64,000 nt of DNA from Hericium rajendrae (taxonomy: Eukaryota > Basidiomycota > Agaricomycetes > Russulales > Hericiaceae): positions 2,356,001 to 2,420,000 of the forward strand of contig CM065884.1 in the NCBI GenBank assembly GCA_033439255.1, written 5' to 3'. A program made the translations under genes and the position numbers. Shown here in pieces: positions 1 to 64,000 of this stretch; the stretch's first letter is position 1, and the number at the start of each line of letters is the position of its first letter. The notes beneath the pieces are model-generated. The model saw nothing but the letters and a program-made list of their open reading frames with translations, had not been told where the DNA came from and did not search any database.

Positions 1-731
1 CCTTTGGGACATCCTATTGTTCTCCCTCCCATTGTTCTCCTTTTGGCCACCATTGTTCTCACTCTATTGTTCGACCCGTTATGGTGTCCATTGTTCTTTT
101 CCCATTGTCGTCCCAGTACTTATAGGCTCCCTGTCGCTCGCCTATTTCCCTAGATTGTCCATTTCGTCTGTACCGTACTGTACCTCCAATACAGGTCACT
201 GCGCTGCTAGTCGCTCTCTGCTCTCTCGCTCCCATCATCGCTGGTGACTTGGGTGGTTCTCTGCTGTCTACGACCGAGTCTTGACAAGCATAGCCTTTGT
301 TTATAACTGTTTTGTACCAGCCATAACAAGGCAGTAAGTAGAAGTCTTGATCTTTTTTTAAATCAGTTTGAAATTGATGATGAATTATTTGTTATTTTCT
401 ATATTTACTGTCCATTGCTCTTCTCTGATAGATGGGTAGAAATCTAATAGCAGGTCATATCAAGTATCAAACTGTGCCAGATTGGATATAGTCTAAGCCA
501 TCATTTTATCACTATTAGATCTTAATCCTTAGCAACTTTGAAAAGGCTTAGAAATCTTATATTCTATGTAATATTTGTAGAAAACCATTTTTTTTTACTA
601 GTATATCCTTTTAGCTAACCTGCTGTATATCTTCAAAAATATAAATTCGAATTCTGACACGAATCCTTTCTTCAACTTTGTACTCATAGAATAATGAAAA
701 CAGAAAATTAAGGATTTAGAGAAATCACTAT
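1..731. other. Gene-free stretch downstream of VMA13
   Basis: No convincing gene is seen. The first 110 bases hold a loose repeat of the word CATTGTTCT (listed separately). The remainder is AT-rich sequence typical of a fungal 3' flank, with the VMA13 stop codon at its right edge. Confidence 0.5.
14..112. repeat. Short degenerate repeat of CATTGTTCT
   Basis: The word (C/T)ATTGTTCT or a close variant recurs about six to seven times in 100 bases, separated by CT-rich spacers of 10-20 bases. It is cut by the window edge, so the full extent is unknown. It may be a microsatellite-like tract or the end of a longer element. Confidence 0.5.
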
Positions 732-2577
732 TTACAAAGTCTGCCATGGATGGCTAACTAGTGCTTGCACAGACTTAAGTGCTTGATATCGAACATTAGG
801 ATCTTCATGTGACATGAGCTCCATTACACGAGTCTTCGCGCCCAGATCAACAAGCATTCTGATAATACTTTATAAACACAAAACAAAAAATAAAGTTAGA
901 AACTTACTTCTTGCCACGTTCATAGTGTTTGGCATATTGGCCAAGGTCATGAGCTGCCACAGCCAGTACAACTGGGTCTGTTGACTCTTGTAAAAGCTGG
1001 ATAAGTTGCCTAAAAGAGTAAATAAATCGAGTGTGAAGGCGGGCAGAAGCACAAATCATACTTAAGACTCATGCAGTCTTGTTCGTTGAATTTGACAATA
1101 GACATTCTCCAAAATGTGTCGGAATCATGCACCGGAGACCATGTCAGATGCCCAGATGTCAGCTCTGAGTTGTACTCATCCCACGTGCTGGAACTGCTAT
1201 CAGCACAGTGCACTAACACGCGTGATCAGTGACTGAAACATACGTCAAACTCTCAGACCGGGACCTGAGTTCATCTTGAAGGTACTGTATATCCTCCACG
1301 ATATCTTCGTCTGACCACTTCCGCAACGCAAGATTGTTACAGAACGGTAGCAGTTCGGTAGCGAGCATGGTGGGAAGGTTCGCAGAAGGGGCTTTCGAGA
1401 CGAGGTTCTGTTCAACTAGTTCAGCAACAGGCACAGAAAGAGCACAATAGAAAAAACCTTTAACATAGCGATGATTACCCGGATAACCTTCTCCTTTACT
1501 GCTGCTTGGGCAATATCAACGACAACTGGTATAAGACCGTATTTCCTAAGTGCAAATGAAGACTCGCACATAATACTAATTGAGCTCCCGTGACTCACTT
1601 ATTTATCTCTTCGGCAACTTCTTGTTCAAAAGTGAGCATCCAAAAGCAGAATGCGATTTGGTAGTTCATCTGGGGACCAGAGTTCGATTTTAAAATATCG
1701 ACTAGGCTAGCTCACAGTCAACGCAATTCAGATACTTATGAGTAAACGGACTTACGCATGGATCAAGGTAGGCATAGCCCAAACAGCTCTGCGAACCTCA
1801 GTTCGCGGAAGTAAAACTTCAAGACACTGTACTGCGATATCCCGCTTCTGCGGTGATGATGTTTGAATGAAGGAGGATGCCAAAATGCGAAGGAAGGCTT
1901 CAATATGAGGAGAATAGACCGTGACCGATCCTGAACTGATTTGGCACAAGCTTTAATGGATGTGGAAAACTTCGAAAAAAAGGTCGCGTACCTCAAAAGT
2001 AGCGTCAGGATTTGTGCTGCCTTCATTTGTACAAAATCGTCTTGAGTCTCAAGCGCGCTATGCAACATTCCATCAGGTCTTCAAGAAAATTGTACGTCAA
2101 AATCGCAGACAAACCGAAACAAGGGTCCATACGGCAAGTCAACATCCCAGTCACATGTTGTTGTGAAAAATACTGCCCGCTCATCATGATCTAGGATTAA
2201 AATTATTATACAGGTCGTGAGCTGCAGGCGTGCTGAACGAACGCACCAGCCAAGGCATCGGCGATCAATACGAGGATACACTGCATAGTGTCAATGCGCT
2301 GCAGTTTCTTGAGCAGTTGTAGATATAGCAGCACATAGGTTCGTCCTTCGGACAACAGAATCGACTCCGTTTTAGCTTTCGGTTGTCTATCCACCTTCTT
2401 TATTAGATTGAGCTCTTCCATATTGATAAGTCCGGCACGCTGATAACCCTAACAAACTAAGTCAACACCATCATATACATGCCAAGCGAAGGGCCCTACC
2501 TCCCATGGGACGTACTTTGTCCTGATCTTCGCGGACAACTCCTCCATGAAGATGGTTGAGACTGAAGACAGCGTCAT
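732..2577 (-). CDS. VMA13: V-type proton ATPase subunit H (Vma13)
   Basis: Encodes the H subunit of the V1 sector of the vacuolar H+-ATPase, which is needed for activity and silences ATP hydrolysis when V1 detaches from the membrane. Exons on the minus strand: 2577-2500, 2448-2247, 2190-2115, 2078-1992, 1950-1756, 1706-1599, 1545-1458, 1407-1244, 1187-1062, 1009-908 and 858-732. All introns have GT-AG ends and the sum is 1353 bases (450 residues plus stop), close to the 478-483 of yeast and human. Family landmarks are an N-terminal KYVPWEG, then LLKKLQRIDTMQCILVLIADAL, an armadillo-like middle with FCFWMLTFEQEVAE, and a C-terminal domain with RKWSDEDIVEDIQYL, WDEYNSELTSGHLTWSPVH and AVAAHDLGQYAKHY. 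The start ATG at 2577 puts MTLSSVSTIFMEEL before the conserved region. The acceptor of exon 9 (1187) was chosen to give LTTWDEYNSEL and is the least certain junction. No breaks seen. Confidence 0.93.
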
Positions 2578-3157
2578 CACGGTAATTGCTTTCGGACCGC
2601 GTCTTCAGCAGTGTGGAAGAGAGTATGGTGTAGAGAGTATCACGAATTGGTGGAGGAGTGGATGATAGACTGATCACCGTCTCGTTGATACACAACAAGG
2701 AGTGACGAACGAACGAGTACGTGACTGAGTGTCTTATGTAAATCTATAAATCTATAAATTAATACAAACGAGAGCTGTGACGTGACAAACAGGTTTACAA
2801 ACATGAAGACAAAGCCAAGGTGATAAATAGAGGCTCTCAAATTGTAATGAAAACCTGAAACTGCTATGGTTGATCAATGGTATGCTATGCTTCATGTCTG
2901 AACTTGAGGAAATAGATGATTCTACAATGGTAAGCAGAAGGAAGTTCTGTGTTGTCACACATATGTCACAAGGGCAGCAAGGGCAGGCAGGACAGTGAAC
3001 ACATGTGTGTGCTCTTCAATACTGATCATTGTGTTAGTGATAACTATGTGTTTCAGGATATATCATGCAGTGGACAGAATTGAGACAAATCTTCATTCTC
3101 TAACAATGGGATGCAACTTTACAGGCAGAAAGTAGTAGGCTACACTGCCAGCTCATA
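2578..3157. other. Intergenic, 5' flank of VMA13
   Basis: No gene recognised. AT-rich sequence upstream of the VMA13 start; it presumably includes the VMA13 promoter, but no clear TATA box at a sensible distance stands out. Confidence 0.4.
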
Positions 3158-3254
3158 CATCAGGAAGGTTGACAATTTTCTGCTAGACCTGTGAGCAATC
3201 AGAGAGCATCTGATTGCTCACAGGTCTAGCAAAAAATTGTCAACCTTTTTGATG
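3158..3254. mobile_element. 97-bp palindromic MITE of the CATCAGG family (M1)
   Basis: Almost the whole element is one inverted repeat: the left arm from 3166 (AGGTTGACAATTTTCTG) is matched by the right arm ending at 3246, with a short centre. Its outer ends CATCAGG and (reversed) CATCAAA resemble the ends of the 399-bp elements further right, and the inner word GACCTGTGAG resembles their GACCTGCGAG. It looks like a collapsed member of that family. No clear target duplication. Confidence 0.7.
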
Positions 3255-3307
3255 TAGATCATGTGCTGCTTTCGATATTTGTTTGATATTTCATAACCTC
3301 CAGTTAG

Positions 3308-3568
3308 CATCAGGAATCCTTGGAACTTTTTGATTGATCTAATTTGATCTAATTCTATCTGATGTCAATCTGATTGATCTGAAAAAGCCTCTAAAGAAAT
3401 TCTAATCTATGCATTATATATAAAAAGACTAAAGAATTCTAGTTATTGATATTTCAATCCTCCAATACTTAATTCAAAGAAAATCAGATCAGTCAGATTA
3501 AGATCAGATTAATCAGATTGAAATCAGATCAAATCAGATCAATCAAAAAGTCCCAAGGGTTCTTGATG
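3308..3568. mobile_element. 261-bp MITE of the CATCAGG family (M2)
   Basis: Starts CATCAGGAATCCTTGG and ends with the inverted form (CCCAAGGGTTCTTGATG); the arms continue inward through AACTTTTTGATTGATC. The interior is AT-rich with repeated GATC/AATCAGAT words. Related by its ends to the 399-bp family but with a different interior. No clear target duplication. Confidence 0.65.
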
Positions 3569-3608
3569 TACCATGGGTACCTTTTATGCATGTACAGATG
3601 TTATTGTG

Positions 3609-5128
3609 TAGGGTTTGACATGAGTCAGAGTCACCTTAGGGTGAGTCAACACAGGTAAACCCACAAAATTTACCTGCAGGTTCCTGACCCACAGATCCAG
3701 ATCATCTGGTGGCTGAAACTCATCCAGATCCAGGTCACAGTCTTACTGAAATTTGTCAACCCACGAGTTACCTGCAAGTGACCTGCAGTCAGGTTGTTTT
3801 TTTCTCTCTTTGCAGAGAGGTATATAAATATGTATTCTAATCTACACATACAACATTTTTCTATCATTACATGACTTATGTATGTAACCCTGCTGCATCA
3901 CACCTCCTTGCAGAACACACTTAAAGCCTCGCCTTCACAATGCTCACTTAGAGTGTGGACCGGTGTGGCACATGTGTGCACCGTACATGGTGTGCGTGAC
4001 AATGCATGTGCCATTTGTGGTCTATATAGATATAAGTACACAGTCCAAGCCATGTTGCAGTGGAGGCATATAGTCAGAGGTGTACGCATGCATGCACTGG
4101 CAGGGCGTGAGTGGCAAGCGCACACTGTCTTGGGTGCATGAGGGGGTGTGAAAGCATGCAGGCTACCGCGCACTGTTAGAGGGTGAGGCACATGGGTGTG
4201 GTGTTGATGTTGGCATGTGTCATCCCATGAAAGTGATGAATAAAAAACAGTTGAGCCTTGTTGCTACAGCAACAAGGCTTGATACTTGTCAATTGCTGAC
4301 CTTTGGGCCATGCCAGTGTGTCCTCGAGGTTGCAGGGCAAGTTTGAATCCTCAACGACTTTTGCAGGCAGCCAAAAAGTGGCAACCCAAGCATGAATACA
4401 ATACAAGTCGATCGAAATGGCCGTAGGCGAGGTCAAGTCATGCGGGCACTCGTTGCACACTTGACAGGGCCAATGCCCACATCAACGTGAGAACACAGCA
4501 CACCAGCGTAAGCAGTTCTGGATGCAATGTGTAGGCACAGGCAGCATGAGGCATGATGGCGAGGCACTGCTAATAGTGTGTTATCGTTGGTGTAAGCAAG
4601 GGAGTGCAGGCTGCAGTGAGAGGGCAATGAGGCAGAAGGCCAGGCAATTGGCAATGGATAGGGCTGGGGTTATCAAGTGAGGCTTGTGAGCTGCAGATTG
4701 TCAAAGGTGCAGGTGATGATGAGAACTGCAGATAGTGCACGAGAGGTCGAAGGATGTGGAAGGATCATGAACTCTAGAACAACAATGAAAAGCAAGTCTT
4801 GCTTGATAGTGAGTGAGACTCCTGAAATTAGAATTGTAAATTGAAACTAAAGACTTTTGGGCTCACCTAAAGCATGCGGTGCTCATGACCTCATTCCTAC
4901 ATGTCCTCCTGGGTGGTCTAGTGCAGGGTAATGACAGAAGATGAGACACATTTGACAGTGCTAGCAGCACAATGAGAAAAAGGAGACTGACCTGCAGGTG
5001 ACCCATAACGTCACAGGTACCTGACTCGCAGCTTCAGATCACCTGGATCCAGGTCAGCCCTTGTGCTGACTTGAAAACCCACGGGTTCAGATCCAGGTCA
5101 CCTGCGGGTACACTCATGTTGAACCCTA
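3609..5128. mobile_element. Non-autonomous hAT-like DNA transposon, about 1.5 kb
   Basis: The left end TAGGGTTTGACATGAGT and the reversed right end TAGGGTTCAACATGAGT form an imperfect terminal inverted repeat. The flanks ttattgtg (3601-3608) and tcattgtg (5129-5136) agree at 7 of 8 bases, the 8-bp duplication typical of hAT elements. Both subterminal regions are rich in the words ACCTGCAGGT and GATCCAGGT in both directions, as expected for transposase binding sites. No transposase is recognised: open frames in the middle (for example 3878-4141 plus and 3898-4191 minus) match nothing I know, so it is called non-autonomous. Confidence 0.75.
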
Positions 5129-5136
5129 TCATTGTG

Positions 5137-6505
5137 CTCACACTTGACTAGTTTGAGTTTGACTTGCAACTGCTAGCCCCAGTAACAGTCGATAAGCCAA
5201 ATACAATACTATCCTGACTTTTCACTCATAGCATCACCATCTGCTCAAGCACTGATCACATTCAGGATAGTTGTAAGTTGCACACTTTGTTCACCTCCAT
5301 ACTCATGCCTTGTAGCTGAAGGTACATGATGAGCACATTATCATTGAGTTCTGAAACTGCTCTGTGCTGCATCTATCAGATGAGACCTGTGGGTATATAA
5401 CTTATGTGCTAAGCTGCACACATACTGTAGTAAGTGCCTCTCATAATTGCACACACCAATGAGGTGCACCTGTTACCTGCTACTACTCCTAGCTGCTCAG
5501 ACTCATGCACTTGGTTCAGCTCTGCTTCTCTACAATGTATAGCCTCAGAACATGTTAAGACAATAGTCAATGGCAGTAACCTTGCTGTGTTCATTGGCAG
5601 AGTTAATGCAATGCTGAAATCACATTTGCAGCAATTGTCATATCTGAGCATACAAAGGGCTCAAACATAACAAGCTTTATATTTTGGCCATACAATAAAG
5701 ATGAAAGATATTAGATTGTTCAATTTTATGACACATAATTTTTTTTGCACTTTGAAATGATAGAGAATCAGCTAATTTTCAAACTTCATTGAGATGTGTC
5801 CAAAATTCATACTTTCTGATTTATGATGCTCTCATTTCTAATTGTATTCCCTAGATATTTTATATCTGAAACTGTACACTGTGCAAAAGACTATCATAAT
5901 TGTTTGAGGATGAAAGAACAGAGCATGAAGGTGACAAAAAAAATGAATTGCATTATGTTGTATTTCAGCCCTAGAGCCTATGAAAAGTGATTCTGCTGCC
6001 ATAAAAACTGAAAACTAACTAAAGATTAGAGCTGAAAAATGAACTTGAAAGCTGAAATAGTGGGTGAATTTTTGTAGCCATCTGAAACAGTTTGCAGAAT
6101 AGACTTTGGCTGCATTTGGTTTTCTGAATGATGGTCAACAGCCAATCAAGCCTTTGGGTCACAAAACAGCATTTCTGGATGTCAAGTTTGAAGGAGAGAG
6201 GATCTCTCTCATCTAGGATAATATCTGTATCTATATAAATTATTTACTCTCCACCAGCTCTCTGCTCTTGCATACTCTATGGCCTATATGTCCATGCTCA
6301 GCTCTCACTCTGTCAAGTCTTGCTCTGTACATCTGCATCTTGGTTCAGGCATTGCAGTTGCATATAGGCTGCAACTCCTCCAATCTTTAGTCATACTTCT
6401 CGTTCGAAGTCTACACTAGGTATTTGCATGCAATCCAAATCCTCAGGTGGGAAGTCATCTAGTGAAGGCCATGTAACAGGCATGGGTCATTGTTAGTCTA
6501 GTAAC
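5137..6505. other. Intergenic, no gene recognised
   Basis: Mixed AT-rich sequence. A short stretch near 6109 (TTGGCTGCATTTGG) resembles the end of the small element at 6506 and may be a decayed relative. No long frame with family features. Confidence 0.4.
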
Positions 6506-6666
6506 TTGGCTGCATTCGGTGACTAGATTGAGTGCAACGAGATTGCGAAAATTCCCATAAATGGATGAATCTTTCCTGAGATCGGGGTATTTCCAGTGCA
6601 ATTCATCTATTTATGGTAAGAAAACGCACTCGGGTCGTGCTCAACCGGGTTGCCGAACGCAGCCAA
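6506..6666. mobile_element. 161-bp MITE with TTGGCTGC ends
   Basis: Left end TTGGCTGCATTCGGTGAC and reversed right end TTGGCTGCGTTCGGCAAC match at about 15 of 18 bases, and the inverted similarity continues inward. Short, non-coding, ends in inverted repeats, so a MITE. The target duplication is not clear. Confidence 0.65.
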
Positions 6667-7132
6667 GAATTCGGAGCGGATTGTGCTGAGTCATAGTCTT
6701 AACCCACCGCCGATAATTTCTCGAAATGCCCTACCAATAAGCAGAGGATGTCGCCGAGGCTCTATGTAACGTTCAGTATCGAGTAATTACTTATAACAGA
6801 GGCCGGATACTTCTAGCGGCCGTGTCGGCCAGTCGACCACCTACATACGTCTTACAATGTCGAAGCTGAACACAAAATATATATGGACTTGAAATGTATT
6901 TGTCCAATTGCTCATTCTCTTCAATGAGATCAACGTTAAATCTATATTATTCTCCTCTCTGGGCTCAGAGTACCAGTGAGACTACTGATTGCTAGTGAGG
7001 ATACACCGCAGCGATACGATACAGGGGACTATGTTTGATAAAAGACGTAGCACGATTAGGCCATGAACATAGATATATTCTAAAGGCATTTACTGCCTAT
7101 GCAAAATATGTTCGATGACTTTGCCTGATCCA
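6667..7132. other. Intergenic, 3' flank of the DnaJ gene
   Basis: No gene recognised. Probably contains the 3' untranslated region of the DnaJ gene at its right edge. Confidence 0.4.
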
Positions 7133-8608
7133 TCACTGGTTCGCACACTGTACACGCGGCTCACCCTCATCTTCCTCCATTGGTTCGTCCATCGCATGCT
7201 GTTGCCGTGGGTCAACATCAACTAGTTCGACCTCCTCCAGATGAATGTGACGCGGGAATTTGGGGATGGGGTGACGTGGTGGAAGAACACGCTCCAGTAG
7301 CGGTATTTTGTCGGGATCAATGTGGTCGGGCCACTGGACTGATATCTTGATGAAGAGGTCGCCTGGTTCGTGATGACGCTGAGACGGCATGCCTTGACCA
7401 TGAATGACTTTGAGGGCATCTTCACATGGCATGAGGGCAAAGTAAAAAAAACTCGAGAAAGTGGTGCTTACCATGCTTGATGACTTCACCCGGTGCGATA
7501 TTCACGATCAATGCACGATCATCCAGGTGTTTGATAGCAAATTGTCCGCCTCCTAAGGCGGTCAATAAATCGATCTGGACGTCAGTGATCAAGTTATTAT
7601 CGTTTCGCTTGAACCGATCGTGAGGTTTTTCCTCAATCACGATGATGACGTCGCCGGGTGTAACTCCCGGGGCTTGATCGCTCTCGCCGTGAAATGTAAT
7701 TGTTTGACCACCCTTCATACCCTTGTCGATGTGCACCTCCAGCATCTTCTTCTCCGATATAACCTTGCGCCCGTTGCAAGTTTTACACTTGTCTTTGTTG
7801 TTGATGATCTCTCCAGTACCAGAGCAATCGTCGCACGGCTGCTGAAGCTGTTGTATCATGGGACCCATCTGCCGTAGGGTCACCTTTACCCCTCGGCCCT
7901 GGCAAGACCCGCACTGCTTGACGGCACCTTCCTTGCCTCCTTTGCCATCGCATTTCGGACAAATGACATTGCGAGTTAAGGCGAGCTTGGTGGTTTTGCC
8001 CTTGTAAAGGTCCTCCAGGGAAACATGTACGCGATGGACGAGGTCCTTACTCTTTCGAGGACCAGAAGTTCTTGAAGGACCGCCCCCGAAGAAGCCGCCT
8101 CCACCAAATAGCTGACTGAAAAGGTCCTGGAGTATGGACTTAGAAAGGGCAACTAGAAATTATCCAAGAAAACGCACCTGCGGATCCATGCCACCCATGC
8201 CGCCCGATTCGGATAAACCTGATTCTCCTCGCGTATCGTAGATAGACCGTTTCTGCGGGTCCGAAAGAATTTCATATCTGCAAGGAGAGTGAAAGAAGAG
8301 ACATGTTAGAAGACAGTTCAGATGTTTTGACGACACTACGTACGCATGGGTGACTTCTTTGAAAAGTTCTGGATCCCCGCCTTTATCTGGGTGTAGTCGT
8401 AAAGCTCTGATAGACAAGACGATGCATGTGTTTGTGCGCTGAGCAATGAGAAAAAAGTATGCCTACTTCTTGCGATACGCCTTTTTCAGGTCGCTATCTG
8501 AAGCGTCCTCTGGTACGTCCAATAATTCATAGAATTTCCTGAGATAAACAATACTCAATCGATTGAGTTTGGTGAGGCGTGAACAAACACACACCTCTCC
8601 TTGACCAT
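7133..8608 (-). CDS. YDJ1: Type I DnaJ (Hsp40) co-chaperone, Ydj1/Mas5-like
   Basis: Stimulates Hsp70 ATPase activity and hands over unfolded clients; acts in the cytosol and on organelle membranes. Exons on the minus strand: 8608-8595, 8538-8467, 8406-8344, 8277-8178, 8126-7472 and 7419-7133; they total 1191 bases, 396 residues, close to yeast Ydj1 (409). Domain order: J domain (residues 1 to about 70, with KFYELLDV and the essential HPD in LHPDKGG), Gly/Phe-rich linker (QLFGGGGFFGGG), four CxxCxGxG-type zinc motifs (CPKCDGKG, CGSCQGRG, CDDCSGTG, CKTCNGRK), two client-binding beta domains, and a C-terminus VQCANQ whose last four residues (CANQ) form a CaaX box, as in Ydj1 (CASQ), implying farnesylation. 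Divergent from MET30 with 277 bases between start codons. No breaks. Confidence 0.95.
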
Positions 8609-8885
8609 CGTAGAGAATTCACTAGACAGAGTTAACCAGAGAAGACGGAGCGGGAGCGAGGAAGTTTACGGTCAAGAGGCGATACGAGGTATACACTCCA
8701 CAGATAGCGCTCGAAGACTGTAGAATTTGCTAGAAACACTTTACTTTACTGGCAAGCACAGCCACCCGCATGCAATAACGAAACGCGTCAACACTGCATC
8801 AACAAAGTTCGGCTGCCTGCGAAACAAATCTAGTAAGGGCTCCCTATGCAGCCGAACTTGAGCTCTGCAAACCTCGTCTATCACT
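8609..8885. promoter_or_regulatory. Divergent promoter region between YDJ1-like and MET30-like genes
   Basis: The two start codons lie 277 bases apart, so both promoters must overlap here. No TATA box or known element could be picked with confidence. Confidence 0.45.
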
Positions 8886-11209
8886 ATGATTGCCTCAAAC
8901 TCTTCTTATGTCTGTGACACTCTTCCCGCTGCCCGTATAGCCGACCATGTTTCGAGGTCACCATCCCCCTTCCCTTCGTTATCATCGAGCGCCCTGGCCC
9001 AAGACGACGGTCAGCCCGGGTGGACCTCGACTGCTCAGCCAGTCGTTTCTGCGGACAGAGAGGGCAACATGACATCTAATCAGCAACAGCATCCTTCGCG
9101 CAAGCTCTGTGTACGACACCAACGTATGGCTGATGAAGGGACGAATCTCAGGCTTCAGCAGGTGCGTTGACATCATCCACTGTGCGCTGTCAGCCATAGG
9201 ATAGGCAGCTTAGTGTATGCATACCGCGTCTGTCCAAGCCAGATTGGCTACGCCGGTGCTGTCGAGTAGTATCAGACAAAGAGACTTACTCATATGTCAT
9301 TTTCACAGTCTCTTGATGCCCTGCCTGTGGAAGATCGAAGCGAAGTGAACACCATTTGGTCCAATTTCTCTTCGTCGTCCCATTCACGACGGGAACTCAT
9401 TCTGCGCGGCATCCTGACCATGTGCTGCTTCTCACAACTGTCTCTTCTCACAGAGCAGCTCGCCCATCTGATACGCATCGATCCATTCATCATCTTCCCT
9501 CGTGAAGTATCCCTGAAGGTCCTTGGTTACCTGGATGCCCAGTCGCTCTGTAGAGCTGCACAAGTTAATCGTGGGTGGAAGACTCTCGCAGATGACGACA
9601 TCCTTTGGAGAGCAATTTGTGAGCAACATATAGGCCAGAAGTGCCACAAATGTGGATGGGGACTACCCGTCTTGGAGCGACGTCGTACAGCTTGTATACC
9701 CTCGAATTCACCGTCCCCCGATCGCAGCATAACTCCGTCAAGTATCACAAAGCGAAAGCGGGAAGATCATCTCGATTCACATTCACCGAAAAGGAGTCGC
9801 CCATCACTTGTGCCACCCGTCAATTCCCTGACGCATCAGCAGGCTTCGGAATCTGTGGATGATTCATCAGCACCACCTACATCGGAGATCGATAGTAGTG
9901 GTCCGCCATCACCATCTTCATCTGCCAATTCTCAATGGCCCCAGCCTATGGTCAATTCGCACTCTACGGCTGTCACACGGCCTTGGAAGACTGTGTACAG
10001 CGAGCGTTTGACGGTGGAACGCAACTGGCGGCGGGGCCGATGTTCCGTACGCACATTGAAGGGTCATACAGACGGAATCATGTGCCTCCAATTTAACGAG
10101 ACACTCCCCCATCCTTCATTCCCTGTCCTTATCACCGGTTCATATGATCGAAGCATTCGTGTTTGGAATCTCGAAAGCGGTGCCGAGATACGGTGCCTCA
10201 AGGGACACACCCGCGCTGTACGAGCCTTGCAATTTGACGAGGTGAAGCTGGTCACGGGGAGCATGGACCATACGTTACGAATATGGAATTGGCGCACAGG
10301 CAAGTGCATCCGTACACTCGAAGGTCATGCAGAAGGTGTTGTGTGTCTCAATTTTGACAGCAATATGCTGGCAAGTGGGTCCGTAGACCACACCGTCAAG
10401 ATCTGGAATTTTCGTAATGCCGAATGCTTTACCCTACGAGGACACAAAGACTGGGTCAACGCTGTAGTTCTCTGGGACTCCTCCTCTGCCATCCCCGCCA
10501 GCACCACATCCTTTTCTGCTCCTTTGAATCAAATCCCTGGACCATCAGGTGCTGCCACCCGTACACAATCCAACGTGGATGTAGGCAAGATGCTCTTTTC
10601 TGCGTCCGACGATGGCACCATACGCCTTTGGGATCTTTCTTTGCGGACGTGCGTGCGCCAGTTTGTAGGACACATGGGACAGGTCCAAAGCATGAAGCTC
10701 CTCGTAGTGGATGTGACTGGCAGTTGGACAGATTCTTCACTGGACAAACGGAAAAAGAAAATGCCGGGGAACTTATCGGTGCTCGAGGATGCCGGAGGCG
10801 GGGGACCAGAGGGACCAGACATCATTTCTGCCAACGGAGTATCCAGGAGGCCTGTCCTTGTGTCTGGTAGCCTCGACAACACTGTCAAATTATGGGATAT
10901 TGACACGGGGAAGACGTTTCGTACATTGTTTGGTCACATTGAAGGTGTGTGGGCCATCGCAAGCAACAAAATGAGGTTGGTCAGTGGTAGTCACGATCGC
11001 ACGATCAAGGTAAGAAGCTGTCAATAACTGTTCTCATCTAAATGCATTTAACCATATTTCTCAAATAGTTGTGGAATTTAGAGGAAGGTCGGTGCATGGC
11101 AACATTAGTAGGTCACATGGGTGCTGTGACTTGTCTTTCTCTCAGTGAAGATAAGATTGTGTCAGGTAGTGATGATGGTAGTATCAAAATCTGGTCTTTT
11201 GTTGATTGA
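8886..11209 (+). CDS. MET30: F-box/WD40 substrate receptor of an SCF ubiquitin ligase, Met30/SconB-like
   Basis: Exons 8886-9161, 9309-11009 and 11069-11209, GT-AG introns of 147 and 59 bases, about 705 residues. The N-terminal third is Ser-rich. An F-box follows at roughly residues 153-199 (IIFPREVSLKVLGYL, then VNRGWKTLADDDILWR), which binds Skp1, and then QKCHKCGWGLPVLERR, a sequence I know from fungal Met30/SconB/scon-2. WD40 repeats fill the C-terminal half (LKGHTDGIMCLQF, LKGHTRAVRALQF, LEGHAEGVVCLNF, LRGHKDWVNAVVL, FVGHMGQVQSMKL, LFGHIEGVWAIAS, LVGHMGAVTCLSL), seven in all, forming the substrate-binding propeller. Ser/Pro/Gly-rich insertions split the propeller around residues 495-530 and 575-605. 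In relatives it represses sulfur assimilation by ubiquitylating a bZIP activator; that role is inferred here. The third exon supplies the last blade and stop. Confidence 0.93.
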
Positions 11210-11344
11210 ATCTACTTGAGTTCAAATATCTTACTGATAATATGTATATTTTCTTGTTATACTATATGACCAAATTGAAGTAACACCAGATAAAACATTA
11301 ACAGATGTGGACTTGTCTCCTTAAGTTGTCGAACCAGTTTCCAG

Positions 11345-11550
11345 CCCAGCAAGAACGAGAACGAGTCCCAGTGCACTCGTTCTTGTGGTGTACATTCTTC
11401 GGAGGGCCAGCCCCGGTATAAGGCCACGAACAATGAGAACGAGCCTCAAGAGGCTCGTTCTCGTTCTCGTGTCCATCATTCATCTGCCCATCACCAGCCC
11501 CAGCCCCAGCCCAGCAATGAGAACGAGCCCGGCGTGGCTCGTTCTCGTGC
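11345..11550. repeat. Three spaced palindromes built on GAGAACGAG
   Basis: Just 3' of MET30 are three inverted repeats about 85 bases apart: 11351-11383 (AAGAACGAG / CTCGTTCTT), 11435-11462 (perfect 13-bp arms GAGAACGAGCCTC, 2-base loop) and 11519-11546 (11-bp arms GAGAACGAGCC, 6-base loop). Spacers are CAGCCC-rich. Together they look like three degenerate units of a tandem array able to form hairpins. Confidence 0.75.
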
Positions 11551-12143
11551 TCTGTCTTCTTCTGTGCATCAGAAACCACGTAGCGCGCCCCTGTAATGGT
11601 CAAGGCTCGTGAACGAGGCGAGGCGCAAGGGATTCGCGAACAAGAGGACCCGGTTACGGGTGTTGATTCGACGAGGGAAACGTACAGGTCACGAGTCCCC
11701 GGTTCTCTCCAAGGGAGAGCACCGGGTCTTTGTGGGGGTCGAAGGTCTGGGCTGCTTCGTCATACGCAGGATCCAAACGGTCGAAAACGGTCGACCGTCC
11801 TCCTGAGCGAGAGCGACCGTTTTTTCACCGATTTCTTTCACGTGCCACAGTCATCACGTGACCTTTTTGGATCTGGTCCCCTCCCGCAAGATCTGGCACC
11901 AACCCCGGGCTCCAGCGACTAAGTCGAATGTCGCATGATCCACGTCCCCGGTGCCATTCCCCATTCTCAACCACTCAGGTAGGTACCAAGAACAATAGAA
12001 TTAGATCATAGATGTAATGTAATATATTACGACAAGATGTGAGGGGCATCACGGAGCCTGCAATCGAAGAAAAAGTCGAAGAAAAAGATATAACTGACCA
12101 TGTGAGCATGTGTTGGATGTCCCCTTCCCATCCTCTCCCACAG
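11551..12143. other. Intergenic, no gene recognised
   Basis: GC-richer sequence with open frames of about 100 codons (11596-11922 plus) that show no family features. The words GGTCGAAAACGGTCGACCG near 11780 form a short inverted repeat. Nothing else to support a gene. Confidence 0.4.
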
Positions 12144-12187
12144 CTAAGCCTGCCGAGCTTTCTGTTTGTCAATGCCTGTGCCCATGC

Positions 12188-12674
12188 TGTAACGGATGGT
12201 TTATCAGTTACTACTATAGTCTTCTACTTTCTTACTCTTTTCTACCTGGCTTACTTTTCGAGTTTTACAGAGTTTCCTTATTAGGATAGCTGAGTTTGAA
12301 TCATGTACTTAGAGCGGATTTCCTTATTGGGAATAAGGATCTATCTTGCCAACTCACCACCATCTGTCTGCTTTTGTCTCAGTCTCTGCTTGTTCTCCTT
12401 ATATCTGAAAGGTTCTCTTGGGATCCAACCCTCAAAGGAAGGTGTGTGGCCCCCAATACCCTCATCAGGAGGTCTATATCTGCTGCTGGCCCTCAGAGGA
12501 GGTGCCAGCTCATCACTCATCTGCTTGGCTGCAGGACTGAGGCATCCTCGGTTCTGTTAGCTCTAGCTCGTGGACTCTCTCTAGGAGGTCTACGACACCT
12601 TTATACCCTCCTCACTCGCTCGCCTACCTTGGACTTCCCGGACAGTAGCGGCTCGACCTCTATCGTCCGTTACA
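12188..12674 (+). repeat. 5' LTR of R1
   Basis: 487 bp, TG...CA ends, matches the copy at 16812-17298 with three transitions. Preceded by catgc. Confidence 0.92.
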
Positions 12675-13699
12675 AAGGTGGATACATCCAGAAGTCCACT
12701 TGTCTCTGGCTGGCTGATGAGGACTTCACATGTCTCATTCAGTTCCCCTCTCCCTGGACGTGGCATCCATGTCCAGGTTCCTTATCTCAAGCGACGATGT
12801 CAAGTCGTCTTATTGCCATTCGCTGGAGAGCCGCGTTCTTGCTCTCCGGTCTCATTCCCTTGTCGACAGTGATCTTGTCGACAATGGGCTTGGTATCCGA
12901 GCCCATCAGTTTCGGATCAGGGAGCCCTTGCTCCACTTTGCCTTAGAGGTCATCGAGCGACTTCAATCGTTGCTCGATCAAGTTGGGTTTTGCCTGCCAT
13001 ACCCCCCGAGTTCTGTCTTTATGGTCGACAGGGATCTCGTTCTCTGTTCCTGTCTCCATGGGTCACCGTCTCCCTGGGACATTCGTTGGGCCTGGCGCAC
13101 TTTGCAGGCACGAGTCGCTGAAGGTGTCGATATCCTATTCCAGTATGCAGGTGCTCTTCCTCCTGCCATCAAGACTCCTCCTCCTCCTCGAGTTGAGGAC
13201 CTCAGGGATGTGGAATCCATGTCCCTGGCAGTCCCAGGAGCTCTCTACCTTCGCACAGAACATGTCCCATGTGTTCTCCGGCCACTGTCTGTCGACGCAA
13301 GACTCGCTCAGTCATTCCAGGCCTCCTCCTCCTCTGGGCAGCTCCCTGCCTCCAGCTCCTCCTTCGGCCCAATTCTGGCTGCTTGGAGGGCTCTATATGC
13401 ATCTCTAGTCCTCATAGAGATGCTTCGCTTCATCGCCCTATCAACAGGGCCTCGCCTCGAGAACTCCCATGCCGAGGAGAGGGTCAGGGAGCCTGGTAGT
13501 TCACCCCCTCTCTAACTCTCTCATTTCTGGACGGATTCCCTCGGTTTCTTTTGTATCCTATTCGCTTTTCAAACGCTTTCCACCTCGCTTCAAGTCCAGG
13601 AGGCTGGGGGGCTGTAGATCGCTGAGATCAGGCTCTGTCAGGCGATGTAGGGAGGGTTTGGATGCAAATCGTGCTTTGTACGTTGCCCCTGCTCCTTAA

Positions 13700-15840
13700 A
13701 CCACTCCACCATCCTCTTTGCCTTTTCAACCGCTTTCAAACGAGCCCAAGAACGTCTCAAGCGCTCCAGCGGTTGTCAAGATATCTTCATGCTCTCCTCA
13801 CCCTCCCTCTGAAGCAAAATTTCACTGTATTTCCTTCAAATTTTCTTCTATTCCTTCGAAACTTGCTCCGTGGAATCCATGGAGCATTTGATACACCTTC
13901 GCATATCCGCTTTCACCCTGGGAGAAGACCCAACCTGTCAAATCTTCGCCATAGTCCATCTCCTATGGCCGGACTATCCTGGGGCTCATGAAGTCAGTTC
14001 TGCACAGATCCTTATACGGACAGGACGCCTCAATTCGGACCATCCACACGAACCCAACGAGCCCTTGCACGAGCTGATTGGAGCCCTAGTTCCCATTTCA
14101 TCGGCGATCCTGCTCTGCCTGGAGGAGAGATCATATTGCACTGCTGTATCTCTCCTTTCCCTCTATCGATTTGGAACCGGGTTTTTGCACGTCAATGTGT
14201 GCCTTTAGGACCGTTCCGCTCACCAGGACGCTTTTCAGAGTGTCCAGCCATCCCCTTGGAATCCGAGGGTATCAAGGACGCTTCCTGGTGCGCTAAGATG
14301 GCCAGCGTGGCGCCCATGCTAGCTATGACCAAACGGACTTTTGGCCTGAGTCCGCATTGCAAATACGCTTCGAACGAGCCCTCATACGTCCAGATCCGAC
14401 CACCGGTTCTCATTATGCTCGAGGGGCTACTCACCCTGCTGCCCCTCCTGAGTGCCAGCTGGTATCTCCCTTAATACTGGACCGATTTCGAAGCGGTCTT
14501 TTGCACTCGACTCGCATTATTGACCCGGTACTGGAACACCAAAACGATTTGAGGGATGTCCAGCCGTTCCTCCGGAACTATGTCCATAGTCCAGGGGATT
14601 CCCCAGGCAGCCCCAGCTCCATATCTCCGTGACCAGGGGTGCTATCAACAAGCGGTTTCTTGTCATCTATTCCTTTATTTCACCATATTCATTCGTCTTA
14701 AGACCAGGAGGCTGGGGGGGCTGCCAATGGCCGGACTTGGGCGACCCTGGGCGATGTAGTGGCACTTGGATGAAGCTCTGTGGTATCCACTGGAGCTTCA
14801 TTCCTCCTGTTCTTCCTACATTCAGCCTACCCTTTTCAAACGCTTTTCAACAAGCCCAAGATCGTGCTGATTGGTCCAGCCGTTCTCAAGATCGAATCAT
14901 CTCCTCTTCCTCCTCCCTCTGGGGCGAAATTTCCTTGTATCTTCTTCAATCCTCCTCCAATTCTTTCGAAACCTTTCTCGGTGGAATCCACTGAGAATTC
15001 GCTTTCGTATTACTGCATTTGTTCTGCCCTGAGAGGCTCCTTTCTTCGCCATCTCTCTGGCCCTGCCTGTTCTTCAGGCCAGACTTATCTCTACACCCAA
15101 GGCCGAATATCTGGCGGATTGTCAGACGGTTTGAACGCCCAAGTTTGCGTTTTTAATGCGATTCCAACAAGCCCTCATACGACCTGATACGACCAGCCCT
15201 TCCCATTCCACCTACGGGGCCACAGCCTCTGGGAAGGGTCCAGACTGCACAACCATATCTCCGCCGTCCGTGGACCAATTCCTAAGCGGATTTTTGCATC
15301 TGGACCGCAATAATCGTCGTACTCTGGGGCACCCAAAACGTTTCTACAAACGCTATCCCATTCCGTTGGATTCCAATGGAACTGATGGCGCTCTTGGGTG
15401 CCTTAGAAGGCTTGTAGCGCTCGATCCACATGTGCTATCGCTGCAAACTCTTCTGGCCCTTAACACGTTCATAAAAGGGATTTAAACAAGCCCTCACCCA
15501 TTGTCATCCACCCAGCCGTTCCCATTCGACCTTCGCCTGGCTTTTGCAGCTAGCCATCCTCCCTATCCTGCCACATCTCCTTCATTTCTGGACCGATTTG
15601 GACGCGGATTTTTGCGCTCTGCTCGCATACTCGAACGCTTTTGAATCCCTATACAAGCTCTGGGGTATTCTATGGCTTGGGTAGTCATCCAGCAAGTCAC
15701 TTGGCGATTTAGGCCTCTTTTGGCTCGGCCATATCTAGGCATCCAGACCACTAATCAACAAGCGGATTTTTGCGTCTCCTCCGCATTGTTCACACCTCCA
15801 AAACGCGCCCTCACACGTCCTAATCCGACATGACCTCGCT
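13700..15840 (+). repeat. Degenerate internal repeats of R1
   Basis: Two companion words recur in the same order: a GGACCGATTT..AAGCGGATTTTTGC type (near 14163, 14479, 15271, 15589 and 15750) and a CAACAAGCCCTCATACG type (near 13737, 14047, 14370, 14850, 15166, 15487 and 15796). Spacing is about 300-500 bases. No coding meaning could be found. Confidence 0.6.
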
Positions 15841-16811
15841 CCGCAAATCCCTTCTCTCCATCCTCATCTCCTTCAACATCCTAGGGATGGCATCCATCCC
15901 TTTCTCTGCAACCCTCGCTGCTCTTCCGCTCTGCGATCCTCATTCAATCCTGTCTACTCTCAACTCAAATCTCCTGCACCAGTCTGGGGGGGCTCGCATG
16001 CCTCACTCATCGTCCGTCCTCGACCCCACCATCCACCCATATTTTGGACTTCCATCTAGTTTCTGATGCGGAGTCTGGGGGGCTTGTGTGACTAGGGCCT
16101 GTGGCACAGTTTTCAGGATTTTGGGACCTTAGAGGTATGGAGGTTTCGCTCCCCCTGTCCATCTACTGGGAGTACCTGCACAGAGCTAGCGATGGGGGGC
16201 TATAAGGATGTATAGGAGGGAGGCTGGAGCCTTGCAGAGCACTGGATCCAGCATTCCTTTGGAGTCAGACCCTTAGGGCTGAGAGCAGCTGGGAGCTGCA
16301 TAGGAGCTTGTGAGATCCTGCCTTCCTGCTGTGAGCAGACTGGAGGAGTGGCTGGATGCCTCAGGCCTCAGCCATCCTGAGACCAGCTTGGAGACCTAGG
16401 AGCTGAAGAGATCCTGTCTCTTTGCTGAGAGCAGTCTGGAGTCTGGGTGGCTGAGATAGCCTGTGGCCTTGGCTTAGCATCTTTCATCCTTCCCTTTTGG
16501 ATGTGAAGTGCTGCAGCTGGAGGACTTGTAGCTTGGCTAGGGTTGGAGGCTGCTCTGTTAAGAGAGCTTGGTGCAGTTAAGTCTGGAGCTGCAGAGCTTC
16601 ACATGCAGATTTTCTCTTTAATTTTCTTCTCTAATTTTTCACTTTTATCTTGTTTCTACTTTCTTCTCTAGATTTTTCTCTGATTTTTCTACTTTAACCC
16701 TTTTTCTTCTTTCTTCTTTTGTCTTGTTCCCTTTCTGCTTTGTTCATTCTCAGCTTTGCACTACTCACCTTGTGTTCAGGAGTCTCAAAGACCAAGAAAG
16801 TGGGGGGGCTC

Positions 16812-17298
16812 TGTAACGGATGGTTTATCAGTTACTACTATAGTCTTCTACTTTCTTACTCTTTTCTACCTGGCTTACTTTTCGAGTTTTACAGAGTTTC
16901 CTTATTAGGATAGCTGAGTTTGAATCATGTACTTAGAGCAGATTTCCTTATTGGGAATAAGGATCTATCTTGCCAACTCACCACCATCTGTCTGCTTTTG
17001 TCTCAGTCTCTGCTTGTTCTCCTTATATCTGAAAGGTTCTCTTGGGATCCAACCCTCAAAGGAAGGTGTGTGGCCCCCAATACCCTCATCAGGAGGTCTA
17101 TATCTGCTGCTGGCCCTCAGAGGAGGTGCCAGCTCATCACTCATCTGCTTGGCTGCAGGACTGAGGCATCCTCGGTTCTGTTAGCTCTAGCTCGTGGACT
17201 CTCTCTAGGAGGTCTACGACACCTTTATACCCTCCTCACTCGCTCGTCTACCTTGGACTTCCCAGACAGTAGCGGCTCGACCTCTATCGTCCGTTACA
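16812..17298 (+). repeat. 3' LTR of R1
   Basis: 487 bp, TG...CA ends, followed by the duplication catgc. Confidence 0.92.
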
Positions 17299-17861
17299 CA
17301 TGCCTGCGCTCGTTGCGCACATGTGCACATTCATTGTGTTCAGCGTGCCTGTGCCTGTTGCACCTATGTCTGCGCTTGTGCCCACACCTGTGCCTGTACC
17401 TGGACTCGCACCCACGCCTGTTGCCCACATGCCTGTGCCACTCGTCGTGACCCCACCCACACTGCTCGTGCCCGCACTCATTGTGCTCATACTCGCGATG
17501 ATGCCTGTGATGGTTGTACTCGTCCAAGCACTAGGCATCCCGGTGGCTGCAGTGCTTGAACCCATGCCTGTTGCCTCCATGCCCGCACTCATCATGTTGC
17601 CTATGCTCGTGCTCGTCACGCCTGTGCTCACGCTCATGCTTGCACCTGCACCCACCATACCAACACCCATGCTCATCATGCCCATGACCGCGCTCATGCC
17701 CATGCCCACACTGTGTGCATTTGCATGTGCGTGCATCGCTGCAGCGAGTGTCCCAGCAGCTGCACCCATTATGAGGATGAGTGGGTTGATAACAAGGAAC
17801 CAATGCCCAGTGACGTACATTATGTGGTCATCGAGTGGTGGCCTGTCTATCTCGAGTCCTT

Positions 17862-20793
17862 CATCTGAGAAAACTGAATTTTATATAGCTGCAGGTTACA
17901 TTATGGGTGCTATGACTGAGCTATCAGAGCTATGTAGCTTGCTTATCCAGCTATGTAGAGCTATGAGAGCTTTCATAGCTTCCATAGCTAGTAGTGTCAG
18001 CCATATAGTGTTACCATAGCTTTCATAGCCAACAGTTTCAATTATATAGCACTATCATACACTATCATACTTAGTAAGGTGAGCTATGACTACTATGAGT
18101 ACTACTAGTACTATGTCAGGTCAAGTAGGTACGAAAAATTATAAGTCAAAATTAATCATATTCAATGACATTATTACTACAGTCAAATGTACTACAAGTA
18201 TTGTAATGGAGGTACCTAGTTATATGTGATCTGCAGGCAGGCCATGTGCCGCTGGCTGGGCATGACAAAACATGCACGCACGAGGCGTGGCGGGCCTGCG
18301 TGATGTGGCGGACCTGCATGCGGGAGACGCAGGGATAGGGGGGCCGTATGCAAGTCGTCAGGCTGCAGCGGGCTCATATGCAGAGGATTGGACTGCGGCG
18401 GGTCCGTGAACGAAGGGCGAGGAGGATGCAGAAGGTACGGGGATCATGCACAAGGCGCGGGAGGTGTGCACAAGAGGCGGCAGGTGGCAGGAAGGTGCGT
18501 GAGCATGCGGGAGGCGTGTGGGGTGCGGCGGATATGCTTGAGGTGCAGGCGGCATGCAGTAGGTGGTGCTGTGCGCCGGGCTGGTGCACGATGCATTGAG
18601 GGGCGTGCGCGTGCAAGGCATGGGGCCCATGCACAGGGGGGTCTTCACAAGGCACGGAGGTCGTGCCGACACGGAAGATCTGTGTGCTACACGGCAGACC
18701 CATGCGTGATGCAGCAGGCTTGCGCACCGGCGCCGGAGGCACGAGGCATGCGAGGGACATCGTTGCTTGCCGTGGGCCCATGCACGATGCGGCAAGCCTG
18801 CACGCGAGGTGCAGTGGCTGCACGCGGGAGAGAGGCATGGGGATGCGAGGTGCAGAGTCCACATGTGAGGAGACAGAGTGTGGTGTGCCTGGGTGTTGAA
18901 CACGTGTACTTGGGGGGATGGGTGTGAGCGTGGGATGTTGCGGTGTGCACGGGCATTGTGTGCGTGTCCAGGCTGTTGTGCGCACGTGTTCGAGGCAAGA
19001 GGGGTTGCGCAAGTGCGGTGAGCATGCACGACGTGTCTCTTGGGCACCGCAGTCGTTCAAAATGGCAGCGACACGGTGGGGGTGTTGAGGTGTAGCTTGA
19101 GGCGTGGTGACATGGCGAGAGTGAAGGGAGAACACCCGAGTCCCATTGCCATGGCAACAGGACTCCACGGTGCAGGCATGCACAGATGTTGAGAGCACGG
19201 GCGATGATGTGCATGAGGTGGTATGGCGTGTGTGCATAGTGGGTGGTCGGGTGTGCGAAAACAGGGACCGGGGTGTGTGTGTCGTGGCACATCAGGCGTA
19301 GGGCATTGAGCACGGGCATCAGAGGCGTTGGTGGCAGCATTGGGACAGCGGAAAGGGCGATGGGAAGGGGATAGTGGGGGCGATGGTGCGCGATGGGAAT
19401 TGGGAGCATTGAGATATTGAAAGAATGAGTGTCGCTCGAGAACGAGTGACACTCTGCATTAGTACGAATGAACCCAAAAGAATAATTTTTTTTACTTACC
19501 TACAGCCCTCCCAGTTTACTAGATGCCTGCCCGATCCATCTTGACTGTTGATAGAAGGAAAAGTAAAGCGAGGGGAGTGACGGGAGCTGGAGAGAGACAG
19601 AGAGAGTGAGGGAGGACTGAGCAAATGAGAAGGCTCGATGCGAGTTCGGTGCTTCAGCCACTGAACGAGCAAGTCAAAGTTTTCACGATGTAGCAAATCG
19701 AATAAAATCCCTATAATTACAAAACAAAAAACAGTAGTGTAGAATAGTAATCTACATGGATTGAATGGGCCAAGTATCTACATAATGTAGCAAACAAGAC
19801 CGAACGGCAGAGTCAAAGTTATCACATCTGCCACTTAACCTCTGACGCGGCGCTCAGCAACGCCCAGCAGCCACGATTCTTGGCTTCGCCCAGGATTCGT
19901 ATATAAGGCTTGTGTGACGCGCGTTGCCTCTTGCTCCTAAACCCCCACCATCTCTCTTGTCACGTCGTCCTCGACGTTATCGCTCTCTCCCTTGATGTTG
20001 TTGCTCTCTCTCTCGTTGTTGTTGCTGCCTCTCTCGTCGTTGTTGCTGCCTCTCTCGTCGTCGCTACCTCTCGTCTCGTCGTCACTGCCTACTTTTGGTA
20101 AGTTCTTATTCTTAGTCTCTTATGCCTAATGCTAATACTTTTATACTTGTTATATAGCACTTTTGTATGCTTATCAGGTAAGCTATATTATGTCTTAACA
20201 TTTATGCAGGGTTTAGCTTTCTTGTTAGTTTGGTAAGCCTTATATTATATTTATTATCTTCTAATACTAATGTCTTTTTTTGTTTATATTTTTGCTTTTT
20301 ATAGTTGTTGTAAGTTGGTATCTTTTATATTTATGTAGTGGTCTTTGTAGTGTTAGTTTTTTTTGTAATAAAATTATATGAAGAATATAATAAATTTTAA
20401 GCTCTTATATTTGTGATTAAGATGTATATAGTTATTGAGCTAATAATTTGTTTTAACATTTGAGAACCACATATCTGACAGAAGTAATATAGAGTGGATA
20501 AAAAACTTACTAACTAGGTATATTATAACAATAGTGATATGATATATAGTTAATATAGTTTCTATAGCTATTTTATACTATAATAGCTATGACAGCTATG
20601 ATATCTTATACTCTATGCTATAGCAGCTATGTAGCTTATACTCTATACTATGATAGCTATGACAAGCTATGATAGCTATACATAGATTACTTGACAGCTA
20701 TGAGACTGCTATGTAGAAAAGAGGACAGCTATGGACCTAGGAAAGCTATATAGCTTACATAGCCTTATATACCAGTGGTAAATTCCTCAGATG
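17862..20793. mobile_element. Family P element P1 (CATCTG ends, Plavaka-like), 2.93 kb
   Basis: Starts CATCTGAGAAAACTG and ends (reversed) CATCTGAGGAATTTACC, with a 2-bp target duplication TT on both sides; the minus-strand gene frame continues across it when one TT is removed. End A (left) is followed by AGCTATG-rich sequence and then a GC-rich arm (about 18.23-19.1 kb). End B (right) is preceded by AT-rich sequence. The core is listed separately. No transposase; moved in trans by a Plavaka-type enzyme is inferred from the shared ends with the element at 23564-25541. Confidence 0.88.
19138..20310. other. P1 core: palindrome, splice-site hairpin, TATA box and small exons
   Basis: In order: palindrome 19138-19165 (GAGTCC arms around TTGCCATGGCAA); hairpin 19427-19454 on the minus unit at the acceptor of a 46-base intron (donor GTAAGT at 19499, branch-like TACTAAT, acceptor near 19454); an open frame from ILFDLL near 19705 to that donor (minus); TATATAA 19900-19906 driving the plus unit; a CT-rich first exon ending TTTTG|GTAAGT near 20098; and a late exon with TTTTTGCTTTTT near 20290. 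The two units diverge from about 19.72-19.9 kb. Confidence 0.65.
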
Positions 20794-22394
20794 TTCCCAC
20801 AGCTTGAAGAGGATGCACTCCTCGGTGTGTGCCTTAACGAGGCACATGTTGAGTGTGAGCGCGAAGTTAATGAGCTCAGTCGGTAAGTTGAGTGGATTCT
20901 GGCCTTCAACAAGGATCTGCTCATAGACATCATGCACCATGTCGAGAAATGCAGCAGCATTGAAATGTGTCCCATCCTTGTAGATCCCACTTAGCTGGGG
21001 CCACGGTGATGGCTTGTCCTTGTCATCTGTGATCTGCATGCTGTCCAAACAACACTTGAGCTTGTGGTTGTTGGGCGAGCCAGTGGGGCCCGGGTACTTG
21101 ACAATCTTGCAGCGGATGCATATCTGGAGCTTGCACTGTGATGGTGAGACAGAATCAGATGTGCACTAACACGTGGCTCTCAGGCCGTGCACGAGACAAA
21201 GACATGGACTTACCTCTTTCATGGCAGGTGACGAGAGTGCTATAATGCTGCACTGCCTCTTCCAAAACTCACTCAGCAGATGCATTTGATGAGCTGTACG
21301 ATAGCATTATCAGCGAGATGAGAATTACGATAGAAGGAAAACTTACAGGTAAAATCCTGGGCCTCAATCCTCTTCTTGATTGACTTTTTGAACTGGCAAA
21401 GCTGTAGGATTAGAGCCTCTGGATGTTTCTTGATGGTCCTCAGACCCTTTGCATCATTCTTCATGCACAGCTGTTTGTTGTATTCCACTGTTGCCATGAC
21501 CCAAATGTGCAACATCATCAAAAACATTGCCCATTTGTACTCATAGCGCATGTCCGTGAATAGATAAAATTTGATGTTGCCATCAATTTTCATAGAGTGT
21601 GGGTGGATGCTGGTGAGCACAGAGCAGAAGCGCTCTGAGCGCATGAGCCCCTCCAACTTGGGGATGGGAATGGGGCACATGGGAACCTCCTTGCTGTGCA
21701 AATGTACGATGGCAAGTGCCTTGTCTGTGGGCGATGGGGTGGCACTTGCATTCTCTGCTGTAGGTGCAGAGACTTCTACAGAGGATGTGGGTACTGTTGA
21801 AGAGATCAGCGCCCCCACTGCTGCCACTTTGCTGGCAGGCTTATATGGCTAGAAGAAGGTGTCAATCTGGGGGCCAGCCTTGCTACCACCCCCGGGTACA
21901 GCAATTTTGTTTTTCACCTGCAAAAAATGATGAGAAGTCAGCTTCGATGCAGCGATGAGAAACAATGAAATGACGACTTACAGTAGTAACAGCCTTCGCT
22001 CCTTTACCCTTAGCTTTTGATGGCAGGCACAGTCACTTTACCTCGTGCTCTGCCTGTCTGTCACCATCACCATCCCTGTTGCCACTACTTGCTGGACCAT
22101 CCTCCTTCTGCACAGGCTGTTCAGACTCCGGATTCTTCCATTTCAGTGATGGCCACATTGCACTGGCAGCCTTGGGCATGGAGAAGAGAGCATCTGGTGC
22201 CAGCACGGGGGAGGGAGCATCTGGTGCTGATGATGGGGAGCAAACATCCAAAGATGCATCTGCTGTGAGATCAATGGGCTGCTGCATGTCAGCCGACTGA
22301 GTGGGAGTGTCGTTGAAAGACGAGTCACCCGTGAGATCCTAATAGAAGCAAAGGTCATGGTGCTCATCATGAGAAAAAGAAAGACTGTACACTC

Positions 22395-23262
22395 ATGCAG
22401 ACTTCTGGATGTGAATCATGGTCTTATCTGGACCAGTGGAGAGTGAAATCAGCATTGACAAATGCAAAATGGTGGGTGTGTTGCTCTGCAGGACAAGTCG
22501 AAGGCTGGGATCAATGTGCATTGACTGCAAGATTGCAGCACTCCTGGGCTCACATTCGTCCAGGTCTTCCTACTCTGTGAGTTTGACAAGGTCAACTGGT
22601 GCCTCCAGTAACTCCTCCTTGGTTGGAGGACCGGGGTTGAGTCTCTTTACTTGGTCCTCGAGCAAACTGCCAAAGGTCTTCGCATGCTTGGAGGAAACGA
22701 GGCCAAACCTCTCACCGCTGTTCATGATGGGTAGCCAAGGCTGGTCAGCCAACTCAGTATTGGCATTGCACCTGCACTCGACTTGGGCAAGGAGCATGTT
22801 CCACCAGTTCGCGATGTGATCTGTGAGGTGCACATGGTGAGAGCCATGTGTCGAAGACAGGAAGGCACCTCATTTCATTACGGGATGCTGGCCCTCGACC
22901 CATGCACTGTATCCAATTCACATGTTGTGGTGGTGCACGAAATCATGAGTGAGCACCATAAAAAGCTCGACCCCACTCGGGTGTGAGTGCATGATATTAT
23001 TCCAGTGTTTGTTAGTGCCTTCGATGTGGCTGCCATTGATGTGTGGACCCTGGGAATGGAGGCGGCAGCCAAAACCAAAACCAACAGAGTACCGGGGGGG
23101 TGCGAGGGGACCAAGTATCTCAAGAGGGGAGCACCGGAATGTGTAGCTGACGGGTGACCATACTACGGGCAGGGGAGCAAGATTGTGGAGGGCAGGCTTG
23201 CTGCATGCAGATGACTTCCGACGCGGTTCTGCTAGAGACGATGATGGTATGACAAGACTCAC
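22395..23262 (-). pseudogene. Fragment of an unnamed basidiomycete repeat protein
   Basis: Minus-strand frames give NGSHIEGTNKHWNNIMHSHP followed by GVELFMVLTHDFVHHHN (about 23.05-22.92 kb), then LTDHIANWWNMLL and ERFGLVSSKHAKTFGSLLE (22833-22570). The motifs RIEGSHKGWN, SGIE.L.ALGHDFV and FGLVNSEHATTFGGLLE are familiar to me from high-copy Agaricomycete proteins linked to transposons, but I cannot name a family. Pieces lie in more than one frame with plausible introns; no full reading frame was found. Upstream it is cut by the P0 insertion. Confidence 0.4.
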
Positions 23263-23561
23263 AGGTCTTTAGATGATACGGCTTGTAGATAACAGTGCAG
23301 CGGTGAATATGATGAATACGATGAGCAGGATGAGAAGGTGAGAAGGACTACGCCAGAGACGCACTTAGAAGCTGGTGGTGAGAATGCCAAATGATGGGCT
23401 TTGTGAAATCTGTGCTCTGAGAGGAAAAGGGCAGACTCCGTTCTGATTCTCCAAGTCCGTAGCTATGGTACAAATGGGCAAGGCTGCCTCAGGTGGCCTG
23501 GTGCGACTTTCTACGACAACCTCTCACTGACCGACCCAATCTCCAATTCCTTCCTGATCCT
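23263..23561. other. Short stretch without a supported gene
   Basis: Probably the 5' part of the minus-strand repeat gene fragment, interrupted at 23562 by P0. Nothing else recognised. Confidence 0.35.
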
Positions 23562-23563
23562 GC

Positions 23564-25541
23564 CATCTGGAAAAAGGACTGGTGGTACATAGGCCTATCA
23601 ATACTACCTACGGCACGCTGAGCTACAACCAATCGCCTCACACCGGGAAGCTGCGCTCAAGGCTGCCAGTCTTACTCACGTCGCAGAGCTGTTCTGGAGG
23701 GACTTCAAATATTCTAACATCCACGACACGATCACCCCCGACATCCTCCACCAATTACTACAAGGCCTCCTCCAATATCTTGTAGAATGGATCACATCCA
23801 TCATCGGCATTATTGAGCTTGATGCACGGTTCAAGTGCTTGCCGCATGCTCACAGAGTGCACCTGTTTGCAAACAGAATTAGCAGTCTAACGAGGGTCTC
23901 TGGTGGCGAACATAAAGAGATATGCAAGCAACTGCTTGGGTGCATCATCGGAAAGGCACCAGATCGTGTCATCTGTGCAGCGTGGGCACTTCTCGAATTC
24001 CTCCACCTTGCTGTATACGAGAGCCACTCAGAGACAACGCTTGGATATCTACAGGCCACGTTTGATGAATTTCACAAGAATAAGAATGTTTTCATTGAGT
24101 TAAAGGCTCGCGCAAGTACGTTTTTCAAGTTTATATTTTTCCTCTTTTGTCTTATTGACTGTTCCTTTGTTGTAGAAAGTCACTTAAACTTGCCGAAGCT
24201 TCATTCATTACAGCATTATGTCAACATGATACGCAAACTCAGAACAACTGGCAACTTCAATACGGAGGCCATGGAGCACCTGCACATCGAGTATGCAAAG
24301 GACGTGTATCGGATGACCAACAAGAAGGACTATCTTCAACAGATGGTCTCCTGGCTCGATCGGCGCAAACATATTGCGACATTTAATGTTCATCTTCACT
24401 GACGTCAAAACACGTTGCTGCCATTGCATATTCCACGTAACACTGTCCTTGGGCACATCGTCACAAAGCGGGCCAATCACCGCTCAATATCTTTCCCTCA
24501 TCTTTTTACAGACTATGGAGCTAAGCATTTCACACATGCTCTCAAGAACTTCATAGCTGGATACTGCGAGATTTCAGCTCATGAACGATGGCAAGAACCT
24601 ATCATTATTCTGTTCAATCACGTTCAAGTATGGGACCGAGTTAAATTTTGACTAAAACATCTACAGCTTGATGATGCCCTTGCTGTCATGGATACTGCCG
24701 TAGCAATGCCTTCAATCACAAAAAAGCCTGCTCAGTTTGACACAGTCTTGGTCACTGTTGGAGACGATGCGGAAGAAACTGGTGTCACCGGTATGATTTT
24801 CATTTCTAGATTGTTCCACAATTGGCTCAGACTTTGCAGGTCTTCGTGTTGGTCGGCTGCGCGTCATCTTTCAATTTCCACTCGACTTTGATCAGGCAAT
24901 ATTCCTTTCGAAAAATCTTTCACCACCTGGTCACATGGCCTACATGGAGTGGTATAGCACCTTTACAAGAATGGATGCAAAGCATCGGATGTATCCTGTT
25001 GCTCCGTTGAAGGGCCGCCGAGCTGATGTGTTAATTATTGAGATCACCGATATTAGAAGAAGTTGTATGCTAATTTTAGACTTTGGAGAGACAGCAAATA
25101 GGGCATGGAGTTCGGACAACGTTCTTGATCGCTGCAAATCCTTCTTTGTAAATAATTTTGTCGATAAGCATACCTATCAATCTGTCTATTAACTTATGAC
25201 CATTATATAAGTATGATAGTTTTCAAAGTCAATGATAAGTATATCTACTATGACAAGTGATATAATGAACATAGCATCAATAGAATCTCTACTGAGATAT
25301 ATATGTTATGTGTATGCTATAGCACACATAGAGATCATACCATGGTATATAGTAGTCATAGTTAGCCATAGCTGTCCCTTCTAGGTATATAGCTCTATAT
25401 AGCTTGTACCTACTACTATGAATCATATATAGACTATCATAGAGCTATATAGATGACATAAGTAACTATATAGACTATACAACATTATGAATGCATGTAT
25501 ATCTGAACACTGAGCTCTGTAGAGTTTACTTTTTCCAGATG
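23564..25541 (+). mobile_element. Plavaka-type (CMC) DNA transposon with partial transposase (P0), 1.98 kb
   Basis: Begins CATCTGGAAAAAGGACTGG and ends (reversed) CATCTGGAAAAAGTAAAC, flanked by the 2-bp duplication GC (23562-23563 and 25542-25543). It contains a partial transposase on the plus strand, followed by about 350 bp of AT-rich AGCTATG-type sequence. Its left end (CTGGTGGTACATAG) matches end B of the larger non-autonomous elements (P1, P3, P5), which ties the whole CATCTG family to Plavaka. Confidence 0.88.
23618..25192 (+). pseudogene. Plavaka-family transposase, C-terminal half, degenerate
   Basis: Would cut and paste elements with CATCTG ends. Visible parts in order: TPDILHQLLQGLL (near 23.73 kb), SGGEHKEICKQLLGCIIGKAP, then after an intron at 24116-24175 SHLNLPKLHSLQHYVNMIR and NTEAMEHLHIEYAKDVYRMT (to 24402), and a C-terminal block GHMAYMEWYSTFTRMDA, ITDIRRSCMLILDFG, REWSS-like RAWSSDNVLD and FVNNFVDKHTYQSVY (stop after 25189). 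These blocks and their order match Plavaka transposases I know from mushrooms. The N-terminal half of the usual 900-1000 residues is missing and the frame changes several times, with a stop at about 24402, so it is not functional. The first recognisable residues lie only about 50 bases from the left end, suggesting internal deletion of a longer element. Confidence 0.75.
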
Positions 25542-25543
25542 GC

Positions 25544-26236
25544 CTGCTCCGGGTCCCTTGGCAAGTGGAGTCATTGCGGCTCAGCCCATGCAGGGCAGAG
25601 GGCATGGGCATGGTACGAGCAAATCAAAGGCACTGCCTTACAATGTTGCCCAGGGTGTGCATTGGGAACAGCAGGCATGTCAAGCTGGAATGGCTAGAAT
25701 GACGTCAGTAGCGCACTGTTGCGGGTGCCGCTCATGATCTGGGGGTATGTGGGCATTCGAGGGTGCATTGATTGAGCCGCCTGGTTCTCTGGGCGTGCTT
25801 CTGTTCCTGTGCTGCTGACTCGTCCGGCCGGTTGATCTCTGGCCCATTCGGTGCATCGGACCACGGGACACTGGCTTTAGTCCAACCCAGTTGGTCCCGA
25901 ACCTGTGAGGGCACTTGTCCTGTGCAGGGAGCAATGTCACAGTGGACAGACTTGGTGTGGCTGTGGTGAAGTTGAGTGGGATGGGCAAGGTAGCGGGGAG
26001 TGGGCAATGCCATCACAAGGTGCACAAAGGGGCACATCATTCTCCCCCTAACTGAAAATTTAGACTCTCTGTAGTCTAATCTGGAGCCCCACGAGGGATT
26101 CAGGCATGGACATGCGTGAATCTGATTGCGCAATGGCGCTCTGGGTGGGTGTGCTGCAGTGGGCCTATAAAAGGCAGCTACACCCCAGGAGGGCACTCAA
26201 CTCCGAGTCATCTTCGTGCCCAGCAGTCTTGTCCCA
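25544..26236. promoter_or_regulatory. Upstream region of the plus-strand unknown gene, with TATA box
   Basis: A TATAAAA at about 26166 lies 70 bases before the ATG at 26237, a good fungal core promoter. Near 26041 is CTCCCCCTAACTGAAAA followed by the small hairpin TAGACT-(6)-AGTCTA; the same word plus a hairpin recurs near 38367. Minus-strand frames here (25680-25988, 25732-26196) have no recognisable features. Confidence 0.5.
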
Positions 26237-26847
26237 ATGAACACCTTCCTTGATCAAGTCTTCTGCCAGAAAGTGACCTGGCTCCTTGAGGAGCATTCAT
26301 GGACCCCGCTTGATGCTTTCACACTGTCCAAGTGTGATGTGATCATCCGAGAACACGAGATCTGGGGTCGAGACCTCATGGTCGCCATGGTACGTCCAAG
26401 CTCACTTGTGGCGTTTTTGCGTACCTGCTAATCTCGAGATTCCAGAAGGACTACCAGCGCTACACCAGCACCATCGACGTGAGCCTGCAGGATGACATCA
26501 CACAGATGTCAGACCACTTCCTGTCTGAGGCCACCCACGTGTCCGGAAAAGTCCGCCATTGGCTTGACTGGGGTTGGTACCTCATGCCATTACTGAAGCA
26601 TGAGTGGCTCAATTTCCTGGAGCACCATCAGGTAGATGCCATGGACCGCCTGTCTGTGGCCGAGTCTGAGCTGTGGGAGATGCACTGCATGGTGGCCCTG
26701 GAGGAAATCGATATCACCTGCCACAAGTACCAGTATGATGTCATAGACATGGAGGCCTGCAAGCGGGCTCTGGAGCCATTGTTCGTCAGGCTGCATCAAG
26801 TGGTCTCCATGCCGGAGTTGCCGTGGGAAGATGCCAGGGGGAGATGA
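26237..26847 (+). CDS. Unrecognised two-exon gene, helical product
   Basis: Exon 1 26237-26390 (MNTFLDQVFCQKVTWLLEEH to LMVAM), intron GTACGT...GCTAAT...CCAG, exon 2 from about 26446 (KDYQRYTSTIDVSLQDD ... HWLDWGWYLMPLLKHEW) to the stop at 26845-26847; about 185 residues. Rich in Leu, Glu, His and Trp; likely all-helical. I recognise no family but recall similar high-copy sequences in repeat-rich Agaricomycetes, so it is probably carried by a repeat. TATA box upstream, P2 inserted just after the stop. Confidence 0.5.
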
Positions 26848-26867
26848 GCGAGGATCCGCACAAGATA

Positions 26868-29594
26868 CATCTGAGAAAACTGTTAGAGCTATATATGACT
26901 ATGTTGATTACATAGTTCTCATAGCTCCATAGCTGTCTCCTTTTCTTTATACCTCTATATAGCTATGAGGTCATCTATGTAAAGCTATAGAGCCAAATAG
27001 GACAGCTATAGAGAGCTATGATAGCTATGATAGCTATCATAGTATAAAGTAGCTATGAGAGCTATACTAACTATATGTGATATATATACTATTCACACTA
27101 CAGACTGTATGAATACTAGTTATGTTATCTCAGATTATCAAGACTATGCTAACTTTCTACACTATATTTTATTTATCTCAATTATCTCAAATTTATACTT
27201 AATATTATAGCACAATCAAACCATCAAGAAGAGCAAAGTGATTTAAATCTTATTAGGTATTTTATAACAATAATACAAACTATATAAGTCATTATATAAA
27301 TATAATTTAATACAAATTTATGATAGAGATAACACCAAGGAGATAAGATAAGATGTTAAGATAAGATGTTAAGATAAGATAAAAGAATAAAAGAGATAAG
27401 ATAACAGGAAAAATATACTGAGATTACAAAAAGCGAAAATGAACTACAGATATAAGAACATCAGGCTAAGAAAATAATAAAGATAAGAAAACTTATCTTA
27501 CAAGGCCTACTGTGACTACAAAAAAGCAAAATTAACTAGAAACATAAGAACATTAGTATTAGAAACATAAGAAACATAAGAAACATAAGAGACTTTACCT
27601 TAAAGGCTTAGAAGACAAGAGCAAGAGGCCATAAAAGCAGAAGATGGTGGGGGTTAAAGAGAGAGAGAGGACGTGCATCGCGCATGCCTTATATAGGCGT
27701 TGCGAGCGGGGCCCGAAACGTGGCTGCCGAGCGCCGGGCCGAAGGTTGCCGGGCTCTGCAACAGAGGCTAACTGCCAGATCCGAGTAAGTTGTCTTCGCT
27801 GGCCAGTGGCCTACGGTACATTATCTACGATCATTTCTCATGCAATATTGTTTTATGTACATTCTATAATACTAGTCTTTTTTTCTGATTTAAAATCGAT
27901 TTATTCGATTTGTTGTGCCCGAAAGAACTTGACCGCGCAAGTCGAGTCCTGGCTGAAGCACGACTTGTGCTTTCCACCTCATCACTCCCTCCTCTCTCGT
28001 CTCCAACCCGTACTTCCTCTCTCCGCACTCGATGGTTCGCATCGCTTTGCAGTCAGAAGGGTTAGGAGCCGGGCTGAGGGCATTCAGGTAAGTAAGCACG
28101 GTCTCTCTTATCGTTGTACCGTGCTAATAAAATGAGTATCGCTCGTGCTCTGCATGAGTGATACTCGTTTTCTTTTATTTCTCTGCCTAGCCAGTCACCT
28201 CCACCTCCGCACGACACGCTACCATACCCCGCGCCGACGCTCACCACACCACACCTGCCCCATTCCCTCGATAACGCAGACGACGACGTCCTCGAGTCTC
28301 GTTGCCACGGCAACGAGACTCGTTCAGCGCGCCTCGCTCCACCTCCTGCGCATCGCTGCGTGGCTCCAACAGCCCGCGCCCACCGTCCTGCTCACCCTGT
28401 CGCCGTCCTCATCCCCGCCGCCGTCATTTCCACACCCCACCACATCCCGTTGCCATCCTCGCGCCCCCGCCGCACCCGACACGTCATCGGCACCGTGCGT
28501 TGCCGCAATGCCTGCATACGGCTGCCAGTGCACCTGCACCTGCACCGGTTTGCCCACGCACGGCCCCATAGGTGCACGGGCAGCCCCGCACGTCCGCGCC
28601 AGCGCACGGATGGACGGACACGGCTCCGCGACCACGTCCGCGCCCCTGTGTATGGTCAGGTCCGCGCACGCATGACTGCAGCCATGAACGGACTGCGAGC
28701 GCGCTGCCAGGAGCCTCGCGCGCGGAGCCCGCGATGCGCACACCCCACGGGCCTCGTGCGCCCACCACATGCCTTGCGCTGCCCCGCGAGTCTCGCGCGG
28801 GCCTCGCGCGGCCTGCCGACGTCTCGCACATGCTCGCCGCGCATCGCACGTCCCCAGTACCTCACCTCCGGCACACGGGCCTGCCATGTCATGCACGGGC
28901 TCTGCCATGTCGCGCATTCCCCGCACGCCCGCCTCCCGTGCCTACACATGGGCCCGCTGCCGGTCCCCACTTCGCGCTGCCTTCGACGCCTCGTGCCTCG
29001 CCTCCATGCCTCGCACGCGCGCCCCACTACCCCGAGTGCGGCACCTCTAGCCGCCCACCAACATCTTGCCCCCCCTCGCTCTCCCCCCCGTGCGCCTCTC
29101 ACACGGGCCCGCCGCTCTTCGCGCCCGACTGCCGCGTCGTACACGACTGCCACGCTGCGCCGTGCCTTGTGGGTGTGTGCACCTTGTCGCAGTCCATCAG
29201 TGTGCTTGTACCTGTGCGTGGCCCTACCTGTACATGGTGTGCATGCCTGCAGTATTTATACTTGTAGTGTACTTGTTCTGTAGTAGAATCATACTGAATA
29301 TAAGAAATTTTGACTTTGAATATTTTGCACCAAAGTACCTGGGTGACTTGACATAGTACTAGTAGTACTAATAGTACTCATAGCTCATCTTACTAGGTAC
29401 AATAGTACTATATATTTCAAACTGCTGTCTATGGAAGCTATGGTAGACTATATAACTGACACAGGTAGCTATAGAAGCTATGGAAGCTCTCATAGCTCTA
29501 CATAGCTGGATAAGCAAACTACATAGCTCTGATAGTTCAATAATAGCACCCATAACTTAGCCTGCAGCTATATAAAATTCCATTTTTTCAGATG
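26868..29594. mobile_element. Family P element P2, 2.73 kb
   Basis: Starts CATCTGAGAAAACTG, ends (reversed) CATCTGAAAAAATGG, with the 2-bp duplication TA on both sides (26866-26867, 29595-29596). Orientation is opposite to P1: end B is left, end A (ATATAGCTGCAGG) is right. AT-rich AGCTATG sequence fills both ends. The GC-rich arm spans about 28.17-29.24 kb and gives very long stop-poor frames on both strands (for example 28360-29283) that I do not regard as genes. Confidence 0.88.
27427..28322. other. P2 core: small exon, TATA box, splice-site hairpin, palindrome
   Basis: Minus unit: TATATAAG at 27689-27695, CT-rich first exon, small exons ending with CATTTTCGCTTTTT near 27427-27443. Plus unit: FDLL-type sequence near 27895, donor CAG|GTAAGTAAG at 28088, branch-like GTGCTAAT, acceptor GAG at 28136, hairpin 28134-28166 (GAGTATC / GATACTC), and the near-perfect 30-bp palindrome 28293-28322 centred on GTTGCCACGGCAAC. 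Confidence 0.65.
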
Positions 29595-29596
29595 TA

Positions 29597-30061
29597 GAGA
29601 TGATGCACCGCCTAGTGGCAGAGGCACTCGACCTGGCCGAGCTGCTGCGGCTTCCACCCTACTGAGCAAATGAGGAGGGCACCCGTGACAGGGTCACACG
29701 AGGGACCGCAGATTAGTGTAGTATGATGTACGCCGGTGGCAAGCATGCCTCGCCGCTCAATTGAACTATTCTGGTGCCAAAGTGCACTATGCCATCTGTG
29801 GGACTTGCCTGTTGCTGAATAGGCTTCCTGTTCGTGAGACACAGCTGAAATGACAAATGGGCACCAATCGGGGCCTGAGATCCTGATTGAGTCCAAAGTG
29901 ACAACTGTTTTGGCTGGGTGCCCATGTCGCGGGCTTCTGCACGAAGCTACCTGTATGCAGGGGCTTCTCTGGAGGCAATTCGCCCGGTGCTTCCATCTTG
30001 TCGCAGAATCCTTATGAACACTGAGTCATGAGGCGACTTGCTCCTCAGCACCTTGTCTCCC
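29597..30061. other. Short gene-poor stretch between P2 and the next unknown gene
   Basis: No confident gene. A 30-codon frame begins before P2 (ATG near 26844) and continues here to TGA near 29665, but it is too short to support. No clear TATA box before 30062. Confidence 0.35.
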
Positions 30062-31108
30062 ATGGCTCATGCATACATCAACAACCACCCCAAGGGCATT
30101 CAGGCTCTCGAACACCTCTTCGGGTTGGGCCACCTGCACGAAGACGACCCTGGCAAGGTCTGGGCAGAGTGGATCACCCAGGTTGCTGCTTGCTTGGTGA
30201 GTCCGCTGGCGCACATTTTGCTTCCATCCCCACTGACCACTACTTCTGACAGGGCCCTCTCTTGAGGTCGAATTCAGCCCACCTCGACAACAATTTCTTC
30301 CACCGCGGGATCACTGACACCCATGAAGTCCATTCACCTCGAGCTGAAGTCCAACCGCAAGTGGGGCACCAACTTGAAGGTGCTCGACATTTTTGAGCCC
30401 CCCAAAGATCCGACCAAGACAGAAGACCGGGAGACTGATGAGCTCGAGGAGAGTGACGACAACACCCTGCTCGTGGCCGCGACACCCAAGGGCAAGGGGC
30501 CCGTGCAGGTCACGCCCATTTCAACACACAAGACAGGGCCCCCCAAAGGCAAGAAGGCAGCCATGCCAACCCACAAGAACCCGCAGACCTCCTCTTCCAC
30601 ACGCACTAGGGCTCCATCGCTGCCCCGTTCGCAGATCGGTGAGCAAGACTGCCTCGAAGTCGCCGCCCTGTTGACCACCACCGGTGTTGTAGATGCATCC
30701 ACCGAGCAGGACATAGACCCGGACTCGGATGCTCCAGTGTCTGCCATGACTCGTGTGGCCAAGCGCAAGGCCGTCGAGCCTGTTGAGGAGGAGGACGTGA
30801 GGGACGAGATTGTTGAGGTGCACCAGTCCCAGCTATGAAATTATATTGTGTACCAGCAACTTGCCTAAATTGTATTACAAAAAAACCAGCAGTTGCTGCT
30901 CGGGACCTTGCCACGCACAATATAATTCACTCACATTATAATGTACATCGGGGCCGCTTACCGGGCCATACACTATGCACTACCGTGCACTTAGCATGCC
31001 TACTCGCTCGGCACCGTGCCCGCTTCGCCTCGGCACTGTCCACCGCCCTGCGCGCTTCCCGCCTCAGCTACGTGCTCACCGCTTCCTGCTCCACCCACGC
31101 TTGGCTAT

Positions 31109-33765
31109 CATCTGAGAAATCTGTTTTTTATATAGTAGCAAGTCCTATTATGGGCCCTATCAGTGAGCTATGAGGGCTATGAACTTGGACTATTTAGCTA
31201 TGTGGAGCTATGGGGCCTATGATAGCCTCTATAGCATGAAGTGTTAAATACATAGGGTGCCATAGCCTCTATAGCTAGGGGTGTCATATACATAGGACTA
31301 TGATACTTACCAAGGGAAACTATGACTACTATGGCTACTATAGTTCTTATGATGGGTCACCTAGGCAGTCAAGACATTTAAGTCCAAAATTTCTTATATT
31401 CAAGGTGTAGACTACTGTAGACAAATCTAATACCATTAAACTAGTAAACGAAGGTTCTGAATAGACCTCGCGCCCTCGCACCTCTTGCGCATCACTATCT
31501 GTGTGTGCGCGGACAGGCGCGCTCTCGCCCGGCCGGTGCATGCTGTCGGGGCAGGGCGACGAAGCCGGGTGCGCGAGCTGTGCGTGGCCGCGCGCGAGCT
31601 GGCATGGCCGTGCGTGGCCGTACGCGCGCGCATGGGGCGAGGCGACCATGTGCGGGGTAAGGCATCGGCGCACGGGCCATGCATGGGACGAGGCGGGGTG
31701 CACGGATCGTGCGTGGCCGCACGCGAGCTGACGCGGCCGTGCCTGGCTGTACGCGCGTGCATAGGGCGAGGCGGCCGTGTGCGGGGCATGGCGTCGACGT
31801 ACAGGCCACGCGCCGGGCGGGGCGGGGTGTCGCGGATCGTGCATGGCCGCGCGCGAGTCAGCACGGTCATGCGCGGCCTATCTCGTGCGCGGGGCGAGGT
31901 GACCGCGCGAGGGTCGTGCGCGGGACGGGGCGTCGGCGCACAGGCCATGCCAGGCCGGGCGGGGTGCGCGAGTCGTGCTGGCCGTGGGCGCGCTCGTGTG
32001 GACCCGCCTGGTCGCGCGCTTGCATGTGGAAGCTGGGGCGGACGTACGCGGGGCATGGCGTCGGCGCACAGGCATGCGCAGGGCGGAGCGAGGTGTCGCG
32101 GATCGTGCGTGGCCGCGTCGCGAGTCGGCGCGGTCTTGCTTGGCCTTGCTCGCGCAGCTCAGACCACGCGGGCTTGCCACCGTGCATGGTCGTGTGCGCC
32201 CAGCCAAGTGCCGCCGCCGCGAGCACGTTGTCGACGGCGAGATGGACCCGCACGAATCTGTTGAGGACGTGCGGGGGTCGTTGAGGGGATCCGAGGGCGC
32301 GGGAGCCGGGCGAACGACGTGTCGCGCCTGTTGCCACGGCAACGAGGCACGACGACGCGGACGCGGACAGCGTTGTCGGAACTCGGAAGGGCGGGGCTGC
32401 AGCGGGCTGGTGGACGTGGACACGGAGTGTCGAAGGGGATGGGGGCGTGGTACGCGCGGTTGCAAGAACGAGAGCACGAGTATCGCTCGTTCACCGAGCG
32501 ATACTCGCTGTGTTAGTACGAGAAGCGAATGATAGACTTTTTTTAACTTACCTGTTAGCCCTCAAGCCATCTAATAAGCCCCTCCCGAGTGTTGAGGACA
32601 GCCGCGTGTATGGAGAGAGAGAGACGAAGGGAGAGATGGATGGAGAGATGGAGGGAGTGTTGCAAGCACAAGTCGCGCGACGACTTTCAGCTGTCGACTG
32701 TCGCGTCTCGCGGTTTCGACTCTAACAAATCAAATAAAATCGATTTAATTCACGAAAAAGATGACAAGATACAGCACATCGGCTGAAATACAATGAATGA
32801 GCTATCTATGTAGCTACTGTACAACATACTCGGAGGTATCGAAATCCACTTAATGGAATCTAACGGCCAGCCTCTGGCACGATGCCCGGCAATGCCCGGC
32901 CCGGTCTCGCCAAGCTATATTTGACGCTCCGATCGCCACGTCTATATAAGACATGCACGACGCGCTTCCTCTCTCTCTTTCTTACCACCACCATCCCCTG
33001 TTTTTCGTCGCGCTCTCTTCTTTTGCTTCAACTTTGTGATGTTCGGTAAGCTGTTATGTTGTTATCATGCTGTTTCATTGTTCACTAACCCTACTGTTCT
33101 TTGTAGACTTATACATTTTCGCTTTTATTATCTTAAGTAAGTCTTATGTTTTTATATATATCTTTACCTTGTATATTAATTTGTTGACTTTGTCTTGTAG
33201 ATTATTTTCGCTTTTTCTTATCTTTGAAGTGAGTCTTATCTTATCTTTTATCTTTAAGTCTATCTTATCTTATCTTCAGTACTATCTTATCTTTTAGTGT
33301 TATTCTGTTTTGTAGTATATTATATTGTAGTAATGTCTGTAATTTGTGCTTAATGTACTTGGATATTGTTTGAAATATAATGCTTTTAAATTTTCGATGT
33401 TTTGAATGTTTCAAATATAATATAGGCTATTCTTATTTTCTTTTTGATAAATTTATAATATTCTATAATTAACATATTTGTCAGAGTTGACATAGAGTGA
33501 ATAGCAGTCTTACTAGCTAGATATGGTATGATATACTATATAGCTGACATAGTCATGATAGCTATGATAGTTACTATATGCTATAGCAGCTATGATAGCT
33601 ATGATAGCTACTGCCTGATGCTATGATAACTATGGTAGCTATCATAGCTCTATATAGATTACCTCACTACTATGAAGGGGCTATGCAGAAAAGAGGACTC
33701 CTATGGCTCTATCAGAGCTATGTAGGATATATAGTACCATATACCACTGGTGCTTTTCTCAGATG
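31109..33765. mobile_element. Family P element P3, 2.66 kb, nested in C1
   Basis: Starts CATCTGAGAAATCTG, ends (reversed) CATCTGAGAAAAGCACC, flanked by the 2-bp duplication AT. The other C copy (46825-50776) is uninterrupted at the corresponding site (GGCTATGCACCCATG), confirming insertion into C1. End A left, GC-rich arm 31.45-32.45 kb, AT-rich end B right. Confidence 0.9.
32326..33228. other. P3 core: palindrome, splice-site hairpin, TATA box and two micro-exons
   Basis: Palindrome 32326-32348 around GTTGCCACGGCAAC. Minus unit: donor GTAAGT at 32551, branch TACTAAC, acceptor CAG at 32508 (44-base intron), and immediately after it the hairpin 32507-32477 (CGAGTATCGCTCG arms). Plus unit: TATATAA 32943-32949, CT-rich first exon ending at 33045 (TTCG|GTAAGC), micro-exon 33107-33136 (30 nt, TAG before, GTAAGT after) and micro-exon 33201-33228 (28 nt), both with ATTTTCGCTTTT. 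Confidence 0.7.
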
Positions 33766-35565
33766 ATGCGCCCATGTGCCTCCTGTCCTTGGCTATGCAC
33801 CTGCACCCGCCTCCCACCGCTGCTTGCTCCCTGCCTCCTGCTGCTGCTCGCTCCCCGCCTCCCGCCGCTGCTCACTCCCCACTGCCACTGCAGCTCGCTC
33901 CCCACTGCCACCACCGCTGCTCGCTCCTCGGCACCTCTGCTTGCTCACTCACCGGCACCGCTGCTTGCTCGTTCCCACGACGCACGTCACCAGCGCTGCA
34001 GGTGCTGTTGCCATCACCGTTGCTGCGCTGCTGGTGTGGTGCTATGCACCATGCTGCGCCGTCGGGCATGCCATCGTTGGGGCATCCTGCATGAGCACTG
34101 GGCATCGCACAGGTGCTGGCATTCCGCGGGGGTGCTAGGGCCTGAGCGTGAGTGCGTGGGGGGAGGGGTGCAGTGCACCATTGCTGCGCTGCACATGCCA
34201 GTGCCGGAGTGCCGCACGTCGCACGTGGGTGTTGCTGACCCATTGCGAGCGTCAAGCGATGCTTGGGGGTGTTGAGAGCCACAGGCATGCGACGTGCGAT
34301 GTGTAGAGGCTGTGGCTATGTGTGCCGGGTATTGTTGTGGGCGTGGGTGCTGGCGCCGTGCAAGCACGGGTGTCAGGCACGCATCCACGTTGTTGTGTGC
34401 GGGGCACACGTGTCTGGGGCATCTTGTACACAATTTTGTGCATCTTGTACATGGTTCTGCACATCTTTTACGTGGTTCTGCACATGTCCGGCGTAGGTGG
34501 AGGTGGGTGGACGGCTATGGTGGGCCGTGGAGGGCATGGTCGAGAGGCATGGAGCACAGCTGATGTGCGGCAGACATGCCAGACATAGAGGACGAGCAGA
34601 GAGTGAGGCAAGGTGTGCGAAGAGCGAGGGAGGAGGATGGACAGGATAGGGAGGAGGGTGCAGAGGGAGAGGGAGAGGATGAGCCATGCCACAGCTGGCA
34701 CGTGGCTTGGAAATCGCCGAGCGGCAATAGCAGCCTGAGAAGCCCAAGCGATGAGGAGGAGTCGAGTCTTGGGCAGTTTCTGGACTGCGGAAGACATAAA
34801 CTGAAGCATAGATACGTACCTACAGTAGCATACATCGTATAATAAACACCTTGAGCGATTTCTGGCAATCTTAGAGTCAGAAGGGCAGAAATACGGTAAA
34901 GTTCGGCAACCTTAATGCATAGTTCAGGTGGTGCAGGCTTCAGTCCTTCGAAGTTGGACAAACGAGCTATGCAAAATGTTTTTAAAAACCATATACCATG
35001 TATTCCAGAAAGTACAAATATTTTCATGATGATTCGAGACCTCGAGACTCGAAAACTTGCAAAATCTAGCCCGAAATGACCGAAAATCATCAATCTTATC
35101 CAGATCCTAAAGATCTGGCCTACAGAAAAATCTAATAAAGTACAGTTACATAGTTATGGTGCATCCCAATACATATTCACAGACTGATAGATGGTGAGAG
35201 GGAGGTGTGCTAAGAAATCACAACTCGAATAGGATGTCCGGCGTGCCCGAGATGTCGATTGGTGCTCGATGCGTTTGGCAGTATTGAGAAGCGCCATCTA
35301 TTTTAGATGTGCTTATCAGTGCTTCGTGCACAGTGCACTTTCAGTCCATTCAATTCATACCAAACCTCGTAACTATGTTGATTCATTGTATCTACAGTTA
35401 TTATATTATTTGTAGAGTTTAATAAAATTTATTTGCCTCGAAAATCATGTTCAAAGTTTGGCCAGCCTCGTTCGGTGCCCTGTTCGGCAATTCCCGAATC
35501 GGTGCCACAAGGCTCGCTCAATGTGTCCTCTTCCTCATCCTCCCATGATCAAGCGGGGATAATCC

Positions 35566-35650
35566 AGGGCTCAATAGCCCTCAAATTCGTAAGTTTATAA
35601 TTTGTACATTCGTATATCATACTATACTAACTATTTCTTCCATTTTTTAG
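35566..35650 (+). other. C1 core: hairpin at donor and conserved intron
   Basis: GGGCTCAATAGCCC (small hairpin) lies just before the donor of a 62-base intron, 35589-35650 (GTAAGT...ACTAAC...TTTTTTAG), followed by CTGACGTGGC. The same arrangement is conserved in the second C copy (hairpin 48264-48277, intron 48255-48193, minus), which supports a spliced transcript. Confidence 0.65.
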
Positions 35651-37942
35651 CTCTCAAATGTGCTGACGTGGCGTAGCAGGCTGCATGACAAGACCCACCC
35701 CCTACCACAGTATCTCCCTCCCTCCGCATTCGCAAATGCACATCTGGAATCACCTGCGTGTTGCGCTCCAGCGCAATGCGACACTGCCCACCTGACAGCA
35801 CGGCGCGCACCCTGACAACCATGTATTCGTGCCAGGGCCCCCATGTCAACACACCACCCCCTCTCACACTTGCAACTGCACGTTCGACTTCTCTCAGCAC
35901 CGTGACGAGCCACTCGCCAGCTCGTAAGGCCCCATGCTCGCAATCATGCATCATCAAGCTCTCTCAGAGTCGCGTGGAACGACTCGCACAGACAACCCCA
36001 TCCCCACACCCCCATGTCCCACGCGCACGTGCGTCTGCATTCGCATCAGCCCATTCCCACACGCATAGGCTCGGAATTGACATGCACGGACCAGTAGCAA
36101 CGACGCGTGGGCGCAAATGCCACGTACACAATCACGACACCCTCCTCGCGTGTACCCCATCGTCTCCTGCACATGCACCATCGTGCTGCATGCCGGGAGC
36201 ATCAGTATTGCATCCACGTGCTGGATCACCGCCCACGCGCCTGTGCCAGAACTTACCGGTGCACGCCAGAAATGCATCCACGTCCTAGCCCCGTGCCTGC
36301 ACGTCCCAAGCCATGCTCCATGCATCCCAAGTGCCATCCCCGCTCTAGCGCCGTGACCGCGAACTGCTGTGCCTTAGTGCCATGCCCATGCGGTCCATCA
36401 CCATGCCCGTGCGCCCCACCATCATGCCCAATGGCAATCAAGCAGCCGTGATCCCCGCGGGTGCTGCACTGTGCCCATGTGCAGCCAGTCGGCAGGATGC
36501 GCGGCCGGTGCAGTGGCCGACGCATGTGGAGTGGAACGAGCACGTATGCCGACCGGACTGCAGTGCACATGCTCTGCAGCTGGCGCACAGCGAGTAGCAT
36601 GCGGTGCATGCATGCAGTGCGTGTGTAGCCACGATATAGGGATGGAGCAGCAAGAGCGGGCGCGAGGCAGCATCAGCAGGGCGGGACAGAACCATAGGCG
36701 CCTGCGAATGTGTGGGGAAGCGCCGATGAGCGCGCAGTAGCGACAATGGCCGAGATCCTTAAGATCTCGGCCGATATGTTTTTCTTGGAATATCATATGT
36801 TTTCACGGCACCCTGGGTGCCGCCTTATAGGTGTGAATTATAATGTGCCTGGCAACTGGCTGATCAGCAGTTGCCAATAATACATTTTAGGCAAGTTGCC
36901 CTATATAATGTATTTCAGTGACTGGGACACCTCTGAGGTGCCCCTGCCAACAAAGAGGGCACGTACGGGGCCGACTGGCGCTGTCACTGTGAACGAGGGG
37001 AAAGGGAAGGCCAAGGCCAAAGAGCCCGATGAGAAGTGGGGTCTAGTAAGTACCCATCCACTCTACCTGCACTCGATGCTAATTTTTGTGTATAGTGCCT
37101 GCCTGAGCAGTGGTGCACCATGTGCATCAACGAGGGCAAGGAGTGCCTCTGCCAGGTCCTCCCTGCAAAGAACGTCGAGCATGCGAAGCATGAGTGGTGC
37201 TTCGAGTGCAGTGACAGATGCACCTCCTGCCTCGCCTGCATCGACCTCAACGTGCATCTGACGTGGATGGGTGTGCCCATTGTGGATCCCATTGCCGCGC
37301 ATGCCGCCGTGGCTTCCTCTGGTCTTGACCAGGTGGTCGACTCCCCCACGGTCTTGCCAGGGATACCAGACCCCATGGGCATGCTTCATAAGTCCCTTCC
37401 TGGCTATCTCTACGCGTTTGCTAACTGGGTGGCCGCTTGCAGCCCCACTTGAGGTGCTCGTGTCTCGTCTTCCGTTCCCAGCCTCCGACAGCTTCTGTCC
37501 CGGGGCCTGGGACTACGTCAACCCCTACACGTGCATCCCATGCGATTCATCACTCTGTCGCACCCTGCTTGCGGAGACCGAGTGGCAGCTCATCGGCTTG
37601 TACCTCCAGTGGATGTTGAACCACGGCCAGATCCTCGCCATCAAGAGGCTCGTCACGACCCTCTATACGGGCACGCGTGGCGAGTATATCGTGGAGGAGG
37701 TGGAGGAAGAGGGCAAGATCGCCAAGGGCAAGCCTGCAGACACCGCTAGTGATGCAGGGGGGGAGGCCGCGGCAAGTCCCACCGCGGGTCCGTCATCGCG
37801 CCCGCTTGCGAGGGAGTCCCCCGCTCCTCCAGTCGAGGGTCCTGGTGAGCCGTCGGGATCGGCGGCAGCTCCTGCCATTGATGGTGAGGCTGCTGGTGCA
37901 GAGGTGGCCGCATCGAAGGAAGTCATGCCGTCTGACTCCTGA

Positions 37943-38809
37943 CAGGCAGGGCTGTCATTTTGCGTGGGGAGGGAAAGACCCTCCCCTTTGAATTTGCTAT
38001 CTTGTTTTGTCATTGTGGAAGTTGTCACATACATTTTCTGTCACCCGGGCCTTAGGCCTGGCTTTTTACTATAGGTCGCTCATAATTGGGACGTCGAGTC
38101 CTACTGTATCATTGCTCCTACCGAATGGGAGCCCATCTTGAAGTCCGAACCTGCGTGAATCTAGTAAGGGGAAACAAGAAAGAAACAAGGCCACCTCGGG
38201 CGATCTTGTCGGGACCTATACGCTTGGTGAAGGTAAAGTCTGAGGGGTGGGTGGTATGAAGATCGCCCAAGGCGAGTTTGTCGAAAGGCAAGTAGTAATA
38301 GATTTATTTCGTGTGTGTGGGTATTGGTGGGGCGTCTAAGGTCGTCGACACACTTGACTGATGGCCTCTACTCCCCCTAACTGAAAAATGGACTGCCCTC
38401 AGTCCTCCTCACTAATCGAGTGGGCAGAGGATGCTGCGGGCAAACTTGGTCGGGACTTGTCGAATTCGCTGAGGTCGCTGCCGGCAGTTTTGTCATCTGG
38501 GTCCATGACGGTGGAGGTGAGCAGTCGTTCGAACTGCTCGATGCTGACATCGAGGAAATCTTCCAATGGTGAGTAATCGAGAAGGGTACGAGCAAAATAT
38601 GGGACAACGCAATAGGCCGTGGTGGGACAGTCGAACACCAGACCTTGTAGGCAGTTTAAAAACCCTGCCGGACCTTGTCAGAGTTGGGGTTACAAACCAC
38701 CCGGCAAGTTTTTCAGCTAGGTTAAAAACCTTTCATGGGTTAAAAACCCATTAATCTCGGATAAGATTGTGGCTGACAGGATGATCCAATGGAGATAGAT
38801 TATGTTTGG
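37943..38809. other. Gene-free stretch with a repeated promoter-like motif
   Basis: Contains TACTCCCCCTAACTGAAAA followed by GGACT-(6)-AGTCC near 38367-38405, like the site at 26041. A minus-strand frame, 38638-38399 (FDCPTTAYCVVPYFARTLLD), resembles short high-copy frames I recall from mushroom repeats but has no known domain. GATCGCCC-type words near 38200 and 38260 form a loose inverted repeat. Confidence 0.4.
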
Positions 38810-39150
38810 CTGTGATCGTATTTGAAAGAAGAATCCAAATATAGTACCCATAAGCTTATGTAATCAGGGGTAATTTCTCAATTTGGCAATTGTATAATAT
38901 ATATATCATTTTGCTCCGTTTTTTGTGCTGATTTCAAATTTGATGGCCGATAGATTATGTAAGCATGTATAATTTCCAAATTTGGTAATTATATGATATA
39001 TATATGTTTGAGCTCCATTTTTGAAGCTGAATCTAAATATAATGGCTATATGTTTATATAATCTACTATATATGGAAATTTTGATTTGACAATTAAATAT
39101 ATTCATTTTAGCACTATTTTTCAAGCCAAATGTGAATATAATGTCTATAT
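38810..39150. repeat. Degenerate AT-rich tandem repeat, about 95-100 bp unit
   Basis: Three to four units each run: CCAAATATA(G/A)T..CC/GGCTATA, TTTATGTAAT, AATTT..AATTTGG(T/C)AATT, then ATATATAT and GCTC(C)..TTTTT. Clear by eye although diverged. Function unknown. Confidence 0.6.
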
Positions 39151-39389
39151 ACAGATTGAATGACTGTTTGAGCTTGCAACACTCATACTATGTTATGTAG
39201 TAATACAAATCAGTATATTGCTCATTTTATTTTCTTGCTTTGCTACTTAGCTTGATGAAGTATCAGGCAAAATGCAGCTTTTCAAGGCCTTTCCAACAGT
39301 GCTACATTCATATCAATCGGATAAGTATTGGCTAAGATATTCACAAATCTTTGTTTTGCACAAAGCATTTAGTTGACTATTTTGTGATT

Positions 39390-40030
39390 TGCAAGTGCAT
39401 CTGTATAGCTATGCTGATCAAACCACTTGTCTGTCACTCACATGCCACATGGTTACATAGACCCCACACCAGGTGAACGGACTCCACGCTCCACATCTCT
39501 TGTGCACAGGCCCGCTGCATAGCGCAGGCCTGCCCTATCATGCATGGACGCCACAGCACGTGCACTCCAGTGCACCTTCGCATGCACCATTGCACCTCAC
39601 ATGCAGTGTCGTGCACACCAGTCGTGCCCTGGCACGTGCATGTCTTGTCACACCTCGCGGGCATGTGTGTAACTTAGTATACTTGATTGTCGTAGTAGTT
39701 TAATATAATCAAGTTTGATCTGTTTTGAGTGTAATATCAAAATCATAGACTCTACACCAACTGTAGATATTATAGCAGACTGAAGATCTGTATAGAACAT
39801 AGCATCTATAGGATACATAGAGGGAGACTAAAAATACATAAGTTACATAGCAGGCATAGTAATGTCCTATTACTATGTAATACTATATACCCATCACCAA
39901 TGATTATGATAGCTACCATAGCTACCATAGTCCTGTATAGCTGTGTGGCCTAACTACATAGCAGCCATAGCACTATAAAATCAGACATAGCATTGGCTGG
40001 CAGCTATGTAGATTTCAGATTTTTCAGATG
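39390..40030. mobile_element. Family P end fragment (P6)
   Basis: The right end (reversed) reads CATCTGAAAAATCTGAAATC followed by CTACATAGCTGCCAGCC and stays nearly identical to the left end of P5 (56987) for about 80 bases. A short GC-rich stretch (39.47-39.66 kb) remains of the arm. No matching left terminus was found, so it is a truncated or internally rearranged copy; 39390 is only a rough boundary. Confidence 0.6.
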
Positions 40031-41088
40031 TTGTCACCATTGATTCCACCAACCCCTGCTTCCAGACCACTGCACCCTTCCCACTTGGGATCTTTGAGTC
40101 CCTTGGGGACTACCACATTTACACCCTTGCTGGCATCGCCCGGATCCACTTTTCTCACCAAGATGCTGCCACCCACCAGTGGTACTTCGCTGAGCACAAA
40201 GACTTCTCCTACCTCAAACTCATTGACTTCGACGTCGCCAGAGAGGAACACCACTGCCTACACCCAGCCACTCCACCACTCCTCACTGTTGCTCCTCCTA
40301 GTGTTGACTCCCCTCTCACATGCACCGAACCTCTCTTTGTACCAACAGGTATCATCTTCAACACTGTTACCAGGAAGTACTACACATACTGTTCCAACTC
40401 TCGACACCTAGTCGTTGGCTGGAGACCAAACCTAGTAGAAGGAAGAGATCAGTGGTTTTGGCAGGCCAGTAGTGTTTTCATCACTGAACCTGAACTCGCT
40501 CTCTCTCACCAAGTCCTAGAAGCACGTGAGCAAGAACAAGTTACCTAGCTTGCAGTCCTCCGTTCACCACTACCCCCTCGTATCCCAACCCCGATACCAG
40601 TCCCTTCACCTGCTCCACCTGTTGCCACTGTTACATCCACATCCACCATCAACATCAAACCAATCATCATCTCAGCTCCCCCTGTCCAGCCGACCAACGA
40701 CATGTCCAACCCTGAGATCGGCATCAAACCTGCTCCCTTTGAGGGAGATTGTTCCAAGTCCAAGGAATTCCAGCTGCATATTTGCTTATTCCTTCACGCC
40801 AACTCTGTCCAGTATAAAGATGCTACTGCCCAGATCTCCCTCTTCCTCGACCTCTGCCAGGGCCCTATGGCCGACCAGTGGGCCACCCAGCGTGTCGAGG
40901 AGACATCTGAAAAATATACCACTGCTATATTGTTCTATATAATCTATATAGAAGTCATAGTTTCATAGCAATCCCCTTTTATATATAGGACTTTCATAGC
41001 TGAAGAGCAATCTATGGTAAGCTATGTAGTTGAATAGGATAGCTATGCTTAGCTATGGTAGCTATAATAGCTATCAGAGCATAAGGTC

Positions 41089-41487
41089 ATCAGGAACCTT
41101 CAAAACTTTCTGTTTGACCTGCGAGACATCTGACAGTATCTGCATGACCTGCAGCAGTTGCATCAGACACATCAGATGCTCTCAGACAACATCAGCTACT
41201 CTCAGCTAGCTGCAGAATATTTGACCTCAAGATTCAAAAAAGTATCAAGACAGAATGCTCACAGACTGATCAGCACTGATCAGATTCATGTAAATTTTGA
41301 ATATTGAAAACTTTGTTGTATCTAATGATGAGAGTTGGATAACTACTATATCTGCCAATAGTGATCAACTTCAAAATATAAAATCTCTGATCAGAAATTG
41401 TCCTCTAATTAGAGCCTGCAGCTGGATCAGGTCTTGCAGTTGATCAGACTCTGCAGGGTCCATCAGAAAGTTTTGAAGGTTCCTGAT
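41089..41487. mobile_element. 399-bp MITE M3, nested in P4
   Basis: Ends ATCAGGAACCTTCAAAAC and its inverse. Flanks GGTC and GGTA agree at three of four bases. Same length and sequence type as M4 and M6, in the opposite orientation. Confidence 0.88.
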
Positions 41488-41923
41488 GGTATAGCTATGA
41501 TAGCTATACAAGCTATATCAGCTATATCAGCTATATTTTGTATGCTTATTACCATATCATATCTAGCCAATTAGGATTGCTATCTAGCCTATATTATCTC
41601 TGCTTCATATATGATTTAGACTTACTATAAACATTCAATAGAACTTTAAAATTTTCATAGCTTCAACAGGCTAATTATAAATCAAACAACCAACATATCA
41701 GATATTCAAAATAATATATTTTTATTCATATATATATACAGATGCTATACTAAACTACTTAAATATACATATATCATTATATTGATATAAGATATAAACA
41801 TAAGTTAAGCTAACTTTGCTGAACAATATATAAAGCTTACCAAGCATAAGAAAGTCGAAAATTAGTCTGACAAAGATGCCACATCATCAGCATAAGTTAC
41901 AACAAACAGAACTGAAGACTTAC

Positions 41924-42735
41924 TCCAAAGAAGATAAAAAGCGAAAATTTAAGTCTACAGAATCAATACAACAATATATTAATATCAATGAACAATAGAT
42001 AGATACTTACCGAAGACAAAAAAAAACAAAGACAAACGACGAAGAGAGGAAGAAGGGAGAACGAGAGGAGATGGTAGCGGTTGAGAGACAAAAGAGAACG
42101 CGCGTCGTGCGAGCGTTATAAACCTGAGTCTGGGTTTGTCCGGCGGAGCCCAAAATGTGGCTGCCGGATGTCGCGGCCGAGGCTAGCCGTTAGATCTCAT
42201 TAGGTTGGCTTGACTGCCCAAGGAAGTAGAGTAGAGTACATACATATTTAGCTCATTCACTATACTCAAACAAATAATATATACCTTCTGCGTTTTTTTG
42301 GGATTTTAAACGGTTTTATTTGATTTGTTGCAGTCGAAAACGCCAAAGTGCAAGTCGAGTGCTCTGTGGCTGCACTCGACGTGCAACTCTGCGCGTTTCT
42401 TCGCAGTCTCTCCCTCCCCCTCTGACTTCATCTCCCCTCGTCTCCCCTTCCACATCCTCCGTCACGCAGCGCACGTCGTCATCCGATGGTTGGGAGGGCC
42501 AGCAGGAGTGTTGAGGGCCTCAGGTAAGTAAATGTATCATCTCTTTTTCTGTTTTAGTGCTAATAAAACGAGTATTGTTCATGCCAACGAACGATACTCG
42601 TATTTCTTCTCGCAATCATGCCCCGCCCTCACCTTCGACACCCCGCGGCCATGGCCACGAGCCCACCCCATTCCCCTCTCTCGACAATGCCATTGACGAT
42701 GCCAACGTCGAGTCTCATTGCCGTGGCCAAACGTC
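41924..42735. other. P4 core: micro-exon, TATA box, splice-site hairpin, palindrome remnant
   Basis: Minus unit: TTTATAA at 42122-42116, CT-rich first exon, micro-exon 41954-41924 (31 nt, CTGTAG before, GTAAGT after) with AATTTTCGCTTTTT. Plus unit: open frame VLFDLLQSK near 42310 to donor CAG|GTAAGTAA at 42524, branch-like GTGCTAAT, acceptor GAG at 42572, hairpin 42569-42600 (CGAGTATTGTTC / GAACGATACTCG), and a decayed TTGCCGTGGCCAA palindrome at about 42706-42735. Confidence 0.65.
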
Positions 42736-45285
42736 GTACAACGTGCATTCACCCTCCACCACGCCCACAACGCCCAAAGCCGTGCCCACGCACGCATGGC
42801 CACGCACGCCGACGACTGCATGCGCACGGTCGCCGACGACTGCGCCAGCACGTACGCGTGCACACACATGCATGCACGTCGAGGGCCGCCGCGCATGGCC
42901 TTGCCAACACGCAGCCGGTCACCAACGGCCTCGCCTCACCCGCTCGTGGGCCCGCCCCACCTTCCCGTGGCCTCGCGTCTCGCGCCGCCTTCTCGCGGTT
43001 CCGCCCTGCCTTCTCGCGGTCCCGCCCCACCTTCTCGCGGCCACTTGCAGCTGCGGGCGACCCCAACGGCCGCGGACTGGCCCGCCAGCCCACGCACGGT
43101 GCGGGCAGCCGTGCATGGCCCCGCTAGTCCGCGGGCTGTCACGCATGCCTCGCCTTGCCCTCGCACGGCCGCAGATGACCGCGCCAGTGTGTATGCGCAC
43201 GCACGCACAGCGAGTGCCATGGCGCCCGGTCTTGCCGACGCGTGGGTGGTCACCCGTAGCCGCGCCCTCACCTGCTTGCGGCCGCGCCCTTGCCTTCTCG
43301 CAACTGCGCCCCGCCTGCACACGGTTGTGGACGACCGCGCCACGCACGCATGGCACGGGCAGCCGTGCATGGCCTTGCCAGTGTGGGGGCTGTCACGCAC
43401 GGCTCCACACTGCGTATGGCCACAGACGACTGTGCCAGCGCGTGTACGCACGTACGGCCATGCCAGCGCGTGCACGCGCCCATGCACGGGGAGGACAGCT
43501 GCGCATGACCCCATGTGCGCGCACAAGACCACACACGGCGCTGTTTGCGCACACGAGGCCATGCATGCCGGTGACGATGCGCATGCCGGCGACGGCAGTC
43601 CCGACAACGGGCACCACGTTGTCTGCGCGTGCTCTTGTGCTCGCACGCGAGATCTTTAATTAGGGACTTAGTTACTTCAATAATATGTAGTCTGCTTGTA
43701 ATGTCTCAACCCCTAAATTTAAGATTTTTTTTCGGTGTCTATCTCATTGAATATAGCCAGCATAGTAATCATAGGAGCCATAGCTTCCCTTACTAAGTAG
43801 TATAGCTCTATGTATTTGAGACTACTAGCTATAGAGACTATATATTTTAAACTGCCTGCTATGGAGGCTATGGTAGCTGTCATAGCTCTATATAGCTTGA
43901 CAAGTCAAAGCCATAGACTCCATAGCTCACCTATAGAACCCATAGTTTGACCCTTTGCTATATAAAAATCAGATTTTTCAGATGGATCCTTGAGGATGAT
44001 GATCTCATGGCTGCAAATTCATCCCCAGCCCATGTCCCTTGCTATGCCGACCTCACTGCCCTTCGCACTTGCTTCAATTTGGACTTCTCCCCCCTCGATG
44101 ACTCCAAGGATACCTCCCATGCCATCCAGACCCTCCAGATGGGCACGCGCCTGGTCGTCGACTACATCACCGAATTTGAGTCCCTTGCTCCTCGCACTGG
44201 CTACAACGATGTGGCCCTGATTGACTGGTTCCTGCATGGCCTAAACAGCACCCTGCGGGATGATTGCCAGTGCAGCTACCCCACGCCCACCACACTGGTC
44301 GAGTGGAAGGAGAGAGCTTGTGACAGGAATGCTGCTTACCTCATGTGTACCCAGTTCCAGAGTCCCCGCCCTGTGACTGGGCACACCTCGGTGAGCACTT
44401 GCTCCCCTCAGTCCACATCTACTGGCCGATCCCACACAGTTGCTGCTACAGGTGCCCAACTGCCCAAACTCTCAGAGTCTGACTGTGAGCACCTCAGATG
44501 CGAGGGCGGTTGCTTCTGCTGCCACCAGAAGGGCCATGGCTTCTGCGACTGCCCCCTCAACACTGACTCCAACCCCCATGCCCCAATCTAGAAACCAGCT
44601 CTGCCCCAGCAGTAGCTCTAGAAGATGCAGCTGCTGCCCTCGCTGTCCCCACTATCAACAGGTCTATCGCCGACTTATTGTTGCAGTTGAAGGACTTGAG
44701 CGAGGAAGAGAGGGAAGAGGCAAAGGCTACATTGAAGGACATGGTTGAGGGTTTTTAAAGTGCCCTCTGGTCACGTCATCCGTGGGTGGCAAGAAACATT
44801 TCTTTAATCCGTCGAATCACTTCTCTGTACTATCCAACCCCTGTGAGCAATCGTATCCATTGTCTTTGTGCATGTCTGCTATCACACCCAACTGTCAGAC
44901 ACCGTCCATTATGCTCCAGGCCAAGATTATCACTGCCCCGATCAAGAAACAAATCGATGCTGAGGCACTTCTCGATAGTGGTGCAGAAGGCATCATTATG
45001 CACCCCAAGTTTGCCAAGAAACACCAGTTCCCCCTCAAAAAACTCCCTAAACCCTTTCCCGTTTGCAATGTGGACAACTCCAAAAACATCATGGGCTGGG
45101 TCCACTATTCAGTCAACCAGAACATCTGCATTTATGCCAAGGACTCGACATCCTTCCATGAGGAGACAGCTGAGTTCTATCTCATTGACATTGGCAACTA
45201 CGACATCATCCTTGAGACCGATTGGTTACAGGAGCACAACCCTGAAATTGACTGGGTCTCTCATCGTGTCGACATGACTCGCTGC

Positions 45286-46824
45286 TGTAAGGCAGCACAA
45301 GGCGATGCCTTACGATGTGCGCAATTGAGCGTGCATCAGCGAGTGACTTAGGCATAGTGGAAGGAGCCCGGGCTGGAGGCATTGATATCACGCGTCAGAG
45401 GGATTGTTTGCATTTATTTGTACTCGATGGATCCACAGCGCCGGCTTTGCCGGCGCTGTAGAGTTTAACTTTTCATCCATGACATCCATACCTGTATTGT
45501 GCAATCCATCCCTACCCCTCTGGGTAACGTGGATTCTGTTCAGCTCAGGTGTGAAAGTCGTAAGAAAAGTGCACTCGTTACACTTTTTTGAACACCACCG
45601 CTTCAAATTACTCAAGAACTGATGCAATCCAACCGGATGGCATCCAAACCCACCACCAGATCGCAGTCTCATGCGGGAGTGGATAAAACCACTGCCGATG
45701 AGTCTCTGCCTGCAGGAAGCACCCAGGATATGCCTGGGTTCCTCGATCCGGCACCGCCGGGTCACGAAAATCAACAAAACTTGTACTCCACATCGGAGCA
45801 CGAGGTTGAAGTCGATGAAACTTTCGTGCTCCCGAAAGATGTCGCACAATCTACCCCGACTGCAGAACTACGCGATCGGGGAGGTAACGACTATCACCCG
45901 AATGATGAGGGAGATGAGTTAGAATATTCGCGCCACACGCCTGAACCTGAAGACAGCGAGCTCAAATACAATGCTATGATCGCGGATGAGATCCATAAAG
46001 GTCTCGAATGCCTGGAAGACATTGAAGACTCAGCAATGAGTGCATTCAAGCGATTCAGTGAAGAAAAAACCATGCTCCGGGACCTCATCGCGAAGATGGC
46101 GCACAGTCGGCGATCCCAATCGGAATCGTCTGAACATGCGCGATCCCGTAGCTGACAAAAGGGGAAAGGAAGGGCAGTCGAGACGACGGCCACCCCTCCC
46201 TGCGATGCTCACGCAGAATTCGAGAACACCGTGAACGTGATGAAGGCTGATGCCAATATCAGCACCGCGGTCAAGACGCTAGATGGCCCCCAGTGCGCTG
46301 ACGAGACCGACAGCCGATACGAACTCTGACTGGAAGCCGTTCGTCGACTCGTTTGCCACCAAGATGAGGTGGAACAAGCCTTCCAAGAGAAACAACTCCC
46401 AGTAGGGTATAAGGCCCCAAAAGGCACGACTGGAACTACACCCCAGTCGGATAGCAGCTACAGTATGTCGGCGCACCACGAAAATGGTGACCATCATGCG
46501 GGAACGCCCACCACCAATATTGCCCATGAATACGAGGCGATTAACCCACGAACCATGCGGCAGGCCAGTACGGCACCACTGACATCACGTCATGGCAGTT
46601 CCGCACCGCCGATGCACTCACTAGTTGCATCAGCGATAGCGGGTATCACCAGCACCCAGGGGGGGTCCATGGCTCGACAGTCACAACCCCCTGCAAGTAC
46701 GCCTCGGGCCCAACCAACTGGGCCGAGCAACGTCCCCCCGAGCTGACACCAGTCCATAGTCAACCAGTTGTATAGAACGACAGTACCGACCACGGGTGGG
46801 TACACGATCGGCGCACTAGGAACA
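45286..46824 (+). mobile_element. LTR retroelement fossil, 5' part (G3)
   Basis: 45286-45582 may be a 5' LTR (TGTAAGGC...CTCGTTACA, 297 bp), but no partner LTR was found. It is followed by a gag-like open frame 45622-46155 (charged, SAMSAFKRFSEEKTMLRDL) and a second low-complexity frame to 46745. The element seems to continue past the family C insertion, where a gag-type KLPIPEKYGGQDD occurs (50777 to about 50960). Broken and incomplete; no pol can be assigned to it with confidence. Confidence 0.5.
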
Positions 46825-49800
46825 GAGGTGTCCCAGTCACTGAAATACATTATATACAGCAACTTGCCTAAATCGTATTACAAAAACCCTGGCAGTTGCT
46901 GCTCGGGGCCTTGCCATGCACATTATAATTCACACCTATAAGGCGGCACCCAGGGTGCCGCGAAAACATATGATATTCCGAGAAAAACATATCGGCTGAG
47001 ATCTTAAGGATCTCGGCCATCATCGCTAATGCGCGCTCGCTATCATTTCCCGCACGCTCGCCGGCACTTTCCCACGTGCTCGCCGGCACTTCCCCGCATG
47101 CTCGCCGGCGCTTCCCCGTGCGCTCGCCGTTGTTTCCCGTGCGCTCGCTGGCGCTTACCATCCCGCTCTGCTGACGCCGCCCTGCTTCGCTCGTGCTGCT
47201 CCGCCCGCACACCATGGCTACGCACGCACTGCACGCACGCACTGCGTGCTACTCACCGTGCACCTGCTGCAGAGCATGCGTGCTGTGGTCTGGTTGGCGT
47301 AGGGGCACTATCCGGTCTGCGGCTGGCCGCACAGGAGCACGGTGCACTGGCACACACGTGGGGAATCATGGGGTATTGAACGTGCAGGAGTGCATGCTGG
47401 GGGCATGGTACTGGCGCGGGCAGGGGCATGGCGTGCGGGTTGCAGTACGGGTTGCAGTGCTGGCGTGCGCGGGCGGCACGCACGGGCGAGGCACTGGGCA
47501 CGCGGGCACGGTGCCAGGTGCGTGGTCTGTGGTGCTGGCGGGAGTGGGCGGGGTGTGCTGGCACACGGATGTGGGGCTGTTACACACATGGGTGCTGGGT
47601 GCATCGAGGTGCTGGGTGCGTCGAGGTGCTGGGTGCATGGGCTGGAGGACTGGACGCGCGAGCTGGGGGGGCTGTTACGTGCGGGCAAGGGGCTGGACGT
47701 GCAGGGAGGGCTGGACACGCAGGCGTGGTGCTGTTACATGCGGGCGGGGGCTGGGCGCGCAGGTGGGGTGTGCTAGCGTGCAGGTGCTGGCACGCCGGCT
47801 TGGTGCTGGGCACGTCGCGGTGCTGGGCATGCAGGCGAGGGGCTGGGCTGCAGGCTGCTATGCACAGGCCGTCGGGCTGTGGGCACGGACTGCGGGCGCT
47901 GGCACGCTGGCATGGTGCTATTGCATGCGCGTGGGTTGCTCGCATGCCAGTATTGGGCTGGAGTACGTGGGCGCGCCGCTGGAACGCGCGGACGTGGCGC
48001 TGACGCTCCTGGCACACAACGGCGGTGTGCGTGCGGAGAAGGGTGGGGTGTGAGTGTGCAGCACATGCCATTACGCGCGTATGTGCTAGGCATGTCAGGC
48101 ATGCATTTTCGAGCACGGGGGAGGGATAGGAAGGGAATGCGGGGTCGAGTGTCATGGTGCGGCCTGTCGTGCCACGTCAGCATGCGAGGAATCTAAAATA
48201 AGCAGAATATAGTTAGTGAAACAAGGACATGACAAGTTTAAGGAGAGACACTTACAAATTCGTGGGCTATTGAGCCCTACATCATCCCCACTTGATGGGA
48301 GGAGAAGGAGGAGGAGGAGAAGGAGGAGGAAGAGAGGCTCAACCACGAGCCTTGTGGCACGTTTCAGCAATTGCTGAATTAGGCTACATGCCTCATCCCG
48401 AGTCATCGAAGAGAACTTTTAAGAGTGATTAAATTCAGTTAAATCATACAAATAATAGAGCGTATGTAGATAGTATTAGACCAATCGTATACAAAATTTG
48501 GCATCAATAGAGTACAATACAGGAGAGAAACTGCTAAGACACTGGTAAGAAAGTCTAAAACGCACAAAAGACTAAACGCGTCAAGCTCATCAGGAACCTT
48601 CAAAACTTTCTGATGGACCCTGCAGAGTCTGATCAACTGCAAGACCTGATCCAGCTGCAGGCTCTAATTAGAGATCAATTTCTGATTAGAGCTTTTATAT
48701 TTTGAAATCAGTAACTATTGACAGATATAGTAGTCATCCAACTCTAATCATTAGATGCAACAAAATTTTCAATATCTAAAATTGATATAAATCTGATCAG
48801 TTCTGATCAGTCTGCGAGCATTCTGCATTGATACTTTTTTGAATCTTGAGGTCAAATATTCTGCAGCTAGCTGAGAGTAACTGATGTTGTCTGAGAGTAT
48901 CTGATGTGTCTGATGCAACTGCTGCAGGTCATGCAGACACTGTCAGATGTCTCGCAGGTCAAACAGAAAGTTTTGAAGGTTCCTGATGCTCGAATCGACG
49001 GCTCGGGCACGCTGGGCACAAGATTTGAGTTGCAATTGTGCAGCACGTCTTCCTCTCACATCATATCGGGCTATCGTAATACATTGGAGCATATGAGTAG
49101 AATATACTACGACTTTACTGTATTTTTAGGGTAGCTTTATCTCTCGGATCTAATCAAATACATGATTTTTCGCTCCATGGATTATGTTTTCAGACGTATT
49201 TCAGATCTCAAGCTCTGAAATCAAGTCCAAGAAATTTGAGCCTTCGGAAATACATTGTATACTAAGTATATAGACGTTTCGCTCAGCAAGATAAGTACCA
49301 TTCTCCATAGTAAAGCCTGCACCTCACGACATACAGTGTAGGGTTACAGTAGGGTTAGCATAATTCTGTCATTCTGGCTCGAAAAGTCTTCATATTTGTA
49401 AGAGATTTCGTATATACATTGTAGACTACAGTATCTATGCATATACACCTCAAGATCTGGCCTGAATGGCCCCGAACTCATGCCCGCACACCCCTTTCCT
49501 CGAACATCGGTCATCTCGGCCTTCAGCCACCAACGTTCGGCGATTGCCAAGCCGCGTCACAGCTGGTACGTGGCTCATCCTCTCCTTCTGCAGCTGCAGT
49601 GACACCTCCCTGTCCTGCGCGTCCTCCTCCCTCTTCGCGCTCATGCGTATCTCCACGCTGTTCATGCGTCTCGCCTCCCTCTCCGCTCGCTCTTCTTTCC
49701 CCGGCCCTCCCGCACATCCAGCACCCTCCCCAGCTCTCGACCACACCCCTACAGCTTCCAACAGCCCTCCGCCCCTTCCACGAGCGTCGGACGCGTACCC

Positions 49801-50776
49801 AAGTGCGGGCGACATGCTCCGAATGTGCCAGCATCGGCACAAGACCCAAAGACACATGTCCACCACGTGCTGACGTGCGTGCCCAACACCTGCGCACGTG
49901 CGCATGCCCCACCTGGCACCATGACCACAACACCTGCACGCATGCCCAGATCACCAGCGTGCCCGCCGTGTGCCTCCTCTGCCCCCACCCCGCAGCTTCC
50001 CGCACCCCCGAGCGTCGCTCAACCCACGCCGAAGCCCTGTGCGTGACGCGCGGCACCTCAACAACGGCACGCTGCACCCTAGCAGCAGCACACGCTACCG
50101 CCGCCCATACCCGACGCTTAGCAACAACCCGCCATGCACAGCAGCCATGCGCCACGTGCAGCAACCACACACGGGCCCCAGCAACAGTGCGCAGTGCTAG
50201 CGCCCGCATCCGTGCACATTAGCGACGTAGCAACGACGATGGCAGCAGCACCAGTGGCGCTGATGGCGTGCGCCGTGGCAATGATGCCGGAGATGCTGTG
50301 GTACGAACGGCGGCAGCAGGAGGCCCGCGCACTCGCGTAGCCGAGGGGCCGAGGGGCGGGAGGCACATGGGTGCATAGCCGAGGCGGGGCATGCGCGGTG
50401 GTGGCGGGGAGTGAGCAGCGGCGATGGGGAGCAAGCGGCGAGGAGCGAGCGCAGGCACGTAGCCGAGGGCGGAGCGTGCGAGCGAGCGCGTAGCTGAGGT
50501 CGGGAGGGGCGGGAGGCGGTGAGCGCGTAGCTGAGGCGGGAAGCACGCAGGGCAGTGGACAGTGCCGAGGCAGCGTGGGAATGGTGCCGAGTGGGTAGGC
50601 GCGCTAACCGCGCGGCAGTGAGTAGTGTATGGCCCGGTAAGCGGCCCCGACTGAAATTATAATACGAGTGAATTATATTGTGTGTGGCAAGGCCCCGGGC
50701 AGCAACTGCGGGGGTTTTTGTAATACACTTCAGGCAAGTTGCTGGTACATAATATAATTTCATAGCTGGGACTGGT
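46825..50776. mobile_element. Family C element C2, 3.95 kb including MITE M4
   Basis: Inverted relative to C1: left end GAGGTGTCCCAGTCACTG, reversed right end ACCAGTCCCAGCTATG. Flanks TAGGAACA (46817-46824) and GGGGAACA (50777-50784) agree at six of eight bases. GC-rich arms 47.03-48.17 and 49.45-50.63 kb surround an AT-rich centre. Both ends keep AGCAACTTGCC and GCAGTTGCTGC. The intron at 48255-48193 (minus) matches that of C1. Inserted in LTR retroelement sequence. Confidence 0.82.
48589..48987. mobile_element. 399-bp MITE M4, nested in C2
   Basis: Ends ATCAGGAACCTTCAAAAC and its inverse, with an exact 4-bp duplication GCTC (48585-48588, 48988-48991). Confidence 0.92.
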
Positions 50777-50984
50777 GGGGAACACCCACTGAAGCACAAG
50801 CGGTGATCCAGGGGGTACCCAATGCACTCACATATATGCAGCAAGGCGTTCTGACTCGTATCATTGAAATGATACGAGACAGGGTGGGAGATGAGCCCCC
50901 CACAGTGATCCCCACCCATGCCAAGCATGTGAAACTCCCTATCCCAGAGAAGTATGGAGGGCAAGACGATATATTATAATAGAG

Positions 50985-51196
50985 TATCTAAGATTTGAAA
51001 TTTTTATATATCTGATAGTATCTGATCTGAAGCTTTAGGTCAAATTCTGACAAATAGCTGAGAAGAATCTGATACTATCTAATTTTTTCCGATACATATT
51101 TTATGCTCTCTGATTTGTCTGATTGAACTCACATGAGATCTATCAGATATCATCAGATACTATTAGGTCAAACAGAAAGTTGTCAAGGTTTCTGAT
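50985..51196. mobile_element. Truncated relative of the 399-bp MITE (M5)
   Basis: The right end GTCAAACAGAAAGTTGTCAA then GGTTTCTGATG matches the family; the left end is not recognisable. AT-rich interior with TATCTGAT words. It lies at the junction between two retroelement fossils. Left boundary approximate. Confidence 0.55.
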
Positions 51197-51989
51197 GTAT
51201 GTCAGGATCAGTACCCAAGTGGTAGCTTAGCCTCATAGTGGCAGCATCTGGGTTCGCAAGACAACCATATTCAAGGGACTGGCGAAGGATGTTCTGTGTT
51301 TCATCAATGAGATTGAGGAGTGTATTGAACTCCAGAATATCTCGATTGAGCATGCAAAGTGTCTTTATATGTTTCATTATATTGAGTCCCCGGCCTGGTT
51401 CAAGTCTGTCAAGAACAAGGACGATGGCCTCTTGCTCGAGAACTTCCAAGTCTTCATTGAGGCCTTCTGTTAGCACTTCGGGAGCCCCAATGTTGCTGGC
51501 AACAGTCTCTGTAAACTTGAGCATCTTCATCAAGGCAGCAGCACAACTAACACTTACTATGCATGCTTCCTCGAAATTGCTCAGCATGTCGACCTCACTG
51601 ATACCTCAAAGCTGGCCTACTTCAGACGTGGTCTCCACCCTGAGACCACTCATTCCATGACCATGTCACAGGATGTACCCACCACCTTTGAGGAATATTC
51701 CTGCCATGCCATTGATGTCAACAACCACCTTTGTGCTTTTGCTGCTGAACACCGTGCTTTTCATCTCACTACCCAATCCCAAGTGCCGGATTCTGTTCGA
51801 CAGGCTCCAACCCAAGTCAACCACCCCATCACATCCAATGACTCTATTCCCATGGACATCAATGCTGTCTGCATCTCACACCTTAGCCCGGATGAGTGCC
51901 ACCACCACCAAGTTCACAGCCTCTGCATTTATTGCAGCGCCAGTGACCATTACCACAACTCATCTCCCAGTCACCCTTCTGCAGTGCAG

Positions 51990-52171
51990 TGTCGGAAAAA
52001 TTGCGCCGACATTATAATGAAGGGTTCATTATAACGTGATTGCAATGACCCCTTTTTCAGTATAAATTACCATTTATAGGCCGGTTTATGTGCAAATATG
52101 AGATTATAATGGCTTCAGCCTTGATTGCAATGATCCCAACCAGGGGAGAATCCGGTACAACTTTTCCGACA
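51990..52171. mobile_element. 182-bp MITE with TGTCGGAAAA ends
   Basis: Left end TGTCGGAAAAATTGCGCCG and reversed right end TGTCGGAAAAGTTGTACCG match at 16 of 19 bases. AT-rich interior with ATTATAATG and GATTGCAATGA words. Inserted in the gag part of G2. Target duplication unclear. Confidence 0.7.
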
Positions 52172-52915
52172 AGTTGCAGCTGTTCATTGGATGAAGCATG
52201 CTAGAAAGTGGTGGAGGTCGTGGTGGAGGTCAAGATCAGGGAGTTGGAAGAGGAATGTGTGGCGCTAGAGGATATGGAGGTCAGCATGGAGGAGGTGCAG
52301 GTAGGGGTGGCAGTTATGGAGGTTATGGGAAAGGTCACAGGGGAAAGTAGCAGGAAAACTGAAGTCCGAGAGTTCCATGGTCCAAGGACCCTCAGAGATG
52401 ACTAGGACCAAAATACATGTGTCGTCGTCTCCTCGACCCCAAATTTCTTGTTCGATGTCTATGAAAAAATGTTTCGCATTCTCATCTGAATGTAGCTCTC
52501 CACTTCTCCTTGCCTGATCATGTACAAGTAGATCCGAAGAATTGAGACCATTTCTTCATCTCATGTGTTTTGAATTTTCCAGGTCGAAAGTCCATTTGGA
52601 TGTACACCTTCGTAGACCTGAGTCAGGGTCGATGAGATCTCACGTTTCATTCACATTTGTCCAACATCATTCACTTCCCTGCTGCATGCTCGATAACCTG
52701 TTGCCACTCCTTGTGATAGATGATTAGCCTCTTATGTCTGGCCTTCTCTCTCGCGAGATCATCATGCAGCTCAAGGCCCATGACCATTCAGAGATGATTG
52801 CGCTTGGCATCATCGAAATGCTGTATCCTGTTTTGTTAGGACTCAACTGGCTTCGTCGCCACAACCCGTCCATTGACTGGATCCATGGTGAACTATCACT
52901 CTCATGTTGCAGTGC

Positions 52916-53314
52916 ATCAGGAACCTTCAAAACTTTCTGATGGACCCTGCAGAGTCTGATCAACTGCAAGACCTGATCCAGCTGCAGGTTCTAATTAGAG
53001 ATCAATTTCTGATCAGAGCTTTTATATTTTGAAATCAATAACTATTGGCAGATATAGTAGTCATCCAACTCTAATCATTAGATGCAACAAACTTTTCAAT
53101 ATCTAAAATTTACATAAATCTGATCAGTTCTGATCAATCTGCGAGCATTCTGCATTGATACTTTTTTGAATCTTGAGGTCAAATATTCTGCAGCTAGCTG
53201 AGAGTAGCTGATGTTGTCTGAGAGTATCTGATGTGTCTGATGCAACTGCTGCAGGTCATGCAGACACTGTCAGATGCCTTGCAGGTCAAACAGAAAGTTT
53301 TGAAGGTTCCTGAT
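52916..53314. mobile_element. 399-bp MITE M6, nested in G2
   Basis: Ends ATCAGGAACCTTCAAAAC and its inverse, with an exact 4-bp duplication GTGC (52912-52915, 53315-53318). Highly similar to M4 in the same orientation. Confidence 0.93.
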
Positions 53315-56300
53315 GTGCTAAGCCAGACTCACTGCTTTTCTCGTTTGGGAAGAATTATGGAGAGGAGATGAAGGATAAAAAGATGCCAAAAATTGATTAT
53401 GGTTTACTTTCTACAATATCAATTTCTTCTCTTTCAAAAATGTTTCCCTCTGCTCATATTTCTCCTTCTTTGACTCATCCTGGCTGTTGTCAGATGGAGT
53501 CTAGGTCTGATCTGGATGCTCAAGCTGGCCCTAGTCAGAACGAGCATCTACCATCCTCTTTGAGTTCATCATCTTCTATGTCAAGTCATGTGTCTGCTTT
53601 GGGCCCATCTCCTGCAGATCCTCCTCAACCCAGCTCTAGTCAGACAGAGGATAATGGTGTGTTTACTCCTGTAGACATCCGCTTCACCAATTCTGTGCAT
53701 TTTTGCAAGTATGCAAAGAACTGCAGTTGTCATGCAGTTTATTATTTGCTAGACCAGGATGCTGCCTCATCTATGTCTTCTATTGAGGAGGCTATCAGTC
53801 TGATTCAGCAATTTGTTCCTTCTAAATATTATGAGTATGCTGATGTTTTCTCCGATGTTGATGTGAATAAACTCTCCGAGCATCGACCATATGACATTTT
53901 GATCAATCTCGAGGAAGATGCTACTCCACCTTTTGGGCCTCTCTATTCCTTATCTACAGAGGAATGTAAGGCCCTAGTTGAATATATTGACAAGTTTCTG
54001 AAGAAGAGATTTATCTGGAGATCGACTTCTTCAGCCGCTGTGCCAATACTATTCACTAAACAAAAGAGTGGTGAGCTTCACCTTTGTGTCAACTACTGTG
54101 GCTTGAATGCCATCACAAAGAAGAATTGCTATCCCCTTCCTCTTTGCAATGACCTTCTTGATCATGTCTAAGGCTGCTCTATTTTTACTGTTCTTGATCT
54201 TTGCAATGCATTTAATCATATTTGCATAAGGAGGGGGATGAGTGGAAGACTGCTTTTGGCATGCATCTCAGCTTGTTCGAATATCTTGTCATTCTCTTCG
54301 AGTTGACTAATGCCCCAGCAACATTTTAAGCTCTGATCCAAGACATGCTTTGTGATTTGCTGGACATCACTTGCGTGGTGTACTTGGATGATATCCTAAT
54401 ATTTTCTTGCAACCCAGAAGAGCATGACAAGCACGTTTGACAGGTTCTTGATCATCTTCGCTTGGCCCACCTCTATTGTAATGCAAAGAAATGCGAATTT
54501 GACCATTCAGATGTCGAGTATCTAGGCTATATCATCAGCTCCAAGAGTATCAAGATGAATCCAAAGAAGCTGAGTACCATTCTCGATTGGCCAGAGCCTC
54601 GCTCTGTTCGTGACATTTGCTCATTTATCAGCTTCACCAGTTTTTATTGCCATTTTATTAACAATTATGCAAAGCTCGTTCTTCCTCTGAATGCCTTGAC
54701 TAAGGTGGATTTAAAGTCCAATTTCTTGAATGGACTTCCACCTGATGCAAAGCATTCTTTTCTTTCTTTAAAATCTGCTTTTACTTCTGCTCCCTTGCTT
54801 GCTTATTTTGATCCCCTACAACCCTCTACCCTTGTCAAGAATGCCTCCGACTATGCCATTGCTGGAACTCTTCACCAGCCTGACAGTGCCGGAGCATTAC
54901 ACCCTGTTTCCTTCTTTTCTTGAAAGTTGTCTCCTGTAGAGATTAACTACAAGATCCATGACAAGGAATTACTTACCATTGTTGACTCATTTTGTGACAT
55001 GCGCAATTGGCTCATTGGCACGTCAACTCCTGTTACAGTCATCTCTGACCATAAAAATTTGGAATATTTCATGTCAGCTCGTCTTCTTAACCATTGTCAG
55101 GCATGTTGGTCATCTTTCCTTTCTGAGTTTAACTTTCATCTTGACTATGCACCTGGCAAGAAGAATGCTGCTGATCCTCCTTCCAAACAATCTGATTACG
55201 CTTCAAAGGAGGGGGATGAGGTCCTCAAGAACCAGCTCCAGACAATCCTCATACCCATCCATTGTGAATGTCTTCACAATGAAGCATCATCAGACTGTCT
55301 TGAGGATCATCGTGTGGAGTCTGTGTCAGCACTGTCAACTTTCAAGTTCGATGATCCAGATTTGTACACATGTTTTATTGATGCTTATTGTGGTGATACC
55401 AAATGGCGAGAGGCTTTGGCACGAAAAGGTTCAAGGTTTACAGTTTGTGGACAGTTCGTGCTCCACGATGGTCACCTTTTTGTTCCAGAGCTCTTGCAGA
55501 TCGAAGTGCTACATTCTCAGCACAATTTGCCACTCGCAGGTCATCCAGGTCAAGAATGCATGCTCAAATTATTACGTTGTGACTATTCTTGGCCATGTAT
55601 GCAAAACTTCATTCATGACTACATTTGGTCATGCAAGACTTGCTCTCATATCAAGGACCCATGGCACAAGCCTTACAGGCTTCTTCAGCCATTGGATATC
55701 CCTGACTGACCATGGAGTGCTCTTGCATGGGACTTCATTGTCAAGTTACCAAAGTCCCATGGTTATGACTCCATTTGGGTTGTTTGTGATCGTATGACCT
55801 GCGGTGCTCACTTTGTTCCAATTCTGGAAAGTTTTGATGCTCCCACACTTGCTCGTGTTTTTCTTGATCATATTTTTTGTCTTCACAGCTTTCCTCAGTC
55901 TATTGTTACCAATCAAGGCTCCACTTTTGTCTCCAGCTTTCTGACTAACCTCATGAAGCTCTGTGGGACAAAACTGAAGCTGTCGACTGCATACCATCTG
56001 AAGACTGACAGTCTCATGGAGAGGACAAACCAGACTGCTGAAGTTTATCTTTGCACGTACTGCTCGTACCAACAAGATGACTGGGTTGACTATCTTCCCA
56101 TTGCCAAGTTTGCTTTCAATAATTCTGTTAATTCTTCTACTTGTCTTACTCCTTTCTTTGCCAATTCTGGCTACCACCCTTCCTTTGATATGAAGTCTTC
56201 CCACTCTGATTCTAATCCTGCTGCTCATGATTTCGTTTCTTGCATCCATCTCATTCACGCTGAATTGTGCATGGAATTGGCACAGGCACAGGCATATATG

Positions 56301-56986
56301 AAGAGGTACTATGATGACCGGCACCTCCCTGCTCCACAATTCCAACCTGGCGATCTCGTATGGCTCCTTTGTCGTCATATCAAGATGACTTGTCCCTCCG
56401 ATTAACTCGACTATCAAAAACTAGGCCCATTCTGGCTCAGGCATTGTGGCAAGTCCTCCTACCTGCTCAAATTGCCACCCATGATGGCTTGACTCCACCT
56501 GGTTTTCCACGTCTCCCTGTTGGAGCCATATGTTGATCCCTCTTATGTTTCTGATCATCCATCTATCCCCGTACCTCATGTTGAAGTCAATCCACCTGAT
56601 GACTCAACCACTTATGACATCAAGGATATCCTTGATTGTTGCCGAGTTGGGTGTTGCTATGACTATCTCATGAGCTACAAAGACTTATCAGATTCTGAGC
56701 ACAGTTGGATTCCTTTCGCTGAGCTTCCCACATCTATGAACAAGCAGCTGGAGCACTTCCACTGCCATCATCATAATCTACCACATCCTCCTCGCTTTGA
56801 GTTCTTATGAACTCAGGCAAAGGACGACGTACCTCTTCCTTCACCTGAAATGACTGTCTACATTCCTCCTCGCACTTCGTCCCCTCGTCTGACTCACCAC
56901 TTTCTGCAAGGCTATGAACCCCCGATGCAGACCATGACCCGATCTGGTTGAATCTTCTGCCCAAGACCACACACAGATGATGACCT

Positions 56987-59823
56987 CATCTGAAAAATCT
57001 GAAATCTACATAGCTGCCAGCCAATGCTATGCCTACTTTTATAGTGCTATGGCTGCTATGTAGTTGGGCTGCATACCTATATAGGACTATGAGAGCTATC
57101 ATAGCTATCATAGCCATGAGTGATAGCTATGTAATACTACATAGTAATAGCTTACTACTATGTCTGCTATGTAACCTATATGCTTTGAGTCTCCCTCTAT
57201 ATGTACTATAGATACTATGTCCAATATCAAGCCCCATAGGCTGCTATGAAATTTCAGGCTGTTAAACAGTCTATAGTTGCTATAAGAATCTATATTTCAA
57301 GCATTATGACACATTATAAGTACAAAGTATAATATCAGATTCAACTACTATAATATGTAGCATACAAAATAATCTAGCACGAGCACACATGAGATTAGCA
57401 GATTCGCGTGTGCTGTCGCTAATGTGTGCAAACTGTGCGCTGGACTGAAAGCCCCACATGCACAAGCCAAAACGGCGATGGACACATTACATGTATCCAC
57501 CTTGTATGTGCTGGCATGGGGTGTGAGCTGTAAGAGACGGTGAGAGTGCACGGCACAGAACAAGCACGGTGACAACATGTGTTGCTGTACACGCGCAGTC
57601 TGCGGGGGTCACAACCATGCACTGGCCGTGCGCTGCTGGGGCCGTGCATGAGGCATGGGGGTCGTGTGCAGGCTGCTTGCCTCGTGCGAGGGCTATGACC
57701 GTGCGTAGGTTGTTGGGTCCACGCGAGGCCAACTGGGACGCTGCACAACACGCGCATGTGCACACGGTCTCGTGGCCATGCGTTGGCAGTGTTCTATGGG
57801 ACCGTGCACATGCAGGCAGGGCCGTACACTCACGCTACTCACTGCTGCGTGCGCGTGGCCATATGTGAGGGTGCGTGCACACGTGCATTCAGGAAAGTGG
57901 GGGCCAGCGGTGCCATATGCAAGCATACACGAACGGGGTGGTGTTGAGGGCTGGCACGCAAAGTCGTGCCCATTGCCATGGCAACGAGCATGACGACGGG
58001 TCGCGGACATGTCAGCACATGCTGCTGAAGCAGACAGCACGTACTGGTGCCCGTGCGGTGAGCTGACATTGGATGGCGGGGGTGCGTACCATACTGTGTT
58101 CGAGCTGCACATGGGTTGCAGGTGATGCGGCAGTGCGTGGAGGGCAGGAACAGATGGTGGGGTGCACGATGCAGGGAGGGAATGTGGGATGTGCGACAGG
58201 CGTAGAAGAAGGTGTTGGCATGTGCATGCCATGGTTGGTCTGTGTGGGCTGATGCAAATGTGTGGCACCGTCCGCTGGCACTGTCATTAGGGGACGTGAG
58301 CATGCATTGGCAGGGCCACATACGTGCCAGCGGAGTTGATGGGGCCACCGTGAGCTGGTGGGGCCCTGCGCATGCGTGCATGCACTGGCCCGCCCGTGGT
58401 GTCCATGGACACGGGCAGGCAAGGGCGTCAGGCAGTGGGTGGTCGGTGCCTGGGGGGTGATGCATGGGCATCATAGGCAACAGAGGTGGCAGTGGGAAGA
58501 GGTGCGGAGGTGCGTGGGGGAGCGACAGGATGTCGAAGACAGCGGGGTGTCGCGGGGAGTAGAGAACTGAAAAGAAATGAGAGTACCACTCGATAATGAG
58601 CAGTACTCTCGAGATTAGCACAGATACAAAGATAAGAGACTCTATTTACTTACCTGATAGCCTTTCCAGTTCCTGCCAAGCCCTTCCGACCTTCGACTTG
58701 AGGAGCGATGAGGGGAGAGAGGAGTAAGTTGAAGAGCAAACGAAGGGATTGTACTGAGTGCTAGTGGAGTCCGAGTCGAACGACGTGACTTTGGTGCATC
58801 AGCAACTGAACGCGCGAGTTTAAACTGTCCCATGCATAGTAAATCAAATAAAATGCTATTAAATTCGAATAAAAATGACAGAGGAGAAATTATTTAGTAC
58901 AGTGAATCGAATGAGCTTAGTAGGTATGTATTGTATCGTATACTACTGGGCAGCAACGGCCACTTATTGAAGTCTACCACTTAGCCCCAGCCACGACTCC
59001 CGGCAGCACCCGGCAGCCACATTTGGGGCTCCGCCGGGCAAACCCGCACTCACCTATATAACCCTCGCACGATGCGCATTCTCTCTCTCTCTTCAACCAC
59101 TACATTCCCCTTTCGCTCTGACTTTTGGGCCTTTCTTCTCTATCTTTGGTAAGTCTTTCTTTGTTAGGTTTGCTGTCCTATGCTGATGTCATTCATATCT
59201 TAGGATTATTCATTTTCGCTTTTTATCACTTCTGGTATGTCTTAAATCTTTTGTCACTGTTGGTTTGTTACTGACCAACCTTTTATTTTGTAGACTATTT
59301 TCGCTTTTTGTAAATTTTGTAAGTCTAGTATACTTATCTTGTGTTTATCTTTTAGTAGTAAGTGTAATGTTTATATCTTTTTGTGATCAGTAGTAGTGTC
59401 TTTGTTTATAATAGCATAATAATATAAATATAATCTTGATGCATTAAACAAAGCCTATATTGGTGTAATCATTTTATTTGGAGTCTTGCTATGTGAATTT
59501 TCAATCAGAATTTATAGTTTCAATAGGCTTTATTGCTTTAATAGATATGTCAGATCTACATATTAAATATAGAATATATAAGTGACATAAGTCTCATAGC
59601 TTTAATAGACACTTATAGCTCTTATAGCTCTACATACTATAGTAGCTGCATAGTCAGCTATCATAGCTATGATAGCACTCCATAGCATCACCCTTGAGCT
59701 TCATAGCACTACATAGCATCTCCCTTTGGCTATGTGGGCTATACAATAAAGGGCAATACTATGAAGCTAGGAGATCTATGTAGACTTTATAGAGCTATGT
59801 ACCACTGGCAATTTTTTCAGATG
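56987..59823. mobile_element. Family P element P5, 2.84 kb, nested in G2
   Basis: Starts CATCTGAAAAATCTGAAATC, ends (reversed) CATCTGAAAAAATTGCCAG, flanked by the 2-bp duplication CT. End A left, GC-rich arm about 57.4-58.56 kb, end B right. Confidence 0.9.
57963..59318. other. P5 core: palindrome, splice-site hairpin, TATA box and two micro-exons
   Basis: Palindrome 57963-57997 (GTCGTGC arms around TTGCCATGGCAAC). Minus unit: open frame ILFDLLCMG near 58845 to donor CAG|GTAAGT at 58653, branch-like GTGCTAAT, acceptor GAG near 58608, hairpin 58608-58581 (GAGTACTGCTC / GAGTGGTACTC). Plus unit: TATATAA 59055-59061, CT-rich first exon ending at 59148, micro-exon 59204-59234 (31 nt) and micro-exon 59294-59318 (25 nt), both with ATTTTCGCTTTTT. 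Confidence 0.7.
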
Positions 59824-60029
59824 CTTGCAGGTGCTCAGTCCTGAGGAGGGGGATGATGTGAGGGTGTCCGGAGACAAGATGGTGTCTGGTGGACAAGGGT
59901 CAGCTGTCACCGATGATGACACGGGCATTCAGCGGATCTGGTGGGGTTAGTTCATTTTTATCTGTTCATGTATATACGTACCAGCTCTCACTCGTTTTTC
60001 CCTCGAGCTCTTAACTCAGTGTCTTCACC

Positions 60030-60500
60030 ATCATCTTTGCCTCTTGTCATGTGCACTCTTGGCTGCCTCTGACAAAGAACGAATGAATGCAGCCCAGTTT
60101 TGTGCCATTCTGGAAGAATCCCTCAAGAGCTCCCTCTCTGATCACCAGCTTGATCCCTCAGCCATCATTTTTCAGCAGGATCTTGATCCCAAGCACACAT
60201 CCCACCAAGCTGCACAGTGGTTCACCAAGAATTATATCAATTTACTCCCCTGGGCACCCTCTTCTCCAGACATGAATATTAGAGAACATGCAAGGGACCT
60301 TGTAGATCATGCTGTCTGCCACTGACCAGTCCATCCACGCAACATAGAGGAGTTGTGGCTTGCTTTGAAGGAGGAATGGGAGAATTTGGATATTGGGGTC
60401 ATTCAGAAACTTTATAGCACTCCCAGATTGGGTGAAGGCACTAAAGGCAGCTAGGGGTGGTTACACACATTACTGGTTTTTTTGGACTTTTCCTGAAATT
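60030..60500 (+). pseudogene. Tc1/mariner transposase remnant
   Basis: C-terminal half of the DDE domain: FQQDLDPKHTSHQAAQWF (the second catalytic D region, normally DNDPKHTS) and LLPWAPSSPDMN followed by a decayed region where the third acidic residue should be (the usual PIENLW is lost), then NIEELWLALKEEW and KLYSTPRLGEGTKG. The N-terminal half with the paired helix-turn-helix is absent, and a stop at about 60323 breaks the frame. No terminal repeats found. An old remnant next to the G2 tail. Confidence 0.8.
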
Positions 60501-60839
60501 GTTTAATACCCTCAAACTGCAACACAGTGACGCGTCGAGCATGGCATCACGTGGTCATGCAGCACATATTCATCAAGATCTATTTACTGAAGTTTCTATA
60601 ATACTCGCTCGATCTACTTGAATTTACGTTTTTATGTCGAAGTGGCAGAGTGTGCATTCTTTTCGCACGCCACTATATGAATTAAGTCCATGGCTTCAGC
60701 ACTTTTGCAGGCATTGCATTGTAACAAAGAAAAACAGTTGTTGAACTCGTCAAACAATGGGCATGTCAGTCCATATGTTAGGATTCTCGAGTACCCTGGC
60801 AAGAGTGGCAAAGCATTATTGCTGTGAATATTGAATATT
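60501..60839. other. Intergenic, 3' flank of gamma-tubulin
   Basis: No gene recognised. A minus-strand frame, 60856-60632, runs on from the gamma-tubulin end and might be an alternative last exon, but it does not resemble the family. Confidence 0.4.
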
Positions 60840-62641
60840 TTAAATGTCACATACATAACCTATATATTCAGGGCTCTCACAGGCCTTGTATTCTTTCAAT
60901 AACTCTTCAGCGGTTGCTCTGTCGGATAATCTAGTTTGAGTCAAGGCATCGTTATTGTTGTTCGACACGCACCGCGCATCGTCAAACTCTTCCAAGCCAT
61001 TCTCAAACATTTTCTCCTTCTTGTATTGCTCTAAAAATGCATTTCGCTTACGCAGCCGATCAAACTGATCAAGTATGCGCTTGAAGAGCTAGGCGGTGAA
61101 ATGTTTCTGTTAGTTCACCGATGATGTGGCAAATAAGACTTACTGAAGCAACACTGGTGTGATTTGCTAGCATAAGACCACTCACTCGGTGATTTGTAAC
61201 CACGTAAGGCGATCGACGGGTTAAAGCGACCTGAATAGAAGCTGGCCCCCACGGAATGAAGTTGGCAAGCTGTCGCTCCCGTATTCGTAGGAGAGATTGA
61301 TGGACCTATAGTAGTACAATGAACTTTGGGCACCATGGGCAACTATGTTGGCCTTACATCCGTTGGATCCACATCGCCTTGTATAATGTTCAGGATAGAT
61401 ACATAGCAGGCAGTTTTGCTCGCTGAAGTTGATACCATACGGTTCTTAGGTTGAAGCAGGCGACGCATTACGTCTAGTACTGTTGTTCTTCTCACTGGCT
61501 TCGCCTGAAAAGCAATGAGTGAGGCTGTCGCATACGTGGCAAGAAACGGGACCAACCTTATCGGGTTGATCACTGGTGAAAGGGGTATAGGAAGTCATGA
61601 GGAAATGACAGCGGGGAGTTGGAATGAGAGAAGCGATGATGCCAACGAGGTCGTTGTTCATGTATCCAGGATATCGGAGGGTTTGCGTGCTCGCTGCCAT
61701 GACCGTTGCTACCTGGGAATCGTGACTTGGTCGTAAGATACAGATTGTTATGTTACACGGAATATAGCATACCAACTGATTTGTCTGGTCAAACGAGGGT
61801 GTCTGGATATGTAAACGATCCGCATTGATTCTTGCAAGTGCGCCGTTGTCCAGGACCACCACGGAATCCGCATGATTTGTTAGTCGTTTTAAAGTCAACA
61901 GTGCATTGTATGGTTGCACAACGACGTCTCCCTCTTGAGCGTTAGGAAAAACGGAATATGTCTGAATGAGTTTTTTGGGGAATTTGTCGTTAAGACGCTC
62001 CAGAAGAAATGAACCAAGGCCGGAACCAGTACCGCCAGCGATGGAATGCATAAGCATAAATCCCTGCCTCAGTCAAAGGTTAGTGGCGGCAGGATCGGAG
62101 CATCAAACATAACTACGTACCTCGAGAGAATCACTTCCCTCAGCTTCTCGGTCAACCATTTCCATTATATCTTCATACAAGCGCTCGCCTGCGGAATAGC
62201 CCTGGGCCCAATTATTTCCAGCACCACCACCATCCTTGGACAAAAATATGTTTTCAGGGTTATACAGATTCGCGAAAGGTGAGGCTAAGATGTTGTTGAT
62301 CACCTATAATGTGTACAAGCGGGCGGGCCATATGAGAATGACAGCTGGATGAGAATGACATTCCAAACAGTCATACCCGTGGCTCAAGATCCACTAAAAT
62401 GGAACGCGGGATATAATGCTCGTCGTCAGCTTGATAAAAGAATACGTCTTTGCGATCCCCTCCTTCAATTGCCCACTCTTCAAGGATGCCTTCTCTGTTA
62501 ATACCGTGCTCCGCACATAGGCGTTGCCAGAAGACAGAACCCACTGAAAACCATTAATATATCGTAAACATTTTTCGGGAATTGTTGCGTACTTTGGTTT
62601 CCACATTGTCCAATCTGAACCGTGACAATCTCGCGTGGCAT
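60840..62641 (-). CDS. Gamma-tubulin
   Basis: Nucleates microtubules at the spindle pole body as part of the gamma-tubulin complex. Exons on the minus strand: 62641-62593, 62543-62377, 62303-62121, 62063-61773, 61712-61557, 61504-61358, 61305-61144, 61088-60973 and 60918-60840; 1350 bases, 449 residues, the usual family length. Family marks: [16 protein letters not shown] at the start (beta-tubulins begin MREIVH), [32 protein letters not shown], the GTP-binding [43 protein letters not shown], and a C-terminal [20 protein letters not shown]. The last intron (60972-60919) was placed to give this conserved end. The final residues after SPEYI (GYVCDI) are less certain, since the family usually ends YISWG. 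No breaks. Confidence 0.94.
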
Positions 62642-64000
62642 ACTATAATCCGAGATTACTCGGTAGAAGAAGTTTGAGTAAGTAAGTGAAAGTGAATGCA
62701 ATGATGCTCTCACGATTACGTAAGCGGTTTGGAATGGCGGTCACCCTATACTATCCGTAGATGGGAGTTGGATTTGAGACTAGAGATGGTTTTTTGGATT
62801 TCGACAACTTCCACTACGAACTTGACAGCCAAAATACTCACACGTGATGTCTTGGATACTCTGAATATGATTCTGCTTTTTTTCGATTTGTTGTTCGAGG
62901 GTGAACGAGTCAAACGTCATAAAGTGCCGAAAAGTGCACTTTTCTGCGAGCAAATGGTCCAGTTCCACAAGATCGGACAGACTTCTGCCTCCGAAAAAAA
63001 TTAGACCAGGGAAAGTGCACCTGCTCCATAAGAAAACACATTTCTCCGTGACAAGTTTCGCACCAGGAGGTAGGAATCTCGACGTCCTGGCATGGAGGAG
63101 GCTAGCTAAGCGTGACTGCAGCCACCGGCACTCGCTCGGCGCAGGCGTTGCTTTCGATGTCCGACGTCTCATGCGCCCGCTATTCTCGCCTACTTGCCGT
63201 CGGACTTGTAAGTCGGCATACGTGACTGACCGTGACAAGTCCCCGGCGAAATTGACCAACTCCCGTTCAGAGGGCCATTTGCGACCCCCCCTCCTCGGTC
63301 ACTGCCCGACACAACTGCATGCCCTTCGAAAAATCGGGAAAAAGCACATTCATAAAATTGAGATATTTTCCCCATCATGTATGTAAAAATTTCAGCGAGA
63401 TGTGTTGTGTGTAGAGCAGCACAACGCAAATAGTGAAAAGCTGACCAACTCTGGTGTATGCATAGTAGGTGTGCGGTAACAGGACCTAACTGAATTTGAA
63501 ATTGACCTATGTATGTAAGCAAATAACATTAAATATCGGGCCGAGAATAAGTGCCTGTTCTATCAGAGGCTCGACACTGGCCCATCAGCAAAAGTGTGAA
63601 AAAATGCTAAGGGCTTACAATGGTATGTAAGGGTTTACAAAGGTCACAATCTCCATCATCTGGTGAGGATGCCACATTTCGTCCCAAGGCTATGTACATG
63701 TACCATATGAATTTGCCATGCTCATAATCGGAGCCAATCCTTCCCGGACTTATCAGCCTTGCCAAGGCTTAGCCACAGATGAGACTTGTCCATCGACATG
63801 GTATGCGTGTATAGTACAAGTGAAAGAAAACTAAGCTTGCTGCCCAAGACAGCCACAAGCCTAGTCTTGTTTCCGCTGTTCTAGGAGAGATTTTTGCACT
63901 CTGATTCTGAGATGCAGGGAGGGCCCGGAGGGGGATAGGGACCGGTGGAATGGATCGTGCCACAATTTGGATCATTCTGAGTCAGAGTTGATTGTCAGAG
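62642..64000. other. Intergenic, upstream of gamma-tubulin, no gene recognised
   Basis: Frames overlap on both strands (62901-63386 plus, 63259-62780 minus), but neither shows a known domain. A perfect 16-bp palindrome, GAAAAGTGCACTTTTC, lies at 62929-62944, with a related AAAGTGCAC at about 63015. The remainder to 64000 shows nothing distinctive. Confidence 0.4.

What the first reader, a model, noticed from the sequence alone, without database searches (positions are those of the whole stretch)
32477..32554. A covarying hairpin placed exactly at a 3' splice site in all five P elements
The opposite transcription unit has a 44-49 nt intron (GTAAGT donor, TACTAAC or GTGCTAAT branch) whose acceptor abuts or overlaps a hairpin: 19427-19454, 28134-28166, 32477-32507, 42569-42600 and 58581-58608. 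Stems read GAGTGTC/GACACTC, GAGTATC/GATACTC and GAGTAC/GTACTC, so paired positions change together while pairing is kept. Covariation at a splice site points to an RNA structure controlling splicing or marking the transcript, or to a protein-bound DNA palindrome.
Basis: partly seen in the sequence, partly recalled or inferred. Interest (0 to 1): 0.88.

Follow-up and report, generated by a model that had tools for sequence, protein, structure and literature searches.

The report
Mobile fungal introns with conserved hairpins
A family of several hundred mobile DNA pieces in a mushroom genome carries an intron with a strongly conserved RNA-type hairpin just after the branch point, probably a built-in guide that decides where the spliceosome cuts.

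Summary
All five hairpins are real (none in 100 shuffles) and not local: 550 places with branch motif plus hairpin lie in the same 46.8-Mb genome, none with the backwards control. They sit in 2.6-3.1 kb elements without detectable domains, with CATC..GATG inverted ends and 2-bp target duplications (21 of 22), close to published PlavakaB ends (PMC12730594 passages). In 47 of 47 loci chosen by flanking sequence alone the branch motif and hairpin are present. Over a 45-copy alignment RNAalifold finds only this hairpin: 13 pairs, 7 with double-sided change. [quoted passage not shown] Yeast has such 'downstream stems'; here a transposon spreads one. RNA rather than DNA action is favoured but not proven: the sense-strand G.U excess is modest and I had no transcript data. 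Verdict: real, conserved, plausible mechanism, new variant of a known kind.

The parts
17862..20793 (-). element E1 (sense unit on minus strand), TSD TT (plus strand)
19427..19454 (-). E1 hairpin, 3 nt after branch motif
19458..19499 (-). E1 donor (GT at 19499) to branch motif (19462-19458)
26868..29594 (+). element E2, TSD TA
28088..28128 (+). E2 donor (GT at 28088) to branch motif (28124-28128); also holds a GCACGGT/ACCGTGC stem
28134..28166 (+). E2 hairpin, 5 nt after branch motif
28167..28190 (+). E2 pyrimidine-rich tract and likely acceptor TTCTCTGCCTAG (24 nt after hairpin)
31109..33765 (-). element E3, TSD AT; 99.9% identical over 2,659 bp to another copy (L027)
32478..32506 (-). E3 hairpin, 5 nt after branch motif
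32512..32551 (-). E3 donor (GT at 32551) to branch motif (32516-32512)
32407..32477 (-). E3 stretch without AG up to the first AG (CACGTCCACCAG), candidate acceptor
40904..43984 (+). element E4, TSD GA
42524..42564 (+). E4 donor to branch motif (42560-42564)
42570..42599 (+). E4 hairpin, 5 nt after branch motif
42600..42661 (+). E4 stretch without AG up to the first AG (GAG, a weak acceptor)
56987..59823 (-). element E5, TSD CT (plus strand)
58581..58608 (-). E5 hairpin, 5 nt after branch motif
58614..58653 (-). E5 donor (GT at 58653) to branch motif (58618-58614)
58567..58580 (-). E5 pyrimidine tract and likely acceptor TCATTTCTTTTCAG (14 nt after hairpin)

Best explanation
The palindrome is an RNA stem-loop in an intron of the sense transcript of a non-autonomous PlavakaB-like DNA transposon. 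It forms a few nucleotides (5, in some copies 3) downstream of the branch point, inside the intron. It pairs up the AG dinucleotides closest to the branch point and loops about 30 nt out, so that the spliceosome passes over them to a U-rich tract and an AG further downstream. Shown from sequence: the hairpin, its conservation together with the branch motif, covariation, position, the U-rich and AG-poor stretch after it. Inferred: that the unit is transcribed and spliced, that the acceptor is downstream, and that pairing in RNA is what is selected. The near-invariant letters GAGT..ACTC suggest a sequence-reading factor in addition to structure (inference).
For: In 47 of 47 loci picked by BLAST with queries that end before branch motif and hairpin, both are present (at least 9 of 11 Watson-Crick pairs); 42 of 47 have a GGTRAG donor at the right distance. 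In 23 unfiltered representatives the fully invariant columns are CTAA, hairpin letters and two single pyrimidines beyond it; the donor is conserved at 90% or more. RNAalifold over the 473 columns of 45 copies picks only this hairpin, 13 bp, 7 pairs with both sides changed; 97.8% of cells paired, 0 of 500 shuffles as high, slid controls 24-50%. On a tree of 90 copies stem pairs 1-6 and 9-10 changed 0-2 times per side (pair 11: 5 and 1; CpG pairs 7 and 8: 6-7) against a mean of 8.5 in 228 flanking columns. Of 18 loci picked by the hairpin alone (six from one near-identical subfamily), 18 have a GGTRA[AG] donor 44-54 nt upstream and 17 a branch-like motif. Loop length varies from 4 to 11, while the branch gap is 5 nt in 172 and 3 nt in 24 of 200 (the pattern allowed 2-6). 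The first 10 nt after the 11-bp arms, whose first bases belong to the outer stem, are 52% T against 16-18% at 100-600 nt. AG:TG is 5:53 in the first 60 nt after it against 330:596 at 200-600 nt, 23 representatives, p=5.8e-6. YAGs 14, 21 and 24 nt after the hairpin in 3 of 23 representatives give hairpin-subtracted branch-to-AG distances of 19-29 nt, near the 17.5-nt median of hairpin-less units. RNA fold z-scores -7.65, -4.37, -2.39. At CpGs, sense C>T (keeps G.U) against G>A (gives A.C) is 15:4 in the hairpin and 41:43 in flanks, p=0.02.
Against: No transcript evidence. The G.U excess is weak: tree events 19 G.U against 12 A.C, p=0.28, and 12 against 11 at the CpG pairs 7 and 8; pairs 7+8 genome-wide 101 against 58, falling to 86 against 58 once a family of about 16 copies (recognised by match length) is counted once, with further related copies not removed; among 69 imperfect stems sense RNA is more stable in 39, antisense in 30. 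AG avoidance is not AG-specific: GG and TA are also depleted, and AG stays below expectation from 150, 250 and, less, 300 nt on. In 20 of 23 representatives the first AG is 62-264 nt away and 10 of the 23 are RAG rather than YAG; in S. pombe spacings of 30 nt or more were poorly spliced in one reporter (PMC9508853). Pure structure would not explain near-invariant letters at pairs 1-4 and 10. The 90- and 45-copy sets required donor, branch motif and 9 of 11 pairs, which inflates their paired fraction and makes their donor and branch invariance circular; only one search is free of that.
Confidence: 0.56

Rival explanations
1. A protein-bound DNA palindrome: two inverted copies of a GAGTnnYRYTCG half-site bound by a host or transposon factor that regulates the element; the arms co-vary because both half-sites follow the same binding specificity.
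For: Letters, not just pairing, are conserved; pair types A-T, G-C and C-G occur at pair 5; other palindromes, such as an RFX-like X-box GTTGCC..GGCAAC (likeness recalled), occur in some of the same elements; G.U/A.C asymmetry is weak.
Against: Spacing between the 11-bp arms varies over 4-11 nt in odd and even steps, unusual for a dimer site. In the window only 3 half-sites lie outside the hairpins, about what base frequencies give (about 4, worked out by hand). The place relative to the branch motif is nearly fixed, which a DNA site would not need.
Confidence: 0.2
2. One reading: the acceptor is the AG at the hairpin foot, so the stem masks or switches the acceptor itself (for example a temperature- or protein-controlled alternative 3' splice site).
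For: The AG at stem pairs 2-3 shows no change in 90 copies, 5-8 nt after the branch motif; branch-to-acceptor distances of 7 nt are common in Hypoxylon stwintrons (PMC9024468 passages). E1 has a CAG at the foot and no AG for more than 260 nt beyond the hairpin.
Against: There is no pyrimidine tract before the foot; the U-rich tract is after the hairpin. Hairpin-less units in the same DNA mostly have their first YAG at 17-28 nt (quartiles). A GAG acceptor buried in a 13-bp stem would be poor (inference).
Confidence: 0.16
3. No function: the palindrome persists by shared ancestry and is kept symmetric by template-switch correction of DNA palindromes during replication, which copies a mutation from one arm to the other.
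For: Such correction makes double changes without selection (recalled); most single changes are CpG decay.
Against: It does not explain conservation of both arms far beyond the flanks, the joint conservation with the branch motif in unfiltered loci, or the nearly fixed branch gap.
Confidence: 0.08

Closest known systems
Downstream stems of Saccharomyces cerevisiae introns (PMC12350175, passages; Deshler and Rossi 1991, Gahura 2011 and Meyer 2011 seen only in the reference list of PMC9508853)
   Different: In yeast such stems lie in individual host introns (21 of 88 probed); here one sequence-conserved stem, mostly 5 nt from the branch motif, is found at 550 places of one basidiomycete genome, carried by a transposon in the copies examined.
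Branchpoint-distant introns of Schizosaccharomyces pombe (PMC9508853, passages)
   Same: Branch-to-acceptor segments predicted to fold; complementary mutations that regain the fold rescued splicing of rap1 intron 2.
   Different: Host genes, differing structures; no repeated conserved hairpin in the passages read.
Introner-like elements and sister stwintrons of filamentous ascomycetes (PMC9024468, passages)
   Same: Repeated fungal introns with predicted hairpins.
   Different: There the intron itself is the repeated unit; here the intron is a small part of a 2.6-3.1 kb transposon with inverted ends and 2-bp target duplications.
PlavakaB DNA transposons (PMC12730594, passages)
   Same: Ends CATCA..TGATG and 2-bp target duplications; Plavaka transposase matches are abundant in this genome.
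   Different: No transposase domain found inside these elements; many ends read CATCTGA..TCAGATG; the passages read mention no hairpin intron.

Membership tests
PlavakaB transposon (non-autonomous) | termini 5'-CATCA..TGATG-3' | tested here: inconclusive
   6 of 22 elements (L019-L023, L015) have CATCA at the left end, 16 have CATCT; all 22 begin CATC and end GATG, but ends were sought with such motifs, one mismatch allowed; published rule from PMC12730594 passages
PlavakaB transposon (non-autonomous) | 2- or 3-bp target site duplication | tested here: met
   21 of 22 elements have equal 2-bp flanks, chance rate 0.058
PlavakaB transposon (non-autonomous) | encodes, or is moved by, a Plavaka transposase | tested here: inconclusive
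   no Pfam hit in 8 ORFs of window elements; 132 PF18759 matches in the genome without general linkage to hairpins; mobilisation not testable here
[quoted passage not shown]
   13-bp stem after the branch motif; acceptor position inferred only
Yeast-type downstream stem | forms in RNA and affects acceptor choice | not testable with these tools
   needs RT-PCR, probing or reporters
Introner-like element | the intron is itself the dispersed unit, inserted in host genes | tested here: not met
   the repeat unit is a 2.6-3.1 kb element with its own ends
Drosophila-type P element | 8-bp target duplication and P/THAP transposase (recalled) | tested here: not met
   2-bp duplications; no Pfam domain in 8 ORFs of window elements

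The most novel reading that the evidence does not exclude
A transposon-borne class of structured spliceosomal introns: one hairpin, conserved in letters as well as shape and read by a trans-acting factor, controls acceptor choice in hundreds of mobile non-coding transcription units and has been duplicated within some elements (two tandem hairpin introns in L024). It could be a splice switch by which the element controls its own RNA, or that of genes it lands in.
Probability: 0.27. Interest if true: 0.82.

Novelty: new variant of a known kind. Interest (0 to 1): 0.57.

Why it matters
Structures between branch point and acceptor are known from individual yeast introns; a mobile family offers hundreds of natural variants of one such structure, with its subfamilies, spacers and acceptors, so that the rules of 3' splice site choice in an intron-rich fungus become directly testable. 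It also asks why a transposon without detectable coding capacity keeps a branch site and a hairpin more strictly than the sequence around them.

Tried and rejected
Tried: (1) A decisive RNA-versus-DNA test from G.U against A.C counts. It leans to RNA but is weak once related copies are counted once. (2) Linking hairpins to Plavaka transposase genes: I compared 32 of the 43 PF18759 matches on contigs 1-5 (the 11 left out are second pieces of listed genes) with the 200 listed hairpins; 2 of 32 have one within 3 kb, median 18.8 kb. One contrary case on contig 7: the hairpin of L027 (2314147, plus) lies 2.1 kb before a Plavaka match on the same strand (2316229). No autonomous partner was identified. 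(3) Coding potential after the hairpin: 15 of 15 gap runs in one group and 85 of 119 in another are not multiples of three, and 8 ORFs have no Pfam domain; rejected. (4) Known RNA family: no Rfam match at gathering score in the window. (5) Solitary half-sites as DNA binding sites: 3 in the window. (6) The X-box palindrome as a second constant part: its motif was found in 10 of 24 representatives. (7) An AG count before the stem was badly defined (it counts the A that joins the stem G) and is not used.

Rows dropped: of 147 unique donor-branch contexts, the 90 with at least 9 of 11 Watson-Crick pairs were used; the other 57 are mostly hairpin-less units, many of the opposite transcription unit, but include degraded or cut copies (L007 minus, L018 minus, L047, L052). 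L001, L003 and L009 fell out because donor or branch motif did not match the filter. The 45 rows are those of the 90 that are no more than 90% similar to an earlier row.

Full report
WHAT IS THERE. The window is bases 2,356,001-2,420,000 of contig 7 of a 46.8-Mb, 19-contig genome. The best named matches of an F-box/WD40 exon are from Dentipellis (67% identity), then Bondarzewia and Artomyces (65%), that is, an Agaricomycete probably near Russulales (placement recalled). A pattern for the hairpin with free pairs finds exactly the five reported places and none in 100 shuffles. Each is 3 or 5 nt after a CTAAC/CTAAT motif that begins 35-37 nt after the GT of a GGTAAGT donor on the same strand.

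THE CARRIER. Of six 10-kb stretches compared with a seventh, four align over about 2.7 kb and no further; two are partial. Left ends read CATCAGATAAA, CATCTGAGAAA or close variants, right ends the near-inverse. Of 22 copies with both ends found, 21 have equal 2-bp flanks (chance rate 0.058) and lengths are 2.6-3.1 kb. The five window elements are 17862-20793, 26868-29594, 31109-33765, 40904-43984 and 56987-59823. PlavakaB transposons are described with 2- or 3-bp duplications and CATCA..TGATG ends (PMC12730594, passages), and Plavaka transposase matches are common here (132 for PF18759; one fragment at window 23593-24402). The window elements show no domain in 8 ORFs and the part after the hairpin has frame-breaking gaps. 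I call them non-autonomous PlavakaB-like elements; membership is open where the ends read CATCT. E3 is 99.9% identical over 2,659 bp to a copy elsewhere (L027) whose flanks do not align, so the family moved recently.

THE HAIRPIN ACROSS THE GENOME. Patterns anchored on the branch motif give 223 (CTAAC) and 327 (CTAAT) places, 550 in all, with no match of the backwards controls. The patterns fix GAGT/ACTC and pair 10, allow only transitions at pairs 7-9 and a branch gap of 2-6. In the 200 listed copies (the first 100 of each search) pair 5 is A-T 158, G-C 23, C-G 18, G.T 1; pair 6 T-A 185, C-G 15; pair 7 C-G 169, T-A 11, T.G 9, C.A 11; pair 8 G-C 165, A-T 5, G.T 21, A.C 9; the loop between 11-bp arms is 4-11 nt. 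The least biased test uses the 47 loci L056-L102, chosen by BLAST with queries that include the donor but end before branch motif and hairpin: all 47 have a CTRAY motif just before a stem with at least 9 of 11 Watson-Crick pairs, and 42 also have a GGTRAG donor 38-66 nt upstream. Aligned without filter, 23 representatives have as fully invariant columns CTAA, hairpin letters, one T and one C beyond the hairpin; the donor is conserved at 90% or more.

COVARIATION. Forty-five copies (no two above 90% similar, taken from the 90 that passed a filter for donor, branch motif and 9 of 11 pairs) were aligned. RNAalifold over the 473 columns predicts 13 pairs, all of them this hairpin, with 7 pairs changed on both sides. 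Paired cells 97.8% (shuffled 93.1%), covariation score 0.213 (shuffled 0.131), 0 of 500 shuffles as high; slid versions pair 24-50%. Part of the paired fraction follows from the filter.

RATES. On a tree of the 90 copies built from the DNA upstream of the hairpin, flanking columns changed 8.5 times on average; stem pairs 1-6 and 9-10 changed 0-2 times on each side; pairs 7 and 8, a CpG on both strands, 6-7 times on each side; pair 11, 5 and 1. Inferred events over 11 pairs: 19 from Watson-Crick to G.U (sense), 12 to A.C, 5 double changes that keep Watson-Crick pairing, 1 other mismatch and 1 step from G.U to Watson-Crick.

RNA OR DNA. If RNA pairing is selected, sense G.U should outlive A.C. 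Tree events: 19 against 12 (p=0.28), of which 12 against 11 at the CpG pairs 7 and 8 and 7 against 1 elsewhere. Genome counts: pair 8, 62 against 26; pair 7, 39 against 32; together 101 against 58, or 86 against 58 after counting a family of about 16 copies once (p=0.02). Within four clusters (33 copies) CpG decay is symmetric in flanks (C>T 41, G>A 43) and skewed in the hairpin (15 and 4; p=0.02). Among 69 imperfect stems 39 are more stable as sense RNA and 30 as antisense. The direction is consistent and the strength modest. The variable loop, the nearly fixed place after the branch motif and the low number of single half-sites in the window (3) speak further for a folded strand.

WHERE IS THE ACCEPTOR. 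Fifty hairpin-less donor-branch units in the same DNA, many of them related copies of the opposite transcription unit, have the first YAG at a median of 17.5 nt after the branch motif (quartiles 17 and 28). In the sense unit only 3-5 nt separate branch motif and stem. After the 11-bp arms T makes up 52% of the first 10 nt (its first bases belong to the outer stem) and 28% of the next 10, against 16-18% beyond 100 nt. In 23 representatives AG is seen 5 times in the first 60 nt against 25 expected from composition and 30 GA; AG:TG there is 5:53 against 330:596 further on. The same stretch is also poor in GG and TA, and AG stays below expectation 150-300 nt on, so this is support rather than proof of an AG exclusion zone. 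Three of 23 representatives (E5, E2 and one unit of L024) have a pyrimidine tract and YAG at 14-24 nt; the others have their first AG at 62-264 nt, 10 of the 23 being RAG. I conclude that the hairpin is most likely intron-internal. E1 (CAG at the foot; first AG beyond the hairpin at 264 nt, 7.7 AG expected by composition over that stretch) is the best case for a foot acceptor.

KNOWN PARALLELS. S. cerevisiae has 'downstream stems' in 21 of 88 probed introns, some hiding cryptic acceptors (PMC12350175, passages). In an S. pombe reporter, branch-to-acceptor spacings of 30 nt or more were poorly spliced even in wild type, and in rap1 intron 2 complementary mutations that regain a fold rescued splicing (PMC9508853, passages). 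Repeated fungal introns with hairpins are known as introner-like elements and sister stwintrons (PMC9024468, passages). Searches for Plavaka with target duplications or introns and for hairpin introns in fungi and transposons (for some only 20 of 126 and 15 of 1,559 papers were listed) showed no title or abstract start describing a transposon-borne conserved hairpin after the branch point; the library lacks most subscription journals.

DUPLICATED HAIRPIN INTRONS. In L024 (minus strand) two donors 360 nt apart are each followed by a stem after the branch region, which is degenerate in the second, and a third donor follows without one. Same-strand hairpins 141-164 bp apart occur at C1:4322228/4322392 and C3:1688171/1688312; their DNA could not be fetched.

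VERDICT. A real, strongly conserved and mobile hairpin, linked to an intron. The most likely role is steering of 3' splice site choice in RNA (0.56). What would settle it is transcript data and a compensatory-mutation reporter.

Noticed in passing
L024 minus strand, donors at 8519 and 8879 of the reversed locus: Two donors 360 nt apart, each followed by a GTACTGC-type stem after the branch region, then a third donor without one: hairpin introns can be duplicated within one element.
   Followed up: partly
window 28301-28314, 32330-32343, 19145-19158, 57972-57985: X-box-like palindromes GTTGCC..GGCAAC (likeness to RFX sites recalled), in some copies extended to 13-14 bp arms, downstream of the hairpin in some but not all subfamilies.
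   Followed up: partly
window 27940-27970 and equivalents upstream of the donor: A second possible hairpin with a conserved GTGGCTGAAGCAC-like core and arms that differ between subfamilies but look complementary (by eye; RNAalifold did not pick it).
   Followed up: no
window 28095-28126: E2 subfamily: GCACGGT/ACCGTGC stem between donor and branch motif (in the fold), like the zipper stems of yeast introns.
   Followed up: no
opposite unit, e.g. window 33120-33215; L019 4350-4365: Recurring motif TTTCGCTTTTT (or its inverse) beside ordinary splice signals in the divergent transcript, possibly a micro-exon.
   Followed up: partly
C4:1896682/1897294, C4:1920584/1921196, C1:4794260/4794689: Divergent pairs of hairpins 429-612 bp apart on opposite strands: in some elements both transcription units seem to carry a hairpin intron (seen in DNA only for the C1 pair).
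   Followed up: partly
window 31109-33765 and L027: Two copies 99.9% identical over 2,659 bp with non-matching flanks: very recent movement. The L027 copy lies 2.1 kb before a Plavaka match.
   Followed up: yes
window 20573-20662, 27004-27065, 33514-33655, 41490-41536: Degenerate AGCTATGATAGC repeats towards the ends of the elements, possible transposase sites.
   Followed up: no
window 12187-12486/16811-17110 and 48588-48887/52915-53214 (inverted copy 41088-41488): Long direct repeat pairs, possibly retrotransposon LTRs; a gag-like ORF lies at 43926-44591.
   Followed up: no
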